From contig JAIMBT010000008.1 in NCBI GenBank assembly GCA_023511295.1, positions 1-64,000 of the forward strand: a stretch of DNA of 64,000 bases, read 5' to 3'. The stretch is from Alicyclobacillus sp. (lineage in GTDB: Bacteria; Bacillota; Bacilli; Alicyclobacillales; Alicyclobacillaceae). Shown here piece after piece: positions 1 through 64,000 of this stretch. The notes under the pieces were generated by a model. The model ran no database searches and had not been told where the DNA came from. It was given only the letters and a program-made list of their open reading frames with translations. The position numbers and the translations under genes were made by a program. Position 1 is the first letter of the stretch; each line of letters starts with the position of its first letter.

Positions 1-1
1 T

Positions 2-78
2 GTCTCAGTAGCTCAGTTGGATAGAGCAACAGCCTTCTAAGCTGTGGGTCGGGGGTTCGAATCCCTCCTGAGACGCCA
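2..78 (+). tRNA. tRNA-Arg (anticodon TCT)
   Basis: The cloverleaf folds completely. The acceptor stem at 2-8 pairs with 68-74 in seven perfect pairs, the D stem is 11-14/24-27, and the anticodon stem 29-33/41-45 holds a seven-base loop with TCT at 36-38. The T stem is 51-55/63-67 with loop TTCGAAT. The discriminator is G75 and the CCA end is encoded at 76-78. TCT reads AGA arginine codons. Its own promoter lies outside the window. Confidence 0.97.
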
Positions 79-227
79 TGTCCATGTATCCAGATGACCG
101 CGGGCGAGGGTTCCGCATCACGGTTCATGGTCTGGCTTCCAGGACGGAGGATGGGTCCGGAAGCAATCGACGGGACGTCGGGCTCAAAGGGGAGCCTGTG
201 TGTCGCGCTTTTTGGGGAGGAAATTGG

Positions 228-1520
228 ATGACAGCCAAATGGGAGAAAACGGAGGCCAACGTCGGCGTGCTCGAGGTGGAGGTGGACAGCGAGCAGTTCT
301 CCGCTGCACTCGACCGGGCCTTTAAGAAGGTCGTAAAGAACGTAACGGTTCCTGGTTTCCGAAAGGGCAAGGTTCCCCGTAAGCTGTTTGAGTCTCGCTT
401 CGGCGTCGAATCGCTGTACCAGGAAGCGGTGGACGACCTGTTGCCACAGGTTTATCAGCAAGCCGTGCAGGAGACGGGAATTGAGCCCGTCGACCGGCCG
501 TCCATCGACATCGTGCAGATTGGCGTCGGTGAGCCGCTCATCTTCAAAGCGACCGTGACGGTGAAGCCGGAGGTACAGCTGGGCGAGTACAAGGGTCTGG
601 AAATCAAAGATCAGCCGTTTGAAGTCACCGATGAAGCCATTTCTCAAGAGGTAGACCGGATTCGGTCCAGCCACGCGCAGATTGACGTCGTGGAAGACGG
701 TGAGGTCCAGACGGGCGATACGGTGAACATCGATTTCGCCGGCACCGTCGATGGTGAGCCGTTTGAAGGCGGCGAGGCGGAAAATTACCAGCTTGAGATT
801 GGCTCCGGGATGTTCATCCAGGGCTTCGAAGAACAGCTCATTGGAATGAAGCCAGGGGAACAACGGGAGATTCAAGTCACCTTCCCGGAGAATTATCATG
901 TGAAGTCCCTCGCGGGGCGGGATGCCAAGTTCCAGGTGACCTTGCACGATATCAAGCGGCGGACGCTACGTGAACTGGACGACGAGTTCGTGCAGGAGAT
1001 CAGCGAGTTTGAAACGGTCGACGCGTTCATGGAAGACCTGAAGAAGAACCTCGCGCACCGCCTGGAACACGAACACGAGCATTACCTCCAGGATGCCGCG
1101 GTGGCGGCTGCGGTCCAGAATGCCACCGTCGATATTCCACAGGTCATGATTGACAACGAGGCCGACAGCATGGTCGAGAACTTTGCGCAGCAGCTGGCGA
1201 TGCAACAGATTCCGCTCGATGCGTACATGGAGTTCACCGGGACCACGCGGGACGAATTGCGCAGCCAGTTTGCTGAGTCAGCGAAACAGAGCGTGTTGAA
1301 CGGTCTGGTTCTCGAGGCGATTGCCAAGCAGGAAGGGCTCGAGCCCTCGGACGAAGATATCGAGGCGGAACTGCAGAAGCTCGCAGAGTCGAGTGGTCTC
1401 CCCCTCGAGCGCGTACAGCAGATCATGAGCCTTCGCGACCCGGGCCTCGCCGGACTGCGGTCGGACCTGCGAACCCGTAAAACGGTCGAGTTCCTCGTTG
1501 CCAATAGCAAAGTTGTGTGA
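228..1520 (+). CDS. tig: Trigger factor, ribosome-associated chaperone and prolyl isomerase
   Basis: Trigger factor docks at the ribosomal tunnel exit and shields nascent chains. The 430-residue product has the family's usual length. The ribosome-binding signature GFRKGKVP is at residues 43-50. An FKBP-type isomerase domain follows at about 150-240 with the GDTVNIDF and GMFIQGFEEQLIG blocks, and a helical C-terminal chaperone domain ends the protein. The ATG at 228 is preceded by GGGGAGGAAA. The frame is open back to 78, but those 50 residues match nothing in the family and overlap the tRNA end. It heads a cluster with clpP, clpX, lonB and lonA, as in other Bacillota. Confidence 0.96.
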   Translation: MTAKWEKTEANVGVLEVEVDSEQFSAALDRAFKKVVKNVTVPGFRKGKVPRKLFESRFGVESLYQEAVDDLLPQVYQQAVQETGIEPVDRPSIDIVQIGVGEPLIFKATVTVKPEVQLGEYKGLEIKDQPFEVTDEAISQEVDRIRSSHAQIDVVEDGEVQTGDTVNIDFAGTVDGEPFEGGEAENYQLEIGSGMFIQGFEEQLIGMKPGEQREIQVTFPENYHVKSLAGRDAKFQVTLHDIKRRTLRELDDEFVQEISEFETVDAFMEDLKKNLAHRLEHEHEHYLQDAAVAAAVQNATVDIPQVMIDNEADSMVENFAQQLAMQQIPLDAYMEFTGTTRDELRSQFAESAKQSVLNGLVLEAIAKQEGLEPSDEDIEAELQKLAESSGLPLERVQQIMSLRDPGLAGLRSDLRTRKTVEFLVANSKVV

Positions 1521-1533
1521 GTTCGTGTACAAT
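1505..1533 (+). promoter_or_regulatory. Candidate sigma-A promoter for clpP
   Basis: A TACAAT -10 hexamer at 1528-1533 lies 17 bases from a weak TAGCAA -35 at 1505-1510. It overlaps the tig stop region and would place the transcription start near 1540, just before the hairpin at 1553. The -35 matches the consensus at only three positions, so this is tentative. Confidence 0.3.
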
Positions 1534-1552
1534 CCATCGTAACCGCTCGGCG

Positions 1553-1583
1553 ACAAGGCACGTGCAGGCGTGCCTTGTTTGTC
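1553..1583 (+). terminator. Hairpin between tig and clpP, probable terminator or attenuator
   Basis: A perfect 10-bp stem (1553-1562 with 1569-1578) encloses a six-base loop and is followed by TTGTCT, a poor U-tract. It could end tig transcripts. If the candidate promoter at 1505-1533 is used, it would instead lie in the clpP leader. Confidence 0.5.
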
Positions 1584-1625
1584 TCCACAGGAGCGCTTCA
1601 TCACAATCTGTCGGGAGGGATACCT

Positions 1626-2216
1626 GTGAGTCTGACACCTATCGTCATCGAACAGACGAGCCGCGGGGAGCGGTCGTACGATATCTACTCGAGGTTGCTG
1701 CGGGACCGCATCATCATCCTCGGCACGCCGATTGACGACTACGTCGCGAATTCCATCGTGGCACAGCTGCTGTTCCTGGCGGCAGACGACCCGGACCGCG
1801 ACATCCAACTGTACATAAACAGCCCTGGGGGCTCCGTCACCGCTGGCATGGCCATTTATGACACCATGCAACACATCAAGCCGGATGTATCCACAATGTG
1901 TATCGGCATGGCCGCCAGCATGGGGGCGTTCCTGCTCGCCGCGGGAGCGAAGGGCAAACGGTACGCCCTCCCGAACAGCGAGATCATGATTCACCAGCCG
2001 CTCGGGGGTGTGCAGGGCCAGGCGTCCGACATCAAAATCCACGCGGACTGGATGTTGAAGACGAAGGATAAACTGAACCGAATCCTCGCGGAGCGAACGG
2101 GCCAACCGCTGGAACAGGTGGAGAAGGACACCGACCGAGACAACTTCATGTCTGCCGATGCAGCGAAGGCATACGGGTTGATTGACGACGTCATTCACCC
2201 ATTGGGGCGGTCTTGA
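1626..2216 (+). CDS. clpP: ATP-dependent Clp protease proteolytic subunit
   Basis: ClpP forms the double-heptamer serine protease chamber that degrades substrates fed by ClpX or ClpC. The 196-residue product matches the family length. The catalytic triad is visible: Ser98 in GMAASMGA, His123 in IMIHQPLGG and Asp172 in DTDRD. The GTG start at 1626 follows GGGAGGGA with suitable spacing, and translation from further upstream would run into the preceding hairpin. It sits between tig and clpX. In B. subtilis clpP is elsewhere and tig is next to clpX, while tig-clpP-clpX is common in clostridia and proteobacteria. Confidence 0.97.
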
Positions 2217-2226
2217 CCGCCCCAAT
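2201..2226. repeat. Perfect 11-bp inverted repeat across the clpP stop codon
   Basis: Bases 2201-2211 are the exact reverse complement of 2216-2226 with a four-base loop, and the TGA stop of clpP lies at 2214-2216 inside the structure. No T-run follows, so it does not look like an ordinary intrinsic terminator. It may be a 3' stabiliser or a weak terminator for clpP mRNA (inference). Confidence 0.75.
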
Positions 2227-2239
2227 TCGCAGGGCGGGG

Positions 2240-2268
2240 AGTACAAATCCGCCGGCATCGGTTACAAT
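2240..2268 (+). promoter_or_regulatory. Candidate sigma-A promoter for clpX
   Basis: TACAAT at 2263-2268 is spaced 17 bases from AGTACA at 2240-2245. It would give a leader of about 90 bases before the clpX ATG. The -10 is good and the -35 weak. Confidence 0.35.
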
Positions 2269-2366
2269 GAAGTGTGTAAGATGTAGCAGTGGTGTGTCAG
2301 AGCGTTGCATCGGCTCGTGCACGGCAAGCCTCCTCACGGCGGGTACCTTGGATAGGAGGGGATTGT

Positions 2367-3638
<1,272 letters not shown>

Positions 3639-3705
3639 CCGTCCGGCGGGCCTCTTCGCAGCGAGTGCAATGGATTCGATGTGCGCCCTGTCGCACGTCG
3701 TCGAT

Positions 3706-3740
3706 AGGCCGGAACGGGGAAACCTGTTCCGGCCTGTTTG
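3706..3740 (+). terminator. Terminator after clpX
   Basis: A 10-bp perfect stem (3706-3715 with 3726-3735) with a ten-base loop is followed by GTTTG. It separates clpX from the sporulation-type promoter of lonB. Confidence 0.7.
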
Positions 3741-3783
3741 CGTCTGCAGCCTGAGAACCGACGGGGACCGAATCCCGAACCCG

Positions 3784-3813
3784 GTTTATCTGTGGATCCC
3801 CCTGGAGATAATG
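3784..3813 (+). promoter_or_regulatory. Sigma-F-type forespore promoter for lonB
   Basis: GTTTA at 3784-3788, a 15-base spacer and GGAGATAATG at 3804-3813 fit the sigma-F consensus GYATA-N15/16-GGNNANAHTR. The -10 fits at every defined position and the -35 misses one. In B. subtilis lonB is known to be transcribed by sigma-F. The inferred start is near 3820, about 30 bases before the lonB GTG. Confidence 0.6.
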
Positions 3814-3848
3814 GGACTATTCGCACCAGGACAGGGGAGGGGTTTTCC

Positions 3849-5543
3849 GTGAGTACAACGGTACTCGCCGTGATTCAAGTGTTCTTCGCCGTCGTGATTG
3901 GGTTGTACTTCTGGAACTTGCTCAAAACCCAGAACAGCAACCGCCACGCGATCGAGCGGGAATCGAAGAAGGAACTCGACAAGCTGCGGCGCATGCGCGG
4001 GATCTCCCTCAGTGAGCCGTTGTCCGAGAAGACCCGCCCGGCGTCGCTGGACGATATCGTCGGACAAAAGGATGGCTTGAAGGCCTTGCGTGCGGCACTG
4101 TGCGGACCGAACCCGCAGCACGTTATCGTGTACGGGCCACCCGGCGTCGGGAAGACAGCCGCGGCTCGCGTGGTGTTGGAGGAAGCGAAGAAGAGTCCTG
4201 CGTCGCCGTTTCTGCCAGATGCCAAGTTCATCGAGATTGACGCGACAACGGCGCGCTTCGACGAACGAGGGATTGCCGATCCGCTGATTGGCAGCGTACA
4301 CGACCCGATCTACCAAGGCGCGGGGGCCATGGGGATGGCTGGCATTCCGCAGCCGAAAGCTGGGGCAGTGACGAAGGCGCACGGCGGGATGTTGTTTATC
4401 GACGAGATCGGCGAACTGCACCCGATACAAATGAACAAGTTACTGAAGGTGTTGGAAGACCGCAAGGTATTCCTGGAGAGCGCATACTACAGCAGCGAGG
4501 ACACGACGATTCCACCGCACATTCACGACATCTTTCAAAACGGGTTTCCGGCGGATTTCCGCTTGGTGGGAGCGACGACGCGGTCACCGGAAGAGATCCC
4601 CCCGGCGATTCGGTCCCGCTGTGTGGAGGTGTTCTTCAAGCAACTGACGCCGTCTGAGATTCGCACAATTGTCGTGAAGGCGGCGGATAAGCTGCACGTT
4701 CAGATGGAGGACCAAGCGGTGGAGGAAGTGGCGAAATACGCCACCAACGGCCGCGAAGCGGTGAACATGGTTCAGATTGCCGGAGGCCTTGCGCTCACCG
4801 AGCACCGCAACGACGTGCGCCTCGAAGACGTCCAGTGGGTGATTCAATTCAGCCAAATCAGCCCGCGGCCGGACCGGCACGTGCACTCCGAGCCACAGGT
4901 GGGCGTGGTGAATGGGCTCGCGGTCTTTGGCCCGAGCACGGGGATGTTGCTGGAGATTGAAGTGACGGCGCGGCCGGCACAGGCGGGCAAGGGGGTCATC
5001 ACCATTGGCGGCCTGGTCGAGGAGGAGACGCTCCGCTCCGGCAGCCGAAGTATTCGCCGCAAGTCGATGGCCAAGGCGTCGGTCGAGAACGTCGTCACGG
5101 CGCTGCACAAGACCGTCGGGTTGGACGCGCGCGACTTCGACCTTCACGTGAACTTCCCAGGCGGGATGCCGGTCGACGGACCGAGCGCAGGGATTGCGAT
5201 GGCGACCGCCATCTATTCGGCGATTCAAAACGTTCCCGTGCGCAACACGGTCGCGATGACCGGTGAAATCTCGTTGCGGGGCTTGGTGAAACCCGTGGGC
5301 GGCGTCACGGCAAAGGTCGAGGCAGCAGCCGAAGCGGGGGCGACGGTGGTCATCATCCCGAAGGAGAACTGGCAGGAGACGTTCCTCCACGACGAGCGCA
5401 TCAAGGTGGTTCCCGTTGAGCACTTTGAGGACGTGTTGCAGTTGGCCTTGGTGGACCAGCCTGCCGTGCCAAACCGGAGGTTTGCCGCGAATCTGGCGGC
5501 GGGCCCGTCCGTGGGGGGCGCGGTGGCGCCTGGCGGGCAGTAG
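3849..5543 (+). CDS. lonB: LonB, membrane-anchored sporulation Lon-type protease
   Basis: LonB is an ATP-dependent Lon-family protease. In B. subtilis it acts in the forespore. The 564-residue product (B. subtilis about 552) has one N-terminal membrane segment at about 5-24, Walker A GPPGVGKT at 96-103, and a C-terminal Lon protease domain with Ser446 in DGPSAG and Lys489 in the following TAKVE block, 43 residues apart as in the canonical dyad. The GTG at 3849 follows GGGGAGGGG, and the upstream open frame was rejected. A sigma-F-like promoter precedes it and a strong hairpin follows. Confidence 0.93.
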   Translation: MSTTVLAVIQVFFAVVIGLYFWNLLKTQNSNRHAIERESKKELDKLRRMRGISLSEPLSEKTRPASLDDIVGQKDGLKALRAALCGPNPQHVIVYGPPGVGKTAAARVVLEEAKKSPASPFLPDAKFIEIDATTARFDERGIADPLIGSVHDPIYQGAGAMGMAGIPQPKAGAVTKAHGGMLFIDEIGELHPIQMNKLLKVLEDRKVFLESAYYSSEDTTIPPHIHDIFQNGFPADFRLVGATTRSPEEIPPAIRSRCVEVFFKQLTPSEIRTIVVKAADKLHVQMEDQAVEEVAKYATNGREAVNMVQIAGGLALTEHRNDVRLEDVQWVIQFSQISPRPDRHVHSEPQVGVVNGLAVFGPSTGMLLEIEVTARPAQAGKGVITIGGLVEEETLRSGSRSIRRKSMAKASVENVVTALHKTVGLDARDFDLHVNFPGGMPVDGPSAGIAMATAIYSAIQNVPVRNTVAMTGEISLRGLVKPVGGVTAKVEAAAEAGATVVIIPKENWQETFLHDERIKVVPVEHFEDVLQLALVDQPAVPNRRFAANLAAGPSVGGAVAPGGQ

Positions 5544-5572
5544 GACAGACGGAGTCGAACGGATCTGCGACG

Positions 5573-5609
5573 ACGGCGTGCCTGGACAGAGACCAGGTAC
5601 GCCGTTTGC
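5573..5609 (+). terminator. Terminator after lonB
   Basis: A 13-bp stem (5573-5585 with 5593-5605, one G-U pair) with a seven-base loop is followed by a short TTG run. It isolates lonB from the vegetative lonA promoter. Confidence 0.65.
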
Positions 5610-5656
5610 CGTTCAGGCCGCGGAAAGAGTATGTTTCCGCTCGGGCTGTCGCACAT

Positions 5657-5685
5657 TAGACTTCGTCACACCAATTCTGTACAAT
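5657..5685 (+). promoter_or_regulatory. Sigma-A promoter for lonA
   Basis: TAGACT at 5657-5662 and TACAAT at 5680-5685 are separated by exactly 17 bases. The hexamers match the consensus at four and five positions. No CIRCE or CtsR-like repeat is obvious next to it. Confidence 0.6.
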
Positions 5686-5738
5686 GTAGGCTCAAAGTGA
5701 ACGACGCCCGGATGGGCTGCATGCCGGGAGGTGGGCAA

Positions 5739-8162
5739 ATGTCGGCACAACGCAAGCAGGGAGAAGTCCGCCCACTGCTGCCTTTGCGTGGATTGCTCGT
5801 GTACCCGGGAATGGTGTTGCATTTCGATGTCGGGCGTCCGAGGTCCGTGCGAGCCCTGGAACAGGCGATGCTCGATGACGCGCACGAGATCATTCTCGTG
5901 TCGCAAATGGACGGCCAGTTGGACGAACCTGGGCCGGACGACCTGTACCGCGTGGGCACCTTAACCCGCGTCAAACAGATGATGAAACTTCCGAACAACA
6001 CCATCCGCGTCCTCGTCGAAGGGCTGGAACGCGTATCCATTCAGTCCTTCGTGGAGACGGAACCTCACTTCGCTGTTCGTTTCCAACGCCGGCCAGACCC
6101 GGACGTGAATCCAAAAGACCCCGAAGTGCAGGCGCTGATGCGATCTGTGCTGCGTCAGTTTGAGCAGTTTGTCAAGCTGTCCAAAAAAGTGGACCAGGAA
6201 ACGTACGACGCGGTCGTCGACATTGAATCGCCGAGTCGGCTGGCCGACGCCGTTGCCTCGCACCTGCCTGTGAAGATCAAGGACAAGCAGCGAATTCTCG
6301 AAGCGTTCTCGGTCGCCGAGCGGCTCGAACAAGTCCTGCAAATTCTCAGTGACGAACGCCAGGTGCTGGAACTGGAGAGAAAGATCCACCAGCGGGTGCG
6401 CGGCCAGATGGAGCGTACGCAGCGGGAGTACTACCTCCGCGAGCAGATGAAGGCCATCCAGCGGGAACTGGGCGACCGGGAAGGGCGCGGCGCGGAGGTG
6501 GGCGAGCTCCGGCAGAAACTCGCGGCCAAGCCGGTTCCGGACGCTGTCCGGGAGCGGGTGCTGAAGGAGATTGAGCGACTCGAGCGCATACCCGTCAGTT
6601 CGGCGGAGGGCACCGTCGTTCGTACATACGTGGACTGGATTCTCTCGCTGCCGTGGCTGGAGGCTGCGCCGTCGAAAGTCGATGTGCGGCGAGCGGAAGC
6701 CGTGTTGAACAAAGAGCATTTCGGCATGGATAAGGTCAAGGAGCGCATTCTCGAGTTTCTCGCGGTTCAGCAGTTGGCAGCGCGGCAGACCGGGCCCATC
6801 ATCTGTCTGGCGGGGCCGCCTGGCGTCGGCAAGACAACCCTGACTCGGTCCATCGCGACCTCGCTCCGGCGGCCGTTCGTTCGCATCTCGCTGGGCGGTG
6901 TCCACGACGAGGCCGAGATCCGCGGCCACCGGCGAACGTACGTCGGCGCGATGCCGGGGCGCATTCTTCAGGGGATGCGGCAGGCCGGTGTGCGCAACCC
7001 CGTGTTTTTGCTCGACGAGATCGACAAAATGGCAAGCGACTTCCGCGGGGATCCGGCCGCGGCGATGTTGGAGGTGCTGGACCCTGAACAGAACAGCACC
7101 TTTGCGGACCACTACCTGGAGATTCCGTACGACCTATCGGACGTGATGTTCATCACCACAGCCAACGACGTGTCGATGATTCCGCGGCCACTGCTCGACC
7201 GAATGGAACTCATTTGGATTCCGGGCTACACCGAGCCAGAGAAGCTGGAGATTGCGAAACGGCATCTGTTGCCGAAGCAAAAGCAGGCACACGCCTTGAC
7301 CGGGGACCGCTTGCGCGTGGCGGACGACGCGCTCCTCGACATCATTCGCTTCTATACGCGGGAAGCCGGTGTGCGGCAGTTGGACCGCCACCTCGCTGCT
7401 TTGACGCGCAAGGTGGCGCGGCAGGTGGCGTCGGAGACCCACAAGCGGGTACGGATTCGCCCGTCGAACCTGGAAGCGTACCTCGGTCCCCACGTATACC
7501 GATACGGACTGATTGAGGAGGAGGACTTGGTCGGCGTGGTCAACGGCCTCGCTTGGACCGCGGTCGGCGGAGACACGTTGACGATTGAGGTATCGACGGT
7601 GCCCGGCAACGGAAAGGTGGTCCTGACGGGGTCACTTGGTGACGTGATGAAGGAGAGCGCTCAGACGGCGCTGTCGTATGTCCGCTCGAGAGCGGCCGAA
7701 CTCGGCATCGCGGACAACGCGTTTGAATCCACAGACCTGCACATCCACGTGCCCGAAGGCGCGACTCCGAAGGACGGTCCGTCCGCTGGGGTGACCATGG
7801 CGACGGCCATCGCCTCGGCGTTTACGGGACGGCGCGTGGACCGGTTCGTCGCGATGACAGGAGAAGTGACCTTGCGCGGACGCGTATTGCCGATTGGCGG
7901 CTTGAAGGAAAAGGCGCTTGCGGCGCACCGGGCCGGGGTCCAGCGCGTGGTGATCCCGTTCGACAACCAGAAGGACCTCGAGGAAATCCCGGAGGCGGTC
8001 CGCTCCGAGCTTCAGTTCATCCCGGTCAAGCACATGGATGAAGTGCTTCGCGTGGCGCTGGAACCTGAGCGGGCGGGTGCCAAGGAGGGGCAGCCGGTGT
8101 ACGCGGACTACGACCGCGACGAGGGCACACCGTACCCCGAACAGGATGCGCCGCACCAGTGA
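5739..8162 (+). CDS. lonA: LonA, ATP-dependent protease La
   Basis: LonA is the soluble hexameric quality-control protease. The 807-residue product has the N-terminal substrate-binding domain (about 10-200), a long coiled region, Walker A GPPGVGKT at 359-366, and the C-terminal protease domain with Ser682 in DGPSAG and Lys725 in GLKEKALAA. The ATG at 5739 is preceded by GGGAGGTGGG. An open frame extends 36 codons further but overlaps the promoter. The last 27 or so residues form a charged tail that may be species-specific. engB follows 27 bases downstream, probably co-transcribed. Confidence 0.96.
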
Positions 8163-8189
8163 GCGGCCCGTGCGAGGGGAGAGACGGAG

Positions 8190-8858
8190 ATGAAGATCCG
8201 CAACGTCGACTTTGAGCTGAGCGCCGTCCGTCCGGCCCAGTGGCCGGTCGACGGCCTACCGGAGTTCGCATTTGTCGGGCGTAGCAACGTCGGGAAGTCC
8301 TCTCTGCTCAATCGGCTGCTCGGCCGCAAGGCCCTGGCACGGGTGTCCGCAAAGCCCGGCAAGACGCAGCAGATTAACTTCTTTCGGGTGAACGACCAGC
8401 TCCGCTTTGCGGATCTGCCGGGGTATGGGTATGCGGCGGTCGGCAAGGCGGAGCGTGCGCATTTTGCCAAGATGGTTGAAACCTACTTGCGCAACCGAAA
8501 GCCGCTGGTGCGCGTGTTTCACCTCATCGATATCCGGCATGACCCGACGGCGCTGGACGTGTCGGTCCATCGGTGGCTCGTGGACCTCGGTCGGCCGGTT
8601 ACGGTGGTGTGTACCAAATTGGACAAGGTCTCGAAGTCGAAAGTGCAACCGTCCGTCGCGCGGGTTCGCCGGGTACTCGAGACCGCAGCGAGCGTGATCC
8701 CGGTGTCGGCAGAGCAGCGGATCGGCTTGGACGCGCTGTGGCAAGTCTTGGAGCGCGAACTGGTGAGCGACGTGGAAGGAGCTTCGGCGACCGATGGAGA
8801 CGCCGGTGCAGCGGAGGTTCTTGGAGAGGGAGAAACGGGGCCGCCCGTGGACCGGTGA
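8190..8858 (+). CDS. engB: EngB/YsxC, ribosome-biogenesis GTPase
   Basis: This GTPase assists assembly of the 50S subunit. G1 GRSNVGKS is at 30-37, the G3 region DLPGYGYA at 75-82 and G4 TKLD at 142-145. At 222 residues it exceeds the usual 195 or so, because of an acidic Ala/Gly/Glu-rich tail after about residue 194 that looks unstructured. The ATG at 8190 follows a GGGGAGAGACGGAG purine stretch. It continues the lonA transcription unit and converges with the eamA-type gene, leaving only five bases between stop codons. Confidence 0.93.
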   Translation: MKIRNVDFELSAVRPAQWPVDGLPEFAFVGRSNVGKSSLLNRLLGRKALARVSAKPGKTQQINFFRVNDQLRFADLPGYGYAAVGKAERAHFAKMVETYLRNRKPLVRVFHLIDIRHDPTALDVSVHRWLVDLGRPVTVVCTKLDKVSKSKVQPSVARVRRVLETAASVIPVSAEQRIGLDALWQVLERELVSDVEGASATDGDAGAAEVLGEGETGPPVDR

Positions 8859-8863
8859 CTGGC

Positions 8864-9817
8864 TCAGGCGTTGTGGCGGCAGAGGGCGATGGACTCGTCC
8901 GCGACCACCATACTGGCCAAGATGAGCAATCCGCCAACCGCGTGAGACATTGGCATCCGCTCTCCGAGCGCGAACCACCCGATGATGGCAGCAAACAGGG
9001 GTTCGGTGGTAAAGATGAGCGCCGTTGCGGTCGCGGACGTGGTCTGTTGGAAATGCGTTTGCATAGCGTAGGCGAACACCGTGCCGAGCAGGGAACAGAC
9101 CAAGATGGCCGCCCACACCTCGGGTCGCGACCAGTCGTGGGGGCTGGTGAAGTGTTCACCTGGCACGAGCGTCGTGAGGCTGCACCAAACCGTGAGCACG
9201 GCAATCTGAACGGTCGTCAAGGCGATGGGATGTTCTCCGCGGACGGCCCGCTCCGTGAAGACAATCTGGAGCGCCAGACAGACACTGCACAGGAGACCGT
9301 AGACGTCACCGATACGCCATCCCTGCACGTCCAGACCGGTGAGCAGGGCCAAACCCGCTACGGCCATTGCCACGGCCGCCCAGTTCCGTCGCGTGACCCG
9401 GGCGCGGAGGATGGGCATCCCCAGCAGGGGGACCATCACCACGCTGAGGCCAGTCAGGAATCCAGAGGTCGCGGCGCTTGTCGTCTGCAGGCCCATCGTC
9501 TGCAAAGCGTAGCCACCGTACAGGCAAGTGCCGAGGAGGCCGCCGCGCCACCAGGTGCGCCGCGTGATGGCCCGGCGAACGGACGGAACGGCGAGCGTGA
9601 ACAGGGCAAGACACGCTGTCGCAATCGCGAAGCGCAAGGTGAGATAGGGAAAAACCCGGATGTGGGCAAGGGCGCCTTTTGTGAGGCTGAAGGTGGCGCC
9701 CCATATGAGCGTGACAAACAGCAACACGCTGCCAGCGAACAGACGATGGCGAGGCCCCGGCGGAGCTGCGGCGCCCGCGTTCGCTTTCCATTCCGAGTGT
9801 GCGATGTCGTTGGTCAT
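8864..9817 (-). CDS. EamA/DMT-family membrane transporter
   Basis: The 317-residue product has the two-repeat EamA architecture of drug/metabolite transporters, with about ten hydrophobic helices. Typical pieces are LIWGATFSLTKGAL in the first helix and TALIFTTEPLFAAIIGWFALGE near the end of repeat two. The substrate cannot be inferred. The ATG complements 9815-9817. The gene lies opposite to its neighbours between engB and hemA, which are adjacent in B. subtilis, so it looks inserted into the ancestral order. Confidence 0.88.
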   Translation of the reverse strand: MTNDIAHSEWKANAGAAAPPGPRHRLFAGSVLLFVTLIWGATFSLTKGALAHIRVFPYLTLRFAIATACLALFTLAVPSVRRAITRRTWWRGGLLGTCLYGGYALQTMGLQTTSAATSGFLTGLSVVMVPLLGMPILRARVTRRNWAAVAMAVAGLALLTGLDVQGWRIGDVYGLLCSVCLALQIVFTERAVRGEHPIALTTVQIAVLTVWCSLTTLVPGEHFTSPHDWSRPEVWAAILVCSLLGTVFAYAMQTHFQQTTSATATALIFTTEPLFAAIIGWFALGERMPMSHAVGGLLILASMVVADESIALCRHNA

Positions 9818-9860
9818 GTAGAGAAGTGTACACGCGACGGCATTCGTCGGTCAACGACAC

Positions 9861-9906
9861 GACATCCCCCGGCCGCCGAGGGGTGTACCGGCGGCCAGGG
9901 GATGTC
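9861..9906. repeat. Long inverted repeat in the eamA/hemA divergent region
   Basis: Bases 9861-9878 and 9889-9906 form a roughly 18-bp GC-rich stem with one internal mismatch and a ten-base loop. It lies upstream of both genes and has no T-run on either strand, so it is not a normal terminator for either. It could be a protein-binding palindrome or a leader structure of the minus-strand gene. Confidence 0.7.
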
Positions 9907-9935
9907 TGGAAACATCGGCATGGGCGGTGGAAAGG

Positions 9936-9944
9936 TGGTATAAT
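9936..9944 (+). promoter_or_regulatory. Extended -10 promoter for the hem operon
   Basis: TGGTATAAT at 9936-9944 is a perfect extended -10 element. No convincing -35 is present at 17 bases, which is usual when the TGn extension is perfect. The start would be near 9951, about 57 bases before the hemA GTG. Confidence 0.7.
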
Positions 9945-10007
9945 ACGGGCTGGGATTTGAGTGCTGAGAGGTTGTTCGTTCTCCAGCACGTCAAGAGGTG
10001 GAGCACC

Positions 10008-11417
10008 GTGGAGATTCTCGTCGTCGGAATGAACTACAAATCGGCTGCTGTCGAGCTCCGTGAACGGGTGGCGATTGCCTCTGGCGAACTGGAGGCACTC
10101 CTGCAGCGTCTGGCCAGTTCGCACACCGTTCTCGAGTGCGTGGTGCTGTCCACCTGCAACCGTACAGAGATATACGCTGTCGCGTCCTCGGCCCGCGCGG
10201 GGGCCGATTACCTTTCCGCTGTATTGGCGGAACGCGCCGGACTGTCGCGCGTGGAGTTGTCCAAACATCTCTACACGTACGTGGGACAGGCTGCGGTCCG
10301 GCATGCGATGGAGGTCGCGTGTGGTTTAGACTCGATGGTCGTCGGCGAGACGCAGATCTTGGGCCAGGTCCGCCAAGCGTTTCTCACGGCGTCTGACCTC
10401 GGCGTCACCGGCGCCTGGCTAGATCAACTGTTTCGCCGTACCCTGCATGTTGGGAAGCGGGCGCAATCGGAGACCGAGATTGGCCAGCGCGCCGTCTCCG
10501 TCAGTTACGCGGCGGTTCAGTTGGCGCAGAAGATCTATGGGAGCTTGCAAACGCGCAGCGCGATGGTGGTTGGCGCGGGGAAGATGGCGCGGCTTGCCGC
10601 CCAACTACTGATGGGCCAGGTTCACGCGCTCTACGTCGCCAACCGGACGAAGGAACGCGCGGAGGCGCTCGCCCGGGATGTCAACGGGATCGCCGTGGCA
10701 TGGGCGGACGTTCCGGCTCATCTGTCGGAGGTGGAGCTTGTCATCAGCGCGACGGGCGCGCCCACGCACGTTTTGACACGGGACATGGTGGAGACAGCCC
10801 GGCGGTCCCGTCGCCGGGCCACACCGCTGACCTGTGTCGACATCGCGTTGCCGAGGGACATCGAACCGGCGGTGAAGCAGGTTCGGAACGTCTTCCTGTA
10901 TGACATCGACGACCTCGAAGGCGTCGTGGAGGCGAACCTGCAGGAACGGTCGCGACAGGCCCGACTGGTCGCACGGATGATTGATGAGGAAGCGGACGGG
11001 TTTGCCACCTGGCTGGCCGAGCAAGCCGTCGTTCCGCTGATTGCGGCGGTGCGCGAGCGGGGCGAGCGCATCCAACGCGATGTGATGGCGAGCTTGGAGC
11101 GGAAGCTGCCTGAGCTGACTGAACGCGAAAGGAAGATTCTGCAAAAGCACACCATGAGCATTGTGAATCAGTTGCTTCATGATCCGGTCCAGAACATGAA
11201 GGAACTGGCGACGACGCCTGGCGGCGACCAGCACGTTCGCGTGTTCGCGGAGCTGTTCGGCGTGCAGGATGCTGTGGAGCCCCGCGAGGGGCGCGCCGAT
11301 TCGACGCGCGGCCGCGAAGGGCGCGGGTTTACGGAAACCGTGCGTTCGTGGACAGAGGCTGTTGTCCGTGACATGGCGCCGGATTCGGACACCAAGGGCC
11401 CGGTCAGCGCAGTCTGA
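10008..11417 (+). CDS. hemA: Glutamyl-tRNA reductase
   Basis: It reduces Glu-tRNA(Glu) with NADPH to glutamate-1-semialdehyde, the first committed step of C5 tetrapyrrole synthesis. The catalytic Cys50 is in the signature STCNRTE. A Rossmann motif VVGAGKMA lies near residue 185, and the C-terminal dimerisation helices follow. At 469 residues it is slightly longer than most, with a polar tail of about 40 residues. The GTG at 10008 follows AAGAGGTGGAGC. Hydrophobic or charged codons upstream belong to the leader. It is the first gene of hemAXCDBL. Confidence 0.96.
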   Translation: MEILVVGMNYKSAAVELRERVAIASGELEALLQRLASSHTVLECVVLSTCNRTEIYAVASSARAGADYLSAVLAERAGLSRVELSKHLYTYVGQAAVRHAMEVACGLDSMVVGETQILGQVRQAFLTASDLGVTGAWLDQLFRRTLHVGKRAQSETEIGQRAVSVSYAAVQLAQKIYGSLQTRSAMVVGAGKMARLAAQLLMGQVHALYVANRTKERAEALARDVNGIAVAWADVPAHLSEVELVISATGAPTHVLTRDMVETARRSRRRATPLTCVDIALPRDIEPAVKQVRNVFLYDIDDLEGVVEANLQERSRQARLVARMIDEEADGFATWLAEQAVVPLIAAVRERGERIQRDVMASLERKLPELTERERKILQKHTMSIVNQLLHDPVQNMKELATTPGGDQHVRVFAELFGVQDAVEPREGRADSTRGREGRGFTETVRSWTEAVVRDMAPDSDTKGPVSAV

Positions 11418-11425
11418 GGTGGTGG

Positions 11426-12244
11426 ATGGTGCTCGGGAGGTTGTTGTTGGACGCCTTCGTCGTCTGCTACGCCGCCAGCTTGATTCTCTATTTTGCGGAT
11501 GCGGCACAACCTCGCCGAGCGCTCAATCGAGCGGCGCTCGGCTTGCTGTTCGCTTCGTTTTGCTTCGAGACGGTGTTCCTCTGCCGACAACTGTGGCGGG
11601 ACGGCGCTGCTGCCGTGTCTACGCGCTTCGACGTGACACTGCTCATCGTCTGGCTGATATTGTTGGTCGCGCTCGCGGTCAACTCTTTTTTTCGTATTCA
11701 CCTGGTGGGGTTCCTTGCCAATGTGCTCGGTTTTCTCGCGGTCGTCAGCGGTTCTGTGGGGAGTGCCGAGACGGCGGTGTACACGCTCTCGCAGGGAGAC
11801 CTCCTCGTCCTGCACGTGACGATGGCCGTCGTCAGTTACGTGTCCTTCGCGTTCTCCTTTCTGTTCTCCGCGATGTACCTGGTTCAAGAGCACTGGCTGC
11901 GGGAGAAGCGGTGGACGATGTGGTTCTTTCGAATGCCCTCGCTCGCACAGCTTGACCGGTGGGCGACCGGGACGCTGATGAGCGGCGTGCCCTGCTTGGT
12001 TGTTGCCATCTGCCTCGGCGCCGTCTGGGGGCGGATCACGGGGGTGTCGGCTGAGTTTTTCCGCGACCCCAAAGTGTGGATGACGGGGATCATCTGCACG
12101 GCGTACGGCATCCTTCTCTGGATGCGACTGCGGACAGGTTGGGGAGAAACGCCGTTTGTGTGGCTGAACATCGGGTGCTTCTGTGCCCTGGTGCTGAACT
12201 TTGTTTGGGTCGGACACGCTCTGGCGGTCCACCACGCGTTGTAG
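11426..12244 (+). CDS. hemX: HemX/CcsA-like integral membrane protein
   Basis: The 272-residue product is almost entirely hydrophobic, with about eight membrane helices, and resembles the cytochrome c assembly (CcsA/HemX) family. In B. subtilis HemX occupies the same position and lowers the HemA level. The starting ATG at 11426 lies eight bases after the hemA stop. The family tryptophan-rich motif is only partly visible, so the name rests mainly on synteny plus topology. Confidence 0.85.
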   Translation: MVLGRLLLDAFVVCYAASLILYFADAAQPRRALNRAALGLLFASFCFETVFLCRQLWRDGAAAVSTRFDVTLLIVWLILLVALAVNSFFRIHLVGFLANVLGFLAVVSGSVGSAETAVYTLSQGDLLVLHVTMAVVSYVSFAFSFLFSAMYLVQEHWLREKRWTMWFFRMPSLAQLDRWATGTLMSGVPCLVVAICLGAVWGRITGVSAEFFRDPKVWMTGIICTAYGILLWMRLRTGWGETPFVWLNIGCFCALVLNFVWVGHALAVHHAL

Positions 12245-12314
12245 ACGGCGGGCGTCGCGGGGGCCTGTTCCGACAGCCCCGGCGGCGAGCCGCTCGACCT
12301 GAAGGAGGATGCAA

Positions 12315-13247
12315 ATGCGCGTGTACCGAGTTGCCTCGCGGCGCAGCGCCCTGGCGATGCAACAGACGCAATGGGTCATTGCACGGTTGACGGAGCAGTG
12401 CCCGTCGGCGCAGTTCGAGGTGGTTCCCGTGGTGACCAAGGGAGATCAGATATTGGACGTGGCGCTCTCCAAAGTGGGAGGCAAAGGGTTGTTCGTGTCT
12501 GAGATTGAAGCCCGTTTGTTGACCGGGGAGGCGGACCTCGCCGTGCACAGTTTGAAGGACGTCCCTGCAGAGTTGGCGACGGGTCTTCACCTGTCGGGTA
12601 TTCCGGACCGGGAAGATCCCAGAGACGCCTGGATCTCGCGCTCGGGACAAGGGTTCTTCGAGATCCCAGCCGGCTCTCGCGTCGGAACTTCGAGCCTGCG
12701 CCGCGCCGCGCAGTTGCGGGGCCATCGGCCGGACCTCGTCTATGAGCCGGTTCGCGGCAACATCGACACCCGGCTGCGCAAGCTGGAGAACGGCGAATTC
12801 GACGCCATCGTCCTCGCTGCAGCGGGGCTGCGCCGGATGGGCTGGGCGAACCGAGTCACGGGGTTGCTGTCGCCGGAGGTCTGCTTGCCGGCGGTCGGCC
12901 AGGGGATCCTCGGTATTGAAACGCGGGTCGACGACACAGAATTGAACGCTTTGGTACAATCGATCACGGATGCCGAGACAGAGCGGATGGCACGGGCTGA
13001 ACGCTCGTTGCTTCGGCTGCTCGGCGGCAGTTGTCAGGTGCCGGTCGCAGGCTATGCGGTTCCGCTCGACGACGGTCGTATCCGGCTGCGCGGGTTTGTC
13101 GCCAACCCGGACACGCTGGCGGCCGCCCGCGCGGAGGCGGTCGGTTGGGAGCCGGATACCGTCGCACAAGCGGTCGCGGAGCAACTGTTGGCACAGGGCG
13201 GCGTGGGCTGGATCCAACGCTCGGCGGGTCCCACCGAGGGGCTCTGA
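12315..13247 (+). CDS. hemC: Hydroxymethylbilane synthase (porphobilinogen deaminase)
   Basis: It joins four porphobilinogens into hydroxymethylbilane on a covalently bound dipyrromethane cofactor. The cofactor-binding Cys240 is in GGSCQVP. Other signatures are LATRxS-like RVASRRSALA at the start, HSLKDVP at 78-84 and RGNIDTRLRKL at 147-157. The product has 310 residues. AAGGAGG at 12302-12308 is well spaced for the ATG at 12315. An in-frame ATG at 12309 touches the Shine-Dalgarno sequence and is less likely. Confidence 0.96.
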   Translation: MRVYRVASRRSALAMQQTQWVIARLTEQCPSAQFEVVPVVTKGDQILDVALSKVGGKGLFVSEIEARLLTGEADLAVHSLKDVPAELATGLHLSGIPDREDPRDAWISRSGQGFFEIPAGSRVGTSSLRRAAQLRGHRPDLVYEPVRGNIDTRLRKLENGEFDAIVLAAAGLRRMGWANRVTGLLSPEVCLPAVGQGILGIETRVDDTELNALVQSITDAETERMARAERSLLRLLGGSCQVPVAGYAVPLDDGRIRLRGFVANPDTLAAARAEAVGWEPDTVAQAVAEQLLAQGGVGWIQRSAGPTEGL

Positions 13248-13261
13248 GGCAGGGATGGAAC

Positions 13262-14062
13262 ATGGATTTGTCAGGGGTGACCGTCTTGCTGACGCGGACG
13301 CATCGGGACAACGCCGCGCTGGCGCAGCGCTTAGCAACGCTTGGGGCGGAGGTGTTGGAGAGCCCGTTGCTCGAATTTCAGTTTCGCACCCCCGAGGAAC
13401 TGCGGGGCCCGCTCGGCCGTCTGCCGGATGCAGCCGCTGCAGTCGTCACGTCGGCGCGCGCGTTCACGGCAGTTTCGCGAGCGCTGCAGGCGGGCGTCCC
13501 CGTCCCGCCCATCCGGTGTTTCACCGTGGGCACTGCGTCTGCTCGAGCCGGACGGCAATTGGGGTGGCCCGTGGAGGTGCCGCCAGGTGTGCAGAGCGGG
13601 CGTCAACTCGCCGAGTGGCTGCGCACAGAAGCGGTGTCCCATCCGGACGGCAGACTGGCGCGACAAGGCGTTGTCTGGTTGCGCGCGGCGCGTCCAGAAG
13701 CGAAGACCGCCGCTGCCTTGGCGGCCCCGGGTGCGCCACCCGTCACGCACGTGGTGTGTTACGACACCGTGCCGCGCTCGGTTGATCCCCTGGTGTGGCA
13801 ACAACTGGCGCAACGGCGCCGCCCGGTCGTCGTGCTGTACAGTCCGTCGGCGGTGAACGCCCTTGTGGACAGCCCGGCCTTTGCAGAGAGCCGTGCACGG
13901 GTGCGGTTTGTCGCGGTGGGGCCCACGACCGCGGCGGCGCTCGCAGCGGAGGGGTACCGGGCCCGGACGGCGACAGATCCTTCGGCAGAGGCTGTCGAGG
14001 ACGCCGTCTGCGACGTTGCGACGGACGTTTATGGAGAGAGGGAGATGGGATATGAACGATAG
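13262..14062 (+). CDS. hemD: Uroporphyrinogen-III synthase
   Basis: It cyclises hydroxymethylbilane with inversion of ring D. The family is poorly conserved. The 266-residue product has the two-lobed HemD pattern, with an N-terminal LTRTH block, SARAF-type residues in lobe one, and VLYSPSAVNAL plus AVGPTTAAAL in lobe two, which are typical HemD signatures. The ATG at 13262 is 14 bases after hemC, with AGGGATGGA upstream. Its last codons overlap the start of hemB. Confidence 0.93.
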   Translation: MDLSGVTVLLTRTHRDNAALAQRLATLGAEVLESPLLEFQFRTPEELRGPLGRLPDAAAAVVTSARAFTAVSRALQAGVPVPPIRCFTVGTASARAGRQLGWPVEVPPGVQSGRQLAEWLRTEAVSHPDGRLARQGVVWLRAARPEAKTAAALAAPGAPPVTHVVCYDTVPRSVDPLVWQQLAQRRRPVVVLYSPSAVNALVDSPAFAESRARVRFVAVGPTTAAALAAEGYRARTATDPSAEAVEDAVCDVATDVYGEREMGYER

Positions 14063-15050
14063 CGTAACGCCGCGGGACTTTGCTCGGCATCGACGGCTTC
14101 GCCGAACATCGGCACTGCGCAGCTTGATTCGGGAGTTCGAGGTGTCGGCGTCCGATTTGGTGATCCCCCTGTTTGTGCAGGAGGACCTGAACGGGAAAGA
14201 GGAGATAGCTGCCATGCCGGGGGTGTATCACTACGGATTGGACGAGCTGCGCCGGGAGGTCGACGAGCTGGTTCAACTCGGCGTGCCGGGCACCATCCTC
14301 TTCGGCATTCCTGCTGATAAGGACGACCTGAGTTCGAGCGCGTATCGCGCCGACGGGGTTGTTCAACAGGCCATCCGACAGATCAAGGCGGACCACCCGG
14401 ACTTTCTCGTGATGACGGACGTGTGTCTGTGTCAATACAACCCATCTGGACACTGCGGGGTTGTCCGCGACGGAGTGATTGTGAACGACGAGAGCCTCCG
14501 CTACATCGCAGAGACCGCCCTGTCCCATGCAGCGGCGGGCGCGGATGTGGTGGCGCCGTCGGACATGATGGACGGGCGCGTCGCGGCCATCCGCGCGACA
14601 CTGGACGAGAACGGTTTCCAGGACGTGGCACTCCTGTCCTACGCAGTGAAGTATGCAAGTGCGTTTTACGGTCCGTTCCGAGAGGCAGCACATTCTGCCC
14701 CCGCCTTTGGCGACCGGCGCACGTACCAGATGGATCCGGCCAACGCTCGTGAGGCACTGCGCGAGGCAGCGTCGGACGTCGCCGAGGGCGCGGACATGCT
14801 GATGGTGAAACCCGCCTTGTCCTATCTGGATGTCACCTATCGCGTGCGCCAATCCGTCAACGTGCCGATTGCTACGTACAACGTGAGTGCAGAATACAGC
14901 ATGGTCAAAGCAGCCGCCAGGAACGGGTGGGTGGATGAACGCTCGATGGTCATGGAGATGATGACGTCGTTCAAACGGGCCGGTGCAGACTTCATCATCA
15001 CGTACCACGCGAAGGACGTCGCTCGCTGGCAAGCGGAGATGGGACGCTGA
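14052..15050 (+). CDS. hemB: Porphobilinogen synthase (ALA dehydratase), zinc type
   Basis: It condenses two 5-aminolevulinates to porphobilinogen. The 332-residue product has the zinc ligands Cys125, Cys127 and Cys135 in DVCLCQYNPSGHCG, so this is the zinc-dependent class. The Schiff-base lysines are Lys200 in SYAVKYASAFYGPFR and Lys253 in MVKPALSYLD. The ATG at 14052 lies inside the end of hemD with an 11-base overlap and is preceded by GAGAGAGGGAG, implying translational coupling. Confidence 0.97.
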   Translation: MNDSVTPRDFARHRRLRRTSALRSLIREFEVSASDLVIPLFVQEDLNGKEEIAAMPGVYHYGLDELRREVDELVQLGVPGTILFGIPADKDDLSSSAYRADGVVQQAIRQIKADHPDFLVMTDVCLCQYNPSGHCGVVRDGVIVNDESLRYIAETALSHAAAGADVVAPSDMMDGRVAAIRATLDENGFQDVALLSYAVKYASAFYGPFREAAHSAPAFGDRRTYQMDPANAREALREAASDVAEGADMLMVKPALSYLDVTYRVRQSVNVPIATYNVSAEYSMVKAAARNGWVDERSMVMEMMTSFKRAGADFIITYHAKDVARWQAEMGR

Positions 15051-15119
15051 CATAACGAACGGTCTGCATCGGCCTGCAGGCAGCCGCCGGAGCGGCGGCG
15101 GGAGAGAGGTGGGGGCATC

Positions 15120-16409
15120 GTGTACAAGGCGTCAGAAGCGGCGTTTGAGGCAGCCAAGCGAGTGATGCCAGGAGGGGTCAACAGCCCAGTACGGGCGTTC
15201 CGAGCCGTCGGTGGAACCCCCTTCTTTGCGGCGCGCGGCGAGGGAGCATACTTGGAGGATATCGACGGCCACCGCTACATCGACTACCTCTTGTCGTGGG
15301 GACCGCTGATTTGGGGACATGCGCATCCAGCCATTGTGGAGGCGGTGGTCGATGCGGCGCGGCGCGGCACCAGTTTCGGGGTGCCCACCACACTGGAGAC
15401 CGAGATGGCGGAACAAGTCATCCGCCTCATGCCGTCGATTGAGGTCGTACGGATGGTCAACAGTGGCACGGAGGCGACGATGAGCGCGCTGCGCCTGGCG
15501 CGTGCGTTCACGGGCCGCACGTACATCGTCAAGTTCGAAGGTTGCTACCACGGGCATTCCGACAGCCTGCTCGTCAAGGCAGGGTCCGGCGTGGCCACCC
15601 TGGGTCTGCCGGATAGCCCGGGCGTGCCGACCGCGACGGCGTCGTCGACCTTGACGCTGCCGTACAACGACGTGGCTGCAGCGGAGCAGCTGTTTGCCGA
15701 GCGTGGCGAGGAGATTGCCGGTGTGATTGTGGAACCGGTGGCCGGAAACATGGGGTGCATTCCGCCCGTACCTGGATTCCTCGAAACCCTGCGGCGATTG
15801 ACCGAGGAGCACGGCGCCCTTCTGATTCTGGATGAAGTCATGACGGGGTTTCGGGTCGCCCTCGGGGGCGCCCAGGAGCGTTTCGGCATCCGCCCGGACC
15901 TGACGACGCTTGGGAAGGTGATTGGCGGCGGACTTCCGGTCGGGGCGTACGGCGGACGGCGCGACGTGATGGCCCTTGTTGCGCCGGACGGCCCGATGTA
16001 CCAGGCCGGGACCCTGTCCGGCAACCCTTTGGCGATGGCGGCCGGCCTCGCGTCGTTGCAGATGTTGGAGCGTGCAGCCAAGGAAGGACTCTACGAACAG
16101 ATGCAACGCTACGGGCAGCGCCTCGTCGACACCTTCGTCGGCGCGGCACAGGCGCGAGGGATCCCGGCAACTGGGGTGGCCATCGGTGGCATGTTCGGTC
16201 TGTTCTTCCACCCGGAACCGGTACGCAGTTACCGCGATGCGAGCCAATGCGACTTCGCGCACTACGCTGCCTTCTTCCACGGCATGCTTCAGAAGGGTGT
16301 CGCGTTCGCGCCGAGTCAACAGGAGTCCGGTTTCCTGTCCGCCGTGCACGGTGAACGGGAGATCTCGACGACCGAGGCGGCGATTCGCGAGGTTGTGGCC
16401 AGCCTGTAA
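15120..16409 (+). CDS. hemL: Glutamate-1-semialdehyde 2,1-aminomutase
   Basis: This PLP enzyme converts glutamate-1-semialdehyde to 5-aminolevulinate, the step between HemA and HemB. The 429-residue product has Lys266 in TTLGKVIGGGLPVGAYGG as the PLP lysine, the NSGTEAT phosphate-contact motif at 114-120, and GCYHGHSD at 141-148. The start is GTG at 15120 behind a GAGAGAGGTGGGGG purine stretch. It is the last gene of the hem operon and is followed by a strong hairpin. Confidence 0.97.
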   Translation: MYKASEAAFEAAKRVMPGGVNSPVRAFRAVGGTPFFAARGEGAYLEDIDGHRYIDYLLSWGPLIWGHAHPAIVEAVVDAARRGTSFGVPTTLETEMAEQVIRLMPSIEVVRMVNSGTEATMSALRLARAFTGRTYIVKFEGCYHGHSDSLLVKAGSGVATLGLPDSPGVPTATASSTLTLPYNDVAAAEQLFAERGEEIAGVIVEPVAGNMGCIPPVPGFLETLRRLTEEHGALLILDEVMTGFRVALGGAQERFGIRPDLTTLGKVIGGGLPVGAYGGRRDVMALVAPDGPMYQAGTLSGNPLAMAAGLASLQMLERAAKEGLYEQMQRYGQRLVDTFVGAAQARGIPATGVAIGGMFGLFFHPEPVRSYRDASQCDFAHYAAFFHGMLQKGVAFAPSQQESGFLSAVHGEREISTTEAAIREVVASL

Positions 16410-16465
16410 GGACAACCGTCTGTGTGGAGCGATCCGTTCGTGGATTGGCTCGGGTGGACGCTATC

Positions 16466-16505
16466 GCCCGCCGCCGATGCTGTCATCGGTGGCGGGCATG
16501 TTTTA
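16466..16505 (+). terminator. Terminator of the hem operon
   Basis: A 14-bp stem (16466-16479 with 16484-16497, one G-U pair) with a four-base loop is followed by ATGTTTTA. It separates the vegetative hem operon from the sporulation-specific spoVID unit. Confidence 0.8.
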
Positions 16506-16548
16506 TGATTCGCCGTTTCCACCTTATCTCCGACAGGTTCCGAGCGCG

Positions 16549-16577
16549 ACATATTGGTTGTGAGCCAGGCATACAGT
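16549..16577 (+). promoter_or_regulatory. Sigma-E promoter for spoVID
   Basis: ACATATT at 16549-16555, a 14-base spacer and CATACAGT at 16570-16577 match the sigma-E consensus KMATATT-N14-CATACAHT at all but one or two positions. The start would be near 16584. B. subtilis spoVID is a mother-cell gene transcribed by sigma-E, which agrees. Confidence 0.8.
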
Positions 16578-16640
16578 CATATAGTCAAGTGCCTGGGACT
16601 GCCGATTGGCAGCGCAGTCGCGCGAAGGAGGGAGCGTCGG

Positions 16641-18122
16641 GTGAGCGCATCGGAACGTTCTGGACAGATTCGCCTCTCCCTGGACCAGGAGATTTTTATC
16701 GAAGAGGTCCGCAGCGGGGATGCCGTAGATGATGCCAACGTCGCGACAGAGGTGACGTCGTTCGAACGAGTTGGGGACACGTTTGTCCTGGAAGGCGCCG
16801 TCGTGTTCGCCGGGTGGCTAACCAGCGGCCATGCGGGGAGCGACTGGCCGTACGCCACGGACGGCGCAGGGTATGGACGCCAGTTCTACCATCGCATGCC
16901 GTTCATGCTTCGCGTCCCAACGGCCCATCAACCCCGGGGGCTCGTCGACGTGACGTGTCGGATTTCCGACTGGCGCCTGGAGGTCGCTGGGGACGGATGG
17001 TTGCGCATTGAAGCGGAGCTGTTGGTCACGGGGATGAACGGCCACCACGGGTACCACTTCCGGTGTGGGTCCCAGGAGGACGGGGACCCAGGCCTCGGTC
17101 GCCGCTTCGAGAAGGACACGGTACCGGTCGCCCCGGAAGCGGAGCCTGGGACCGAACCGGCTGAGGCAGCGGATGCGGCACCGCTGGAAGCGGGTGACCT
17201 GGAAGCGGCATTCCCAACGCGGGGCGCAACGGATTTTGGCGATGCTGGGGAGTCCCTAGAGGCCGGGGAGAGTGCCGATGACACGCCCCCCGAACCTGCG
17301 GAGGAGGAAGGCGCCTTGGTCGGTGACCGAATCGCCGTCCAGTTAACCGGGGGAACCAGCGGACTGTGGCGCAGCGCGACAGACGGCGATGGCCGAACCG
17401 AGCCGCCAGAGGATTCCGTGGAGTCCGCCGTGGTCCGCCTGAGCGACGCTCGTGGCTCCGCCGGGGACGCGTCGCCAGCGGACTCAGCATCGGCGTCGAT
17501 GCCAGAAGAGGCCGACTCGGAACCGGTGACCGTCGGTGAGCGCCGCGACCTTGCCACTTTGGACCGCCGGTTCGCCGCGGTGGATGGGACGCAAACGCCC
17601 GAGCCCCGAGCGGCTTCCAACGACCCGGCGGAAGCGGAGGCAGCGTCTGATGCCACGGGTCCGGTGGAATTCGAGTTCGAGCACCAGTTGGACGGGACGG
17701 ACGTCGAAACCGGCAACCCGACAGAGGGCGCCGAATCGTTCTCTCCTTCCCGCGGGTTCACGGACGCCACATTTCACGCAGCATCCGGGTTTGTTCCGAC
17801 GGTGAACGTCGGAGCCGCCGAGCCATCCGAAACAGGGCCTGCGGATGCGTCCGAAGAGGCGTCTCGAGCATCGACGCGCGGGTCGGGGGTGGATGCGTCC
17901 CTGTGGTCGTTCGTCGACTTTAACGCGCCGGACGCACGGTACACCTTGCGCTACCTGGTGGTGGGGGAGGAGGAGTCGCTGGAAGCGGTCGCGAGCCGCG
18001 CCGGTTGCTCGGAAGACGCCTTGATGGAAGCCAACCACCTGCGGGGTGACGGGGTTTATCCGGGGATGGTGTTGAGGGTGCCCGAGCGCAAGCCGCCAGA
18101 GTTGCCCATTCGCTTCCGCTAA
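16641..18122 (+). CDS. spoVID: SpoVID-like spore coat morphogenetic protein with LysM domain
   Basis: SpoVID encases the forespore by anchoring coat layers. The 493-residue product has an N-terminal beta-rich domain (about 1-135, starting with the RLSLDQEIFIEE strand typical of SpoVID). A very long low-complexity Ala/Asp/Glu/Pro/Ser linker spans about 150-430. A C-terminal LysM domain covers about 435-485 (YLVVGEEESLEAVA to YPGMVLRVPE). The GTG at 16641 follows AAGGAGGG. Position after hemL and the sigma-E promoter support the name. Sequence identity in the linker is not meaningful. Confidence 0.88.
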   Translation: MSASERSGQIRLSLDQEIFIEEVRSGDAVDDANVATEVTSFERVGDTFVLEGAVVFAGWLTSGHAGSDWPYATDGAGYGRQFYHRMPFMLRVPTAHQPRGLVDVTCRISDWRLEVAGDGWLRIEAELLVTGMNGHHGYHFRCGSQEDGDPGLGRRFEKDTVPVAPEAEPGTEPAEAADAAPLEAGDLEAAFPTRGATDFGDAGESLEAGESADDTPPEPAEEEGALVGDRIAVQLTGGTSGLWRSATDGDGRTEPPEDSVESAVVRLSDARGSAGDASPADSASASMPEEADSEPVTVGERRDLATLDRRFAAVDGTQTPEPRAASNDPAEAEAASDATGPVEFEFEHQLDGTDVETGNPTEGAESFSPSRGFTDATFHAASGFVPTVNVGAAEPSETGPADASEEASRASTRGSGVDASLWSFVDFNAPDARYTLRYLVVGEEESLEAVASRAGCSEDALMEANHLRGDGVYPGMVLRVPERKPPELPIRFR

Positions 18123-18208
18123 ACCGCTTCTTCCCGCCGATGTTCACACCAGAGACACCCGCCGATGTGCCTGTCCAACCTGTGAAGAGCGCGGGTTCAC
18201 GCCAAGAC

Positions 18209-18238
18209 CAGCCCGGCTGATGTGCAGCCGGGCTGTTT
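18209..18238 (+). terminator. Terminator after spoVID
   Basis: A 10-bp perfect stem (18209-18218 with 18226-18235) with a seven-base loop is followed by TTT. It also separates spoVID from the convergent small gene at 18333-18494. Confidence 0.7.
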
Positions 18239-18332
18239 ACACGGGCCAGGGACCCCGCCGGCCGTGCCGGTCGGCAGGCCCGGGTGTGACGACGCGTTGG
18301 TCGGGCCACACCCGATTGCTCCAGGACCAGGG

Positions 18333-18494
18333 TCACGGCGCGCCAAAGAACATGGTCACAAGGACGATAAAGAGGATGAACAGCACAATCAGATCTAAGG
18401 CGCTCGGCCACAGGATGGCTCGCAAAAACAGCAGGAAGATGGCGATGGCGAGGAGCAGCTTGACGAACCGCGCTAACGCGTAAAAGAACCCCAA
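18333..18494 (-). CDS. Small two-helix membrane protein, unknown
   Basis: A short minus-strand frame encodes 53 residues from a TTG complementing 18492-18494, with GGAGGGAT correctly placed upstream. The product is very hydrophobic. A first helix runs from about residue 10 to 28 (VKLLLAIAIFLLFLRAIL) and a second from about 35 to 50 (LIVLFILFIVLVTMFF). No family is recognised. It lies alone between the spoVID terminator and the next plus-strand gene. The good ribosome-binding site and clean helices support reality. The TTG start and short length lower certainty. Confidence 0.6.
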   Translation of the reverse strand: MGFFYALARFVKLLLAIAIFLLFLRAILWPSALDLIVLFILFIVLVTMFFGAP

Positions 18495-18669
18495 CGGGAT
18501 CCCTCCTCATCCTTCACGAAGACCGCCGCAAAGGGGCGGGCGGTTGGGACATTCTTTCTATGTGTATGCGCGGTGCGCCGGGCTGTTGTCGGAAAGTTGA
18601 AAGGGCGGCCGGGTCCATCCTGGCTTCTCTTCAGCGCTTGTCGTCTGCGTGACACGGGGGCACCCGCTT

Positions 18670-18678
18670 TGGTAAGAT
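18670..18678 (+). promoter_or_regulatory. Extended -10 promoter for the lysine-tailed membrane protein
   Basis: TGGTAAGAT at 18670-18678 is an extended -10-type element 36 bases before the ATG at 18714. No matching -35 is seen at 17 bases. Confidence 0.4.
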
Positions 18679-18713
18679 AGGACAAGCATGGTCGGAGGAG
18701 GCTGGACGGCTGG

Positions 18714-19223
18714 ATGGCGAACGAGGAGACAGGCAAGGGCGTATGGAACGGGATCCACTGGCGATTTATCGGGTTGACGGTGGTGGTTCTCGCGGCATTG
18801 CAGGTCGCGGGACAGTATTTGGCTCGGTATCCCGTCCTGGAGAGCCTGCCGCTCGCCGTATTGATTGTGTCATACATCGTCATCCCGCGCGTGAAAGAGC
18901 GACGGTTGGCGAACGCCTTGACCGGTGTCATCGCGATGTACGTCGTGGGCCTGATTCTCGAAGCGGTGTTCGACTGGAGGTCAGTACAAAGCGCCCTGGC
19001 GCAGCATGCCGTCTGGAACTTGGTCGAGCTGAACGTCTTCCCGCTCTTGCTCGGCGTCCTCGTCGCGTTTGCGTACCTGCGGTTGACCGAGTGGTCCGAG
19101 CGCAAACGCGCGGAGGCAGAACGAAAGCGCCGCCAGGAGAAGGGGGTACCGGAACCGGAGCAGCGCCCGCGCGTGCATTCAAAAAAATACGCGAAAAAGA
19201 AGAAGAAAAACAAGCGCCGTTAG
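18714..19223 (+). CDS. Membrane protein with polylysine tail, unknown
   Basis: The 169-residue product has an N-terminal cytosolic segment, about four membrane helices (near 20-37, 42-58, 66-85 and 97-118), then a highly charged tail of about 50 residues ending in KKYAKKKKKNKRR. A basic tail on a membrane protein suggests contact with RNA, ribosomes or acidic phospholipid, but this is only inference. GGAGGAGG lies upstream of the ATG. It precedes the valS leader, a place held by ysxE-type genes in B. subtilis, but it is not similar to YsxE. Function unknown. Confidence 0.8.
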   Translation: MANEETGKGVWNGIHWRFIGLTVVVLAALQVAGQYLARYPVLESLPLAVLIVSYIVIPRVKERRLANALTGVIAMYVVGLILEAVFDWRSVQSALAQHAVWNLVELNVFPLLLGVLVAFAYLRLTEWSERKRAEAERKRRQEKGVPEPEQRPRVHSKKYAKKKKKNKRR

Positions 19224-19235
19224 GCGCGTTCGTCC

Positions 19236-19265
19236 TTGACAAAGGCTGAGTGCCTTGCGTACCAT
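19236..19265 (+). promoter_or_regulatory. Sigma-A promoter for the valS T-box leader
   Basis: TTGACA at 19236-19241 is a perfect -35, and TACCAT at 19260-19265 lies 18 bases away. Transcription would start near 19272 and give a leader of about 345 bases, the expected size for a T-box leader plus ribosome-binding region. Confidence 0.7.
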
Positions 19266-19271
19266 GGGTGG

Positions 19272-19569
19272 TACCGATTCTTGCGGTTCGGCTTTGTCGA
19301 ATGACGCGACGCATCGAATCAGCGCGATGACGAGAAGGAGTAAACCGCACCCCGCCGCACAGAGAGTCCGGAACAGGTGAGAGCCGGACGGGACGGAACG
19401 GTTGAATGTCGTCTCCGAGCGAGCTGTGGACCGCCCACAGCCGGTTCATCCCGTTATCGATGTCGAGTGCCCTCTCTCGGTTCGCTCGCCGCGGGCCGTC
19501 TGTAGAGAGGGAATTCAGGTGGTACCACGGAACCATGTCTTCCGTCCTGATGGGCGGAAGACTTTTGTT
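19272..19569 (+). promoter_or_regulatory. T-box riboswitch sensing tRNA-Val, upstream of valS
   Basis: The conserved T-box core AGGTGGTACCACGGA is at 19517-19531. The upstream Stem I region carries the distal-loop type sequence GGTGAGAGCC near 19375-19384 and the specifier region TGAATGTCGTCTCCGAGC at about 19403-19420, giving specifier GTC (valine) at 19408-19410. Uncharged tRNA-Val would stabilise an antiterminator formed with the T-box core and let valS be transcribed. This fits the downstream gene exactly. Confidence 0.93.
19537..19569 (+). terminator. T-box-controlled terminator before valS
   Basis: An 11-bp stem (19537-19547 with 19552-19562, one G-U pair) with loop TGAT is followed by TTTTGTTATTTT. 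It directly follows the T-box core, as expected for the alternative structure to the antiterminator. Confidence 0.9.
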
Positions 19570-19616
19570 ATTTTCGGGACCCGGATAGTTGGTCCCAGCT
19601 TCAGGAGGAGATATGG

Positions 19617-22280
19617 ATGAGCCAACCAGAATCGAAACGGGGCACTCATCTGCCGACTGTGTACGACCCCAAGGCCGTCGAAGCGCGGATGTATCGCTTC
19701 TGGGAAACGGCCGGTGCTTTTCGAGCGGACGCTGCTTCGTCCAAACCGGCCTTCTCCATCGTGATGCCGCCGCCGAACGTCACGGGCTCCCTGCACCTCG
19801 GCCATGCCTGGAATAACACCCTCCAGGATATCATCATCCGGCATCGACGGATGGCCGGCTACGAAGCGCTGTTCCTGCCAGGGACCGACCACGCCGGCAT
19901 TGCCACGCAGGCACGCGTGGAGAAGGCACTGCGCGAGGAGACGGGGCAAACGCGGTACGACCTCGGACGCGAGCGGTTTGTCGAACGGGTTTGGGAATGG
20001 AAGCACGCCTACGGGAACCAAATTACGGACCAGGTTCGGGCCATCGGATCCTCCTGCGATTGGTCGCGCGAACGTTTCACGATGGACGAAGGTCTTTCGC
20101 GTGCGGTGCGCAAGGTGTTTGTCGATCTCTACGAGAAGGGGTTGATCTACCGCGGCAACCGCATCATCAACTGGTGCCCGCGCTGTGCGACGGCTCTGTC
20201 GGACATCGAGGTGGAGCACGTTGAGGTCCCGGCGCAACTGTACCACGTGCGGTACCCGTTTGCGGACGGGGAGGGCTCTCTCACCGTCGCGACGACGCGG
20301 CCGGAAACCATGTTCGCCGACGTGGCGGTCGCCGTCCACCCCGATGACCCGCGCTATGCCCCCATCGTGGGTAAACCGGTGTGCCTGCCACTCACCGACC
20401 GGACCATCCCGGTCATCGCGGACGCGTATGTCGACCGCGAGTACGGGACGGGTTGCGTGAAGATCACGCCGGCCCATGATCCCAACGACTTCGAAGTGGG
20501 CCTGCGCCACGACCTCGACATGCCGCAGTGCATTGGGCCTGATGGGCGGTTGACGGAACTGGCGGGGCCGTACGCCGGGCTGTCGCGCGAGGAGGCGCGC
20601 GCTCGTGTGGTGGCGGATCTCGAAGCGCAGGGCTTCCTCGTCGGGGCCGAGCCGTTGGACCACGCCGTGGGACACTGCAGCCGCTGCGAGACGGTGGTGG
20701 AACCGCTTCTCTCGCTGCAGTGGTTCGTGCGGATGCAACCTCTCGCGCAACCCGCATTGGAAGCACTGCGCCGCGGCGAGCTGCGGTTCGTGCCAGCCCG
20801 CTTCGAGCGGATCTTCAGCCAGTGGCTGGAGAACGTGCGCGACTGGTGTATCTCACGGCAACTCTGGTGGGGCCACCGGATACCGGTGTGGTACTGCGGC
20901 CAGTGCGGGGACGCGACGGTCTCTCTGGACGACCCGGCGGCCTGCCAGCACTGTGGTTCCACGGAGATCCACCAGGACGAAGACGTCCTCGATACCTGGT
21001 TCTCCTCTGGACTCTGGCCGTTCTCGACGATGGGCTGGCCGGAAGCGACCGAGGACATGGCGAAGTTCTACCCGACGGACGTGTTGGTGACAGCGTACGA
21101 CATCCTGTTTTTCTGGGTGGCCCGGATGGTGTTCACGGGGCTGGAGTTCACTGGCCGGATGCCGTTTCGCGAGGTGGTGGTGCACGGACTGATTCGCGAC
21201 GGCCAGGGACGAAAGATGTCGAAGAGCCTTGGAAACGGGGTCGATCCGCTGGAGGTCATCGAGCGGTATGGCGCCGATGCCCTGCGCTTCACCCTGACGA
21301 CGGGTACGTCCCCTGGGAACGACCAGCGCTTCTTCTGGGAGAAGGTCGAAGGCTCGCGCAACTTCATCAATAAACTCTGGAACGCGGCGCGCTTCGTGCT
21401 CATGAACCTGGGTTCCGATGCGGCGCTGCCGGAACTTCAACCGGGTACCTGGTCGCTGGCGGATCGCTGGATTGTGACGCGGTTGCAGGACGTGGTGTCG
21501 ACCACCACGGAACAGCTGAACCGATACGACTTCGGCGAGGCCTGTCGAACCCTCTACGACTTCGCTTGGGATGAGTTCTGCGACTGGTACATCGAGTTCT
21601 CGAAGTTGAGCCTCTACGGAACAGACGAGGATGCCAAAGTGCAGACGCGCGCGGTGTTGGTGTACGTCCTCGATACGCTGCTCCGGTTGTTGCATCCGGT
21701 GATTCCGTTCGTCACCGAGGAGATCTGGCAGGCGCTTCCGCACGAGGGCGAAGCGCTGATTCTGGCACACTGGCCAGAGCCGCGCTCGGACTATCGCTTT
21801 GAGTCGGCCGTTGCGGAGGCGGACACGGTGATGGAGGTGGTGCGCGCCGTGCGCAACCTGCGCTCGGAGATGAATGTGGCTCCATCGAAACCTGTCCGGC
21901 TCGACATTCATCCGCGTACGGACACGGCACACACGGCGCTTGCGGCTGGGGTGGCCTACCTGCAGCGGCTGTGCAACGCAGCGTCGATAGAGTTCCACAG
22001 AGAGGGCGATGCGCCGGCACAGTCGGTGTCGGCCGTTTTCAGCGGAGGCGAGCTGTTCGTCCCGCTCGCCGGCGTGGTGGATGTGGATGCGGAACGAGAT
22101 CGGCTGCAGCGCGAAGCGGGTCGCCTGCAGTCCGAAGTGAAGCGGGCGTCCGCAAAACTTGCGAACGAGTCGTTCGTGTCGCGGGCTCCCGCGGCGGTCG
22201 TCGAAGCGGAGCGCGCAAAGCTGGCAGACTATCAGCAGCAACTCGAGGCGGTCACGCAGCGCTTGGCAGGACTGACCTGA
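19617..22280 (+). CDS. valS: Valyl-tRNA synthetase
   Basis: It charges tRNA-Val. The 887-residue product is the normal size. The class I signatures HLGH (60-63, in VTGSLHLGHAW) and KMSKS (533-537) are present. The editing domain lies between them, an anticodon-binding helical domain follows, and a C-terminal coiled coil (about 820-887) is rich in Arg, Glu and Leu. The ATG at 19617 follows AGGAGGAG. Expression is set by the T-box leader. folC follows, as in many Bacillota. Confidence 0.97.
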   Translation: MSQPESKRGTHLPTVYDPKAVEARMYRFWETAGAFRADAASSKPAFSIVMPPPNVTGSLHLGHAWNNTLQDIIIRHRRMAGYEALFLPGTDHAGIATQARVEKALREETGQTRYDLGRERFVERVWEWKHAYGNQITDQVRAIGSSCDWSRERFTMDEGLSRAVRKVFVDLYEKGLIYRGNRIINWCPRCATALSDIEVEHVEVPAQLYHVRYPFADGEGSLTVATTRPETMFADVAVAVHPDDPRYAPIVGKPVCLPLTDRTIPVIADAYVDREYGTGCVKITPAHDPNDFEVGLRHDLDMPQCIGPDGRLTELAGPYAGLSREEARARVVADLEAQGFLVGAEPLDHAVGHCSRCETVVEPLLSLQWFVRMQPLAQPALEALRRGELRFVPARFERIFSQWLENVRDWCISRQLWWGHRIPVWYCGQCGDATVSLDDPAACQHCGSTEIHQDEDVLDTWFSSGLWPFSTMGWPEATEDMAKFYPTDVLVTAYDILFFWVARMVFTGLEFTGRMPFREVVVHGLIRDGQGRKMSKSLGNGVDPLEVIERYGADALRFTLTTGTSPGNDQRFFWEKVEGSRNFINKLWNAARFVLMNLGSDAALPELQPGTWSLADRWIVTRLQDVVSTTTEQLNRYDFGEACRTLYDFAWDEFCDWYIEFSKLSLYGTDEDAKVQTRAVLVYVLDTLLRLLHPVIPFVTEEIWQALPHEGEALILAHWPEPRSDYRFESAVAEADTVMEVVRAVRNLRSEMNVAPSKPVRLDIHPRTDTAHTALAAGVAYLQRLCNAASIEFHREGDAPAQSVSAVFSGGELFVPLAGVVDVDAERDRLQREAGRLQSEVKRASAKLANESFVSRAPAAVVEAERAKLADYQQQLEAVTQRLAGLT

Positions 22281-22308
22281 GGCCTTCCCGCGCCTTGGCG
22301 CGGAGGCC
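22281..22308 (+). terminator. Imperfect hairpin after valS
   Basis: A GC-rich hairpin with a small bulge occupies 22281-22308, right after the valS stop, with no T-run. It may be a weak terminator or processing site. Transcription into folC seems possible. Confidence 0.3.
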
Positions 22309-22355
22309 CTCGGTTGTCCACGGCGGTGTCGAATCACGGGGGAGGAGAATAGATT

Positions 22356-23663
22356 GTGGCTGTAGACAGCAATTCCGGCCGCGCGTGGGTCCAGTCGCTA
22401 TCTCGGTTCGGGATTCGCCCCGGGTTGGAGCGGACCGAGCGAGTGCTCGAGGCGCTGGGAAACCCCCACCGCGGTCTGCGGTTCTACCACGTAGCCGGTA
22501 CGAACGGAAAAGGCAGCGTGTGCGCGTTTCTGTCCGAGATCTTGGGGGCTTTGCAGCGAACCGGCGTGTTCACGTCGCCGTCGTTCGACGGCTACCGCGG
22601 GCGCATGCGCGTCGACGGTTCGAACATCCGTCCCGAAGATTTCGAGCGCCTCGCGTGCCGCGTGCGGGACGCGGCGCTCACTGTGACACCGGAGGATATG
22701 GTCACAGAGTTTGAGGCGTTGACCTGCATCGCGTGCATGTACTTCGCGGAGCAACAGGTCGACGCTGTGGTTTGGGAGACGGGCCTTGGCGGACGGTACG
22801 ACTCGACGAACGTCGTCCACCCCGTGGTCGCGGCCATCACCAACGTCGGTCTCGACCACACCGAGATCTTAGGACCCACCGTGCGGCATATCGCGCGAGA
22901 TAAGTCCGGGATCATCAAATCCGGGGCGGACGCGGTGACGGCAGCGGAGGGCGAGGCGCTGCAGGTGATTCAGGCGGCCGCCTTGGCTGCCGGGACCACC
23001 TGCCACGTGTACGGAGTCCACTTTCAGGTGGTGCGGCGCGTGACCAACGCGTCGGTTGTCGTCGACTACCGCGGACTGGAGCACGATTGGTATGCACTCC
23101 CCTGTACCCTCTTCGGAGCGCATCAGGCGAAAAACCTGGCCGTCGCGCTGGCGATGTACGAATGTGGCCTGCGCGCGGGTGTGGCAGTTCCGTTGACGGA
23201 CGTGCAGCTGCGCGCAGCGCTTCGCAAGGTGGCATGGCCGGGTCGGTTTGAAATCGGTTCGTTCCGCGGACGGCCCATGGTGCTCGACGGCGCACATAAC
23301 CCGGACGGAGCTCACAGTCTCGTCGCGGCGTTAGCTGAGTTCGGCCGCTTGCGGCGCCTGGACGGCGTCTTGTGGACGCTTGTCGTGGGCATCTTGGGTG
23401 ACAAAGACGTCGATACCATCTTGCGAACGGTGCTCCCAGTGGCGCGTCGTGTCGTGGTCACGGCCCCGGACAATGGCCGAGCGCTGCCTGTGGGTGAACT
23501 CGCGCAACGCATCCGGGCCATTGATCCGACGCTGCCCGTGATGGAGCAACCGCGTATCGTGGAGGCACTGGCGTGTGCGAGTGCGTTTGATGATCCGATC
23601 TGCTGCATGGGTTCCCTGTATACCGTCCACGAAGCGAGGGAAGCTATGGACGTTGGCGGTTGA
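22356..23663 (+). CDS. folC: Folylpolyglutamate synthase / dihydrofolate synthase
   Basis: It adds glutamate to dihydropteroate and folates in the cytosol. The 435-residue product has the Mur-ligase-type P-loop GTNGKGS at 48-54, the GLDHTEILG block near 168 and DKSGIIKSG near 184. The domain linker contains LDGAHNPDG near residue 310, the FolC C-terminal signature. The GTG at 22356 follows GGGGAGGAG. murC starts 67 bases downstream on the same strand, so co-transcription is likely. Confidence 0.96.
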   Translation: MAVDSNSGRAWVQSLSRFGIRPGLERTERVLEALGNPHRGLRFYHVAGTNGKGSVCAFLSEILGALQRTGVFTSPSFDGYRGRMRVDGSNIRPEDFERLACRVRDAALTVTPEDMVTEFEALTCIACMYFAEQQVDAVVWETGLGGRYDSTNVVHPVVAAITNVGLDHTEILGPTVRHIARDKSGIIKSGADAVTAAEGEALQVIQAAALAAGTTCHVYGVHFQVVRRVTNASVVVDYRGLEHDWYALPCTLFGAHQAKNLAVALAMYECGLRAGVAVPLTDVQLRAALRKVAWPGRFEIGSFRGRPMVLDGAHNPDGAHSLVAALAEFGRLRRLDGVLWTLVVGILGDKDVDTILRTVLPVARRVVVTAPDNGRALPVGELAQRIRAIDPTLPVMEQPRIVEALACASAFDDPICCMGSLYTVHEAREAMDVGG

Positions 23664-23730
23664 GGACAGGCTCCGTGGGTCGCGCAGGCGACGGGTTGCA
23701 CATGGAGCCGCGAATACGGAGACGAGGACG

Positions 23731-25137
23731 GTGAAGCGCGTGAGTCGCTCGCAGCATGTTCACTTTGTCGGGATTGGCGGTTACGGGATGAGCGCAATCG
23801 CACGGGTGATGTTGGACCTGGGGTACGAGGTCAGTGGGTCGGACGTTTCCGCTCAAGAATTGACACAGCGCCTTCAGAACTTGGGCGCGACGGTCTACCA
23901 CGGTCATGCCCCGCATCAAGTGGACGGCGCCGATATCGTGGTGTACAGTACCGCCTTACCGCAGGACAACGTTGAACTGGCGGCCGCCCGATCTAAGGAC
24001 ATCCCCGTCATCCACCGTTCGGAAATGTTGGCCCGCCTGATGGAAGGCCGAATCGGGGTTGCCGTCACGGGCGCACACGGTAAAACCACCACCACGTCGA
24101 TGATCTCCTACGTCCTCGACCGCTGCGGGCTGGAGCCGACGTTTGTGGTCGGTGGGGTGGTCAGCAACATCGGCGACAACGCCAAGGCTGGGCGGGGCCA
24201 GTACGTGGTCGCTGAGGCCGACGAGAGCGACGGGTCGTTCTTGCATTATCGGCCCCAGATTGCCGTTGTAACGAATATCGAGGCAGATCACCTGGAGCAC
24301 TATGGCGGTGACTTCGAGAACCTGAAGGCTGCGTACCGGACGTTCGTTCAACAGATTCCCGAAGATGGTTTGCTGGTCGCGTCGGCTGCCGACCCGCACC
24401 TCGGAGATCTGTTGCCGGATGCACACTGTCACGTGGTGACCTTTGCCATCGACGAGCCTGCAACCGTGACCGCAACCGCGGTCCGACTGGAAGACCGCGG
24501 CAGCACCTGCGACGTGTACGCCCGCGGCGAACGGCTCGGCCGTTTGCAACTGGCCGTGCCCGGACGCCACAACATCCTCAACGCTCTGGCGGCGATTGCG
24601 GTTTGCCAGGCGGCGGGTCTGGACTTTGCGGATATCTGTGCTGCGCTGGCGGAGTTTCACGGGGCGAAACGGCGGTTCCAGGTCATCTCAGAAACGGCCG
24701 ACGTCGCTGTTGTCGACGACTACGCCCATCATCCCACCGAGATCAGCGCCACCATCGAAGCGGCCCGGGCGACGGGTCGACGGATTGTGGCTGTGTTTCA
24801 ACCCCAGCGGTACACGCGCACGTTCTTCCTATTCGACGCGTTCGCGCAAGCGTTTCGCGGTGCGGATGAGGTTGTCATTCTCGATATTTACTCCCCCGCA
24901 GGCGAACAGCGGATTGAAGGTGTCTCGGCGGAGCGGCTCGTGGAAGCCATTCGCGCGCGCAGCAACCCGAACGTTCGCTTCCTCGCCACGAAGGATGACG
25001 CGTTTCATTACCTGGAGCAGACAGTTTCTGCCGGTGACTTGGTGCTGACGATGGGTGCCGGCGACGTGTGGAAGGTTGCCGTGCGGCTCGCGGAGGCACT
25101 CGGCCAGCGGGAAGCGCAGAAGGCGAGTCTCGCCTGA
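23731..25137 (+). CDS. murC: UDP-N-acetylmuramate--L-alanine ligase
   Basis: It attaches L-alanine to UDP-MurNAc, the first peptide step in peptidoglycan precursor synthesis. The 468-residue product has the N-terminal nucleotide motif HFVGIGGYGMS, the ATP loop GAHGKTTT near 112-119, the EADESDGSF block, and the C-terminal DDYAHHPTEI signature. Start codon is ambiguous between GTG 23731 and GTG 23740. I chose 23731 because GGAG at 23718-23721 is well placed. A strong bidirectional hairpin follows. Confidence 0.96.
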   Translation: MKRVSRSQHVHFVGIGGYGMSAIARVMLDLGYEVSGSDVSAQELTQRLQNLGATVYHGHAPHQVDGADIVVYSTALPQDNVELAAARSKDIPVIHRSEMLARLMEGRIGVAVTGAHGKTTTTSMISYVLDRCGLEPTFVVGGVVSNIGDNAKAGRGQYVVAEADESDGSFLHYRPQIAVVTNIEADHLEHYGGDFENLKAAYRTFVQQIPEDGLLVASAADPHLGDLLPDAHCHVVTFAIDEPATVTATAVRLEDRGSTCDVYARGERLGRLQLAVPGRHNILNALAAIAVCQAAGLDFADICAALAEFHGAKRRFQVISETADVAVVDDYAHHPTEISATIEAARATGRRIVAVFQPQRYTRTFFLFDAFAQAFRGADEVVILDIYSPAGEQRIEGVSAERLVEAIRARSNPNVRFLATKDDAFHYLEQTVSAGDLVLTMGAGDVWKVAVRLAEALGQREAQKASLA

Positions 25138-25161
25138 TGGGGTGGCGAGCGTCTCATAGAT

Positions 25162-25198
25162 AAAACAGGCGATGGGAAGCCCATCGCCTGTTTTCCTT
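25162..25198. terminator. Bidirectional terminator between murC and a convergent small gene
   Basis: A perfect 15-bp stem (25162-25176 with 25180-25194) with loop AAG starts with AAAA and ends with TTTTCCTT, so it can terminate on both strands. It serves murC on the plus strand and the 58-residue gene on the minus strand. Confidence 0.9.
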
Positions 25199-25206
25199 AC
25201 GGTTTA

Positions 25207-25383
25207 CTATCGCTGGGGCCTGCCGTGGCGGGATTGCACCGCTCTCGTGAAGAAGTAGTAAGCGACGGACAGCAAGGCGAGCACCGCCGCAATCTTCAAC
25301 GCGATGCTGAGAAAGACCACGAGGACCACCAGGGCAATCACGGCGATGACGGTCAGGACTCCAGTCCGAATCCACAGATTCAC
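25207..25383 (-). CDS. Small membrane protein, unknown
   Basis: A minus-strand frame encodes 58 residues from a GTG complementing 25381-25383, with AAAGGGGTG upstream at good spacing. The product has a hydrophobic stretch from about residue 8 to 46 (one long or two close helices) and a basic tail ending in SRHGRPQR. No family is recognised. A candidate extended -10 lies at 25542-25550 and the shared terminator at 25162-25198 ends the unit, so it has a complete small transcription unit of its own. Confidence 0.65.
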   Translation of the reverse strand: MNLWIRTGVLTVIAVIALVVLVVFLSIALKIAAVLALLSVAYYFFTRAVQSRHGRPQR

Positions 25384-25541
25384 GTCGACACCCCTTTCGC
25401 GGTTCCCAACCCGGTTTCCGGCAGACTCCGCTCAGATGATCTCGTTGGGCAATGTGCCATCCCGACGTTCGCAACCGCCGTTGGCACCGGCGTCCACCTA
25501 CCCGCCGATTTTCCGCGGTGTTGGGACAAGCGTCCGCTCCC

Positions 25542-25550
25542 ATTGTAACA
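25542..25550 (-). promoter_or_regulatory. Extended -10 promoter for the 58-residue membrane protein gene
   Basis: On the minus strand the segment reads TGTTACAAT, an extended -10 match. The leader to the GTG would be about 150 bases. No good -35 is present at 17 bases. Confidence 0.45.
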
Positions 25551-25695
25551 CGAACCCGCCCGTCCGGAGGAATCGCGTCGACCGTTGTCGAACAGAGGTG
25601 TGGATGGAACTGCTGAACGGTCCGCAGCACGGTGCATCGACCGGTTTCGCCGACCTGGCGCTACGGCGGTCGGCAGCGCGGGGAGGCTTCTCGGA

Positions 25696-26352
25696 ATGCG
25701 TGCAATCGGCGCCTGGGTGTGGTTGTTCGGCCTCATCGGCTTTGGAGTCGGTGGCCTGGCAGCTTGGTTGGGGAAGCGTCTGTCCGATGGGGATGGACGG
25801 ACCGACAGCCGCGGGTTGTGGTGCGTGCCCCTCATCAGTGCAGCTCTGTTCGGCGCGACGGTGCTCCGCGTTCAGGCGCTGGTACAGCTGTGTCCGTGGC
25901 TTACGCTGTGGTTTTTGCTGCTCGTTGTGACCGTTACGGATATCCGGTCGATGCGCGTGCCGAATCTCTGCACGTATGCGGGGGCCGGATGCTTGCTCCT
26001 GGCCACGGGGTGCTGCCACCTGCATTCATGGGTCGGCGCGCTGACGGGCGCGGGGACTGCAGCCGTGGTGATGGTGGGGCTCCACGTTTTGTCACGAGGA
26101 CAGCTTGGCATGGGGGACGTGAAACTGTTCGTCAGTGTGGGGACGGTCCTCGGGCCGGTCGGGGCGATGGCCGCCTTGTTTTTCGCCTCCGTAAGCGGTG
26201 CGGTCACAGGTTTGGCGCTGCGATGGATGGGCTTGCAGCGCCGCATGGAACCCATGCCATTCGTTCCGCATATCGCCGTGGGGAGCGTGATCGTCGCATT
26301 CTTCGGCCCCGCGCTGGCAGACTGGTATGTGGTTCATTGGCTGCCCAGGTAA
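25696..26352 (+). CDS. comC: Type IV prepilin peptidase (A24 family), ComC-like
   Basis: It cleaves the leader of type IV prepilins at the membrane and would serve the ComG pseudopilins encoded at 42-44 kb. The 218-residue product is shorter than B. subtilis ComC (248). It keeps both catalytic aspartates, Asp82 in VTDIRSMRVPN and Asp141 in GMGDVK, in a multi-helix membrane protein. The N-terminal methylase-type cytosolic domain is reduced and no CxxC pair is evident. The ATG at 25696 follows GGGGAGG. comC sits near folC and spoIIB in B. subtilis, which fits. Confidence 0.9.
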   Translation: MRAIGAWVWLFGLIGFGVGGLAAWLGKRLSDGDGRTDSRGLWCVPLISAALFGATVLRVQALVQLCPWLTLWFLLLVVTVTDIRSMRVPNLCTYAGAGCLLLATGCCHLHSWVGALTGAGTAAVVMVGLHVLSRGQLGMGDVKLFVSVGTVLGPVGAMAALFFASVSGAVTGLALRWMGLQRRMEPMPFVPHIAVGSVIVAFFGPALADWYVVHWLPR

Positions 26353-26422
26353 CACCTGCGCCGAGTCTCTTGCGATGGTAACCGGATTCACCCGAAGCAG
26401 CGGGCGTGTGGGAAAATGTGGT

Positions 26423-26451
26423 TTGCGCCACCTGGCCGCTTCTCCTATAAT
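26423..26451 (+). promoter_or_regulatory. Sigma-A promoter for the 3D/G5 protein gene
   Basis: TATAAT at 26446-26451 is a perfect -10 and TTGCGC at 26423-26428 is 17 bases upstream. The start near 26458 gives a leader of about 55 bases. Confidence 0.65.
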
Positions 26452-26512
26452 GGGCACAGCTTCGACCCCTGCGCGTCTTCCACCTCTCTCGACAGAGAGA
26501 AGAGGTGATGTC

Positions 26513-27487
26513 GTGCGGATTCCGAAGTCCCGATGGTTGTCCGCAGGCGTGCTGGCCGGTGTGGTCTTCCTGTGCGTTGGAGCAGGTTCGGCTCGGTACG
26601 CGTGGAAGACCGTCACGGTGTATGACGGCGGACAGCGCCAGGTGATTGGAGGATTTGCCGCGAAGAACTTGGGCCAGTTTCTTGCCGACCACGGCGTCCA
26701 AGTGACTTCGCAAGATCGCGTTTCGCCGCCGCTCACGTCTCGGGTTGCGAGCGGTATGACCGTCCGGATTGAGCACCCGAAGCAGGTGACACTCGTCACC
26801 GGGCTGGCGAAACAGCGGTTCCAAACCTTTGCACCTACGGTAAAGGACTTTCTCGAGCAACAAGGGATCCCGACAGGAGACACGCAAGCAGTCAGTGAGC
26901 CGTTATCGGCACCGCTGACGGATGGAGAAGAGCTGGACATCGTCGAGGAGACCAGCCGAACGTCCGTACAGACCCGGACCATACAATTTCAGACCATACG
27001 TCGCTCAACAGACGCATTGTATCGCGGCCAGCAACGAGTGGTGACGCGTGGTGTGGAAGGGTTACAGCGCATTCGCACAACAGAGGTCTTACGGAACGGG
27101 AAACTGGTTCGTCGAACGGTGACGCGCACGACCGTGCGCCAGCCGCAGGATAGGGTGATTGAGGTGGGCACGCGCCCACACTCGTATGGCCTTTCCGCAC
27201 GCAGCATCGGGTCTCTGGTGATTGAGCGGCAGTTGACCGTGTTGGCGACAGCTTATCCGGCTGGCGGTCGTACCGCCAGCGGTACGCCAGCGCAACCAGG
27301 CGAAATCGCCGTCGACCCGACCGTCATCCCACTCGGTACGAAGTGGTATATCCCCGGTATCGGGATTGTGCGGGCGGAAGATACCGGCAGTGCCATCCGC
27401 GGCAATCGGATTGATATCTGTATGGCGACCCTGGGCCAGGCAGACAGCTGGGGACTGCGGACCGTCACCATCTATCAGGTTCGCTGA
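26513..27487 (+). CDS. YabE-like protein: DUF348 repeats, G5 and 3D domains
   Basis: A secreted or membrane-anchored cell-wall protein related to YabE and resuscitation-promoting-factor-like proteins. The 324-residue product has an N-terminal membrane segment (about 10-28). Two ubiquitin-like DUF348 repeats follow (about 35-95 and 95-150), then a G5 domain (about 140-220, with TRTIQFQTI and EVLRNGKLVRRTV). The C-terminal 3D domain (about 240-324) keeps the aspartates in EDTGSAIRGNRIDIC. 3D domains are associated with lytic transglycosylase folds. The GTG at 26513 follows GAAGAGGTG. It has its own promoter and terminator. Confidence 0.9.
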   Translation: MRIPKSRWLSAGVLAGVVFLCVGAGSARYAWKTVTVYDGGQRQVIGGFAAKNLGQFLADHGVQVTSQDRVSPPLTSRVASGMTVRIEHPKQVTLVTGLAKQRFQTFAPTVKDFLEQQGIPTGDTQAVSEPLSAPLTDGEELDIVEETSRTSVQTRTIQFQTIRRSTDALYRGQQRVVTRGVEGLQRIRTTEVLRNGKLVRRTVTRTTVRQPQDRVIEVGTRPHSYGLSARSIGSLVIERQLTVLATAYPAGGRTASGTPAQPGEIAVDPTVIPLGTKWYIPGIGIVRAEDTGSAIRGNRIDICMATLGQADSWGLRTVTIYQVR

Positions 27488-27574
27488 CTCGCTGATTGGT
27501 CGGTGGGATTCGGGGCAAGGGAGCGGTTCGGAAGACACACGGGGGCGAGCAGCGCCGAACTGGGCGCAAAGGCG

Positions 27575-27634
27575 GAGAGGGATGGCGACCGGAATGTTTC
27601 ACGCCCGGCGCCGCCCTCTCTTTATTTATTTTTT
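27575..27634 (+). terminator. Terminator after the 3D/G5 protein gene
   Basis: GAGAGGG at 27575-27581 pairs with CCCTCTC at 27614-27620, with further pairing inside, and is followed by a 14-base run of T with two A (27621-27634). This is the clearest U-tract in the window. Confidence 0.85.
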
Positions 27635-27714
27635 GTCTCGGCCGGTGCTGCGGAATGAAAGAGTCGCCAGATTCATAGATTGATAGCAGTCAACCCCTGT
27701 CAGGAGTGATCTGG

Positions 27715-28812
27715 ATGGCCGAGTCCCGACTGGCTGATATGTCATCGCTTCGCGCAGATGCGTCGCCCGACCATCCTTCGGACTCGCAAGGAGGCGAGCT
27801 GGTCATTCGATCCGGCGGCAAGACCTGGCGCGTACCCTGGCCGGACCCGCCTCGGAAGGTCGACCCGCCCCGTACCTTCGACCGTCCGTCTGAAACAGCA
27901 GCCCACTCGCTTCGTCTCCACTCTGGCTTGGAGGAGCCGACGCGCCCACCCGTTGTCCAGCCGGACGAGGGGCCTCGGGTTACCGCTGCAGACGCAGCAT
28001 CGGTTTCCGAGGAGGAAATGCGTGGGCCCACATCTCGTACGGGTTCCGCAGGCCGCGCACGTCGCGGGGTCGGGCGGGATGCGTTTCGCAACGGCTGCGC
28101 CGCTGGCTTGGCGCTCGGGTGCCTGGCCATGGTGATGTTTCATCAGCTGGAACCGAGCGGACCCGCGACGGCGGTTGAGTTGGGAGCGAACCGCGCGGCT
28201 GCGAACGGGGCCATCGCAGCGCTTGCATCCACGGATACGGGTTCCGCGGTGGAGATTCCGGGAACCGCGGTAGACGTCCTGGTATCTGGACCGTACCCGT
28301 CGAAGCAGGCCGCCTATCGGGTCAGTCGCTTGATTCAACCGCCGGGCGTGGTGGTCGGAACCGGACCCTACCGCGTCTGGTGGGACGCGACCCTCACCCA
28401 AGACGCGGCTGCGAGCCAACAGCAGCAACTGAAGAAAAAGGGTGTGGCGGCCAGCATCCAGAAGGTTTCCTGGACCACCGCCTCTGTGACCCTCCCTGTG
28501 GCGACGACGTCCGATGAGCAGAAACAGCTCGAAAACTGGGTGGCTGCCGAGGTCAGTGCCCTGCGTGCGATTACGGGGGCGGTCCTGGGACAGGCGCCGA
28601 GTGCGGACGCCATTCAAGCTGGCGCCAATGCGGAACATTGGCGGCCTTCGAGCGACGTGAGCGGGGCTCTGCCTCCCTACTGGCAATCCGGGGTGACGGA
28701 CGTTGGCCAGGCATTGGCACAACTCCGGGCGGGGAACAATACACAGGCCATGCGCTTCACTGTTCGGGCGTGGTACGAAATCAGCCAGTTGACAGACAAC
28801 CGCACACCGTAA
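27715..28812 (+). CDS. spoIIB: SpoIIB-like stage II sporulation protein
   Basis: B. subtilis SpoIIB localises to the division septum and helps septal thinning during engulfment. The 365-residue product has a long charged cytosolic N-terminus, one membrane helix at about 126-144 and an extracytoplasmic part. That part contains an SPOR-like segment at about 185-260, with DVLVSGPYPSKQAAYRVSRLI at its start. Such domains bind denuded peptidoglycan. Similarity is weak and the name depends on the order folC-comC-spoIIB-radC-mreB. AGGAG at 27702-27706 favours the ATG at 27715 over a GTG at 27706. Confidence 0.7.
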   Translation: MAESRLADMSSLRADASPDHPSDSQGGELVIRSGGKTWRVPWPDPPRKVDPPRTFDRPSETAAHSLRLHSGLEEPTRPPVVQPDEGPRVTAADAASVSEEEMRGPTSRTGSAGRARRGVGRDAFRNGCAAGLALGCLAMVMFHQLEPSGPATAVELGANRAAANGAIAALASTDTGSAVEIPGTAVDVLVSGPYPSKQAAYRVSRLIQPPGVVVGTGPYRVWWDATLTQDAAASQQQQLKKKGVAASIQKVSWTTASVTLPVATTSDEQKQLENWVAAEVSALRAITGAVLGQAPSADAIQAGANAEHWRPSSDVSGALPPYWQSGVTDVGQALAQLRAGNNTQAMRFTVRAWYEISQLTDNRTP

Positions 28813-29005
28813 GGGGCGGTGACACCGTCCGCCGGCGATTCGCAACGGATCGACAAAGAAGGTTCACTTTTCGTTCCGGGCTCCAGCAGGACTCGACAGG
28901 TGGTTGTCGAAAACCATGCAACAGCCACGGTGGAGGGGAAGGATTTTCCTCCTGGCCACCGGGAGGGAACTGACACGCAGCCGAGGGGCCGGGGGGTGTG
29001 CACGT

Positions 29006-29248
29006 GTGAAGCGGTCGTTTTGGCGTTCGGCGGGGATCTTGCTGCTCGGTGCGGTGCTCGGGACCATCGCCGGCCAGTTGTTGGCGCCGCGGCTGCCGGT
29101 CCTCACCAAGACCGTCCACGTGAGCTGGCACCCACAGGTGGATGTCGGGGTTGTCAGCTTGTCCATCGCCTTGGTCCTTCGGGTGAATTGGTTGACCTTG
29201 GTTGGAGCCGTCGCCGGATGGTTGGCCGCACGGAAGCGAAAACCGTGA
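29006..29248 (+). CDS. DUF4321-type small membrane protein
   Basis: The 80-residue product has a basic start (MKRSFW), a first helix at about 8-24 (AGILLLGAVLGTIAGQLL), a conserved short linker with LAPRLPVL, and a second helix at about 50-72 followed by ARKRKP. This pattern and the position before radC-mreB fit the DUF4321 family of small Bacillota membrane proteins. The GTG at 29006 follows GGGGGGTG. Function unknown, perhaps linked to the division or elongation machinery encoded next to it (inference). Confidence 0.75.
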   Translation: MKRSFWRSAGILLLGAVLGTIAGQLLAPRLPVLTKTVHVSWHPQVDVGVVSLSIALVLRVNWLTLVGAVAGWLAARKRKP

Positions 29249-29341
29249 GGGCCTCTTTCCGGACACGATAGGGATATCCTGCACTGCATTGCGCCCGCTC
29301 CGGGTTCATCGTAGGGTGAGCTCAACAGGGGAGGGATTGGC

Positions 29342-30028
29342 ATGCAGATCATCCACGCACAGGACGGCACGTGCCCGGACCAGCCAAGGGAGCGGTTGCT
29401 GCGCCTTGGGCCCGGAGCTTTGCGAAACGACGAGCTCCTCGCGGTCGTGTTGCAGTCTGGCACGAGAACGGTCCCGGTCCTTGAACTTGCCAACAACGTG
29501 TTGACGGGGTGTGGCGGGCTGTACGGGTTGCTGGATACGACCGTTCCGGAGTTAATGCGTATCCCGGGGATTGGAGCGGCCAAGGCTTTGCAGATTGCCG
29601 CCAGTATTGAGCTCGGTCGGCGCATTGTCCGCAAACCCATCGACCCGAAACGCCAAATCCGGTCCGCAGAGGACGCGGTTGGGTATGTTATGGATTGGAT
29701 GAGGCACCTTAAAAAGGAGTACTTCTGCATCTTGTACTTGGATACCAAGCACCGCCTGATTGCGGATGAGGTCGTTTCCGTGGGCAGCTTGGACGCTTCC
29801 ATTGTCCATCCGCGAGAGATCTTTAAGTCCGCCGTGAAAAGCAGTGCTTCGGCCATCCTTTGCGCGCACAATCATCCCAGTGGCGACCCAACGCCGAGCC
29901 CGGAAGACATCGCGGTCACCGCACGACTTTGCGAGGCGGGGCGGCTCCTTGGCATCGATGTGCTCGACCACATCGTGATTGGAGATGGTCGGTACGTGAG
30001 CTTGCGGGCGGAAGGGCGCTGCGGCTAG
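29342..30028 (+). CDS. radC: RadC-family JAMM protein
   Basis: RadC proteins carry a helix-hairpin-helix segment plus a JAMM metalloprotease-like domain. Their biochemical role is unsettled despite the historical repair name. The 228-residue product has HhH-type sequence [14 protein letters not shown] at about 78-91. The metal motif is [14 protein letters not shown], with His176, His178, Ser186 and Asp189. The ATG at 29342 follows GGGAGGGATT. It precedes mreB, as in B. subtilis, and no maf gene lies before it, unlike B. subtilis. Confidence 0.95.
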
Positions 30029-30069
30029 TCCGTATTGGCCGAAGACTGGGTGGGGAGGAGTTTGGAACG

Positions 30070-31104
30070 ATGTTTGCAGGCAGGGATATGGGGATTGACT
30101 TGGGAACGGCCAACACGCTGGTGTTCGTGAAGGGCCGGGGGGTGGTCGTCCGAGAGCCATCGGTCGTCGCCATCCGGACGGATACGGGCGCGATTGAGGC
30201 GGTCGGCGAACAAGCCAAACAGATGATTGGCCGGACGCCTGGAAACATCGTCGCGGTGCGGCCGATGAAAGACGGCGTCATCGCGGATTTTCAGACGACG
30301 GCCACGATGTTGCGGTATTTTATCCGCCAGGCCATGCGCACGAAAGGCGGATGGAGTGGCAAACCCCGCGTGATGATCTGTGTGCCGTCGGGCATCACGG
30401 CGGTCGAGAAACGGGCTGTGGAGGACGCTGCGGTCGAAGCTGGGGCGCGTCACGCGCAAACGATTGAGGAGCCAATGGCGGCGGCGATTGGGGCTGGACT
30501 TCCGGTCGGAGATCCGACGGGGAGCATGGTCGTGGATATTGGCGGGGGTACCACCGAGGTGGCTATCATTTCGCTCGGCGGCATTGTCACGTCTCGCTCC
30601 ATCCGGATTGCAGGCGACGAGATGGATGAGGCCATCATGCAGCACATCAAGCGCACGTATAACCTGATGATTGGTGAACGGACGGCGGAGGATTTAAAGA
30701 TTTCCATCGGGACGGCCATCCCTGGGGAGGAGAAGGCTTCGATGGACATCCGTGGCCGAGACTTGGTGACCGGCCTTCCAAAGACGTTTCAGGTCACCTC
30801 CGACGAGATCTGCGAGGCCTTGTCGGATACGGTCAGCGCCATCATCGACGCGGTCAAAGTGACCTTGGAGAAGTCGCCGCCGGAATTGGCGGCAGATATC
30901 ATGGACCGGGGAATCGTCCTAACGGGCGGCGGGGCACTGCTTCGGCACTTGGACCAGCGGTTGAGCCGCGAGACCGGTATGCCGGTGATTGTGGCCGAGA
31001 ACCCGCTGGACTGCGTCGCTGTGGGCACCGGAAAGGCTCTCGACAACTACGACGTATACCGGCGCCGCAGCAATACCCGCAAACGCGCGAAGGCCAAGGC
31101 GTAA
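30070..31104 (+). CDS. mreB: MreB, actin-like rod-shape protein
   Basis: MreB filaments guide peptidoglycan elongation at the cytoplasmic face of the membrane. The 344-residue product has the actin-fold phosphate-1 motif [11 protein letters not shown] near the N-terminus, phosphate-2 [12 protein letters not shown] near 155-166 and the adenosine motif [14 protein letters not shown] near 280-293. The ATG at 30070 follows GGGGAGGAG. An N-terminal hydrophobic/amphipathic anchor (MFAGRDMG) is typical. mreC and mreD follow. Confidence 0.97.
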
Positions 31105-31152
31105 CGTTGCCTGCGGAGGGCGGGTACGCCACATAAAGGAAGTGGGATACGG

Positions 31153-32022
31153 GTGTCCCGACTGTTCACGAATCGTCGCTTGTTCCTGTTGCTGCTCAGC
31201 ATCATCCTGCTCATCGTGATTGCCGGTGTGACCTTACGTCAAAAGGCACGATTCGCGACGTGGCCGGAACGCGTCGTGATGGACGTACAGAACACCGTCG
31301 GTTCCTGGCTGTACCGGCCGGTCAGTCAGGTGACCGCCTTTCTTGCAGACCTCCACAACCTGCACCAGATGTACGTGGAGAACGCCAAACTCCAGTCGGA
31401 GATGCAAAATTACAGTGCGCTGACGGCGAAACTGAAGGACACCGAAGCGGAGAACCAGCGGCTCACCACGATGCTTGGATTCAAGCAAAAGGCGGACGCG
31501 GCGTGGAACTTGATTCCGGTTCGCGTCGTGGGAAGGGAGCCGGCGACCTGGGGAAGTGAACTGACCATCGATGGCGGGCGGCTCGCGGGGGTTCAGCCGA
31601 ATATGGCCGTCATCTCTGCGGACGGCAGCCTGGTCGGCCGCGTGGTAGAGGTTGCGGATACGAGCGCGAAGGTGGACCTCATCACGGACACCTTGACCGG
31701 TGATGGTGTCAGTGCCCTCGTACAAAACGGGACAGCGAACCCGCCGTTCGGCGTTGTCGTGGGGTCGGCAACGACGCGCGAGCAGTTGGAGATGACCTTT
31801 CTTTCCCCGATTGCAGCGGTTAAGGCCGGGGATACGGTGGTCACCTCCGGACTCAGTGAGATCTTCCCAAAGGGACTGGTCATCGGGACCGTGGAGAAGG
31901 TGACGCAGGGGGTTCAGGGCTTGACCCAATCGGCCGTGATTCAGCCCGCGGCAAACTTTGACTACCTGCAGGACTTGTTTGTCGTCCAGCTCAAATCCGG
32001 CCAAGGAACGACGGCCCGATGA
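31153..32022 (+). CDS. mreC: MreC, rod-shape-determining protein
   Basis: MreC links cytoplasmic MreB to periplasmic or extracellular wall synthases. The 289-residue product has a single N-terminal membrane helix (about 10-26, LFLLLLSIILLIVIAGV), a coiled-coil segment (about 70-105), and two beta-barrel subdomains with the conserved VVGREPATWGSELTIDGG region. The start is GTG at 31153 after AAAGGAAGTGGG. It overlaps mreD by four bases in the ATGA arrangement. Confidence 0.96.
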   Translation: MSRLFTNRRLFLLLLSIILLIVIAGVTLRQKARFATWPERVVMDVQNTVGSWLYRPVSQVTAFLADLHNLHQMYVENAKLQSEMQNYSALTAKLKDTEAENQRLTTMLGFKQKADAAWNLIPVRVVGREPATWGSELTIDGGRLAGVQPNMAVISADGSLVGRVVEVADTSAKVDLITDTLTGDGVSALVQNGTANPPFGVVVGSATTREQLEMTFLSPIAAVKAGDTVVTSGLSEIFPKGLVIGTVEKVTQGVQGLTQSAVIQPAANFDYLQDLFVVQLKSGQGTTAR

Positions 32023-32534
32023 GGACCCTGCTTGCGTTTGTCTGTCTGTGGGTCGGCCTCATCATCCAAGCGACGGCGTTTCAAATTCCCCCGCTGTCCT
32101 ACGTGCAACCGAATTTCGTCGTCGTGATACTGGTCCTGATTGCACTCACGCGGGGACCTCGCACAACACTGGTCCTCGGCGTCATCGTCGGTCTCATTCA
32201 GGACATCAACTACAGCTCCTTCATTGGATTGAACGCGTTCGCATACGCCTTTGTGGGGTATTTCGCGGCGGCGGTGCTCACGCAATTCATCCAACGCAAC
32301 ATCGCGGTGACGTTTATCGTCGGAGCCGTCTGCACGTTCGTGTACGACTGGCTCACCTACGGCATGACGCGGCTCTTTGGTGTGACGTACTTCGGATGGC
32401 GCGGCGTGATGAGCCTCAGCCTGGAGCAGATGATGGTCAACGGCATTCTGCTCCTGATACTCTACCCACTGTGCGTTCGCTGGTTTACGCGTCGAGACGG
32501 CCGGCGGTACAGTGAGACACCTGGTGCGGAGTAG
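32019..32534 (+). CDS. mreD: MreD, rod-shape-determining membrane protein
   Basis: MreD is the polytopic membrane partner of MreC in the elongasome. The 171-residue product has five to six hydrophobic helices and the typical LTRGPRTTLVLGVIVGLIQD loop near 45-65. It starts at an ATG overlapping the mreC stop codon, so translation is coupled. Length and order fit the family. Confidence 0.94.
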   Translation: MRTLLAFVCLWVGLIIQATAFQIPPLSYVQPNFVVVILVLIALTRGPRTTLVLGVIVGLIQDINYSSFIGLNAFAYAFVGYFAAAVLTQFIQRNIAVTFIVGAVCTFVYDWLTYGMTRLFGVTYFGWRGVMSLSLEQMMVNGILLLILYPLCVRWFTRRDGRRYSETPGAE

Positions 32535-32646
32535 TCGCCGAATCGCATCGGACAAAACGGAGATTTTTGCGGACATGCAGGAGAATCCGTCGAATGTCGC
32601 GAATTGATTCAGCCGGGTTTCTGGCCGGTGAACGGGAGGCGACGTT

Positions 32647-33357
32647 GTGACGGTACGAACTGCAGACCAGAGCCAAACAGACATGCGGCCGCCAGTTTCC
32701 ATCAAGGGGACAAAGGGCGGGTTGCTGTTTCTGTTGGACGAAAAGGCCCCCCACAAGGACATCGTAGAACATCTGCAACGGCTCTTGTGCGGAGACCTGG
32801 CATCGCTGTTCAACGGTCCGGAGGTCGCCGTTTACGTAGATTACGGGGCTCGAGACTGTTCGCGAGAAGAAATTCGCGAGATCTTGCACCTGTTTCTGGA
32901 GAAGGATAACTTCCGGGTTCGCGAGTTCGGACAGGACACCACAGCGCGCAAGATGATGTTCCACAATCATCGGGAACCGGGGCGGCCGCATTCCATCTAT
33001 CGGGGAACGGTGCGTGCCGGGCAGCAGCTGTTGTTCGATGGAGACGTGGTGGTGATTGGTGACGTGAATCCGGGCGGCGAGATCGCGGCGACCGGGGACA
33101 TTTACGTGTTAGGGCGGCTTCGAGGACTGGCGCACGCCGGCTGTCAGGGTGATGAACAGGCCATCATTGCGGCCGCCGAGTTCGCACCGATGCAGCTGCG
33201 CATCGCCAACTGGGTGTCTCGAGCGCCCGAGACCGACGGGAGACCACTTCGAACGACGATGGAGTTCGCGTATCTGCGCGAGGACGGGATGGCGGTCGAC
33301 AAGCTGATGTACGTGCAGAGCGTCCGGCCGGAGTGGGCGTTCCATCCGGCGGAATAG
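32647..33357 (+). CDS. minC: MinC, septum-site-determining protein
   Basis: MinC inhibits FtsZ assembly away from midcell, recruited by MinD. The 236-residue product has the MinC N-terminal domain (SIKGTKGGLLFLLDE at about 18-32). Its C-terminal beta-helix domain starts near 115, with IYRGTVRAGQQLLFDGDVV and NPGGEIAATGDIYVLGRLRG. The GTG at 32647 follows GGGAGGCGA. minD follows after 84 bases. Confidence 0.95.
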   Translation: MTVRTADQSQTDMRPPVSIKGTKGGLLFLLDEKAPHKDIVEHLQRLLCGDLASLFNGPEVAVYVDYGARDCSREEIREILHLFLEKDNFRVREFGQDTTARKMMFHNHREPGRPHSIYRGTVRAGQQLLFDGDVVVIGDVNPGGEIAATGDIYVLGRLRGLAHAGCQGDEQAIIAAAEFAPMQLRIANWVSRAPETDGRPLRTTMEFAYLREDGMAVDKLMYVQSVRPEWAFHPAE

Positions 33358-33441
33358 CGCCATCTCCCGGTCGACAGCAGGTGGTTCGACCGGGTCCGTG
33401 TCGGCTGTTCGGACTTAAGGTCACGATAGGGAGAGATTCAT

Positions 33442-34239
33442 GTGGGAACGGCGATGGTCATCACTTCCGGAAAGGGCGGCGTCGGCAAGACGACGTCGAC
33501 GGCCAACATCGGGACAGCGCTGGCATTGCTCGGCAAACGGGTGTGCTTGATTGACGCGGATATTGGTTTGCGGAACCTGGATGTGGTGATGGGGCTGGAA
33601 AACCGCATCATCTACGACATCGTGGATGTCGCCACGGGCCAGTGCCGGTTGGAACAGGCCCTGATTCGCGACAAACGATTCGACGGCCTGGCCCTGCTGC
33701 CAGCGTCTCAGACAAAGGACAAGTCAGCGCTGGACGCGGAGCGCGTTCGAACCATCGTCGCAGAGTTGAAGCAGGCGTTTGATTTTGTCGTGATTGATTG
33801 CCCCGCCGGTATCGAACACGGCTTTCAAGTCGCAACCGCTGGCGCTGACGAGGCGATCGTCGTCACGACACCGGAAACGGCGGCGGTCCGGGACGCGGAC
33901 CGCGTCATCGGACTGCTGGAGAAAAGCGGCCTCCGGTCTCCGAAGTTGGTCATCAACCGGATTCGGCCGAAAATGGTTCGTGCAGGCGACATGCTGGACA
34001 TCGACGAAATTGTTCAAGTCCTCTCCATCGACCTGTTGGGGGTCGTGCCGGACGACGAAACCGTGATTGCCCACAACATCAAAGGTGAGCCGACCGTTCT
34101 TCGCAATGACGCCAAAGCCTCGCAGGCCTACCGCAATATCGCCCGCCGCATTCTCGGGGATGCGGTTCCGCTGATGGTCTTGGAGGAGGAGCCCGGCGTG
34201 TTCGCTCGAATGCGTCGATTGTTTGGCGGCCGCCGGTAG
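33442..34239 (+). CDS. minD: MinD, cell-division ATPase
   Basis: MinD is a membrane-binding ParA/MinD-type ATPase that positions MinC. The 265-residue product has the deviant Walker A GKGGVGKTT at about 10-18, CLIDADIGLRNLDV near 34-47 and FVVIDCPAGIE near 115-125. A short C-terminal amphipathic basic helix (ARMRRLFGGRR) is the membrane-targeting sequence. The GTG start at 33442 is placed after GGGAGAGA. Its end is followed by the sigma-E-like promoter of the spoIVF operon. Confidence 0.96.
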   Translation: MGTAMVITSGKGGVGKTTSTANIGTALALLGKRVCLIDADIGLRNLDVVMGLENRIIYDIVDVATGQCRLEQALIRDKRFDGLALLPASQTKDKSALDAERVRTIVAELKQAFDFVVIDCPAGIEHGFQVATAGADEAIVVTTPETAAVRDADRVIGLLEKSGLRSPKLVINRIRPKMVRAGDMLDIDEIVQVLSIDLLGVVPDDETVIAHNIKGEPTVLRNDAKASQAYRNIARRILGDAVPLMVLEEEPGVFARMRRLFGGRR

Positions 34240-34255
34240 ACCGTCGAAATCCGCC

Positions 34256-34283
34256 TCATACTCGTCCACAACCCGCATACACA
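34256..34283 (+). promoter_or_regulatory. Sigma-E-like promoter for spoIVFA-spoIVFB
   Basis: TCATACT at 34256-34262 (six of seven positions) and CATACACA at 34276-34283 (seven of eight) fit the sigma-E consensus, with a 13-base spacer. B. subtilis spoIVF is sigma-E-dependent. The leader would be about 125 bases long. Confidence 0.6.
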
Positions 34284-34418
34284 TGGGATAGGCCCGCACG
34301 GTGAGTTGACCGCGCAAATGACGCATCCCAGCGCTCCAGGCACGGCCCCCGGCTTCGGCGTTCACGCGATGGCCGGTCGCCTTGGCGCGCGGGCTGTGCT
34401 TTCGGGGGGTGTCCCGGG

Positions 34419-35390
34419 TTGTCCGACAAGAGGTTTTACTGGTCGTCTTGGTTTCAACGTGCCCCGTTTCGCACACGCACAGCGAACAAGCCTGACTCCG
34501 AGCGCAGAGACGTTCCGTGGCTCCATTTGTCCACCATGGGCGAAGCCTCGCGGACCGTCGGCGCAGATGCTGGTGCGGCCGCGCCAATCCACCGTTCCCA
34601 GAATGAACCGGCCATTTCCGCATCCTCTGCGCGCTGGCTGGGTGGTTTGACACGTGCATCGAGCGTCGGGGTTCACGCAGGCGGGACGGGATCGTTCTCT
34701 GACCGGGCGCCCGGTTCGGTCGCGGAGGACGACGGTCCGTCGTGGCCCCGGGAGGGGCGCCGCCAGGTGTGGCAGCGTGAACCGGATACCGCCGCCACCG
34801 GGAGGGCTGGCTCAACCTGGACGCTGCAGGTCGTTCTCGCCCTGGCGTTGGCCGGTCTCGGCGTCTACGTCCACACGCACAGCAGTCCTTGGGCCCGTAC
34901 GGTGAACGGCGTGTATCAGCATGCCTTGACGACAGATGACACGGCGGTGGTTTGGCCCCGCGTGCAGAGCTGGCTTCACCAGCACCACCTGGCCATTCCG
35001 GCCGTTCTCGGCACATCCCAAGCGCTTCGGTTCCAAATGCCCATGCAAGGCCCCATCCTGTCGGATTACTCGCCAACGCACCCGCGCGTCATCATCCAAG
35101 GCAGTCCCGGTGCAGCGGTTCACGCTGCTGGCAGTGGCACCGTGCGACAGGTGGCGAAACTTTCCGATGGATACATGGTCGTCGTGGACCACGGGGCCGT
35201 GGGCGAGTCCCAGTACTTTGACCTTGCGAACGTGTCGGTGGCGCAAGGGGAGCAAGTTGAGGGTGGCGAAGTGATTGGGCGGCTGGCGCAAAAGGGCACA
35301 CCGTCCTTGCAGTTTGATATGGTCAAGGGAGGTCAATACGTCAATCCGCACGACTACATCGTGTTTGGCAGTGCGGGAGGAACGGCGTGA
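34419..35390 (+). CDS. spoIVFA: SpoIVFA-like inhibitor/anchor of SpoIVFB, degenerate LytM domain
   Basis: In B. subtilis SpoIVFA holds the pro-sigma-K protease SpoIVFB in an inhibited complex in the mother-cell-derived forespore membrane. The 323-residue product has a long polar N-terminus, one membrane helix at about 134-151 and a C-terminal M23/LytM-like fold. In that fold the metal ligands are lost: the usual HxH-type position reads LQFDM. The chosen start is TTG 34419 behind GGGGGGTG. ATG 34536 is an alternative without a ribosome-binding site. The N-terminal region is longer than in B. subtilis. Confidence 0.85.
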   Translation: MSDKRFYWSSWFQRAPFRTRTANKPDSERRDVPWLHLSTMGEASRTVGADAGAAAPIHRSQNEPAISASSARWLGGLTRASSVGVHAGGTGSFSDRAPGSVAEDDGPSWPREGRRQVWQREPDTAATGRAGSTWTLQVVLALALAGLGVYVHTHSSPWARTVNGVYQHALTTDDTAVVWPRVQSWLHQHHLAIPAVLGTSQALRFQMPMQGPILSDYSPTHPRVIIQGSPGAAVHAAGSGTVRQVAKLSDGYMVVVDHGAVGESQYFDLANVSVAQGEQVEGGEVIGRLAQKGTPSLQFDMVKGGQYVNPHDYIVFGSAGGTA

Positions 35391-36298
35391 GGACGAAACA
35401 TTCAGGACGCCCGTGGACGATTCGGGATCCGTTTCGGTTCGGAGCAGTCCGGGTACACCCGCTGTTTTTGGTCCTTGTCGTCGTCTGTTGGCGATACGGT
35501 CTTGGAATGCAGATGGCGGTGTTGTTCATCCTCGTATCTCTGCACGAGTTGGGACACGCCGCTACCGCGAACGCGCTCGGGTACGACGTTGCAGAGGTGA
35601 CGTTGCTGCCATTCGGAGGCGTCGCCCGCCTGCGGTACGGTTCCATTGGATTCCATCCGCGAGACGAGGCTCGGATTGCGGTGGCAGGGCCGTGTGTCAA
35701 CCTGTTCGCCGCGCTACTGGCTTGGGTTTGTCTCGCGGCGCGCCTGTGGCCGCACGACTTTGTCCACCTCGTCATCCGGTACAACGTTTGGATTGCTGTG
35801 TTCAACCTTCTGCCCGGCTTGCCCCTTGACGGGGGCCGCATGCTGCGCGCCGCCCGGTCCCGCCGGTTGGGTTACGACGCCGCGACAGAGGAGGCGTACA
35901 ACTTGGCACTGGTACTGGCCGCACTGTTGCTTGCGGTCGGGGCCGCCGCGATGTGGGCAGGCTTCCCGCACCTCGGTGTTGTCGTGATGGGCGTATTTCT
36001 GGCTGTGTGTGCCTGGACCGGCAAGCGGGCCTCGCGAAGCGACACCATCCGCTTCCTCGATGCCAAACGCCGCCAAACGATGCCGCAAACGGAACCCGTT
36101 CGGGCGCTGTCAGCTTCACAGCACGCGTCTCTGGCAGACGTGGTTCGACTGTTTGCGCCGGACCGGTACCATATGGTATACGTGCGCGACGACCGCAACG
36201 AGGTCACGGCCGTTCTGGAGGAACAGGAGATCTTGGACGCGCTGTTTGACGGCGGATGGACCCTCACCCTCGATACGCTGATCTCTCGCTCCGAGTGA
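35387..36298 (+). CDS. spoIVFB: SpoIVFB, intramembrane metalloprotease for pro-sigma-K
   Basis: A site-2-protease family enzyme that cleaves pro-sigma-K in the forespore outer membrane. The 303-residue product has zinc motif HELGH at 53-57, NLLPGLPLDGGR with Asn140 and Asp148 as the third-ligand region, six or so membrane helices, and a C-terminal CBS-type domain (about 225-303). The GTG at 35387 overlaps the spoIVFA stop. This coupling agrees with a stable SpoIVFA-SpoIVFB complex. Confidence 0.94.
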   Translation: MRTKHSGRPWTIRDPFRFGAVRVHPLFLVLVVVCWRYGLGMQMAVLFILVSLHELGHAATANALGYDVAEVTLLPFGGVARLRYGSIGFHPRDEARIAVAGPCVNLFAALLAWVCLAARLWPHDFVHLVIRYNVWIAVFNLLPGLPLDGGRMLRAARSRRLGYDAATEEAYNLALVLAALLLAVGAAAMWAGFPHLGVVVMGVFLAVCAWTGKRASRSDTIRFLDAKRRQTMPQTEPVRALSASQHASLADVVRLFAPDRYHMVYVRDDRNEVTAVLEEQEILDALFDGGWTLTLDTLISRSE

Positions 36299-36342
36299 GG
36301 TCGATCCGCCGGCAGACGCGCCCCGCGAACAAAATTGAAACC

Positions 36343-36372
36343 TTGAGTGTACGGGACGCATTGTGATAGAAT
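36343..36372 (+). promoter_or_regulatory. Sigma-A promoter for rplU
   Basis: TTGAGT at 36343-36348 and TAGAAT at 36367-36372 are spaced by 18 bases. The start near 36379 gives a structured leader of about 130 bases. Confidence 0.65.
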
Positions 36373-36378
36373 GTCACA

Positions 36379-36509
36379 GTGCGCCTTTTGCGCAGTGTGT
36401 CGGTTTCAGCCGCATGTGGCAGGCGGTCCGCCAGACCTCAAGCCTTCCTGCCCCTCTCGTAGAGGCGGAAGCGCCTTCCGACAGCGAGTTTATTTGAAGG
36501 AGAATGAAC
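36379..36509 (+). promoter_or_regulatory. Structured rplU leader, possible L21 autoregulatory element
   Basis: The leader contains an imperfect stem (about 36374-36400, rich in GCGC), a short CCTCT/AGAGG hairpin near 36453-36465 and a perfect six-base CGGAAG/CTTCCG hairpin near 36467-36481. Firmicute rplU genes commonly carry an L21 leader that binds its own protein. I see structure but cannot align it to that motif, so the assignment is inference. Confidence 0.4.
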
Positions 36510-36821
36510 ATGTACGCAATCGTCGAGGCAGGCGGTAAGCAGTTTAAAGTGGCGCCTGGGGACACCATCTATGTGGAGAAGGTTCACGCCGAGGTCGGTT
36601 CCGACGTGACATTGGACAAGGTGTTCCTGGTCAATGATGAGAAGGGCGTCCGGGTTGGCGCACCGACGCTGGAGGGCGCGAAGGTGACCGCGAAGGTGTT
36701 GGCGCACGGCCGTGGCAAGAAGATTGTGGTGTTCAAGTACAAGGCGAAGAAGAACTACCACAAGAAGCAAGGTCATCGCCAGCCGTTCAGCCAGTTGCAG
36801 ATCGCGTCCATCGAGGCGTAA
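36510..36821 (+). CDS. rplU: 50S ribosomal protein L21
   Basis: The 103-residue product begins with the conserved [14 protein letters not shown] and contains [31 protein letters not shown], the rRNA-binding signature. AAGGAG at 36497-36502 favours the ATG at 36510, and an in-frame ATG at 36504 is too close to it. It heads the rplU-prp-rpmA unit. Confidence 0.98.
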
Positions 36822-36835
36822 ATGGCGGTGACGCG

Positions 36836-37159
36836 ATGATTCAACTCGACGTCTGGACGAGTGGTTCTGGGGTTCACCGCTTCCAACTGCGGGGGCACGC
36901 CGGGTACGCGGAGGCTGGCAGCGACATCGTGTGCGCGGCGGTCAGTGTCCTGGTGTACAATGCCATCAACAGTTGTGAGCGGTTCGCAGGCGTCGTGTTG
37001 GACGTGTCGGATACGCCGGCGGCTCTGACCTGTTCGGTTCCAGACCGGTCTTTATCGAATGTGCAGGTCCAGCTGTTGCTCCAGAGCTTCGTCTTTGGCG
37101 TGGAACAGGTGGCGGAGAGTTATCCGGAGTTCGTGGACGTCCAGTTCCACGGGCAGTGA
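36836..37159 (+). CDS. prp: Prp, cysteine protease that trims ribosomal protein L27
   Basis: In Firmicutes Prp removes the N-terminal extension of L27. The 107-residue product has the family block [18 protein letters not shown] at about 21-38, containing the catalytic His22 and Cys34. It starts at the ATG at 36836, 14 bases after rplU. The substrate gene rpmA follows, and its product has the matching cleavable extension. Confidence 0.95.
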
Positions 37160-37191
37160 GTGGGCCTCATCAACAGAACGGAGGATGCGTC

Positions 37192-37491
37192 ATGTTGCAA
37201 TTGAACCTGCAGCGATTTGCTCATAAGAAGGGCGTTTCGAGTACGCGCAACGGCCGCGACAGTGAGTCCAAGCGGCTTGGCGTCAAGCGCTTTGATGGTC
37301 AAACAGTCACCGCAGGAAGCATTCTCGTGCGCCAGCGCGGGACCAAGATTCACCCTGGGACGAACGTCGGTATCGGCAAGGACGATACGCTCTACGCTAT
37401 GGTCGAGGGCAAGGTGAAGTTTGAACGGTACGGCCGGGACCGTAAACGCGTCAGTGTGTATCCGGTCGCAGAGGCTGCAGCGGAAGCGTAA
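37192..37491 (+). CDS. rpmA: 50S ribosomal protein L27 with cleavable N-terminal extension
   Basis: The 99-residue product starts [14 protein letters not shown]. The nine or ten residues before HKKG form the Firmicute-type extension removed by Prp, cut after Ala10. The rest is standard L27 ([24 protein letters not shown]). GGAGGATG precedes the ATG. Gene order rplU-prp-rpmA is the conserved Bacillota arrangement. Confidence 0.98.
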
Positions 37492-37551
37492 GGTTCTGCG
37501 GAGCGGGTCGGCGGAGCAGGAGGTCGTTGCGGCCGCCGTTTGGACAGAAGA

Positions 37552-37585
37552 GAGGGCCTGGCGTCTGCCGGGCTCTTTCTGTTAG
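37552..37585 (+). terminator. Hairpin after rpmA
   Basis: CCTGGC at 37557-37562 pairs with GCCGGG at 37567-37572. An outer GAG/CTC pairing (37552-37554/37573-37575) across a two-base bulge is followed by TTTCTGTT. It probably ends the ribosomal-protein transcript before spo0B. Confidence 0.5.
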
Positions 37586-37602
37586 AAAGGTCGGGAGCGT
37601 CC

Positions 37603-38112
37603 ATGAGCACAGACGCGCTGGCGGCGCTGCGTAAACATCGCCACGACGTGTTGAACGAGCTGCAGCTCATCAAGGGCAACCTGCAGTTGAACCGCGTGGA
37701 CCGCGCGATGCGGGTTGTCAACCGCTGCGCTGAATGGCTGGCGAGCGTCTCTGAGCTACAGGCGAGTGTACCGGAGGCCTGGCAGCCGCTCGTGTGGACG
37801 GCGGTGGGGTGCCCACACCTGCGTGTCCGCTTTGTACGCGACACCCGTCGAAGCGCGGCCTCCCCCGAGGCGTTCGCGACTTCGGTGGTCGCCGTGGCGG
37901 CAGCCGCTTTGGAGTGGCTGGAGACCGCCGCATCGGAGCAGAATATGGAACGAGTGACGGTGTCCGTCCGCGTGGCGGCGACGCCTCGGGCCGGCCACCA
38001 GCTGTGCGTGGGGATTCCGCTACGCGTCTACCCCGCGCTCGGGCCGGCAGCGGTGGAACAGTTTCCGGCAGTGAAGTGGGAACAGGTTGCGGAAGACCCA
38101 CATGCGGAGTGA
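37603..38112 (+). CDS. spo0B: Spo0B-like sporulation phosphotransferase
   Basis: Spo0B relays phosphate from Spo0F to Spo0A. The 169-residue product has the active-site helix [20 protein letters not shown], where His15 corresponds to the phosphorylated histidine in the HD-N-LQLIKGN signature. The C-terminal domain resembles a degenerate kinase ATPase domain. Similarity outside the helix is low. Position between rpmA and obg is the same as in B. subtilis. The ATG at 37603 was chosen because the preceding frame runs through the hairpin. Confidence 0.88.
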
Positions 38113-38116
38113 TGGT

Positions 38117-39394
38117 ATGTTTGTAGATCAAGCGAAAGTGTACGTGAAGGGCGGCGATGGTGGGAACGGGATCGTCTCGTACCGCCGCGAGAAGTTCGTG
38201 CCGCTCGGTGGACCAGCTGGCGGTGATGGCGGTCGCGGCGCGGACATCGTGTTCGTGGTCGACAAGGGTTTACGGACGCTGATTGATTTCCGTTACCAAC
38301 GCCACTTCAAAGGGGAACGCGGACAGCACGGGAAGACGAAGAACCAACACGGGAAGAGTGCCGAGCCGATGGTGGTCAAAGTGCCGCCGGGGACGACGGT
38401 CCGTGACGCCGATACGGGCGAATTCCTTGGCGACCTGGTACGCGATGGTCAGCGCCTTGTGGTGGCACGGGGGGGCCGGGGCGGGCGCGGCAACACGCGC
38501 TTTGCCACGGAGGCCAACAAGGCGCCGGACATGGCGGAACTTGGCGAGCCCGGCGAAGAGCGCAACTTGATTTTGGAGCTGAAGGTGCTGGCGGACGTCG
38601 GGCTGGTCGGATTTCCGAGCGTTGGCAAGTCGACCCTGCTGTCTCGTGTCTCCGCGGCTCGGCCGAAGATTGGCGCGTATCACTTTACGACGCTGACACC
38701 CGAACTGGGCGTGGTTCAGGTACCGGATGGGCGGAGCTTCGTCATGGCGGACCTGCCAGGGTTGATTGCCGGAGCGAGCGAAGGACACGGGCTCGGACAC
38801 GAGTTTCTGCGCCATGTCGAGCGTACGCGGGTCCTAGTGCACGTCCTTGACATGGCGGCGACGGAGGACCGAGATCCGCTGACGGACTACGACGTGATTC
38901 GCGCAGAACTCGCTGCATATGACCCGCGGCTTTTGGAACGGCCCGAGTTGATTGCGGCGAACAAAATGGACCTTCCAGAGGCTGTGCACAACCTCGAACG
39001 CTTTCGTGCGGTCCATTCGGATGCGCGGGTGTTCCCAATTGCTGGAGCGACCGGGCTCGGCGTACCCGCGCTCTTGTACGCAGTCGCCGACCTCCTCGAT
39101 GAGCTGCCGGAGACGCCGGAGTGGGTTCCCGAGACGACAGAGGAGACCCACAAGGTGTACCGCTACGAGCCGGACGAGCCGTTTACGATCCGGCGGGAAG
39201 GCGGCGCTTTTGTGGTGGAGGGTGCGGAATTGGAGAAGCTGGTGCGAATGACAAACTTCGCGCAGTCGGACGCGGTTGCCCGGTTCCAGCGCATCTTGCG
39301 CCAACGCGGCGTCGACGATGCGCTACGTGCGAAAGGCGCTACCGACGGGGATGTGGTGCGCATTGGCAAGCTGGAGTTTGACTTTGTCGATTAG
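38117..39394 (+). CDS. obgE: Obg GTPase
   Basis: Obg is an essential GTPase linked to ribosome assembly, stringent response and, in B. subtilis, sporulation initiation through the phosphorelay. The 425-residue product has the glycine-rich Obg domain (about 1-155, [21 protein letters not shown]), a G domain with [12 protein letters not shown] near 165-176 and NKMD near 281, and a C-terminal OCT domain (about 345-425). The ATG at 38117 is four bases after spo0B, suggesting coupling. Confidence 0.97.
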
Positions 39395-39797
39395 CCCGCC
39401 TGCGTGGTGGACGGAGGCGTTGGGCGCGACGTGTATCCGTGCCGCAGAGGAGGCTCTCCCGAACGAGATGTGCGGGTTCATCTGGACGGACCCGCGCGGC
39501 GTTCAGCAGTTCACCAAGCTGCGGGCCGTCGCTACGCCCACGTCCGTTCAGGCGGTGCCGCAGGACGTGGTGGCGCGCATGTACGAAGTGGATCGGCAGG
39601 ACGGTCGGATTCTGGCCAGTGTCCACACGCACCCGCTCGGTCCAAGTTGGTTTTCACAGCGGGATCAATCACTGGCCTTGGTCGCGACTTGGCACGTGCT
39701 CGTCTACCGGCAAGTCGACGGGTGGGCCGTCCGATTCGGTCGCTCAGAAGCGGTTCGTGAGCGACGGACAGGTGTGAAACCGCCGACGGGTCCTTGA
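39384..39797 (+). CDS. JAMM/MPN-domain metallopeptidase-like protein (M67 type)
   Basis: The 137-residue product contains a complete JAMM signature: Glu28 in NEMCGF, then His81-x-His83-x7-Ser91-x2-Asp94 in [14 protein letters not shown]. This is the zinc-binding pattern of prokaryotic MPN-domain isopeptidase-like proteins. No ubiquitin-like or ThiS-type partner gene is adjacent. The likely TTG start at 39384 has CTGGAG upstream and overlaps the end of obgE by 11 bases, so it should be translated with Obg. The substrate is unknown. In B. subtilis a different gene (pheB) follows obg. Confidence 0.78.
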
Positions 39798-39974
39798 CGG
39801 GGCCGCAGCGGTCTTCTTGCAGGTCTGGACGCGTGGACTGATCGTTTTGTGAAAATTGGCAATACCATCAGAATCTTCAACGATAGAAAACAGGCGACAG
39901 CGTGTCGACCGAGAATTCCAATCCCGTTGCCGATGCCGTGAATGGCGGTGTCAGAGCACAGGGGAGGGATGAAC
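39798..39974 (+). promoter_or_regulatory. AT-richer comG upstream region
   Basis: This gap before the comG operon contains a markedly AT-rich patch at about 39843-39890 (TTTTGTGAAAATTGGCAATAC and GATAGAAAAC, given separately). TTGGCA at 39856-39861 could be a -35, but the best -10 candidates lie at the wrong distance. No paired AAAA-N5-TTTT ComK box was found. A regulated promoter is likely here but is not resolved. Confidence 0.35.
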
Positions 39975-40979
39975 TTGGAAGGCTACGCTGTCGCCTTGCT
40001 GTTACAGCAGGTACTCGACGAGGCACTGCGGCGGGGGGCGTCCGATGTCCACCTGTTCACGGTACAGGATCGCCTCGTCGTACAGTTTCGGGTTGGGACG
40101 ACGCTGGAGCCGTACCTTCAGGCCGATGATGCCGGGTCGAGTGTGATTCGGCGGGTGAAAGCGCTGGCGAAGATGGACGTGGCGGAGACGCGTCTGCCAC
40201 AGGACGGTGCGTTCCGATGGGTCACGGAGTCGCTCGACGCATGGGTTCGAGCGGCGACGCTGCCGACGGTGCACGGCGAGGCGATGGCCTTGCGCCTGTT
40301 GCCGAGTCGCCGGGAACCGCTCGACTTTCGGCTGCTCGGCATGACGCGCGAGCAGGCGGATACCGTCAACGGGTTGCTCACGTCGCGAACCGGATTGGTG
40401 CTGGTGGCGGGGCCGACTTCGTCCGGGAAGACCACCACCCTGTACGCGATGATGACCCAGGTGGCCCGAGCTGGGCGCCGTGTGATCAGCGTCGAAGACC
40501 CGGTGGAGCAAGTCCTCGACAACTGCCACCAACTGGAGGTCCGGGAGCGCATCGGCATCACATTCGACAGCGGCATCAAGGCGCTGTTGCGGCATGACCC
40601 GGACGTCATCATGGTTGGCGAGATTCGGGACGAACCGACGGCGGCAGCGGCACTCCGAGCAGCGGTCACAGGCCATCTGGTCCTGTCCACGACCCATGCG
40701 GAGGACGTGATTGGCGCTGCCGCACGGCTTGCGGACCTCGGTGCCGACCGTGGGCTCCTCGCAGAGGTGCTGCAGGCCGTCATTGTGCAGTCCTTACACC
40801 GCGTGCCATCGACGGATAATGTTTCGTGCGACGGAACCGGGGCGCATCGGGCCGCACAGTTTGACATCTGCCTCATGACACCGGAGATTCGCGATTGGAT
40901 TGGCGCTGGCGTGCCGTGGTCCACCATCCGTCACCGCCTGTACGCCCAGCCCGCAAGGGCGGTACGCCGCGCCCAATGA
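39975..40979 (+). CDS. comGA: ComGA, pseudopilus assembly ATPase
   Basis: A GspE/PilB-type secretion ATPase that powers the competence pseudopilus. The product (about 334 residues) has Walker A GPTSSGKT near 146-153, the Asp box and Walker B DVIMVGEIRD near 210-219, and the GHLVLSTTHA histidine box. The N-terminal domain is short, as in B. subtilis ComGA, and no zinc tetracysteine is seen. GGGGAGGG at 39961-39968 is too close for the ATG at 39969, so the TTG at 39975 is preferred. It is the first gene of the comG operon. Confidence 0.92.
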   Translation: MEGYAVALLLQQVLDEALRRGASDVHLFTVQDRLVVQFRVGTTLEPYLQADDAGSSVIRRVKALAKMDVAETRLPQDGAFRWVTESLDAWVRAATLPTVHGEAMALRLLPSRREPLDFRLLGMTREQADTVNGLLTSRTGLVLVAGPTSSGKTTTLYAMMTQVARAGRRVISVEDPVEQVLDNCHQLEVRERIGITFDSGIKALLRHDPDVIMVGEIRDEPTAAAALRAAVTGHLVLSTTHAEDVIGAAARLADLGADRGLLAEVLQAVIVQSLHRVPSTDNVSCDGTGAHRAAQFDICLMTPEIRDWIGAGVPWSTIRHRLYAQPARAVRRAQ

Positions 40980-42076
40980 TGAACTTCTTTCGACGTCCCT
41001 TGCGGATTTGGATGCAACGGTGCCGAGTTTGGACTGGTCAACACCTGCGCCGGGCCCGGACGGAGCCGTTGCGGCGAGCGTTGCCGGACCTGCTTCAGAC
41101 GCTGGCCGAGATGATGGCGTCTGGCGTGTCGCTCCAGGACAGTGTGCGTTACGTGCAGGCGGGCAGAACGGACCGTGCGGTCCGGGCATACCTCGGGCGC
41201 GCGGCCGCCGGAATCGAGCAAGGTCTGCCGGTTTCGGAAGTCCTGTCGGTCGACGGAGACCCTTGGCTGGGCCTGTTGTTGAAGTCTGGAGAAGTGAGCG
41301 GAACCCTGGTCGACCTGTTGCTTCGGTGGTCGGCCGACGAACGCCGGCGCAGGGAGTGGACGGCCGGGCTGAAAAAAGCTCTCGGCTACCCGGCGATGTT
41401 GACCCTCTCATCGGTCGCGACGCTCGGACTGATTCGCTTCGTCGTGCTCCCTCGCTTTGAGGCGATGTACGCCAGCCTCGGCCTGGCCGGGCAAGGCGAT
41501 GGTCGACTTGGTTTTCGACTCCTTCAGTCCTTGCCAGTTGCCGTTGGCCTATGTGGTGCCATCACGGTCGCCCTGTACCTGAGCCTGCCCCTGTTGCACC
41601 GAATCTGTCCGCGCGGCTTTGCCGTCCTCGCTCGGAACGTACCGGGCGTCGTGTTGTGGAGACTGTGGCGGACGCAGCAGTTCGCATCGCTCATCGGGCG
41701 GCTGGTGGGGGCCGGCATTCCCTTGGTCGAGTCTCTGGCTGCTGCATCTGAAGCAGGCCCCACGTGGGTGCGAGCGGCCGCAGGGCAGATACGGCAGAAC
41801 CTCCTCGACGGCGTGCCGCTGGCTCGAGCCTTTGTCGGCGATTGGGATCCGATATTGCACCTCCACATACGCCTGGCCGAGCTTTCGGGGATGTTGTCGG
41901 ACGGGTTGGACCGCGTTGATGCCCATTGTCGGCGGGAATTGGAACGGCGCGTGCAGCGAATCCTGCGGCGTTTGGAGCCGAGTCTGACGCTCGCGACAGG
42001 AGGTCTGATTGCACTGACGATGCTCAGTCTCTATGTGCCTATGTATACGGCGCTGTCTGGCATGGCCGTGCAGTAG
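40976..42076 (+). CDS. comGB: ComGB, polytopic pseudopilus assembly protein
   Basis: The GspF/PilC-type inner-membrane platform protein. The 366-residue product has two related T2SF cytosolic domains (about 35-135 and 225-330) separated by membrane helices near 140-165 and 185-210, with a final C-terminal helix. The ATG overlaps the comGA stop in an ATGA arrangement. A second ATG follows immediately at 40979. Confidence 0.92.
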   Translation: MMNFFRRPLRIWMQRCRVWTGQHLRRARTEPLRRALPDLLQTLAEMMASGVSLQDSVRYVQAGRTDRAVRAYLGRAAAGIEQGLPVSEVLSVDGDPWLGLLLKSGEVSGTLVDLLLRWSADERRRREWTAGLKKALGYPAMLTLSSVATLGLIRFVVLPRFEAMYASLGLAGQGDGRLGFRLLQSLPVAVGLCGAITVALYLSLPLLHRICPRGFAVLARNVPGVVLWRLWRTQQFASLIGRLVGAGIPLVESLAAASEAGPTWVRAAAGQIRQNLLDGVPLARAFVGDWDPILHLHIRLAELSGMLSDGLDRVDAHCRRELERRVQRILRRLEPSLTLATGGLIALTMLSLYVPMYTALSGMAVQ

Positions 42077-42142
42077 CGAATCTCCTCTCCACGACCTGCA
42101 GCACCCGCATCGTCAAATCGCTTGTAAAGGAGGAGCCCATCC

Positions 42143-42517
42143 ATGTTTCGACGGATACTCCGATATGGCCCGGGAGAACAGGGCTTTACCTTGATGGAGA
42201 TGGTCGTGGCCGTGTTCATTGTCGGCGTGATGATGGCCGTTGCAACCCCCTACATCGCCGGCGCCGGCCAACGTGCCGAGACGACGGCGTGCGAGCAAAA
42301 CCAGCGCATGATCCGCGCCGCGTTGTCAGAGTACGACCTCCTGTACCACCAATACCCGTCCGGCAATTCACTCCAGCAACTGCAGGAGTTGCAAGCCGCC
42401 AACATTTTGGAATCTGTGCCGCGGGACCCGGGCGGCGGGAATTATGTGATTGCGGATAGTGACCCGAACAATGTCAGCGTGTCCTGTGACGTGCACGGCG
42501 AGTTGGGGAAATCGTGA
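42143..42517 (+). CDS. comGC: ComGC, major pseudopilin
   Basis: The main pilin of the DNA-uptake pseudopilus. The 124-residue product has a class III leader ending at Gly14, followed by FTLMEMVVAVFIVGVMMAVATPYI, with Glu19 at mature position 5. It would be cut by the A24 peptidase encoded at 25.7 kb. AAGGAGGAG precedes the ATG at good spacing, the strongest ribosome-binding site in the operon, as expected for the major subunit. Confidence 0.93.
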   Translation: MFRRILRYGPGEQGFTLMEMVVAVFIVGVMMAVATPYIAGAGQRAETTACEQNQRMIRAALSEYDLLYHQYPSGNSLQQLQELQAANILESVPRDPGGGNYVIADSDPNNVSVSCDVHGELGKS

Positions 42518-42987
42518 ATCGCCTGCGACCGAATGCCGGTCACGCGGACGATGGGGGTGGGTTCACCTTGGTGGAGCTGTTGGTCTACGTGGTGGTGGCA
42601 GGTGTCATCAGCCTCACCGGTATCCAGTGTGGCATGCGGCTTGTATCTCACTGGAACCTTTGGGCCACCACGGTACGGCTGGTCGACGACCTTCGGTACG
42701 TGCAGGCCCTGTCCGAAGCGTCGTCGGCGTCGTCGCGCCTGCAACTGAGCCGATACACGCCGGAGTACTACGTGTATGACCAAGATCAATTGATAGAGCA
42801 CGCGGCCTTCAGCCCCGGCGTCGGCTACGTGGATGGTTACCTGCAAATGGGCTCGGCCCGGATTGCCTACGACGCTGCGGGTGACGCCGAAGTGAGTGGT
42901 GTCATCCGCCTCACGGACGGACCGGACACGGCAAACGTGACGCTGTACATGGGGAGCGGACTCCAGGTGCTCGGAGGGCTGCCATGA
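42514..42987 (+). CDS. comGD: ComGD-like minor pseudopilin
   Basis: The 157-residue product has a prepilin start: a leader ending GGG, then FTLVELLVYVVVAGVISLTG. The C-terminal part is a pilin-like soluble domain. The GTG at 42514 overlaps the comGC stop. Assignment as ComGD is by order and prepilin signature. Confidence 0.85.
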   Translation: MNRLRPNAGHADDGGGFTLVELLVYVVVAGVISLTGIQCGMRLVSHWNLWATTVRLVDDLRYVQALSEASSASSRLQLSRYTPEYYVYDQDQLIEHAAFSPGVGYVDGYLQMGSARIAYDAAGDAEVSGVIRLTDGPDTANVTLYMGSGLQVLGGLP

Positions 42988-43304
42988 ATCTGCTCGAGAC
43001 ACTCGCCGCCTTTGCTGTGCTCGGTTTGCTGGGTTCATGCGCCATGCAGTCGTGGGCGGAGACGGCGCAGGTCCTGCACACGGTCGCCGTCGAGCGCGCT
43101 GCCGTCGCGGCGGCTTCTGACGGCGCCGAGCAGTGGGCTGCCGACGGCTCCGTCCCGTCCCAAGTGTCGACCGATACGGGAACCTTCCAGTTGTTCTTGA
43201 CGCGCTCTTCGCCGAACCCTGTCCCTACGGCGACCATCGTCGTGAAAAGGGCAGGGATGACGGTATGGGAGTTGACACTACTCGATGCGCTCGACGAGAA
43301 CTGA
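42984..43304 (+). CDS. comGE: ComGE-like minor pseudopilin
   Basis: The 106-residue product begins MNLLETLAAFAVLGLLG, a pilin hydrophobic helix with Glu5 but no leader or glycine cleavage site before it. It therefore looks like a protein that starts at its mature end. The ATG overlaps the comGD stop codon. ComGE is assigned by position between GD- and GF-like genes. Confidence 0.75.
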   Translation: MNLLETLAAFAVLGLLGSCAMQSWAETAQVLHTVAVERAAVAAASDGAEQWAADGSVPSQVSTDTGTFQLFLTRSSPNPVPTATIVVKRAGMTVWELTLLDALDEN

Positions 43305-43728
43305 ACAGGGGACGTGGATGTTGGAGTGGTCCGTGAGTCTTGCGCTCACAACCCTGTTGATCGTTGCCTGGTTTACGTGCATTCAAAGCGTTTGGAACGG
43401 GGCACGGCTGGCCGTCGAACGCTCAGAGACGTGGGCGATGGAGGACGGTGTAATTCGGGTGTTGGGAGCGGACGTGCACGCGGCGCTATCGGTCCATGTG
43501 GAATCGGGGGCGTTGTACGTCGACACCGCCACCGGCGACACCTACCGGTACGCGGTGAACGGTGCTGCACAACTGGTTCGGTTACAGGTGGCGACTGGGG
43601 GCGTGTCGGTGGTCGCCGCCCACGTCACCGCCGCTCAGTTCGCCGTCCGACAGTCCACGGTACAGGTGAAGGTGACCTATGGAGACGGAACAGTTCAAGA
43701 ACTCGAATTTACAGATCTTGAAGGTTGA
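43285..43728 (+). CDS. comGF: ComGF-like minor pseudopilin
   Basis: The 147-residue product has a short leader ending in EQG, followed by TWMLEWSVSLALTTLLIVAWF, a divergent prepilin helix with Glu5 of the mature chain. The ComGF family's beta-rich domain follows. The ATG at 43285 lies 20 bases inside the preceding gene, so translation is coupled. Confidence 0.78.
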   Translation: MRSTRTEQGTWMLEWSVSLALTTLLIVAWFTCIQSVWNGARLAVERSETWAMEDGVIRVLGADVHAALSVHVESGALYVDTATGDTYRYAVNGAAQLVRLQVATGGVSVVAAHVTAAQFAVRQSTVQVKVTYGDGTVQELEFTDLEG

Positions 43729-44155
43729 TGGGAGTGGAAAACGGGTTGGTGAGGGGTTGGCGTACCCGCGTGGGGCGAGGGACGCGGGCTCGGCCCTGTT
43801 CGCAACGGTCTGGTTGGCCATGGCCGTGAACCTGCTGTGCTTTGTGCTCTGGGTGACAGCCCTTCGCGTGGAACAGGTTGCGGGTTTAAAGGCTTCCCAC
43901 GCACAAGCCTATTGGTTGGCGCGAACGGCGGCGCGACAGTTGATCAACGGCTGGGTGCAAGGACACCCGCTGACCCTTCCGGCACAGGTGGACGTGAACG
44001 GTGCCACCGTCACGGCAACGTTGGAGCACGAAGGTACAGAGGACGAGACGGTCCGGGTTGAAGCCGCTTGGCGGGGGGCCATCGACAACCTTCGCTTCAC
44101 ATTCAACTTTGAACAGGGCCAGGTCACGTCGTGGAACGACACAGGCGCGAGCTGA
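43679..44155 (+). CDS. comGG: ComGG-like minor pseudopilin
   Basis: The 158-residue product has a polar N-terminus of about 37 residues. A hydrophobic helix starting GSALFATVWLAMAVNLLCFV and a domain with AYWLARTAARQLI follow, the pattern of GspK/ComGG-type tip pseudopilins. It starts at an ATG 50 bases inside comGF with AAGGTGA upstream. The long overlap is unusual but the codon pattern is consistent. Confidence 0.72.
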   Translation: METEQFKNSNLQILKVDGSGKRVGEGLAYPRGARDAGSALFATVWLAMAVNLLCFVLWVTALRVEQVAGLKASHAQAYWLARTAARQLINGWVQGHPLTLPAQVDVNGATVTATLEHEGTEDETVRVEAAWRGAIDNLRFTFNFEQGQVTSWNDTGAS

Positions 44156-44221
44156 ATCGGATGTTACCGGGCCCACGGCCGATGTGGTACGATGAACGTC
44201 GGACAAGGGAGTGACGCGGCG

Positions 44222-44755
44222 ATGGTGCGACTTGCGCTTGTTGGCATGATGGGCTCGGGAAAGTCTTCGGTGGCCCAGATGCTCGGAACACGCCTCCAGA
44301 TTCCTTACCTCGACCTGGATGAGGAAATTGAGCGCCATACGGGGACGACGATTCCGAAGCTGTTTGCCGAGGCAGGAGAATCCGGATTCCGTGCAGCAGA
44401 GCGCGCCGTCCTGGAGGACGTCACGGCCGCCTTCAGGGGGCGGGAACTCATCCTCGCCACCGGTGGCGGTGTCGTAACAGATCCGTCGGCCCGTGCGCTG
44501 CTGCGGAGGGAGTTCCAGACGGTTTGGCTACAGGCAACGGTGGCGACCCTCGCGCAGCGCGTTCGTGCCCAGGCGTTGGAGCGGCCACTGTTGCAACAGG
44601 GAGAGGGCACGGAACAGCGTTTATCGGAGCTGTCGCGCGCGCGTGAGGCCATGTACTGCGACGCGGCGACGTTCTCTGTCACCGTCGACGGCAAGACGGT
44701 TGGTGAAGTCGCCGAGGAGATCATCCGGTGGGTGAAACGGCAAACGGGGAAGTGA
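44222..44755 (+). CDS. aroK: Shikimate kinase
   Basis: It phosphorylates shikimate in the aromatic amino acid pathway. The 177-residue product has the P-loop GMMGSGKS at 8-15, DLDEEIE at 31-37 for shikimate contact, ESGFRAAE near 55, and ATGGGVV near 79-85. A frame open from 44192 is possible, but GGGAGTG favours ATG 44222. An extended -10 match TGGTACGAT at 44185-44193 might give it its own promoter, separate from comG. aroQ of the same pathway is 9 kb downstream. Confidence 0.95.
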   Translation: MVRLALVGMMGSGKSSVAQMLGTRLQIPYLDLDEEIERHTGTTIPKLFAEAGESGFRAAERAVLEDVTAAFRGRELILATGGGVVTDPSARALLRREFQTVWLQATVATLAQRVRAQALERPLLQQGEGTEQRLSELSRAREAMYCDAATFSVTVDGKTVGEVAEEIIRWVKRQTGK

Positions 44756-45696
44756 ATCGTTTGGACAAGATCAACGTCGCAGCCCTGAAGCTGCGGGTTC
44801 CGAAAACAGCCGCAGCTTCCGTGCAAACCTATGACGAATCGTACTTTCGCCGGGAGATTCCCGAGTTGAATGAGTGGGGCGCGACCGATGCGGAAATCCG
44901 AGCGGAGCGCGCGTTGCTTCTCGAGTACCTCCGGCAACGGGACATCTGTGCCCACTGCCAAGGCTTTGAACGGTGCGGGAAAGAGGGCGATATGCGCGGA
45001 TTCGAACAGCATCTCGAGCGATATGGTCCGCAATTGACCGTCCGGCTGCGCCGCTGTGCCCCCTACCGGGAGGCGATGGTTCGTCAGACCGTGCGAAGGT
45101 GGCAGCCCTTTTCCGGTGCCCTGGAACGGGACAAACAGTTTCGCCTGGAGAACTTCCCCGTGGAACAGCGGCGCAAGTACCCGAAGTTGTTCCGGTTTGC
45201 AGTGGACTTTGCCGAACACTTCACGGCCGGTCAATCCGCAGATGGCCTCTACCTGTTCGGGCCGCCTGGCGTCGGAAAGACCCACCTTTTGCTTGGCGTC
45301 GTCAACCGGCTCACGGAGCGCGGCGTGCCTGCGCTGTTCGTCCGCTCGGATTCCGTCTTTGACCGCATGCGCCATCTGATTGCGGACAATGGCGACCTCG
45401 AGCCGCTTCTCGACGCGTATGCCACCGTGCCGTTTCTCGGGATTGACGAGTTTGCGCAGGAGCGCGCCAACGATTTCACACTGGAGAAGCTGTTTCGTAT
45501 CGTGAACCATCGGTTTCATAGCCAGTTGCCCACTTGGTTCACCAGCAACTACGCACCGCCCGAGATGTATCGCAAAAACGGAATCGACATTCACGACTCG
45601 GTCGCACCCCTGCGCAGCCGCATCATGCAGATGGCGCAGATGGCCAAGTTGGACGGTGAGGACGCGCGTCAGAGCAAGCTGCGGTCGCTCACGTGA
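44728..45696 (+). CDS. DnaI/DnaC-like AAA+ ATPase
   Basis: The 322-residue product resembles helicase-loader ATPases of the DnaI/DnaC/IstB group. Its N-terminal region has a cysteine cluster (DICAHCQGFERC near 72-83, a further Cys near 110) like the DnaI zinc domain. Walker A GPPGVGKT is at 178-185, Walker B PFLGIDEF is near 235-242, and sensor-type FTSNY is near 270. The GTG at 44728 has GAGGAG at 44714-44719 and overlaps aroK. It may be this organism's DnaI or a paralogue. Usually dnaI lies beside dnaB. Confidence 0.82.
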   Translation: MGETANGEVNRLDKINVAALKLRVPKTAAASVQTYDESYFRREIPELNEWGATDAEIRAERALLLEYLRQRDICAHCQGFERCGKEGDMRGFEQHLERYGPQLTVRLRRCAPYREAMVRQTVRRWQPFSGALERDKQFRLENFPVEQRRKYPKLFRFAVDFAEHFTAGQSADGLYLFGPPGVGKTHLLLGVVNRLTERGVPALFVRSDSVFDRMRHLIADNGDLEPLLDAYATVPFLGIDEFAQERANDFTLEKLFRIVNHRFHSQLPTWFTSNYAPPEMYRKNGIDIHDSVAPLRSRIMQMAQMAKLDGEDARQSKLRSLT

Positions 45697-45788
45697 GGCG
45701 ACGAGTGGGAGTGCGGTCCATCCGGCTGAAGCCAGCCGAGTCGCGCGGGGTACCAGTGGGGTCCCGTCCAACGTGGGCATCGTTGCCG

Positions 45789-46721
45789 CTACGACCCGGA
45801 GACATCAGGTAGGCCGACCAACGCCAGGTGGAGGACCTCGACCTCCAACCGAGGTGTGAACTGGGCGAGTCGGTCCGCAATTTTCCGGTCCCGTTCGGCC
45901 CACAGCTGGTCCAACTCTGCTTCAGCATGGTCACCCGCGATGCTCGAGTAGTAGGTCGCAATCTGTTCCACATCTTGTTGCAGGCGCTGCCAAGCTGCCT
46001 CCGCCCACGTTGCCGGCTGGCGTTCGAACGCACGCGTCAGATGCTCCTTGACGTGTTTCACCGCGGTGTCCACCGGCACGCGCAGACTCCGCGCAACCCT
46101 GCGGGGGTCCATGGGTTCCATCGGGATGTTCGCAATCCGGTTGTAGAAGTCGAGGACGAGCTGCCCGTTGACCAGGCAAACCCCGTACGAGGCGAGCTTC
46201 TGTTCTGTGACGTCACAGCGTTGAGACACCCGCAGGTTGACGAGAAGCCATGGAACGAGGGTTGCGCCGGGCGGCCTTCGGCTCGGCATGACCGCGGCAA
46301 ACCGACCGCGGCGGTCGCAAGACGCGTAAATCCGGTCGAGGCGATAACTGCCCAAACTCACCAATTCGGCTTTCGGTGCGACGAAGTACCGGCGTTGCAT
46401 CTCGTTCAGACTGGGGCCCGCCTGTTCCAGCAACACGCGGCGAATGCGCTCGTTCTGCACCGTTTCCGCCGCCTGCGTGAACGCCAGCCGCAGGACGGTT
46501 GGTGTCGGCTGTTGTCCCGTCTTCTCAATCCACATCCAGTAGAAGGGGCGCTCGACCATTTCCTTGTCCACATCCGGCGGCAACTGGTATTCCGCGTAGT
46601 CCTCGGCCCGGAACACGCAGGTCGCCCCGACGGCTTGGAAATACGTATCGCAAAAGAGCTGCCGCGCTTGTGCGGTCCGCAGAGGACTCACCTTTGATCC
46701 CGGTGACGTCACGTCCCTCAT
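45789..46721 (-). CDS. yqhG: YqhG-like protein, unknown function
   Basis: The 310-residue product is predicted cytosolic, without membrane segments or recognised catalytic motifs. B. subtilis has the pair yqhG-yqhH divergent from gcvT, and this gene holds the yqhG place. The ATG overlaps the stop of the upstream yqhH gene (ATGA), so the two are translationally coupled. A functional link to the SNF2-type ATPase is likely (inference). Confidence 0.8.
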   Translation of the reverse strand: MRDVTSPGSKVSPLRTAQARQLFCDTYFQAVGATCVFRAEDYAEYQLPPDVDKEMVERPFYWMWIEKTGQQPTPTVLRLAFTQAAETVQNERIRRVLLEQAGPSLNEMQRRYFVAPKAELVSLGSYRLDRIYASCDRRGRFAAVMPSRRPPGATLVPWLLVNLRVSQRCDVTEQKLASYGVCLVNGQLVLDFYNRIANIPMEPMDPRRVARSLRVPVDTAVKHVKEHLTRAFERQPATWAEAAWQRLQQDVEQIATYYSSIAGDHAEAELDQLWAERDRKIADRLAQFTPRLEVEVLHLALVGLPDVSGS

Positions 46722-48451
46722 CGCCCCCTCGCAAATTTATCTTTCAACGCCGTGCCCAATTGGCCGACCTTCCGCTCCAAATCGGCTGGCGATTCCGCCG
46801 TCATCGCGATGTCCAGGAGGCCCAGTTCCACCTCGGTGGCGAACGAGGGATTCCCGACGATAAAGTCGAGCTCCCCAATCACGGTCTCAAACATTCGGAT
46901 CTTCTCCTGCAACAGTTCAACGATGTGTTCCTCGATGGTGCCCTTTGTGGCGAGGTTGAAGATGGATACCGTTCGGTCCTGGCCCAACCGGTGAATCCGG
47001 CCAATCCGCTGTTCCAACCGCATCGGGTTCCACGGCAGATCGTAATTGACCATCCGACTGCAAAACTGAAGGTTGATGCCCTCGCCACCCGATTCCGTGG
47101 CGACCAGAACCTTCGCGCGGCGCTCAAACAGTTCGGTCATCCAGTCCTTCTTGCCGCGCTTAAATCCGCCGCGAAAGGGCACGGCCGGAATGTCTGCGCG
47201 CTGCAACATGTACATGAGGAACTCCTGTGTCGCGCGGTATTCGGTAAATACAATCCATTTGTCTGGACACTCCTGGACCATCCGCAACACCTGGTCCACC
47301 TTTGTGCAGCGTGGGACGCGGGCGGCGAGGGAGAGGAGTTCGTCAATCCACGCCGTCTTCTCCCTGTTGCGCGTTCGAGCTTTCATCTTCTGAAGCGTGA
47401 CCACCGCTGCATACGGCGATGAACAGATCTCCCGCTGGAGTGTCAACAGGGGCAGCATCGAGAGTCGGCGTTCTCGCCGTTCCGCGTAGTCTGCGCGCAT
47501 GAACGCGTGCACCGCGTCGTACAGGGCACGTTCTTCTGGGCTGAGGTCGAGCGCCACCACCTGCACCCGTCGGGGCGGCAGTTGTACGTTGCCGTCCTCG
47601 CGGCGGTTGCGGATCATCACGGTGGCGATCTCGCTTCGCAACCGCGACGGGTTTTTCGCCTCGCGAGCGGACGCGAGGTGCTGGGCGACAAAGTCCTGCG
47701 CGTTGCCGAGGTGGCCCGGTTTGAGCAGGGTCACGAGTGTATGAAGTTCCTTCAGGTTGTTCTGCATCGGGGTGGCGGTGAGGAGCAGCATGTACTTGTT
47801 GCGAATCTGATTGACGACTTCCCAGTTTTTCGTGCGGGCGTTTTTCAGTTTATGCGCCTCGTCAATGACCAGAATGTCCCAATCCGTCTGCAGGACAAAG
47901 CTGCGGTGGGGTTCGCGTTTTGCCATGTCGATGGACGCGACGAGGACATCGTACTGCTCCCACATCCACGCCTTCTTTTGGGCGACGGCTGGAATCCGGA
48001 ACTTTTCGTTCAACTCTCGGGTCCACTGCAGGACGAGCGAAGCCGGAACCAAAATCAACACCTTTCGCGCCAATCCCCGCAGCATGTACTCCTTCATCAC
48101 GAGGCCTGCCTCAATCGTTTTTCCGAGACCGACCTCATCTGCCAAAATCGCCCGGCCATGCAGCGTTTGGAGCACCTTCTGAGCGGTCTCCACCTGATGC
48201 GGCAACGGGGTGAACCCGCGAACGTGCTCGAGCGCATACAACTGGTCGAAGTCTTCAATCAACCGCGCCTGCGCGGCGGTGTAAGACAACTGGAGCAGGG
48301 TCCAGTCTTGTCGGTTTTGGTCGGCAATCGCTATACTATCTAGGTATGCTGTAAATTGCTCCAGACAGGGCCCATCCTGCCAGATGATCTGCGGTCGGAA
48401 CGGAGCACCGGGTTCCAGCGAAAGCTGTGACGGAACGTTCGCCGCCTGCAT
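46718..48451 (-). CDS. yqhH: YqhH-like SNF2-family helicase/ATPase
   Basis: The 577-residue product is a superfamily 2 ATPase: motif I DEVGLGKTIEAG near 115-126, motif II DEAH (in LVIDEAHKLKN) near 205, motif III LLLTATPMQNN near 230, and the C-terminal lobe with GGEGINLQF and motif VI QRIGRIHRLGQ. It belongs to the SNF2/RapA-like group acting on DNA-protein complexes. The ATG at 48451 has GGAGGTGA upstream. It is divergent from gcvT. Confidence 0.92.
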   Translation of the reverse strand: MQAANVPSQLSLEPGAPFRPQIIWQDGPCLEQFTAYLDSIAIADQNRQDWTLLQLSYTAAQARLIEDFDQLYALEHVRGFTPLPHQVETAQKVLQTLHGRAILADEVGLGKTIEAGLVMKEYMLRGLARKVLILVPASLVLQWTRELNEKFRIPAVAQKKAWMWEQYDVLVASIDMAKREPHRSFVLQTDWDILVIDEAHKLKNARTKNWEVVNQIRNKYMLLLTATPMQNNLKELHTLVTLLKPGHLGNAQDFVAQHLASAREAKNPSRLRSEIATVMIRNRREDGNVQLPPRRVQVVALDLSPEERALYDAVHAFMRADYAERRERRLSMLPLLTLQREICSSPYAAVVTLQKMKARTRNREKTAWIDELLSLAARVPRCTKVDQVLRMVQECPDKWIVFTEYRATQEFLMYMLQRADIPAVPFRGGFKRGKKDWMTELFERRAKVLVATESGGEGINLQFCSRMVNYDLPWNPMRLEQRIGRIHRLGQDRTVSIFNLATKGTIEEHIVELLQEKIRMFETVIGELDFIVGNPSFATEVELGLLDIAMTAESPADLERKVGQLGTALKDKFARGR

Positions 48452-48636
48452 GCGTTCACCTCCGTGAGATGTCAACGTCGCCGTATTTCGTGGAGCGGGG
48501 GATGGCCGTGAGGCCGTATATCCGGTGGTGCGACGGCCGAACACACCTTGGGTGGACTCTTAGTGTGGCCGTTTGCGGGGTAGATCTTGCACGAAACATC
48601 GCGGGTGGTCGACCCAAGTGGAAGGAGGGTGCTCCG

Positions 48637-49734
48637 TTGGCAGGTCTCAAGCGAACACCGCTGTACCCGGTGTACGAGAGGTACGGCGCCAAGACCGTGG
48701 ATTTCGGTGGATTCGAGATGCCCGTCCAATTCTCCAGTATCCTTGCCGAGCATGAAGCCGTCCGTACGTCGGCGGGGTTGTTCGACGTCTCGCACATGGG
48801 GGAATTCGAAGTGACCGGCGCCGGTGCCCGCGCGTTTCTACAACGGCTGGTGACGAACGACCTGAGCCGTCTGGAACCGGGTTCGGCGATGTATTCGCCC
48901 ATGACGTACGAGCACGGCGGCACCGTCGACGACCTGCTGGTTTACTGCTTTTCCGATACCCGGTTTTGGACGGTGGTCAACGCCGGCAACATCCACAAGG
49001 ATTGGGAATGGATGAATGCCGCACTCCGGGCGGACGAGCCCGTGTCGCTCGTGAACAGATCAGACGAAATTGCCCTTCTGGCGCTTCAGGGGCCGAAAGC
49101 ACAGGCCATCCTGCAGCCCTTGACTCCCTTGGCGTTAGCGGAGCTTCCGTACTATCGGTTTGCCGAGGCAACGGTCGTCGGCCACCCTGCCGTGGTGTCG
49201 CGGACCGGTTACACAGGAGAGGACGGGTTTGAACTGTACGTCGGGGCCAAGGACGCCGAGGATGTGTGGCAGCGCATTTTAGATCAGGGTCAGGATACCG
49301 TGAAACCGTGCGGACTCGGCGCTCGCGACACGCTGCGCCTGGAAGCTCGGCTGCCATTATACGGTCATGAGTTGACCGACGACGTGAATCCGCTGGAGGC
49401 CGGACTCGGCCCGTTTGTCAAGCTGGAGGCCGGCCCGTTTATCGGCCGGGCTGCTTTGGCGCAGGCCAAAGCGGACGGCTTGAAGCGCCGTATCGTGGGC
49501 TTCCGCCTGCTCGAGCGTGGGATTCCCCGGCAGGGCTACCCCGTATGGGCCGACGGACGGGTGGTCGGGCAGGTGACGTCGGGCACGATGTCGCCTACCT
49601 TGCACGAACCCATCGGGTTGGCCCTCGTGGATGCGGCGTTTGCAAAAGTCGGAACGGCGCTGTCCGTCGAAATCCGCGGTCGTCAGTCAGCTGCGGAGGT
49701 TGTCAAGACGCCATTTTACCGCCGAGCAAAGTGA
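48637..49734 (+). CDS. gcvT: Aminomethyltransferase, T-protein of glycine cleavage
   Basis: It transfers the aminomethyl carbon from H-protein to tetrahydrofolate. The 365-residue product has the family blocks DVSHMGEFEVTG near 52-63, the folate-contact region RTGYTGEDGFELY near 189-201 and EAGLGPFVKL near 260. The TTG at 48637 has AAGGAGGG eight bases upstream, and no ATG in the frame has a ribosome-binding site. No glycine riboswitch is visible in the 185-base divergent region. gcvH is not in the window. Confidence 0.96.
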   Translation: MAGLKRTPLYPVYERYGAKTVDFGGFEMPVQFSSILAEHEAVRTSAGLFDVSHMGEFEVTGAGARAFLQRLVTNDLSRLEPGSAMYSPMTYEHGGTVDDLLVYCFSDTRFWTVVNAGNIHKDWEWMNAALRADEPVSLVNRSDEIALLALQGPKAQAILQPLTPLALAELPYYRFAEATVVGHPAVVSRTGYTGEDGFELYVGAKDAEDVWQRILDQGQDTVKPCGLGARDTLRLEARLPLYGHELTDDVNPLEAGLGPFVKLEAGPFIGRAALAQAKADGLKRRIVGFRLLERGIPRQGYPVWADGRVVGQVTSGTMSPTLHEPIGLALVDAAFAKVGTALSVEIRGRQSAAEVVKTPFYRRAK

Positions 49735-49762
49735 GCATGAGACTGCTCTGAGGAGGACCATC

Positions 49763-51109
49763 GTGAAGACCTTCAGTTACATCCCGCACACGGAAGCGGA
49801 TCGGCGTGCCATGCTGGACTTTCTGGGCCTCACGGACACCGAAGAACTGTTCGCAGATATTCCGGCAGATATCCGCATGAAACGGCCGCTGGCGCTGCAG
49901 CCGGCGATGGCCGAAGCCACCCTGATGCGCCATCTTCGGGCACTCGCTGTGCGGAATCTGGATGCCGAGCGCACCATCTCGTTGTTGGGCGCGGGAAGCT
50001 ACCACCACTACATCCCGAGCGTCGTCGACGCCATCGTATCTCGGTCGGAATTCTACACGTCGTACACGCCCTACCAGCCGGAGATCAGCCAAGGGATGCT
50101 GCAGGCGACGTTTGAGTACCAAACGATGGTTGCGGAACTCACCGGGATGGACATCGCCAACGCGTCCATGTACGACGGGGCGACCGCATTTGCAGAGGCA
50201 GGCCTCATCTGTGCCGCGGACACCCGGCGCAATCGGCTGCTGGTGGCTCGGTCCGTCCATCCCGATTACCGCGAAGTGCTTGCGACGTACGCCCATGGTC
50301 AATCGATTGAGGTAACCGAGGTGAACCCGGGGTCTGACTCGCTGCCGCAGGCACTCCAGGGCGCGCTGGACGAGACGGTCGCTGGGGTGCTCGTCCAATA
50401 CCCGAACTTCTTCGGAGAAATCGACGATATTGCAGGTATCGCTGAGCAGGCGCATGCGGTCGGCGCACGCTTGGTCGTCAGCTGTTATCCGATTGCGCTG
50501 GGACTGCTCGAGGCGCCTGGGCGTCTCGGCGCGGACTTGGTGGTCGCAGAAGGGCAGTCTTTGGGCAACCCGATGTCGTATGGTGGTCCGTATCTCGGGG
50601 TGATGGCCGCCAAGCAGAACCTGATGCGCCGCCTGCCCGGCCGGATTGTGGGCCAGACCAAGGACGGGGAGGGCCGACGCGGCTTCGTGCTGACGCTGCA
50701 GGCCCGGGAGCAGCACATCCGGCGGGAGAAGGCGACCTCCAACATCTGTTCCAACCAAGCGTTGAACGCGCTCGCTGCAACGGTATTTTTGTCCTACATG
50801 GGACCCACCGGGATGCGCGAGTTGGCGGAGCAGAACTACCACAAGGCGCACTACCTCGCTTCACGCTTGGGTTCCATACCGGGTGTGACCTTCCCGCACA
50901 GCCGACCGTTCTTCAACGAGTTCGTGGTGAAGCTGCCGCGGACGGTTGCCGAGGTTCAGGCGGCGCTGCTTGAGGAGGGGATTCTGTTCGGGTACGACCT
51001 CTCTGGATCTTATCCCGAGTTGGAGAACTGCGCACTGCTGTGTGTCACCGAGCTGCAGAGCAAGGACGACCTCGACCAGGTCGCCGAGAAGTTGGAGGGA
51101 TTGCTGTGA
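49763..51109 (+). CDS. gcvPA: Glycine dehydrogenase (decarboxylating) subunit 1
   Basis: P-protein decarboxylates glycine with PLP. In Bacillota it is split into two subunits and this is the N-terminal half. The 448-residue product has [13 protein letters not shown]-like text ([13 protein letters not shown] near 73-85), [11 protein letters not shown] near 135-145 and [11 protein letters not shown] near 330-340. The GTG at 49763 follows AGGAGGA. It overlaps gcvPB by four bases. Confidence 0.96.
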
Positions 51110-52560
51110 CCAGGGGCGAACTTCCGCTGATCTTTGAACGAAGCCAACCAGGTCGGCGCGCGTATACGCTGCCTGACTTGGACGTGCCCGGGGACAACCT
51201 GGACGACATCGCCCCGTTTGTGCGCCAAGAGGTTCCCAACCTTCCGGAATTGAGTGAAGTCGACGTCGTGCGTCACTTCACAGCCCTGTCGACGCGGAAC
51301 CACGGAGTGGACTCGGGATTTTATCCGCTCGGTTCCTGCACGATGAAGTACAACCCCAAGCGCAATGAGCGGGCTGCACGATTGCCCGGATTTGCTGAAA
51401 TCCATCCGCTGCAACCCGAGTCGACGGTGCAGGGTGCACTGGAGCTGTTGTATCAACTTCAATTGGACCTGGCCGAGATCACGGGAATGGACGCGGTGAG
51501 CCTTCAACCGGCTGCCGGGGCGCAGGGGGAATGGACCGGGCTGATGATGATCTCGGCTTACCACCGAGCTTCGGGGCAGCATCGGGACAAAGTGATTGTG
51601 CCGGACTCCGCACATGGGACGAACCCCGCCAGTGTGACCATGGCTGGGATGAAGGCCATCACCATCCCCTCCAACCCCGACGGCAGCGTCGACCTGGACG
51701 CCTTGCGCAGTGTGGTCGGGCCGGATACGGCCGCACTCATGTTGACCAACCCGTCGACACTCGGATTGTTTGAGCAGCACATCGCGGAAATCGCAGAGAT
51801 TGTCCACGCGGCAGGGGGGCTGCTGTACTACGACGGGGCCAACGCAAACGCGATTCTCGGCTACGCTCGACCGGGCGACATGGGGTTCGACGTGGTCCAC
51901 TTGAACCTCCACAAGACGTTCTCGACACCGCACGGCGGCGGCGGTCCCGGCGCGGGGCCTGTGGGTGTGAAGCGAGCCCTTGAGCCGTACCTGCCCCGAC
52001 CGCTCGTCGTGCGTTCCGAAGCGGGATTCCGGCTCGATTGGGATCGGCCGCAGTCAATCGGTAAGGTGAAGGGGTTCTTCGGAAACTTTGGGGTCCTCGT
52101 GCGTGCCTACGCCTACATCCGCACGCTCGGCCCAGACGGCTTGAAGCGCGTCTCGGAGCACGCCGTCCTCTCGGCCAACTACCTGATGCGGCGGTTGGCT
52201 GAGGCGTACGACCTGCCCTTTGACGCCGTGTGCAAGCACGAATTCGTCTTGTCCGGGCGGAGGCAGAAGAAACACGGCGTGCGGACGCTCGACATCGCGA
52301 AACGCCTGCTCGACTTCGGCGTGCACCCGCCCACCATCTATTTCCCGCTGATTGTGGAGGAGTGCCTGATGGTCGAGCCGACGGAAACCGAGAGCAAAGA
52401 GACGCTGGATGCGTTCGCCGAGATCATGCTGCAGATTGCCCGAGAAGCGGAGACGCAGCCGGAACGAGTCACCAGCGCCCCGCACGATACGGTTGTCGGC
52501 CGGCTTGACGAGGTGACCGCGGCGCGCAATCCTGTGTTGCGCTACGACTTTAAAAATTAA
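51106..52560 (+). CDS. gcvPB: Glycine dehydrogenase (decarboxylating) subunit 2
   Basis: The C-terminal-half subunit carrying PLP. The 484-residue product has the PLP lysine in [17 protein letters not shown] near 268, [12 protein letters not shown] near 130 and [10 protein letters not shown] near 75. The GTG start overlaps the gcvPA stop and has GGAGGGA upstream. Its stop codon overlaps the end of the convergent phosphatase gene by four bases, with no terminator between them. Confidence 0.96.
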
Positions 52561-53159
52561 TCGGTTGGCATAGCAGACGATTCCCTATCGGTCGCTGCCT
52601 GGCGAAACAGGGGCGAGCGCGCGTTCACCAGATGGATGTGCGCCCGCCCCTGCGACATCTGGATGGCGGTGACGCTGGCGTTGTCGAGCGGCTCGGCGAG
52701 GGTGTGCCCGAACATGGACAAGCACATCCGGATGATGCCCCCATGGGTGACGACCAACAGGCGTCCCGTGCTGTGTCGCTTGGCGGTGTCCTCAAGAAAC
52801 GATTGAATCCGAATCCTCACCGCCTCGTCTGCCTCCACTCCGACGTCGGGTTCGGTTTCGCGGTCCTCCCCTCGGACGCGGCCCTCCAGCCTCCCGAACC
52901 CTCGTTCTTTCAGGCGGTCGTCGCAGGTGAGCGGCGCGCCTACGTAAACCTGAATCCGCTCGGCTGTCTCCAGGGCTCGACGCAGGGGGCTCGTGTAGAT
53001 GTGACAAAAGGACACAGTCGCTAAGGCGGCGCCCAGCTCGTCCGCCTCCGCCTGTCCGGTTGAGTTGAGCGGAATGTCCGTCCAGCCTTGCAGCCGGCGC
53101 TCGACATTCCAGTCGGTCTGGCCGTGACGGACCAACCACAGATGAAGCACGGCAGGCAC
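52557..53159 (-). CDS. Histidine phosphatase / phosphoglycerate mutase-like protein
   Basis: The 200-residue product has the phosphohistidine signature VRHGQTDWN (RHG at 11-13), the [10 protein letters not shown] block near 57-66 and the second histidine in VVTHGG near 138-143. Members include broad phosphatases, PhoE and CobC, and the substrate cannot be told from sequence. It is convergent with gcvPB and divergent from aroQ-efp. Confidence 0.92.
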
Positions 53160-53241
53160 CTCCCAGTCGGTTCACCATCGACGGCGTTCTTCTTCCGGTC
53201 ATTCCGCCGGCGGCATGCGTGTTTCCGGATCTCGATCCGTA

Positions 53242-53250
53242 TGATACAAT
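53242..53250 (+). promoter_or_regulatory. Extended -10 promoter for aroQ-efp
   Basis: TGATACAAT at 53242-53250 is an extended -10 match. TTTCCG at 53222-53227 is 17 bases upstream as a poor -35. Transcription would start near 53257, about 42 bases before the aroQ TTG. Confidence 0.65.
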
Positions 53251-53298
53251 GTCTTCGGTTTGCGCGACATCCGGACGGAGCCGAAGGGGGCAGACAAC

Positions 53299-53754
53299 TT
53301 GCCGGGGTATGTGCTGTTGCTGAATGGTCCGAGCTTGAACCGCCTGGGCGAACGAGATCCGGCCGTGTACGGAACGGAGACCCTGGCGGAGATTGTGGAG
53401 CGCGTTCGCCGCCTCCTCGCTCCTCACGACATCGACCTGGTGGACAAGCAATCCAACCACGAGGGCGTGCTGATGGACATCCTGCAACAATACGGACCGA
53501 CTGCGCGCGGCATCATCATCAATCCAGGTGCGTTCGCGCACTATAGTTATGCGCTCCGCGACTGCCTGGAAGACGTCGGTGCCCGCCGCCCAGTCATCGA
53601 GGTGCACCTGTCCAACGTGTACCGGCGGGAACCCTTTCGGCATCACTCGGTTCTGGCTCCGGTGGTTACCGGACAGATCACCGGCCTCGGCAGCCGCGGT
53701 TACGAGCTCGCGGCCCAGGCCGTTATCTCATTGATTCAGGAGGGAACTGCGTGA
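53299..53754 (+). CDS. aroQ: 3-dehydroquinate dehydratase, type II
   Basis: It dehydrates 3-dehydroquinate in the shikimate pathway, as a dodecamer. The 151-residue product has the flexible loop [17 protein letters not shown] near 9-25, where the usual Asn of GPNLN is Ser. It also has the NPGAFAHYS histidine block near 74-82 and EVHLSN near 99-104. The TTG at 53299 has GAAGGGGG eight bases upstream. It overlaps efp by four bases, as in many Bacillota. Confidence 0.95.
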
Positions 53755-54308
53755 TCTCGAGCAACGACTTCCGCACTGGCACCACGATAGAAGTGGATGG
53801 CGGCGTCTACCGCGTGATTGAATTCATGCACGTCAAACCCGGCAAGGGCGCGGCGTTCGTTCGGACCAAGCTGAAGAACGTCAAGACGGGCGCGGTGAAG
53901 GAGCAGACGTTCCGCGCTGGCGAAAAGGTACCGCGTGCGCGGGTAGAGACCCGCGAGATGCAGTACCTGTACAACGATGGCGACAACTACACCTTTATGG
54001 ATACCGAGACCTTTGAGCAGCTGAACATCAACAAGAGCCAGCTGGAGTACGAGTTGAACTTCCTCAAGGAGAATATGAACTGCTACGTGATGCTCCACGA
54101 CGGCGCGCCCATCGGCGTGGACCTGCCGAACACGGTCGAGCTGGAAGTCATCCGGACCGAGCCGGGCATCAAGGGCGACACGGCGTCTGGCGGTAGCAAG
54201 CCGGCCACCGTCGAGACCGGTTACACGCTGCAGGTTCCGTTCTTCGTGAACGAGGGAGATCGCCTGCTCATCGATACACGGTCGGGTCAGTACATCTCGC
54301 GAGCCTGA
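53751..54308 (+). CDS. efp: Elongation factor P
   Basis: EF-P relieves ribosome stalling at polyproline stretches. The 185-residue product has the tRNA-mimicking three-domain fold signatures, with Lys32 in [11 protein letters not shown] at the loop tip where modification occurs in many species. The GTG at 53751 overlaps the aroQ stop and has AGGAGGG upstream. A strong terminator follows. Confidence 0.97.
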
Positions 54309-54343
54309 AGCGCGGCGGTCTCCCCGTCGCAGGTCGGTTCCAC

Positions 54344-54375
54344 GGAGTGCCCAGAGCGGGGCACTCCTTTGTTTT
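54344..54375 (+). terminator. Terminator after efp
   Basis: A nine-bp perfect stem (54344-54352 with 54359-54367) and six-base loop are followed by TTTGTTTT. It closes the aroQ-efp unit. Confidence 0.9.
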
Positions 54376-54395
54376 GCATGGGCCGACGGTGCCCA

Positions 54396-54497
54396 TCACG
54401 CAGACTTGTTCTTGAAAAAGCTGAAGACGAGAAACATCAACAGCACAAAGATCACAAGAAACACGACGATCCAGCGGATCATCACGGAAATCTCCAC
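54396..54497 (-). CDS. Possible 33-residue single-helix membrane microprotein
   Basis: A minus-strand frame from a GTG complementing 54495-54497 encodes 33 residues, mostly one helix (MIRWIVVFLVIFVLLMF) and a basic end FFKNKSA. GAGAGGAGG lies eight bases before the GTG. It sits convergent to efp, in the gap before spoIIIAA where B. subtilis has yqhV (a different, longer gene). The gap has no other gene. Reality is plausible but not proven. Confidence 0.45.
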   Translation of the reverse strand: MEISVMIRWIVVFLVIFVLLMFLVFSFFKNKSA

Positions 54498-54618
54498 CTC
54501 ACGCGCCTCCTCTCCCACCGACGCCGCACGATCCGATGCGGCGCGACGAGCGGTTCTGCCTTCATTCAATGACGTCTGCCAATTCCACGACACGGCGCGT
54601 ATGGCGCATCCCCCCTGT

Positions 54619-54647
54619 GCATATCCCACTTTGCCCGTCCATATACA
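54619..54647 (+). promoter_or_regulatory. Sigma-E promoter for the spoIIIA operon
   Basis: GCATATC at 54619-54625 and CATATACA at 54640-54647 are separated by 14 bases and match sigma-E at six of seven and six of eight positions. The start near 54654 would leave a very short leader before the Shine-Dalgarno sequence at 54658-54663. B. subtilis spoIIIA is a sigma-E operon. Confidence 0.7.
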
Positions 54648-54668
54648 TGGACTAACTGGGAGGTGGAC

Positions 54669-55685
54669 ATGGCCGTGAGCAGTCAAACGGACGGACCCCA
54701 CCGACAACCGGCGTGGCACTCGGTGCTGGCCGTGTTTCCGCCGGATATCCGCACGCGCCTGGAAAACCTCCCGAGCGACGAACTGCGCAATCTGGAAGAG
54801 ATTCGGCTTCGGCTTGGTCGGCCGGTTCACCTCGTCGGGCAGCGGATTGATGCGTTTCTCGGAGCAGATGCCGGATGGACGGTGCGCCCGGAACACGGGT
54901 TGACGGTCACAGCCGACCACTTGCAGCGGGTGGTGCAAGCCGTCACGCAAGCGTCGATGTACGCCGTGGAAGAGGATGTTCGGCGTGGATTTGTGACCAT
55001 GCCGGGCGGACATCGAGTCGGGCTGGCGGGACGGGTGGTCATTGGCCCGGATGGGAGTATCCGCGCACTCCGGTCCGTCTCCTCCGTGAATGTTCGACTC
55101 GCCAGCGAGCGGATTGGGAGTGCGACGCCCATCTTGCCGCACACGTTTGACGCGAAGTCCGGGCGGCCCCTGCACCTGTTGCTGTTGTCCCCGCCGCAAT
55201 GCGGCAAGACCACCCTCCTGCGGGACCTCGCACGCGCGTGGAGCTGCGGCCAGGTGGGAGGGCGCAGAGGCGCGGCGAAGGTGGTCGTCGTGGACGAACG
55301 TTCCGAGATTGCGGGCAGCATCGATGGTATCGCGCAGTTCGACCTGGGACCCCGCACCGACGTGTTGGACGGCTGCCCGAAGGCGGAGGGCGTGATGCTC
55401 GCCATCCGCAGTCTCTCTCCAGAGGTAGTGGTCACCGACGAGATTGGCCGCCCGGAGGACGCACAGGCGCTGCTCGAGGCCGTACACGCGGGGGTTGCCG
55501 TATTCGCCAGCGCACACGCGAACTCCCTCGCGGACTGGGCGGCCCGCCCGTCGATGCAGGCGCTTCGTGCGGCGGGCGCGTTTCAACGCTACGTGGTACT
55601 GAGCCGGCGGCGCGGACCAGCCACGGTTGAGCGCGTGCTGGACAGCGGCGGTCGCGCCGTCTGGGAACGGGGGATGCAGCTGTGA
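54669..55685 (+). CDS. spoIIIAA: SpoIIIAA, ATPase of the SpoIIIA-SpoIIQ channel
   Basis: A secretion-type ATPase thought to energise the mother-cell channel that feeds the engulfed forespore. The 338-residue product has P-loop PPQCGKTTL starting at 175, a Walker B VVVTDEIG near 254 and conserved MPGGHRVGLAG near 111-121. The ATG at 54669 follows GGGAGGTGG, and a GTG two codons earlier overlaps that site. It heads an eight-gene operon. Confidence 0.96.
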   Translation: MAVSSQTDGPHRQPAWHSVLAVFPPDIRTRLENLPSDELRNLEEIRLRLGRPVHLVGQRIDAFLGADAGWTVRPEHGLTVTADHLQRVVQAVTQASMYAVEEDVRRGFVTMPGGHRVGLAGRVVIGPDGSIRALRSVSSVNVRLASERIGSATPILPHTFDAKSGRPLHLLLLSPPQCGKTTLLRDLARAWSCGQVGGRRGAAKVVVVDERSEIAGSIDGIAQFDLGPRTDVLDGCPKAEGVMLAIRSLSPEVVVTDEIGRPEDAQALLEAVHAGVAVFASAHANSLADWAARPSMQALRAAGAFQRYVVLSRRRGPATVERVLDSGGRAVWERGMQL

Positions 55686-56197
55686 TTCGGCTCGTCGGAA
55701 GTGCCTTGGTGGTGGTTGCGTGCGCCGGGATGGGGTTCGCCATTGCACGCGGTTATCGCGAGCGGCCGCGCCAGTTGCAGCACCTCATGGAGGCGCTCCG
55801 CCTGCTCAAGGTGGAGATTGAATTCACCGCGACGCCGCTCCCTCAGGCGCTTCGCCGGGTGGCGGAGCGCTCGACCGACCCGATACGCGGCCTCTTCGCC
55901 GCAACCGCAGATGCGCTGGCGCGGCCCGGTGTCACGGTGGCCGAGGCGTGGATGGCGGGCTATGAGCAGGTGCGGCGCCGGTCCTACCTCGTCCCGGCGG
56001 ACCTCGAGGTGCTGGTGTCGTTTGCCCGAACCCTCGGTACGTCTGACAGCGTGCACCAGATTCAGCACGTGGACGCCACCCTTGCACAGTTGGAGGGGCT
56101 GTGGCGCGAGGCGGCCGCTCTGCAGGAACGGTACGCCAAACTCGCGCAGTACGTCGGCGTGCTCGGCGGACTGTTCGTGGTGATCTTGCTCAATTGA
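55682..56197 (+). CDS. spoIIIAB: SpoIIIAB
   Basis: A membrane component of the SpoIIIA complex related to type II secretion GspF. The 171-residue product has an N-terminal helix (about 1-20), a cytosolic helical domain with RLLKVEIEFTATPLPQALRR at 35-54, and a C-terminal helix (VGVLGGLFVVILLN). The GTG at 55682 overlaps the spoIIIAA stop. Confidence 0.94.
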   Translation: MIRLVGSALVVVACAGMGFAIARGYRERPRQLQHLMEALRLLKVEIEFTATPLPQALRRVAERSTDPIRGLFAATADALARPGVTVAEAWMAGYEQVRRRSYLVPADLEVLVSFARTLGTSDSVHQIQHVDATLAQLEGLWREAAALQERYAKLAQYVGVLGGLFVVILLN

Positions 56198-56245
56198 CGG
56201 TGTGGGCTGAGCGGATCGCCAACACAACCCCTGGAGGGATGCGAT

Positions 56246-56449
56246 GTGACCCCGGAGATCCGGGCGATCTTCCAAGTGGCAGGCATCGGTTTTCTGGTGG
56301 CCATCCTGCACACCATCTTGAAGCAATCCGGCAAGGAAGACTTCGCCTATTGGACCAGCTTGATTGCGTTCGTGGCCGTGTTTGTCATCGTGATCGGCTA
56401 TGTGGACCACCTGTATAAGGAAATCGAACGCGTCTTTCTACAGTTGTAG
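56246..56449 (+). CDS. spoIIIAC: SpoIIIAC
   Basis: The 67-residue, two-helix membrane protein matches SpoIIIAC in length (68 in B. subtilis) and pattern: IFQVAGIGFLVAILHTILKQSGKEDFAYW then a second helix. The start is GTG 56246, after GGAGGGATG. Confidence 0.94.
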   Translation: MTPEIRAIFQVAGIGFLVAILHTILKQSGKEDFAYWTSLIAFVAVFVIVIGYVDHLYKEIERVFLQL

Positions 56450-56459
56450 GTGAAAGCCT

Positions 56460-56846
56460 GTGCACATTCTCCAGTTGGTTGGAATCGGACTGACCGCGAC
56501 CGTCCTCGTCGCCGTCTTGCGGGCTCAGGCGCCGCAGTTCGCGATGGTGGTCGGCATCCTCGCCGGAGCCGTGCTGTTGATACAGGTGGTCCAGAGCATG
56601 GAGGACGTCGTGAGAACCCTGAACAACTTGGCCGTTTCTGCGAAGGTCAACCACGCGTTCCTCGACACGGTCCTGCGCATCATCGGCATCGCGTACATCG
56701 TGGAGTTTGCGGCACAGGTGGCGCGGGACGCCGGGGAGAGCGCGCTGGCGGGCAAGATTGAGCTTGCCGGCAAGGTCGGGATTGTGATTTTGGCGCTGCC
56801 GATTGTGACCGACGTGATTGACGCGATGGTCCACCTGCTGCCCTAG
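56460..56846 (+). CDS. spoIIIAD: SpoIIIAD
   Basis: The 128-residue membrane protein has about four helices and the SpoIIIAC/AD family repeat (LQLVGIGLTATVLVAVLRAQ at the start, FLDTVLRIIGIAYIVEF in the centre). The GTG at 56460 follows AGGTGA. It is ten bases after spoIIIAC. Confidence 0.94.
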   Translation: MHILQLVGIGLTATVLVAVLRAQAPQFAMVVGILAGAVLLIQVVQSMEDVVRTLNNLAVSAKVNHAFLDTVLRIIGIAYIVEFAAQVARDAGESALAGKIELAGKVGIVILALPIVTDVIDAMVHLLP

Positions 56847-56914
56847 ACGGGTTCGGAGCATCGCGGGCCTCCCGACGCGGGCCGCCGCCATGGACAGCCA
56901 AGGAGGAATGCCGG

Positions 56915-58168
56915 ATGCGTCGCGTGTTCGCAGCCTGTCTCATCCTCTTCGCCCTCCTCGTCGGTGCCGGCCCGAGCGCATTCGCGGACACTGCGGCCGC
57001 GCCTCCGCCCGTCACGGCTGCGTCAGAGACGCCGCCTGCCGCCACGCCCTTACCGTCGTCGGAGACACTGAGCCAGTCGGTACAGGCGGACGCAGATCAG
57101 CAGTTGGACAGCCTGCCGACGGACGTGCTGCAGTCCTTTTGGAACGATCTCGAACGCGAGTACGGCGGCTACCTGCCCGACGTCCACAGCACGAGCATCG
57201 TTCGGCAGATCTTGGACAGCGGCGGGTGGACGTTTCAAGGGGTCACGCACGGCATCATCCGCTACTTCTTCGCGGAGATCTTCGACAACGTCCAGCTCAT
57301 CGGCGCCATCTTGTTGCTGTCCGTCTTGGCGGTGGTGCTGAAGACGGTGCAGACGGCGTTCGAGCAGAACACCGTCAGCCAGGTCGCCAACGCGGTCGTA
57401 CTCGTGGTGCTGATTGGACTTGCGGTCGGTTCGTTCACCGAGGCGGTCGGCTACGCACGGCACGCCATTCAGTCGATGACGGACTTCATGCTCGCGACCG
57501 TCCCATTGGTGGTGACGTTGGTCGCCGCGTCCGGGGCTGTCGCTTCCGCTGCGTTCTTTCAGCCGATGCTCTTGTTCACCGTGCACCTCGTCAGCAACGT
57601 CGTCTTCCTGTTGGTGTTTCCGATGGTGTTTTTCTCGGCTCTGCTCGATCTCGTCAGTGCGCTTTCACCCCGCTACCAACTGACGCGGCTCGCCGGTCTG
57701 TTCCGGACCATCGGCGTGGTCGTCCTCGGCGTTTCCCTGAGCGTGTTTCTCGGCATCACCACCGTCGAAGGGATTGGCAAAGGGTTGGTGGATGGCGTGA
57801 CGATGCGCACCGCCCGATTCGCGGTCAAGGCGATGGTCCCGGTCATCGGGAGCGCACTCTCCGACGCGACCGAGGCGATAGCCAGCGCTTCGATGCTCGT
57901 GAAAAACGCGGTTGGCATCAGCGGGCTGCTGATTGTCGCGTTTCTGGCGCTGTTTCCCGCCATCAAGATCTTGGTCTTGTCTCTTCTTTACGGTGGCAGT
58001 GCAGCGTTGATTCAGCCGCTCGGCGACGGGCCGATGGTCGACACGCTGGCCGCGCTCGGCAAGAGCTTCGTGCTGATTCTGGCCAGTGTCCTGACGGTCG
58101 CGTTGATGTTTTTCATGGCCATCTGCATCCTGTTGCTCACGGCCAACCTGACGGTGGTGATGACATGA
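56915..58168 (+). CDS. spoIIIAE: SpoIIIAE, polytopic membrane component
   Basis: The largest membrane subunit of the SpoIIIA complex. The 417-residue product has a cleavable-type signal peptide (about 1-24, RRVFAACLILFALLVGAGP then AFA), a polar external segment with DVLQSFWNDLEREYGGYLPD, and about six to seven helices. GGAGGAATG precedes the ATG. The stop overlaps spoIIIAF. Confidence 0.95.
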   Translation: MRRVFAACLILFALLVGAGPSAFADTAAAPPPVTAASETPPAATPLPSSETLSQSVQADADQQLDSLPTDVLQSFWNDLEREYGGYLPDVHSTSIVRQILDSGGWTFQGVTHGIIRYFFAEIFDNVQLIGAILLLSVLAVVLKTVQTAFEQNTVSQVANAVVLVVLIGLAVGSFTEAVGYARHAIQSMTDFMLATVPLVVTLVAASGAVASAAFFQPMLLFTVHLVSNVVFLLVFPMVFFSALLDLVSALSPRYQLTRLAGLFRTIGVVVLGVSLSVFLGITTVEGIGKGLVDGVTMRTARFAVKAMVPVIGSALSDATEAIASASMLVKNAVGISGLLIVAFLALFPAIKILVLSLLYGGSAALIQPLGDGPMVDTLAALGKSFVLILASVLTVALMFFMAICILLLTANLTVVMT

Positions 58169-58680
58169 CGGCACTGGGTGGTTGGATTCGACAGCTGGTG
58201 TTGCTGGTGTTCCTCGCGATTGTGGCCGAACTCTTGCTGCCAGCTCAAGCCCTGCAGCGGTACGTCCGGATGGTGATGGGCTTGGCCATCCTCGCCGTGA
58301 TGGTGCAGCCGTTCCTTCCGATTGTCCGGGGCCATTGGGCGAACCAGGCGGCGGACGCCGCCGTCCGCGAGATCTTTTCCGTCCAATCCGACACCAACAG
58401 CGCCATCGATGCGCGGTTGGGCGAGTTTTCGAACGTCCTCCACGCAGAAGCTGAGGCGACGGCGACCCAACTGGCTGAGCAACGGCTTCAGGTGCAGATT
58501 GAAGCCGCTTGTCACTGTACGGTCCGTGCAGTCGAGATTCTCGGGCTCGACGGCAGCCACGTGCAATCGGTCACGGTTCACACGCCGTCTGCGCAAGATC
58601 CACAGGTTCGGCAGGCGATTGTCTCATTTGTCGCGAGCACACTGATGATTGCGCCGGAAGCCGTCGCCGTGCGCGGTTGA
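58165..58680 (+). CDS. spoIIIAF: SpoIIIAF
   Basis: The 171-residue product has two N-terminal helices (about 9-26 and 34-54) and an extracytoplasmic ring-building domain, as known for SpoIIIAF. The ATG overlaps the spoIIIAE stop in an ATGA arrangement, indicating coupled translation. Confidence 0.93.
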   Translation: MTALGGWIRQLVLLVFLAIVAELLLPAQALQRYVRMVMGLAILAVMVQPFLPIVRGHWANQAADAAVREIFSVQSDTNSAIDARLGEFSNVLHAEAEATATQLAEQRLQVQIEAACHCTVRAVEILGLDGSHVQSVTVHTPSAQDPQVRQAIVSFVASTLMIAPEAVAVRG

Positions 58681-58697
58681 GGTCGGAGGGGTGGACG

Positions 58698-59300
58698 ATG
58701 GATTGGAAGCCGTTTCTGCAAAACAAGTGGTTGGTGATGCTGGCCGTCCTCGGGGTCGTGTTGATTTTGTTCGGGACGCTCTGGAATCGGGCGAATCCGT
58801 CCATCCCGACGCTCAGCAGCGCTCGGCAGGCAGGGACGTCGTCCGCAGAAGCTGCTGCGAACCAACCCGCATCCGCCTTGGGGACGGGATCGACAGCCGA
58901 TCCGGTGTTGGCCATGGAACAGGCGTACGACCAACAGTTGACCGCCATCATTGATCAACTGGCGGGCGTTCAGGGGGCGGTGGTGATGGTCACACTCGAC
59001 TCTACGAACCAGTTGGAGGTCGCAAACGACAGCCGGACGACCACTCAGACGCAGCGCACAAGTTCGGGAACGTCGTCCCAAACCTCGCAGGACAACTCGG
59101 TTTATACCGAACGCCAGGCGGACGGCAGCAGCGTGCCCTTCGTCACCGCCCAACAGGCGCCCGTCGTGCGCGGGGTGTTGGTGCTCGTGGATGCCGACGA
59201 TTTCGCGGTGGCCCGAGCAGAAATCATAGACGCAATTGGTCATGTGTTGGACGTGCCTGCATATAAAATTAGCGTACAGCCAAAAAGGAGCAATCCTTAG
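58698..59300 (+). CDS. spoIIIAG: SpoIIIAG, ring-forming channel component
   Basis: SpoIIIAG forms a large ring in the intermembrane space, related to EscJ/PrgK-type ring-building motifs. The 200-residue product has one helix at about 12-32 (KWLVMLAVLGVVLILFGTLW) and a soluble domain with VQGAVVMVTL near 93-102, a low-complexity Ser/Thr/Gln insertion, and VVRGVLVLVDADD near 155-167. The ATG at 58698 follows GGAGGGG. Confidence 0.94.
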   Translation: MDWKPFLQNKWLVMLAVLGVVLILFGTLWNRANPSIPTLSSARQAGTSSAEAAANQPASALGTGSTADPVLAMEQAYDQQLTAIIDQLAGVQGAVVMVTLDSTNQLEVANDSRTTTQTQRTSSGTSSQTSQDNSVYTERQADGSSVPFVTAQQAPVVRGVLVLVDADDFAVARAEIIDAIGHVLDVPAYKISVQPKRSNP

Positions 59301-59321
59301 AAGACTGGGAGGAATGTGCAC

Positions 59322-59909
59322 ATGGTGAAGCGGCAGACGGTCTGGCTTTCGACAATGATGGTGTTGTCCCTGATGCTCATTGGGTACTACACCATGAACA
59401 ACGAGACCAGCACCACCACCTCTGCGGCGAATCAGACGGACGTGGCGACGTCTGTCGCGCCGACGGGCACCGTCAACACGTCTGGGTCGACCGGTAGCGG
59501 CCAAGCGAACGAGGCGTCCACATCGACGTCGACCTCCGGTTCCAGTACGTCCACTACGGACTGGTTCGTCAACATGGAGACGAACCAAGAGCAGCAGATG
59601 TCCAAGGAGATCGACACGCAGCGCGCCATCCTGGCGAACAACAACGCGTCCTCGGAGCAGTTGAGCCAGGCGGAACAAAAGCTGAACCAACTGACGACCG
59701 AGCAGGGCGAGCTGGCCAACGCGCGCGAGATTGTACTCGGAAAGGGATATCAGGATTGCTTCATCTTGCCGAACGCCGACAACACGAAGTTCACGGTATA
59801 CGTGAAGTCCTCGAGCAAGATCACGCCGGAGGAAGCGGTCGCCATCATGAACGCGGTGAGCCAGCAGCTGAACACCTCGGCCGCGAATATCGTCGTGCAG
59901 CAGAAGTAA
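59322..59909 (+). CDS. spoIIIAH: SpoIIIAH, partner of SpoIIQ
   Basis: The mother-cell protein that binds forespore SpoIIQ across the intermembrane space. The 195-residue product has one N-terminal helix (about 7-25), a long Ser/Thr-rich linker (about 28-85) and the YscJ/FliF-like ring domain at about 110-195. GGAGG at 59308-59312 favours the ATG at 59322 over a GTG at 59316. It ends the operon. Confidence 0.94.
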   Translation: MVKRQTVWLSTMMVLSLMLIGYYTMNNETSTTTSAANQTDVATSVAPTGTVNTSGSTGSGQANEASTSTSTSGSSTSTTDWFVNMETNQEQQMSKEIDTQRAILANNNASSEQLSQAEQKLNQLTTEQGELANAREIVLGKGYQDCFILPNADNTKFTVYVKSSSKITPEEAVAIMNAVSQQLNTSAANIVVQQK

Positions 59910-59973
59910 CCGCCTGCGGCCTCCAGCAGCCGTCCGGGTCGCAGAAGGCGTTGACGGACCGCATGGACTTGCC

Positions 59974-59998
59974 GCCCCGCTGACAGCGGGGCTTTTTT
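59974..59998 (+). terminator. Terminator of the spoIIIA operon
   Basis: An eight-bp GC-rich stem (59974-59981 with 59985-59992), a three-base loop and six T. Classic intrinsic terminator. Confidence 0.93.
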
Positions 59999-60046
59999 GA
60001 AGGGGCGGACGGCGTCGGCCGGTCGTTCCACCCTATGAACCGTCTG

Positions 60047-60055
60047 TGCTATACT
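60047..60055 (+). promoter_or_regulatory. Extended -10 promoter for accB-accC
   Basis: TGCTATACT at 60047-60055 matches an extended -10 element. The start near 60062 gives a leader of about 38 bases. No FapR-like palindrome is obvious around it. Confidence 0.6.
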
Positions 60056-60099
60056 AGGACGAGTGCATGGATCCGTGAACTGCCAAGGAGTGAACTGGA

Positions 60100-60603
60100 T
60101 TGTTCAAGATTGGAGAGATCCGCGAACTCATTCGATTGCTGGACGAGACGTCGGTTCAGGAACTGTTGGTGGAGATGGGCGACGCCAAGCTCTCCATCAA
60201 GAAGACCGGACCCGTCGCCGCCCCGGCTGTGCCGGCGCCGGCCAGCGTGACGGTCGCAGAACCCGCCGCTGCGGTTGCGCCTGCTCCCGCTCCTGCGGTC
60301 GCCACATCCCCGACGCCGTCTGCTGCGCCCAGCGCACCCGCAAATTCCGCGGACGAATCTGACATCGAGGTCGTTGCGTCGCCGATGGTCGGCACGTTCT
60401 ACCGGGCGCCTTCGCCGGATGCTCCGCCGTACGTGGAGATTGGCACGCGGGTCAACGAAAAGACGGTCGTGTGTATTGTGGAAGCGATGAAATTGATGAA
60501 CGAGATTGAGGCGGAGACCTCCGGTGTCATCGTCGACATCCTCGCCGAAAACGGACAGCTCGTCGAGTACGGACAGCCGCTGTTCAAGATCCGGCGTTCG
60601 TAA
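60100..60603 (+). CDS. accB: Biotin carboxyl carrier protein of acetyl-CoA carboxylase
   Basis: It carries biotin between the carboxylase and transferase of acetyl-CoA carboxylase, the first step of fatty acid synthesis. The 167-residue product has an N-terminal docking segment ([17 protein letters not shown]), an Ala/Pro-rich linker (about 38-85) and the biotinyl domain with EAMKLMNEI, biotin Lys131. The TTG at 60100 has AAGGAG nine bases upstream. Confidence 0.96.
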
Positions 60604-60615
60604 GGGAGCACGCCG

Positions 60616-61977
60616 ATGTTTAAACGAGTGTTGATTGCCAACCGCGGGGAGATTGCGGTCCGCGTCATCCGCGCCTGTCGCGAACTCGGCATCGAGACGG
60701 TCGCCGTGTATTCGGAGGCGGACGCCGACTCACTGCACGTTCAGATGGCCGACGACGCGTACTGTATCGGGCCCGCGTCCAGTCGGCAGAGCTACCTGCA
60801 CATCCCGAGCATCATGACCGTCGCGACGATGACGGGGGTCGACGCCATTCACCCCGGCTACGGGTTTCTGGCGGAGAACAGCGATTTTGCCGAGGTGTGC
60901 GAGGCGTGCGGCATCACCTTCATCGGGCCGAGCGCACACGCCATTGAGACCATGGGCGATAAGTCGATGGCGAAGGAGACGATGAAAAAGGCGGGTGTCC
61001 CGACAGTGCCCGGCAGCGACGGGCTGATTGGCAGTGTGGAAGAAGCCCTGCGCGTCGCTGAGGAGATTGGGTACCCGGTCATCATCAAGGCCACGGCTGG
61101 CGGTGGGGGCAAGGGAATCCGCATTGTCCGAGATCCCGACACCTTGGCGCAGGCCGTTACGACGGCACAGACGGAAGCGGAGACAGCGTTCGGCAATGCG
61201 GGCGTGTACCTTGAGAAGTACATCGAGCGCATGCGCCACGTGGAGATTCAGGTGTTAGCGGATCGCCATGGCAACGTCGTTCACCTGGGGGAACGCGACT
61301 GCTCCGTCCAGCGCCGGCTGCAAAAGCTGGTGGAGGAGAGTCCTTGTCCGGTTCTCGACGAAGCCACGCGCGAGCGCATGGGCGAGGCCGCTGTGGCGGC
61401 GGCCCGAGCGGTGGATTACGTCGGTGCCGGGACCATCGAGTTCATCTATGCGGGGGATGGGCAGTTTTACTTCATGGAAATGAACACGCGGATTCAGGTG
61501 GAGCACCCGGTGACGGAGTGGGTGACCGGAATTGACCTGGTCCGGGAGCAGATCTGTGCCGCCGCGGGCGAGCCGCTCAGCTTCCGTCAGGAGGACGTCC
61601 ACCTGCGCGGTCACGCCATCGAATGCCGCGTCAACGCAGAGGACCCGGAGCGCAACTTCATGCCGGCTCCAGGCCGCATCACCGCGTATCTGCCGCCGGG
61701 TGGCATCGGGGTGCGGGTCGACAGCGCGGCGTACCCGGGTTTCACGGTTCCGCCGTATTACGACAGTATGATTGCCAAGCTGATTGTCTGGGCGCCGACG
61801 AGAACCCAAGCCATCGACCGGATGATTCGGGCGCTCAAAGAATTCCGAGTGGAAGGTGTCAAGACCACGATTCCATTTCACATCCGGGTAATGGAGAACG
61901 AACGGTTCCGGGCTGGTGACGTGACGACCCGGTTCCTGGAGGAGCATCCAATCTATCCGACAGAAGGGCGGGGATGA
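60616..61977 (+). CDS. accC: Biotin carboxylase
   Basis: It carboxylates the biotin on AccB using ATP and bicarbonate. The 453-residue product starts [18 protein letters not shown], has the ATP-grasp glycine loop AGGGGKGIR near 162-170, the bicarbonate-site ERDCSVQRR near 228-236, and [13 protein letters not shown] near 288-300. The ATG is 12 bases after accB. Confidence 0.97.
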
Positions 61978-61981
61978 CGCG

Positions 61982-62392
61982 GTGCAAGACCTGGAGTTCC
62001 AGTCCAATGACCTCGGGAAGATTCAAATCGCCGACGAGGTGATTCAAATCATCGCGGGGCTCGCGGCTGCCGAAGTGGAAGGCGTCGTCGACATGACGGG
62101 CAGCTTTGCAGGCGGCTTAACCGAGTCGTTGCTCGGGCGCAAGAACCTGTCCAAGGGCGTGCGCGTCGCGTTCGAGGACGGCGAACGGACTTGTGCCATC
62201 AGCCTCTCGCTGGTGCTCGACTTTGGCGTGAATATCCCGGACACCTGCTTGCAGGTACAGGAGCACGTCAAACGGGCTGTGGAGGGCATGACGGGACTGG
62301 AAGTGACGGTTGTCAACGTGCATGTCACCGCCGTCCGCTTCCAGGGAGATATCAAGGAACTGTCTGAACCAGACCGCCGTTCGAAGTCCTAG
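61982..62392 (+). CDS. Asp23/Gls24-family envelope stress protein (YqhY type)
   Basis: A soluble Asp23-family protein, normally held at the membrane by AmaP. The 136-residue product has the family core IADEVIQIIAGLAAAEVEGVV near 20-40 and the repeated amphipathic VTVVNVHVTAVRF near 107-119. In B. subtilis yqhY lies downstream of accB-accC and yqhY mutants are affected in acetyl-CoA carboxylase activity, so the position is meaningful. The GTG at 61982 is five bases after accC. Confidence 0.9.
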   Translation: MQDLEFQSNDLGKIQIADEVIQIIAGLAAAEVEGVVDMTGSFAGGLTESLLGRKNLSKGVRVAFEDGERTCAISLSLVLDFGVNIPDTCLQVQEHVKRAVEGMTGLEVTVVNVHVTAVRFQGDIKELSEPDRRSKS

Positions 62393-62414
62393 CAACCAGC
62401 TGCAGTGCCAGCGC

Positions 62415-62454
62415 GGCCGAGCCGGGCGGGCTCGGCCGGCTCCTGAGCAGGAGG
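62415..62454 (+). repeat. Two hairpins before amaP, the second covering the ribosome-binding site
   Basis: A nine-bp perfect stem (62415-62423 with 62429-62437) is followed by a CTCCT/AGGAG pairing (62440-62444 with 62449-62453) that uses part of the amaP Shine-Dalgarno AGGAGGAG. The second hairpin could reduce initiation (inference). Confidence 0.55.
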
Positions 62455-62462
62455 AGTCCGCA

Positions 62463-63011
62463 TTGAACGTGATTGACAGAGTGTTGATGGTGCTGTTCGC
62501 CTTGGCCGGAATAGCGGCCGCGGTGATCCTCTTTCTCATCGGCGTCATGAGCCCTGGCGGTATCGGTCAGACGTTGCTCGCGACGCTCACCGGGTTCCCG
62601 GGCGACGTGTACGCCATTGTGATTGGCATCCTCTGGTTCCTGATTGGCCTCCGGTTTCTGTTCTACCGCGTGCGGCGACCGGAGGAAGACCACGTGGTGT
62701 TGCAGGGGGAGCATGGAAACATCCGCATCTCCTTCGAGGCCATCCGGCAACTGTCGAACCGGACCGGCAAGGCGGTGCGCGGGGTGCAGGAGTTCGACAC
62801 GCGCGTCCGCACGGGGCAGGCGGGCGTTTGGCTGGCGGTGCGCGTGAAGGCACTGGCGGACCTGGACCTGGCGGAGATGAGTCGGCGGCTGCAGTCCGAG
62901 ATTAAGGCGTATGTAGAGCAGTCGACGGGCGTGACGGTGGAGCGCATCACCGTCAACATCGCTGAACTCGCAAACACCCCGGCCAAGGCGAACAAAGCGT
63001 GGGTGGACTGA
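62463..63011 (+). CDS. amaP: AmaP, membrane anchor of Asp23-family proteins
   Basis: The 182-residue product has two membrane helices (about 7-26 and 38-57, with short polar ends) followed by a soluble Asp23-like domain containing GNIRISFEAIRQLSNRTGK near 84-102 and VTVERITVNIAEL near 160-172. It starts at TTG 62463 behind AGGAGGAG. It follows the asp23-type gene, the usual pairing. Confidence 0.9.
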   Translation: MNVIDRVLMVLFALAGIAAAVILFLIGVMSPGGIGQTLLATLTGFPGDVYAIVIGILWFLIGLRFLFYRVRRPEEDHVVLQGEHGNIRISFEAIRQLSNRTGKAVRGVQEFDTRVRTGQAGVWLAVRVKALADLDLAEMSRRLQSEIKAYVEQSTGVTVERITVNIAELANTPAKANKAWVD

Positions 63012-63012
63012 G

Positions 63013-63249
63013 ATGTGGGCATGGCTGCGGGAGACAGCGCACCGGATTGCGCGGCTACCTCGCCGATGGCAAGGCGTGTTCGCCGCGGTCTTGGTCTGGC
63101 TGGTGTGGATGATCTGCGGCTTTTGGTCCACACTGCTCCTAGTGGTGCTTGGGACGGCCGGGTATGCGGTCGGCCGGGTGCTTGAAGAGCGGTACGACTG
63201 GAAGACTGTTTTGGAAAAACTCTTTTCAGACCGGTACCGGGACAGTTGA
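63013..63249 (+). CDS. DUF2273 small membrane protein
   Basis: The 78-residue product has a basic start (WAWLRETAHRIARLPRRWQG), two close helices (about 21-37 and 39-56) and a charged end. DUF2273 genes sit beside amaP and asp23 in many Bacillota. The ATG follows the amaP stop at once (TGAGATG). Confidence 0.85.
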   Translation: MWAWLRETAHRIARLPRRWQGVFAAVLVWLVWMICGFWSTLLLVVLGTAGYAVGRVLEERYDWKTVLEKLFSDRYRDS

Positions 63250-63334
63250 CTTGGCACACGGCGGGCCAAACGGCCTGAGCGGGGCCGTACGGTGAGCCGG
63301 AGGGAAACGCCCGGAAAGGTGGTCGTGGGACAAC

Positions 63335-63766
63335 ATGAAACGCAGAGAGTTGCGCGCCATCGCGCTGCAGGCCATATACCAGGTCGACGTGGGCAAGACG
63401 GACGGCGCTGCCGCGCTGGCGCACGTACTGGCAGACGTCGAGGCACCCGTGAGCGCTCGCGAGGAACAGTTCATTCGGCGCCTTGTGGATGGCACGTGTG
63501 CACTGGCGACAGAACTCGATGAGTTGATTAGCCGGCGCGTTGAGGGATGGAGATTGGACCGCATGGCGCGCGTGGATTTGGCCATTTTGCGCCTGGCTGC
63601 GTTTGAGTTGGCCGCGGAAACGGAAACGGACGTGGCCACCATCGTGAATGAGGCAGTGGAACTGGCGAAGCAGTTCAGCACGGAGGAGTCGGGGCGCTTT
63701 ATCAATGGGGCGCTGTCCCGACTGTTGCCGGAGTTGATAGAGCGACGGAAGCTGCAGTCGGAGTGA
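63335..63766 (+). CDS. nusB: NusB, transcription antitermination factor
   Basis: NusB with S10 binds boxA RNA in rRNA transcription. The 143-residue product begins MKRRELRAIALQAIYQVDVG, has the helical core DELISRRVEGWRLDRMARVDLAILRLAAFEL near 68-98 (shown in parts by DRMARVDLAILRL), and ends with IVNEAVELAKQFSTEESGRFINGAL-type sequence. The order asp23/amaP-nusB is common in Bacillota. Confidence 0.96.
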   Translation: MKRRELRAIALQAIYQVDVGKTDGAAALAHVLADVEAPVSAREEQFIRRLVDGTCALATELDELISRRVEGWRLDRMARVDLAILRLAAFELAAETETDVATIVNEAVELAKQFSTEESGRFINGALSRLLPELIERRKLQSE

Positions 63767-63773
63767 TGACGGT

Positions 63774-64000
63774 TTGGATCTCGTGTTAGGGATGGATACC
63801 AGCAACTATACGACCTCCGTCTGTGCGATGGACGGGGAGACGGGGGCCGTGGTGGCAGAGCACCGCTTGCTGCTGCCTGTGCAACACGGGGAGAGAGGGC
63901 TTCGGCAATCCGACGCACTCTTTTTTCATGTGCAGCGACTTCCGACCGTGGTCGATCACGTCGTTGCGGCGGTGACGCGGCAAGTTCCGGAACGTGGACA
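63774..64000 (+). CDS. Kae1/TsaD-like protein (O-sialoglycoprotein endopeptidase-type), partial
   Basis: The 5' part of a gene that runs off the window, 75 codons with no stop. The product starts LDLVLGMDTSNYTTSVCAMDG, the actin-like ATPase phosphate-1 signature of Kae1/TsaD-like proteins. It is not the standard tsaD context and TsaD usually begins ILGIETSCDET, so this is more likely the separate Kae1-like paralogue found in some Bacillota. The TTG at 63774 has GGAGTGATG upstream and follows nusB by seven bases. The missing C-terminus prevents a firm call. Confidence 0.65.
   Translation, partial: MDLVLGMDTSNYTTSVCAMDGETGAVVAEHRLLLPVQHGERGLRQSDALFFHVQRLPTVVDHVVAAVTRQVPERG

Follow-up and report, generated by a model that had tools for sequence, protein, structure and literature searches.

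The 64,000-nt window, the whole stretch of Alicyclobacillus sp. DNA analysed here (GCA_023511295.1, contig JAIMBT010000008.1, positions 1 to 64,000), carries a 58-residue minus-strand frame in the gap between two larger plus-strand genes (Table 1). The frame converges on one of these, which we take to be murC, the name it received in a sequence-only reading of the locus, and diverges from the other, the prepilin peptidase gene comC. That reading had proposed that the gap holds a whole small gene; the frame, its position and the type of its promoter turn out to be kept in relatives, the hairpin less strictly. The frame is present as described, with a GTG start, and the claimed ribosome-binding site stands: AAAGGGGTG lies ahead of the GTG with 5 bases between, and, by eye, G-rich sites precede the start codons of most relatives' small genes. 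Because the homologue search that had been suggested finds the frame in relatives too, and because its dN/dS stays far under 1, the observation goes beyond chance, and sequence comparison confirms a genuine gene and a protein-coding family.

Table 1. Features in and around the gap between murC and comC.
Feature	Position	Strand	Basis
Convergent neighbour, presumably murC	23662..25137	plus	65-77% identity to relatives' murC frames (one partial piece 82%)
Shared intrinsic terminator working in both directions (perfect 15-bp stem around a 3-nt loop)	25162..25194	both	Inverted repeat, folding; relatives' hairpins
Small membrane protein gene (predicted), 58 aa, GTG start, TAG stop	25207..25383	minus	ORF, homologues, synteny, dN/dS
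Ribosome-binding site AAAGGGGTG	25389..25397	minus	Upstream string; relatives' G-rich sites by eye
GGACGCTTGTCC, in the place of relatives' GGACAAG box, orientation inverted	25524..25535	read on minus	Motif counts
Extended -10 TGTTACAAT, probable promoter, no -35	25542..25550	minus	Such an element in 25/32 loci, window included
Weak sigma-H-type promoter toward comC: GGAGGAATC, 12 nt, GTCGAACAG	25566..25595	plus	12/15 positions
Divergent neighbour, prepilin peptidase, comC	25696..26352	plus	Pfam Peptidase_A24, E 1.1e-13

At the downstream end, the proposed 15-bp terminator common with murC is borne out: its arms (25162-25176 and 25180-25194) form a perfect repeat around a 3-nt loop and fold at -25.9 kcal/mol on the minus and -25.0 kcal/mol on the plus strand (z -7.2 and -6.7), an energy that none of 200 shuffles equalled. 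The hairpin starts 24 nt past the murC stop and 12 nt past that of the small gene and can thus serve both; the tail of the stem holds 4 T only. Across the loci compared, 67-438 nt separate the two stops, and the best stem came ahead of all 30 mononucleotide shuffles in 16/31 gaps and not in 15, a comparison that takes one best stem per gap and misses bulged ones; such hairpins are thus frequent without being universal. A generic scan of 24900-25900 returned one terminator-like site, no more than shuffles (mean 0.9). Three sub-threshold Rfam matches, of which two cover the hairpin and the third lies at 25125-25158, fall far below the gathering scores and were set aside.

The gene is widespread in its order. 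In a set made up of the window's own genome and 60 relatives, a single-protein query matched 31/61 genomes at E<=0.1, with a second weak match (E 0.046) in G012, while a 15-row profile matched 42/59 genomes of the order at E<=0.01, once in each: 32/41 in the window's family and 10/18 in a sister family. All nine genomes of the window's family that lack a match belong to one genus, g5, in which 6/15 genomes have the gene; the gene is thus dispensable there. The first profile drew its rows from 24/28 loci, and the row sets A1 to A4 comprised 15, 8, 40/42 and 16 rows, near-duplicates and loci with uncertain starts being left out. A pattern-limited search found a family member in at least 10 genome contig records, including two MAGs; the named carriers are A. 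herbarius, mengziensis, tolerans, contaminans, kakegawensis, shizuokensis, ferrooxydans and pomorum. Across a sample of the class, 18/299 genomes matched at 1e-4, 17 of them within the order; the one outside, G147 (E 1.6e-5, or 2e-9 in a small set), appears to be the one convincing relative beyond the order. This distant relative (L110, 2986-3210 minus), from another family of the class, is divergent from what looks by eye like a tryptophanyl-tRNA synthetase frame. Besides the window's own genome, a sample of the phylum searched with another profile gave three weak matches out of 299, and one further search outside the order added three more weak ones. Of 19 pairs compared, 16 have a finite dS and give dN/dS values of 0.06-0.32, and the other three are saturated in dS; by this measure the small gene is under purifying selection.

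What kind of protein is being maintained? It consists of about 38 hydrophobic residues interrupted mid-way by a Lys/Arg at residue 30, and of an Arg-rich tail, and it shares with its relatives a core of the form K-x-A...L-x-A-x-A-Y-Y-x-x-x-R-A. Over 42 members, A32 is kept in 40/42, Y43 in 38/42, A48 in 36/42 and K/R30 in 40/42; the two exceptions have Glu at that place (L014 and L017). Leaving the start codon position aside, the columns that stand out most are A32, Y43, A39 (where the window protein has Ser), A48, Y42, L37, K/R30, A41 and R/K47, and the C-terminal half is the more conserved, with a mean information of 2.89 bits over residues 30-47 vs 2.25 bits over residues 8-29. Over the same 42 members conservation lacks a helical-face periodicity (p 0.55-0.91), so that a helix packing on one side is unsupported. 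AlphaFold, given 40 rows, returns one helix from residue 2 to 52 (mean pLDDT 89.8, pTM 0.51); a straight helix of 51 residues exceeds one membrane span and may be an artefact of single-chain modelling. Both ends of the protein tend to be basic, and therefore a single long helix and a hairpin with both ends inside are both possible. The window protein scores 7-14 bits against Pfam and NCBIfam models with cut-offs of 25 bits or more, a sequence search of the PDB gives no significant match (best E 9.4), and Pfam over 15 members reaches a best E of 0.0034 among the best 25 of 41 families. Three of these families, PF10112, PF20990 and PF17260 (best E 0.036, 0.22 and 0.0034 among the best 25/41), share hydrophobic helix segments with the small protein; their similarity was judged to be one of composition only, and the window protein has no match to them at the gathering score. 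A well-supported small-protein family has thus been missed by the domain libraries searched; the open-licence literature yielded no paper on the gene, and literature outside that licence may hold one.

The promoter-like sequence that had been reported upstream survives in part. Since a generic scan of 24900-25900 finds no two-hexamer sigma-70 promoter, what remains is an extended -10 for which no -35 can be recognised. Its counterparts are abundant: the loose form TGNTAYRMT occurs within 250 nt upstream of 25/32 small genes of the window's family (0.47 expected by shuffling) and the strict form TGNTATAMT in 20/32 (0.05 expected), the window having only the loose one. The same upstream regions contain GGACAAG in 14/32 loci (0.57 expected), often just downstream of the -10, TTCGAC-N13-15-TCC in 20/32 (0.12 expected) and TGTCGAA or TTCGACA in 18/32 (1.37 expected), counts that are not independent, as the loci are related; the reverse form TTGTCC stays at 3/32 (1.98 expected). 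For the ten loci of the sister family the tally is 1 for TGNTAYRMT, 0 for TGNTATAMT and 1 for GGACAAG (expected 0.16, 0.02 and 0.21), 1 for TTCGAC-N13-15-TCC, 0 for TGTCGAA/TTCGACA and 3 for TTGTCC (expected 0.07, 0.31 and 1.00), and 4 for the shorter GGACAA (0.76 expected). GGACAAG(CTT) follows the extended -10 closely in L006, L025, L059 and others; the window has it inverted.

A second promoter, beyond those features of the gap that had been described before, faces the other way. It is of the sigma-H type, diverges from the small gene and is strong in many relatives, whereas the window's copy is weak. Sigma-H elements are spaced by 11-12 nt. Read on the opposite strand, TTCGAC...TCC fits RNAGGAWWW and RNNGAATWW, the sigma-H promoter elements as PMC8510167 gives them. 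A score of at least 12/15 pointing away from the small gene is reached in 23/32 loci, where 5.55 are expected and the opposite strand gives 6, of at least 13 in 15/32 (1.12 expected; 0 on the other strand), of at least 14 in 9/32 (0.10 expected) and of 15 in 4/32 (0.00 expected), with 0 on the other strand for both of the last. The window's copy is weak because it scores 12/15, which shuffling reaches in 5.55/32. A Spo0A box, the first thought for TTCGACA/TGTCGAA, was set aside when TTCGAC-N13-15-TCC proved readable as a reverse-strand sigma-H promoter; a role of Spo0A at these sites may still exist. The sigma-H-type elements point at comC in 21/28 loci (tblastn) or at pilT/pilB-like frames (L017, L021, L025, L026) and thus predict sigma-H control of comC and type IV pilus genes in the relatives; in Lactobacillus sakei, sigma-H is reported to activate competence genes (PMC3364868).

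How fixed is this neighbourhood? In 28 of 30 loci searched with tblastn the small gene converges on murC, and in the remaining two, both of the sister family, neither gene was found. With L057, L059 and L073 added to the 28, the tail-to-tail arrangement that had been claimed for the window is found in 31/32 loci of its family; the last, L060, has no murC match in the sequence examined next to the small gene and, by eye, a glutamate decarboxylase-like neighbour, which suggests an insertion or rearrangement. In L011 (4-1382) the murC match is split over two frames (two tblastn pieces), to all appearances through a frameshift or sequencing error. On the divergent side stands comC in 21/28 tblastn loci having the small gene, and also in L060; the pilB/pilT-like frames of the four loci named above were recognised by eye. 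Synteny points to vertical descent. In the sister family, where part of the neighbourhoods was covered, the small gene was not found at murC; since it sits elsewhere there, the murC neighbourhood does not seem to be essential to it. In L105, a locus of that family, the genes around it encode aconitase, an SCP2 protein, an NAD-binding protein of the siroheme type and a D-alanyl-D-alanine carboxypeptidase (Pfam was applied to L105 and, in L100 and L106, to a single gene per locus; the other sister loci were judged by eye). An SCP2 locus as the ancestral place in the first family was rejected, as 9/14 genomes have SCP2 relatives and none has a family member there (best E 2.2).

What might the protein do? 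The small regulatory membrane proteins KdpF, CydX, AcrZ, MgtS and SpoVM offer a template. The window's gene, with its observed frame, conservation, promoter and terminator sequence and with a membrane location suggested by hydrophobicity, is like theirs a conserved short membrane protein gene: fewer than 70 residues, a hydrophobic helix, a chromosomal location and purifying selection. The likeness is one of general features, and unlike these proteins the present one has a mid-helix Lys/Arg, an Arg tail and about 38 hydrophobic residues. We tentatively propose, at a little under an even chance, that it is a small accessory or regulatory subunit of a larger membrane complex, with its own promoter and a shared terminator. 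Transcription would start from the extended -10, probably a sigma-A promoter, and end at the hairpin common to murC; the product would be a small integral membrane protein with one predicted helix, its topology surmised, and would bind a larger membrane complex in its accessory or regulatory capacity.

Which complex, and in which programme? The divergent genes suggest a protein that assists the type IV pilus/competence machinery (comC, pilB/pilT-like), with the intergenic region coordinating both sides. The comC and pilus-like frames opposite the small gene, the sigma-H-type promoter that points at them and the missing comC of gene-less g5 genomes (below) favour it; nevertheless it is unlikely, as the small gene is kept in L014, L018, L022 and L073, where the divergent 1.1-1.5 kb are not pilus-like, several sister-family loci have comC/pilus-like genes after murC and the small gene elsewhere, and the promoter of the small gene itself belongs to a different type. 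Less likely again is a membrane protein of sporulation whose expression SpoIIID would time by way of GGACAAG, which we take to resemble the SpoIIID box. The excess of the box in the upstream regions and its place just downstream of the -10 fit this idea, as does a mild genome-wide excess of TATACT-N5-26-GGACAAG summed over 23 genomes from the window's family (53, compared with 30 for the reversed control), an excess nearly gone over all 37 genomes (72 vs 62). Against it, the window carries the box inverted, a form that shows no enrichment, and the -10 does not resemble the sigma-E/K consensus. The SpoIIID consensus appears as a logo in PMC517825, and its letters were not found in the literature text; GGACAAG may mark a regulon.

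Adjacency to murC in nearly all loci of the family, and the D-alanyl-D-alanine carboxypeptidase of L105, would suit a protein acting with MurC or in lipid-II metabolism, yet the small gene is convergent to murC and not co-transcribed with it, the linkage does not hold for sister-family loci or for L060, and syntenic stability by itself accounts for it; we regard such a wall-linked role as improbable. Type I toxins are usually small and hydrophobic, according to PMC6563280. Could the small protein, which is short and hydrophobic, be such a toxin, silenced by an antisense RNA? In TxpA/RatA of B. subtilis, a type I toxin-antitoxin pair with an antisense RNA, TxpA resembles it in size, hydrophobicity, basic C-terminus and convergent layout. 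Unlike TxpA-type toxins, it is kept through two families of an order in one match per genome and at a fixed position, repeated or mobile occurrence being typical, although not strict, for such systems; an antisense element of the extended -10 type, the only type sought, is present in the frame plus 70 nt in 0/32 loci; plasmids gave no relative of the one relative's protein used as query, viral contigs gave 13 pattern matches and no relative; and the gene is under purifying selection. The toxin is accordingly disfavoured and thought very improbable. The most doubtful of these proposals would be an order-specific family of membrane micro-proteins that links wall synthesis with the sigma-H competence/pilus programme and gates a wall or pilus complex in the membrane; its head-to-head sigma-A/sigma-H promoter pair would make small-protein and pilus expression mutually dependent.

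The nine gene-less genomes of g5, which count against the proposed subunit of a membrane complex, are natural knock-outs. At the 7/9 loci covered, murC is followed by sequence matching the 3D-domain protein of the window, and comC and the small gene are both not found within about 1.5 kb after murC; the gene-less g5 loci L071, L072 and L074-L078, devoid of a comC match in this interval, are candidates for a joint deletion of the two genes. With gene-less genomes and a clear promoter element at hand, the function of the small gene is directly testable in Alicyclobacillus relatives.
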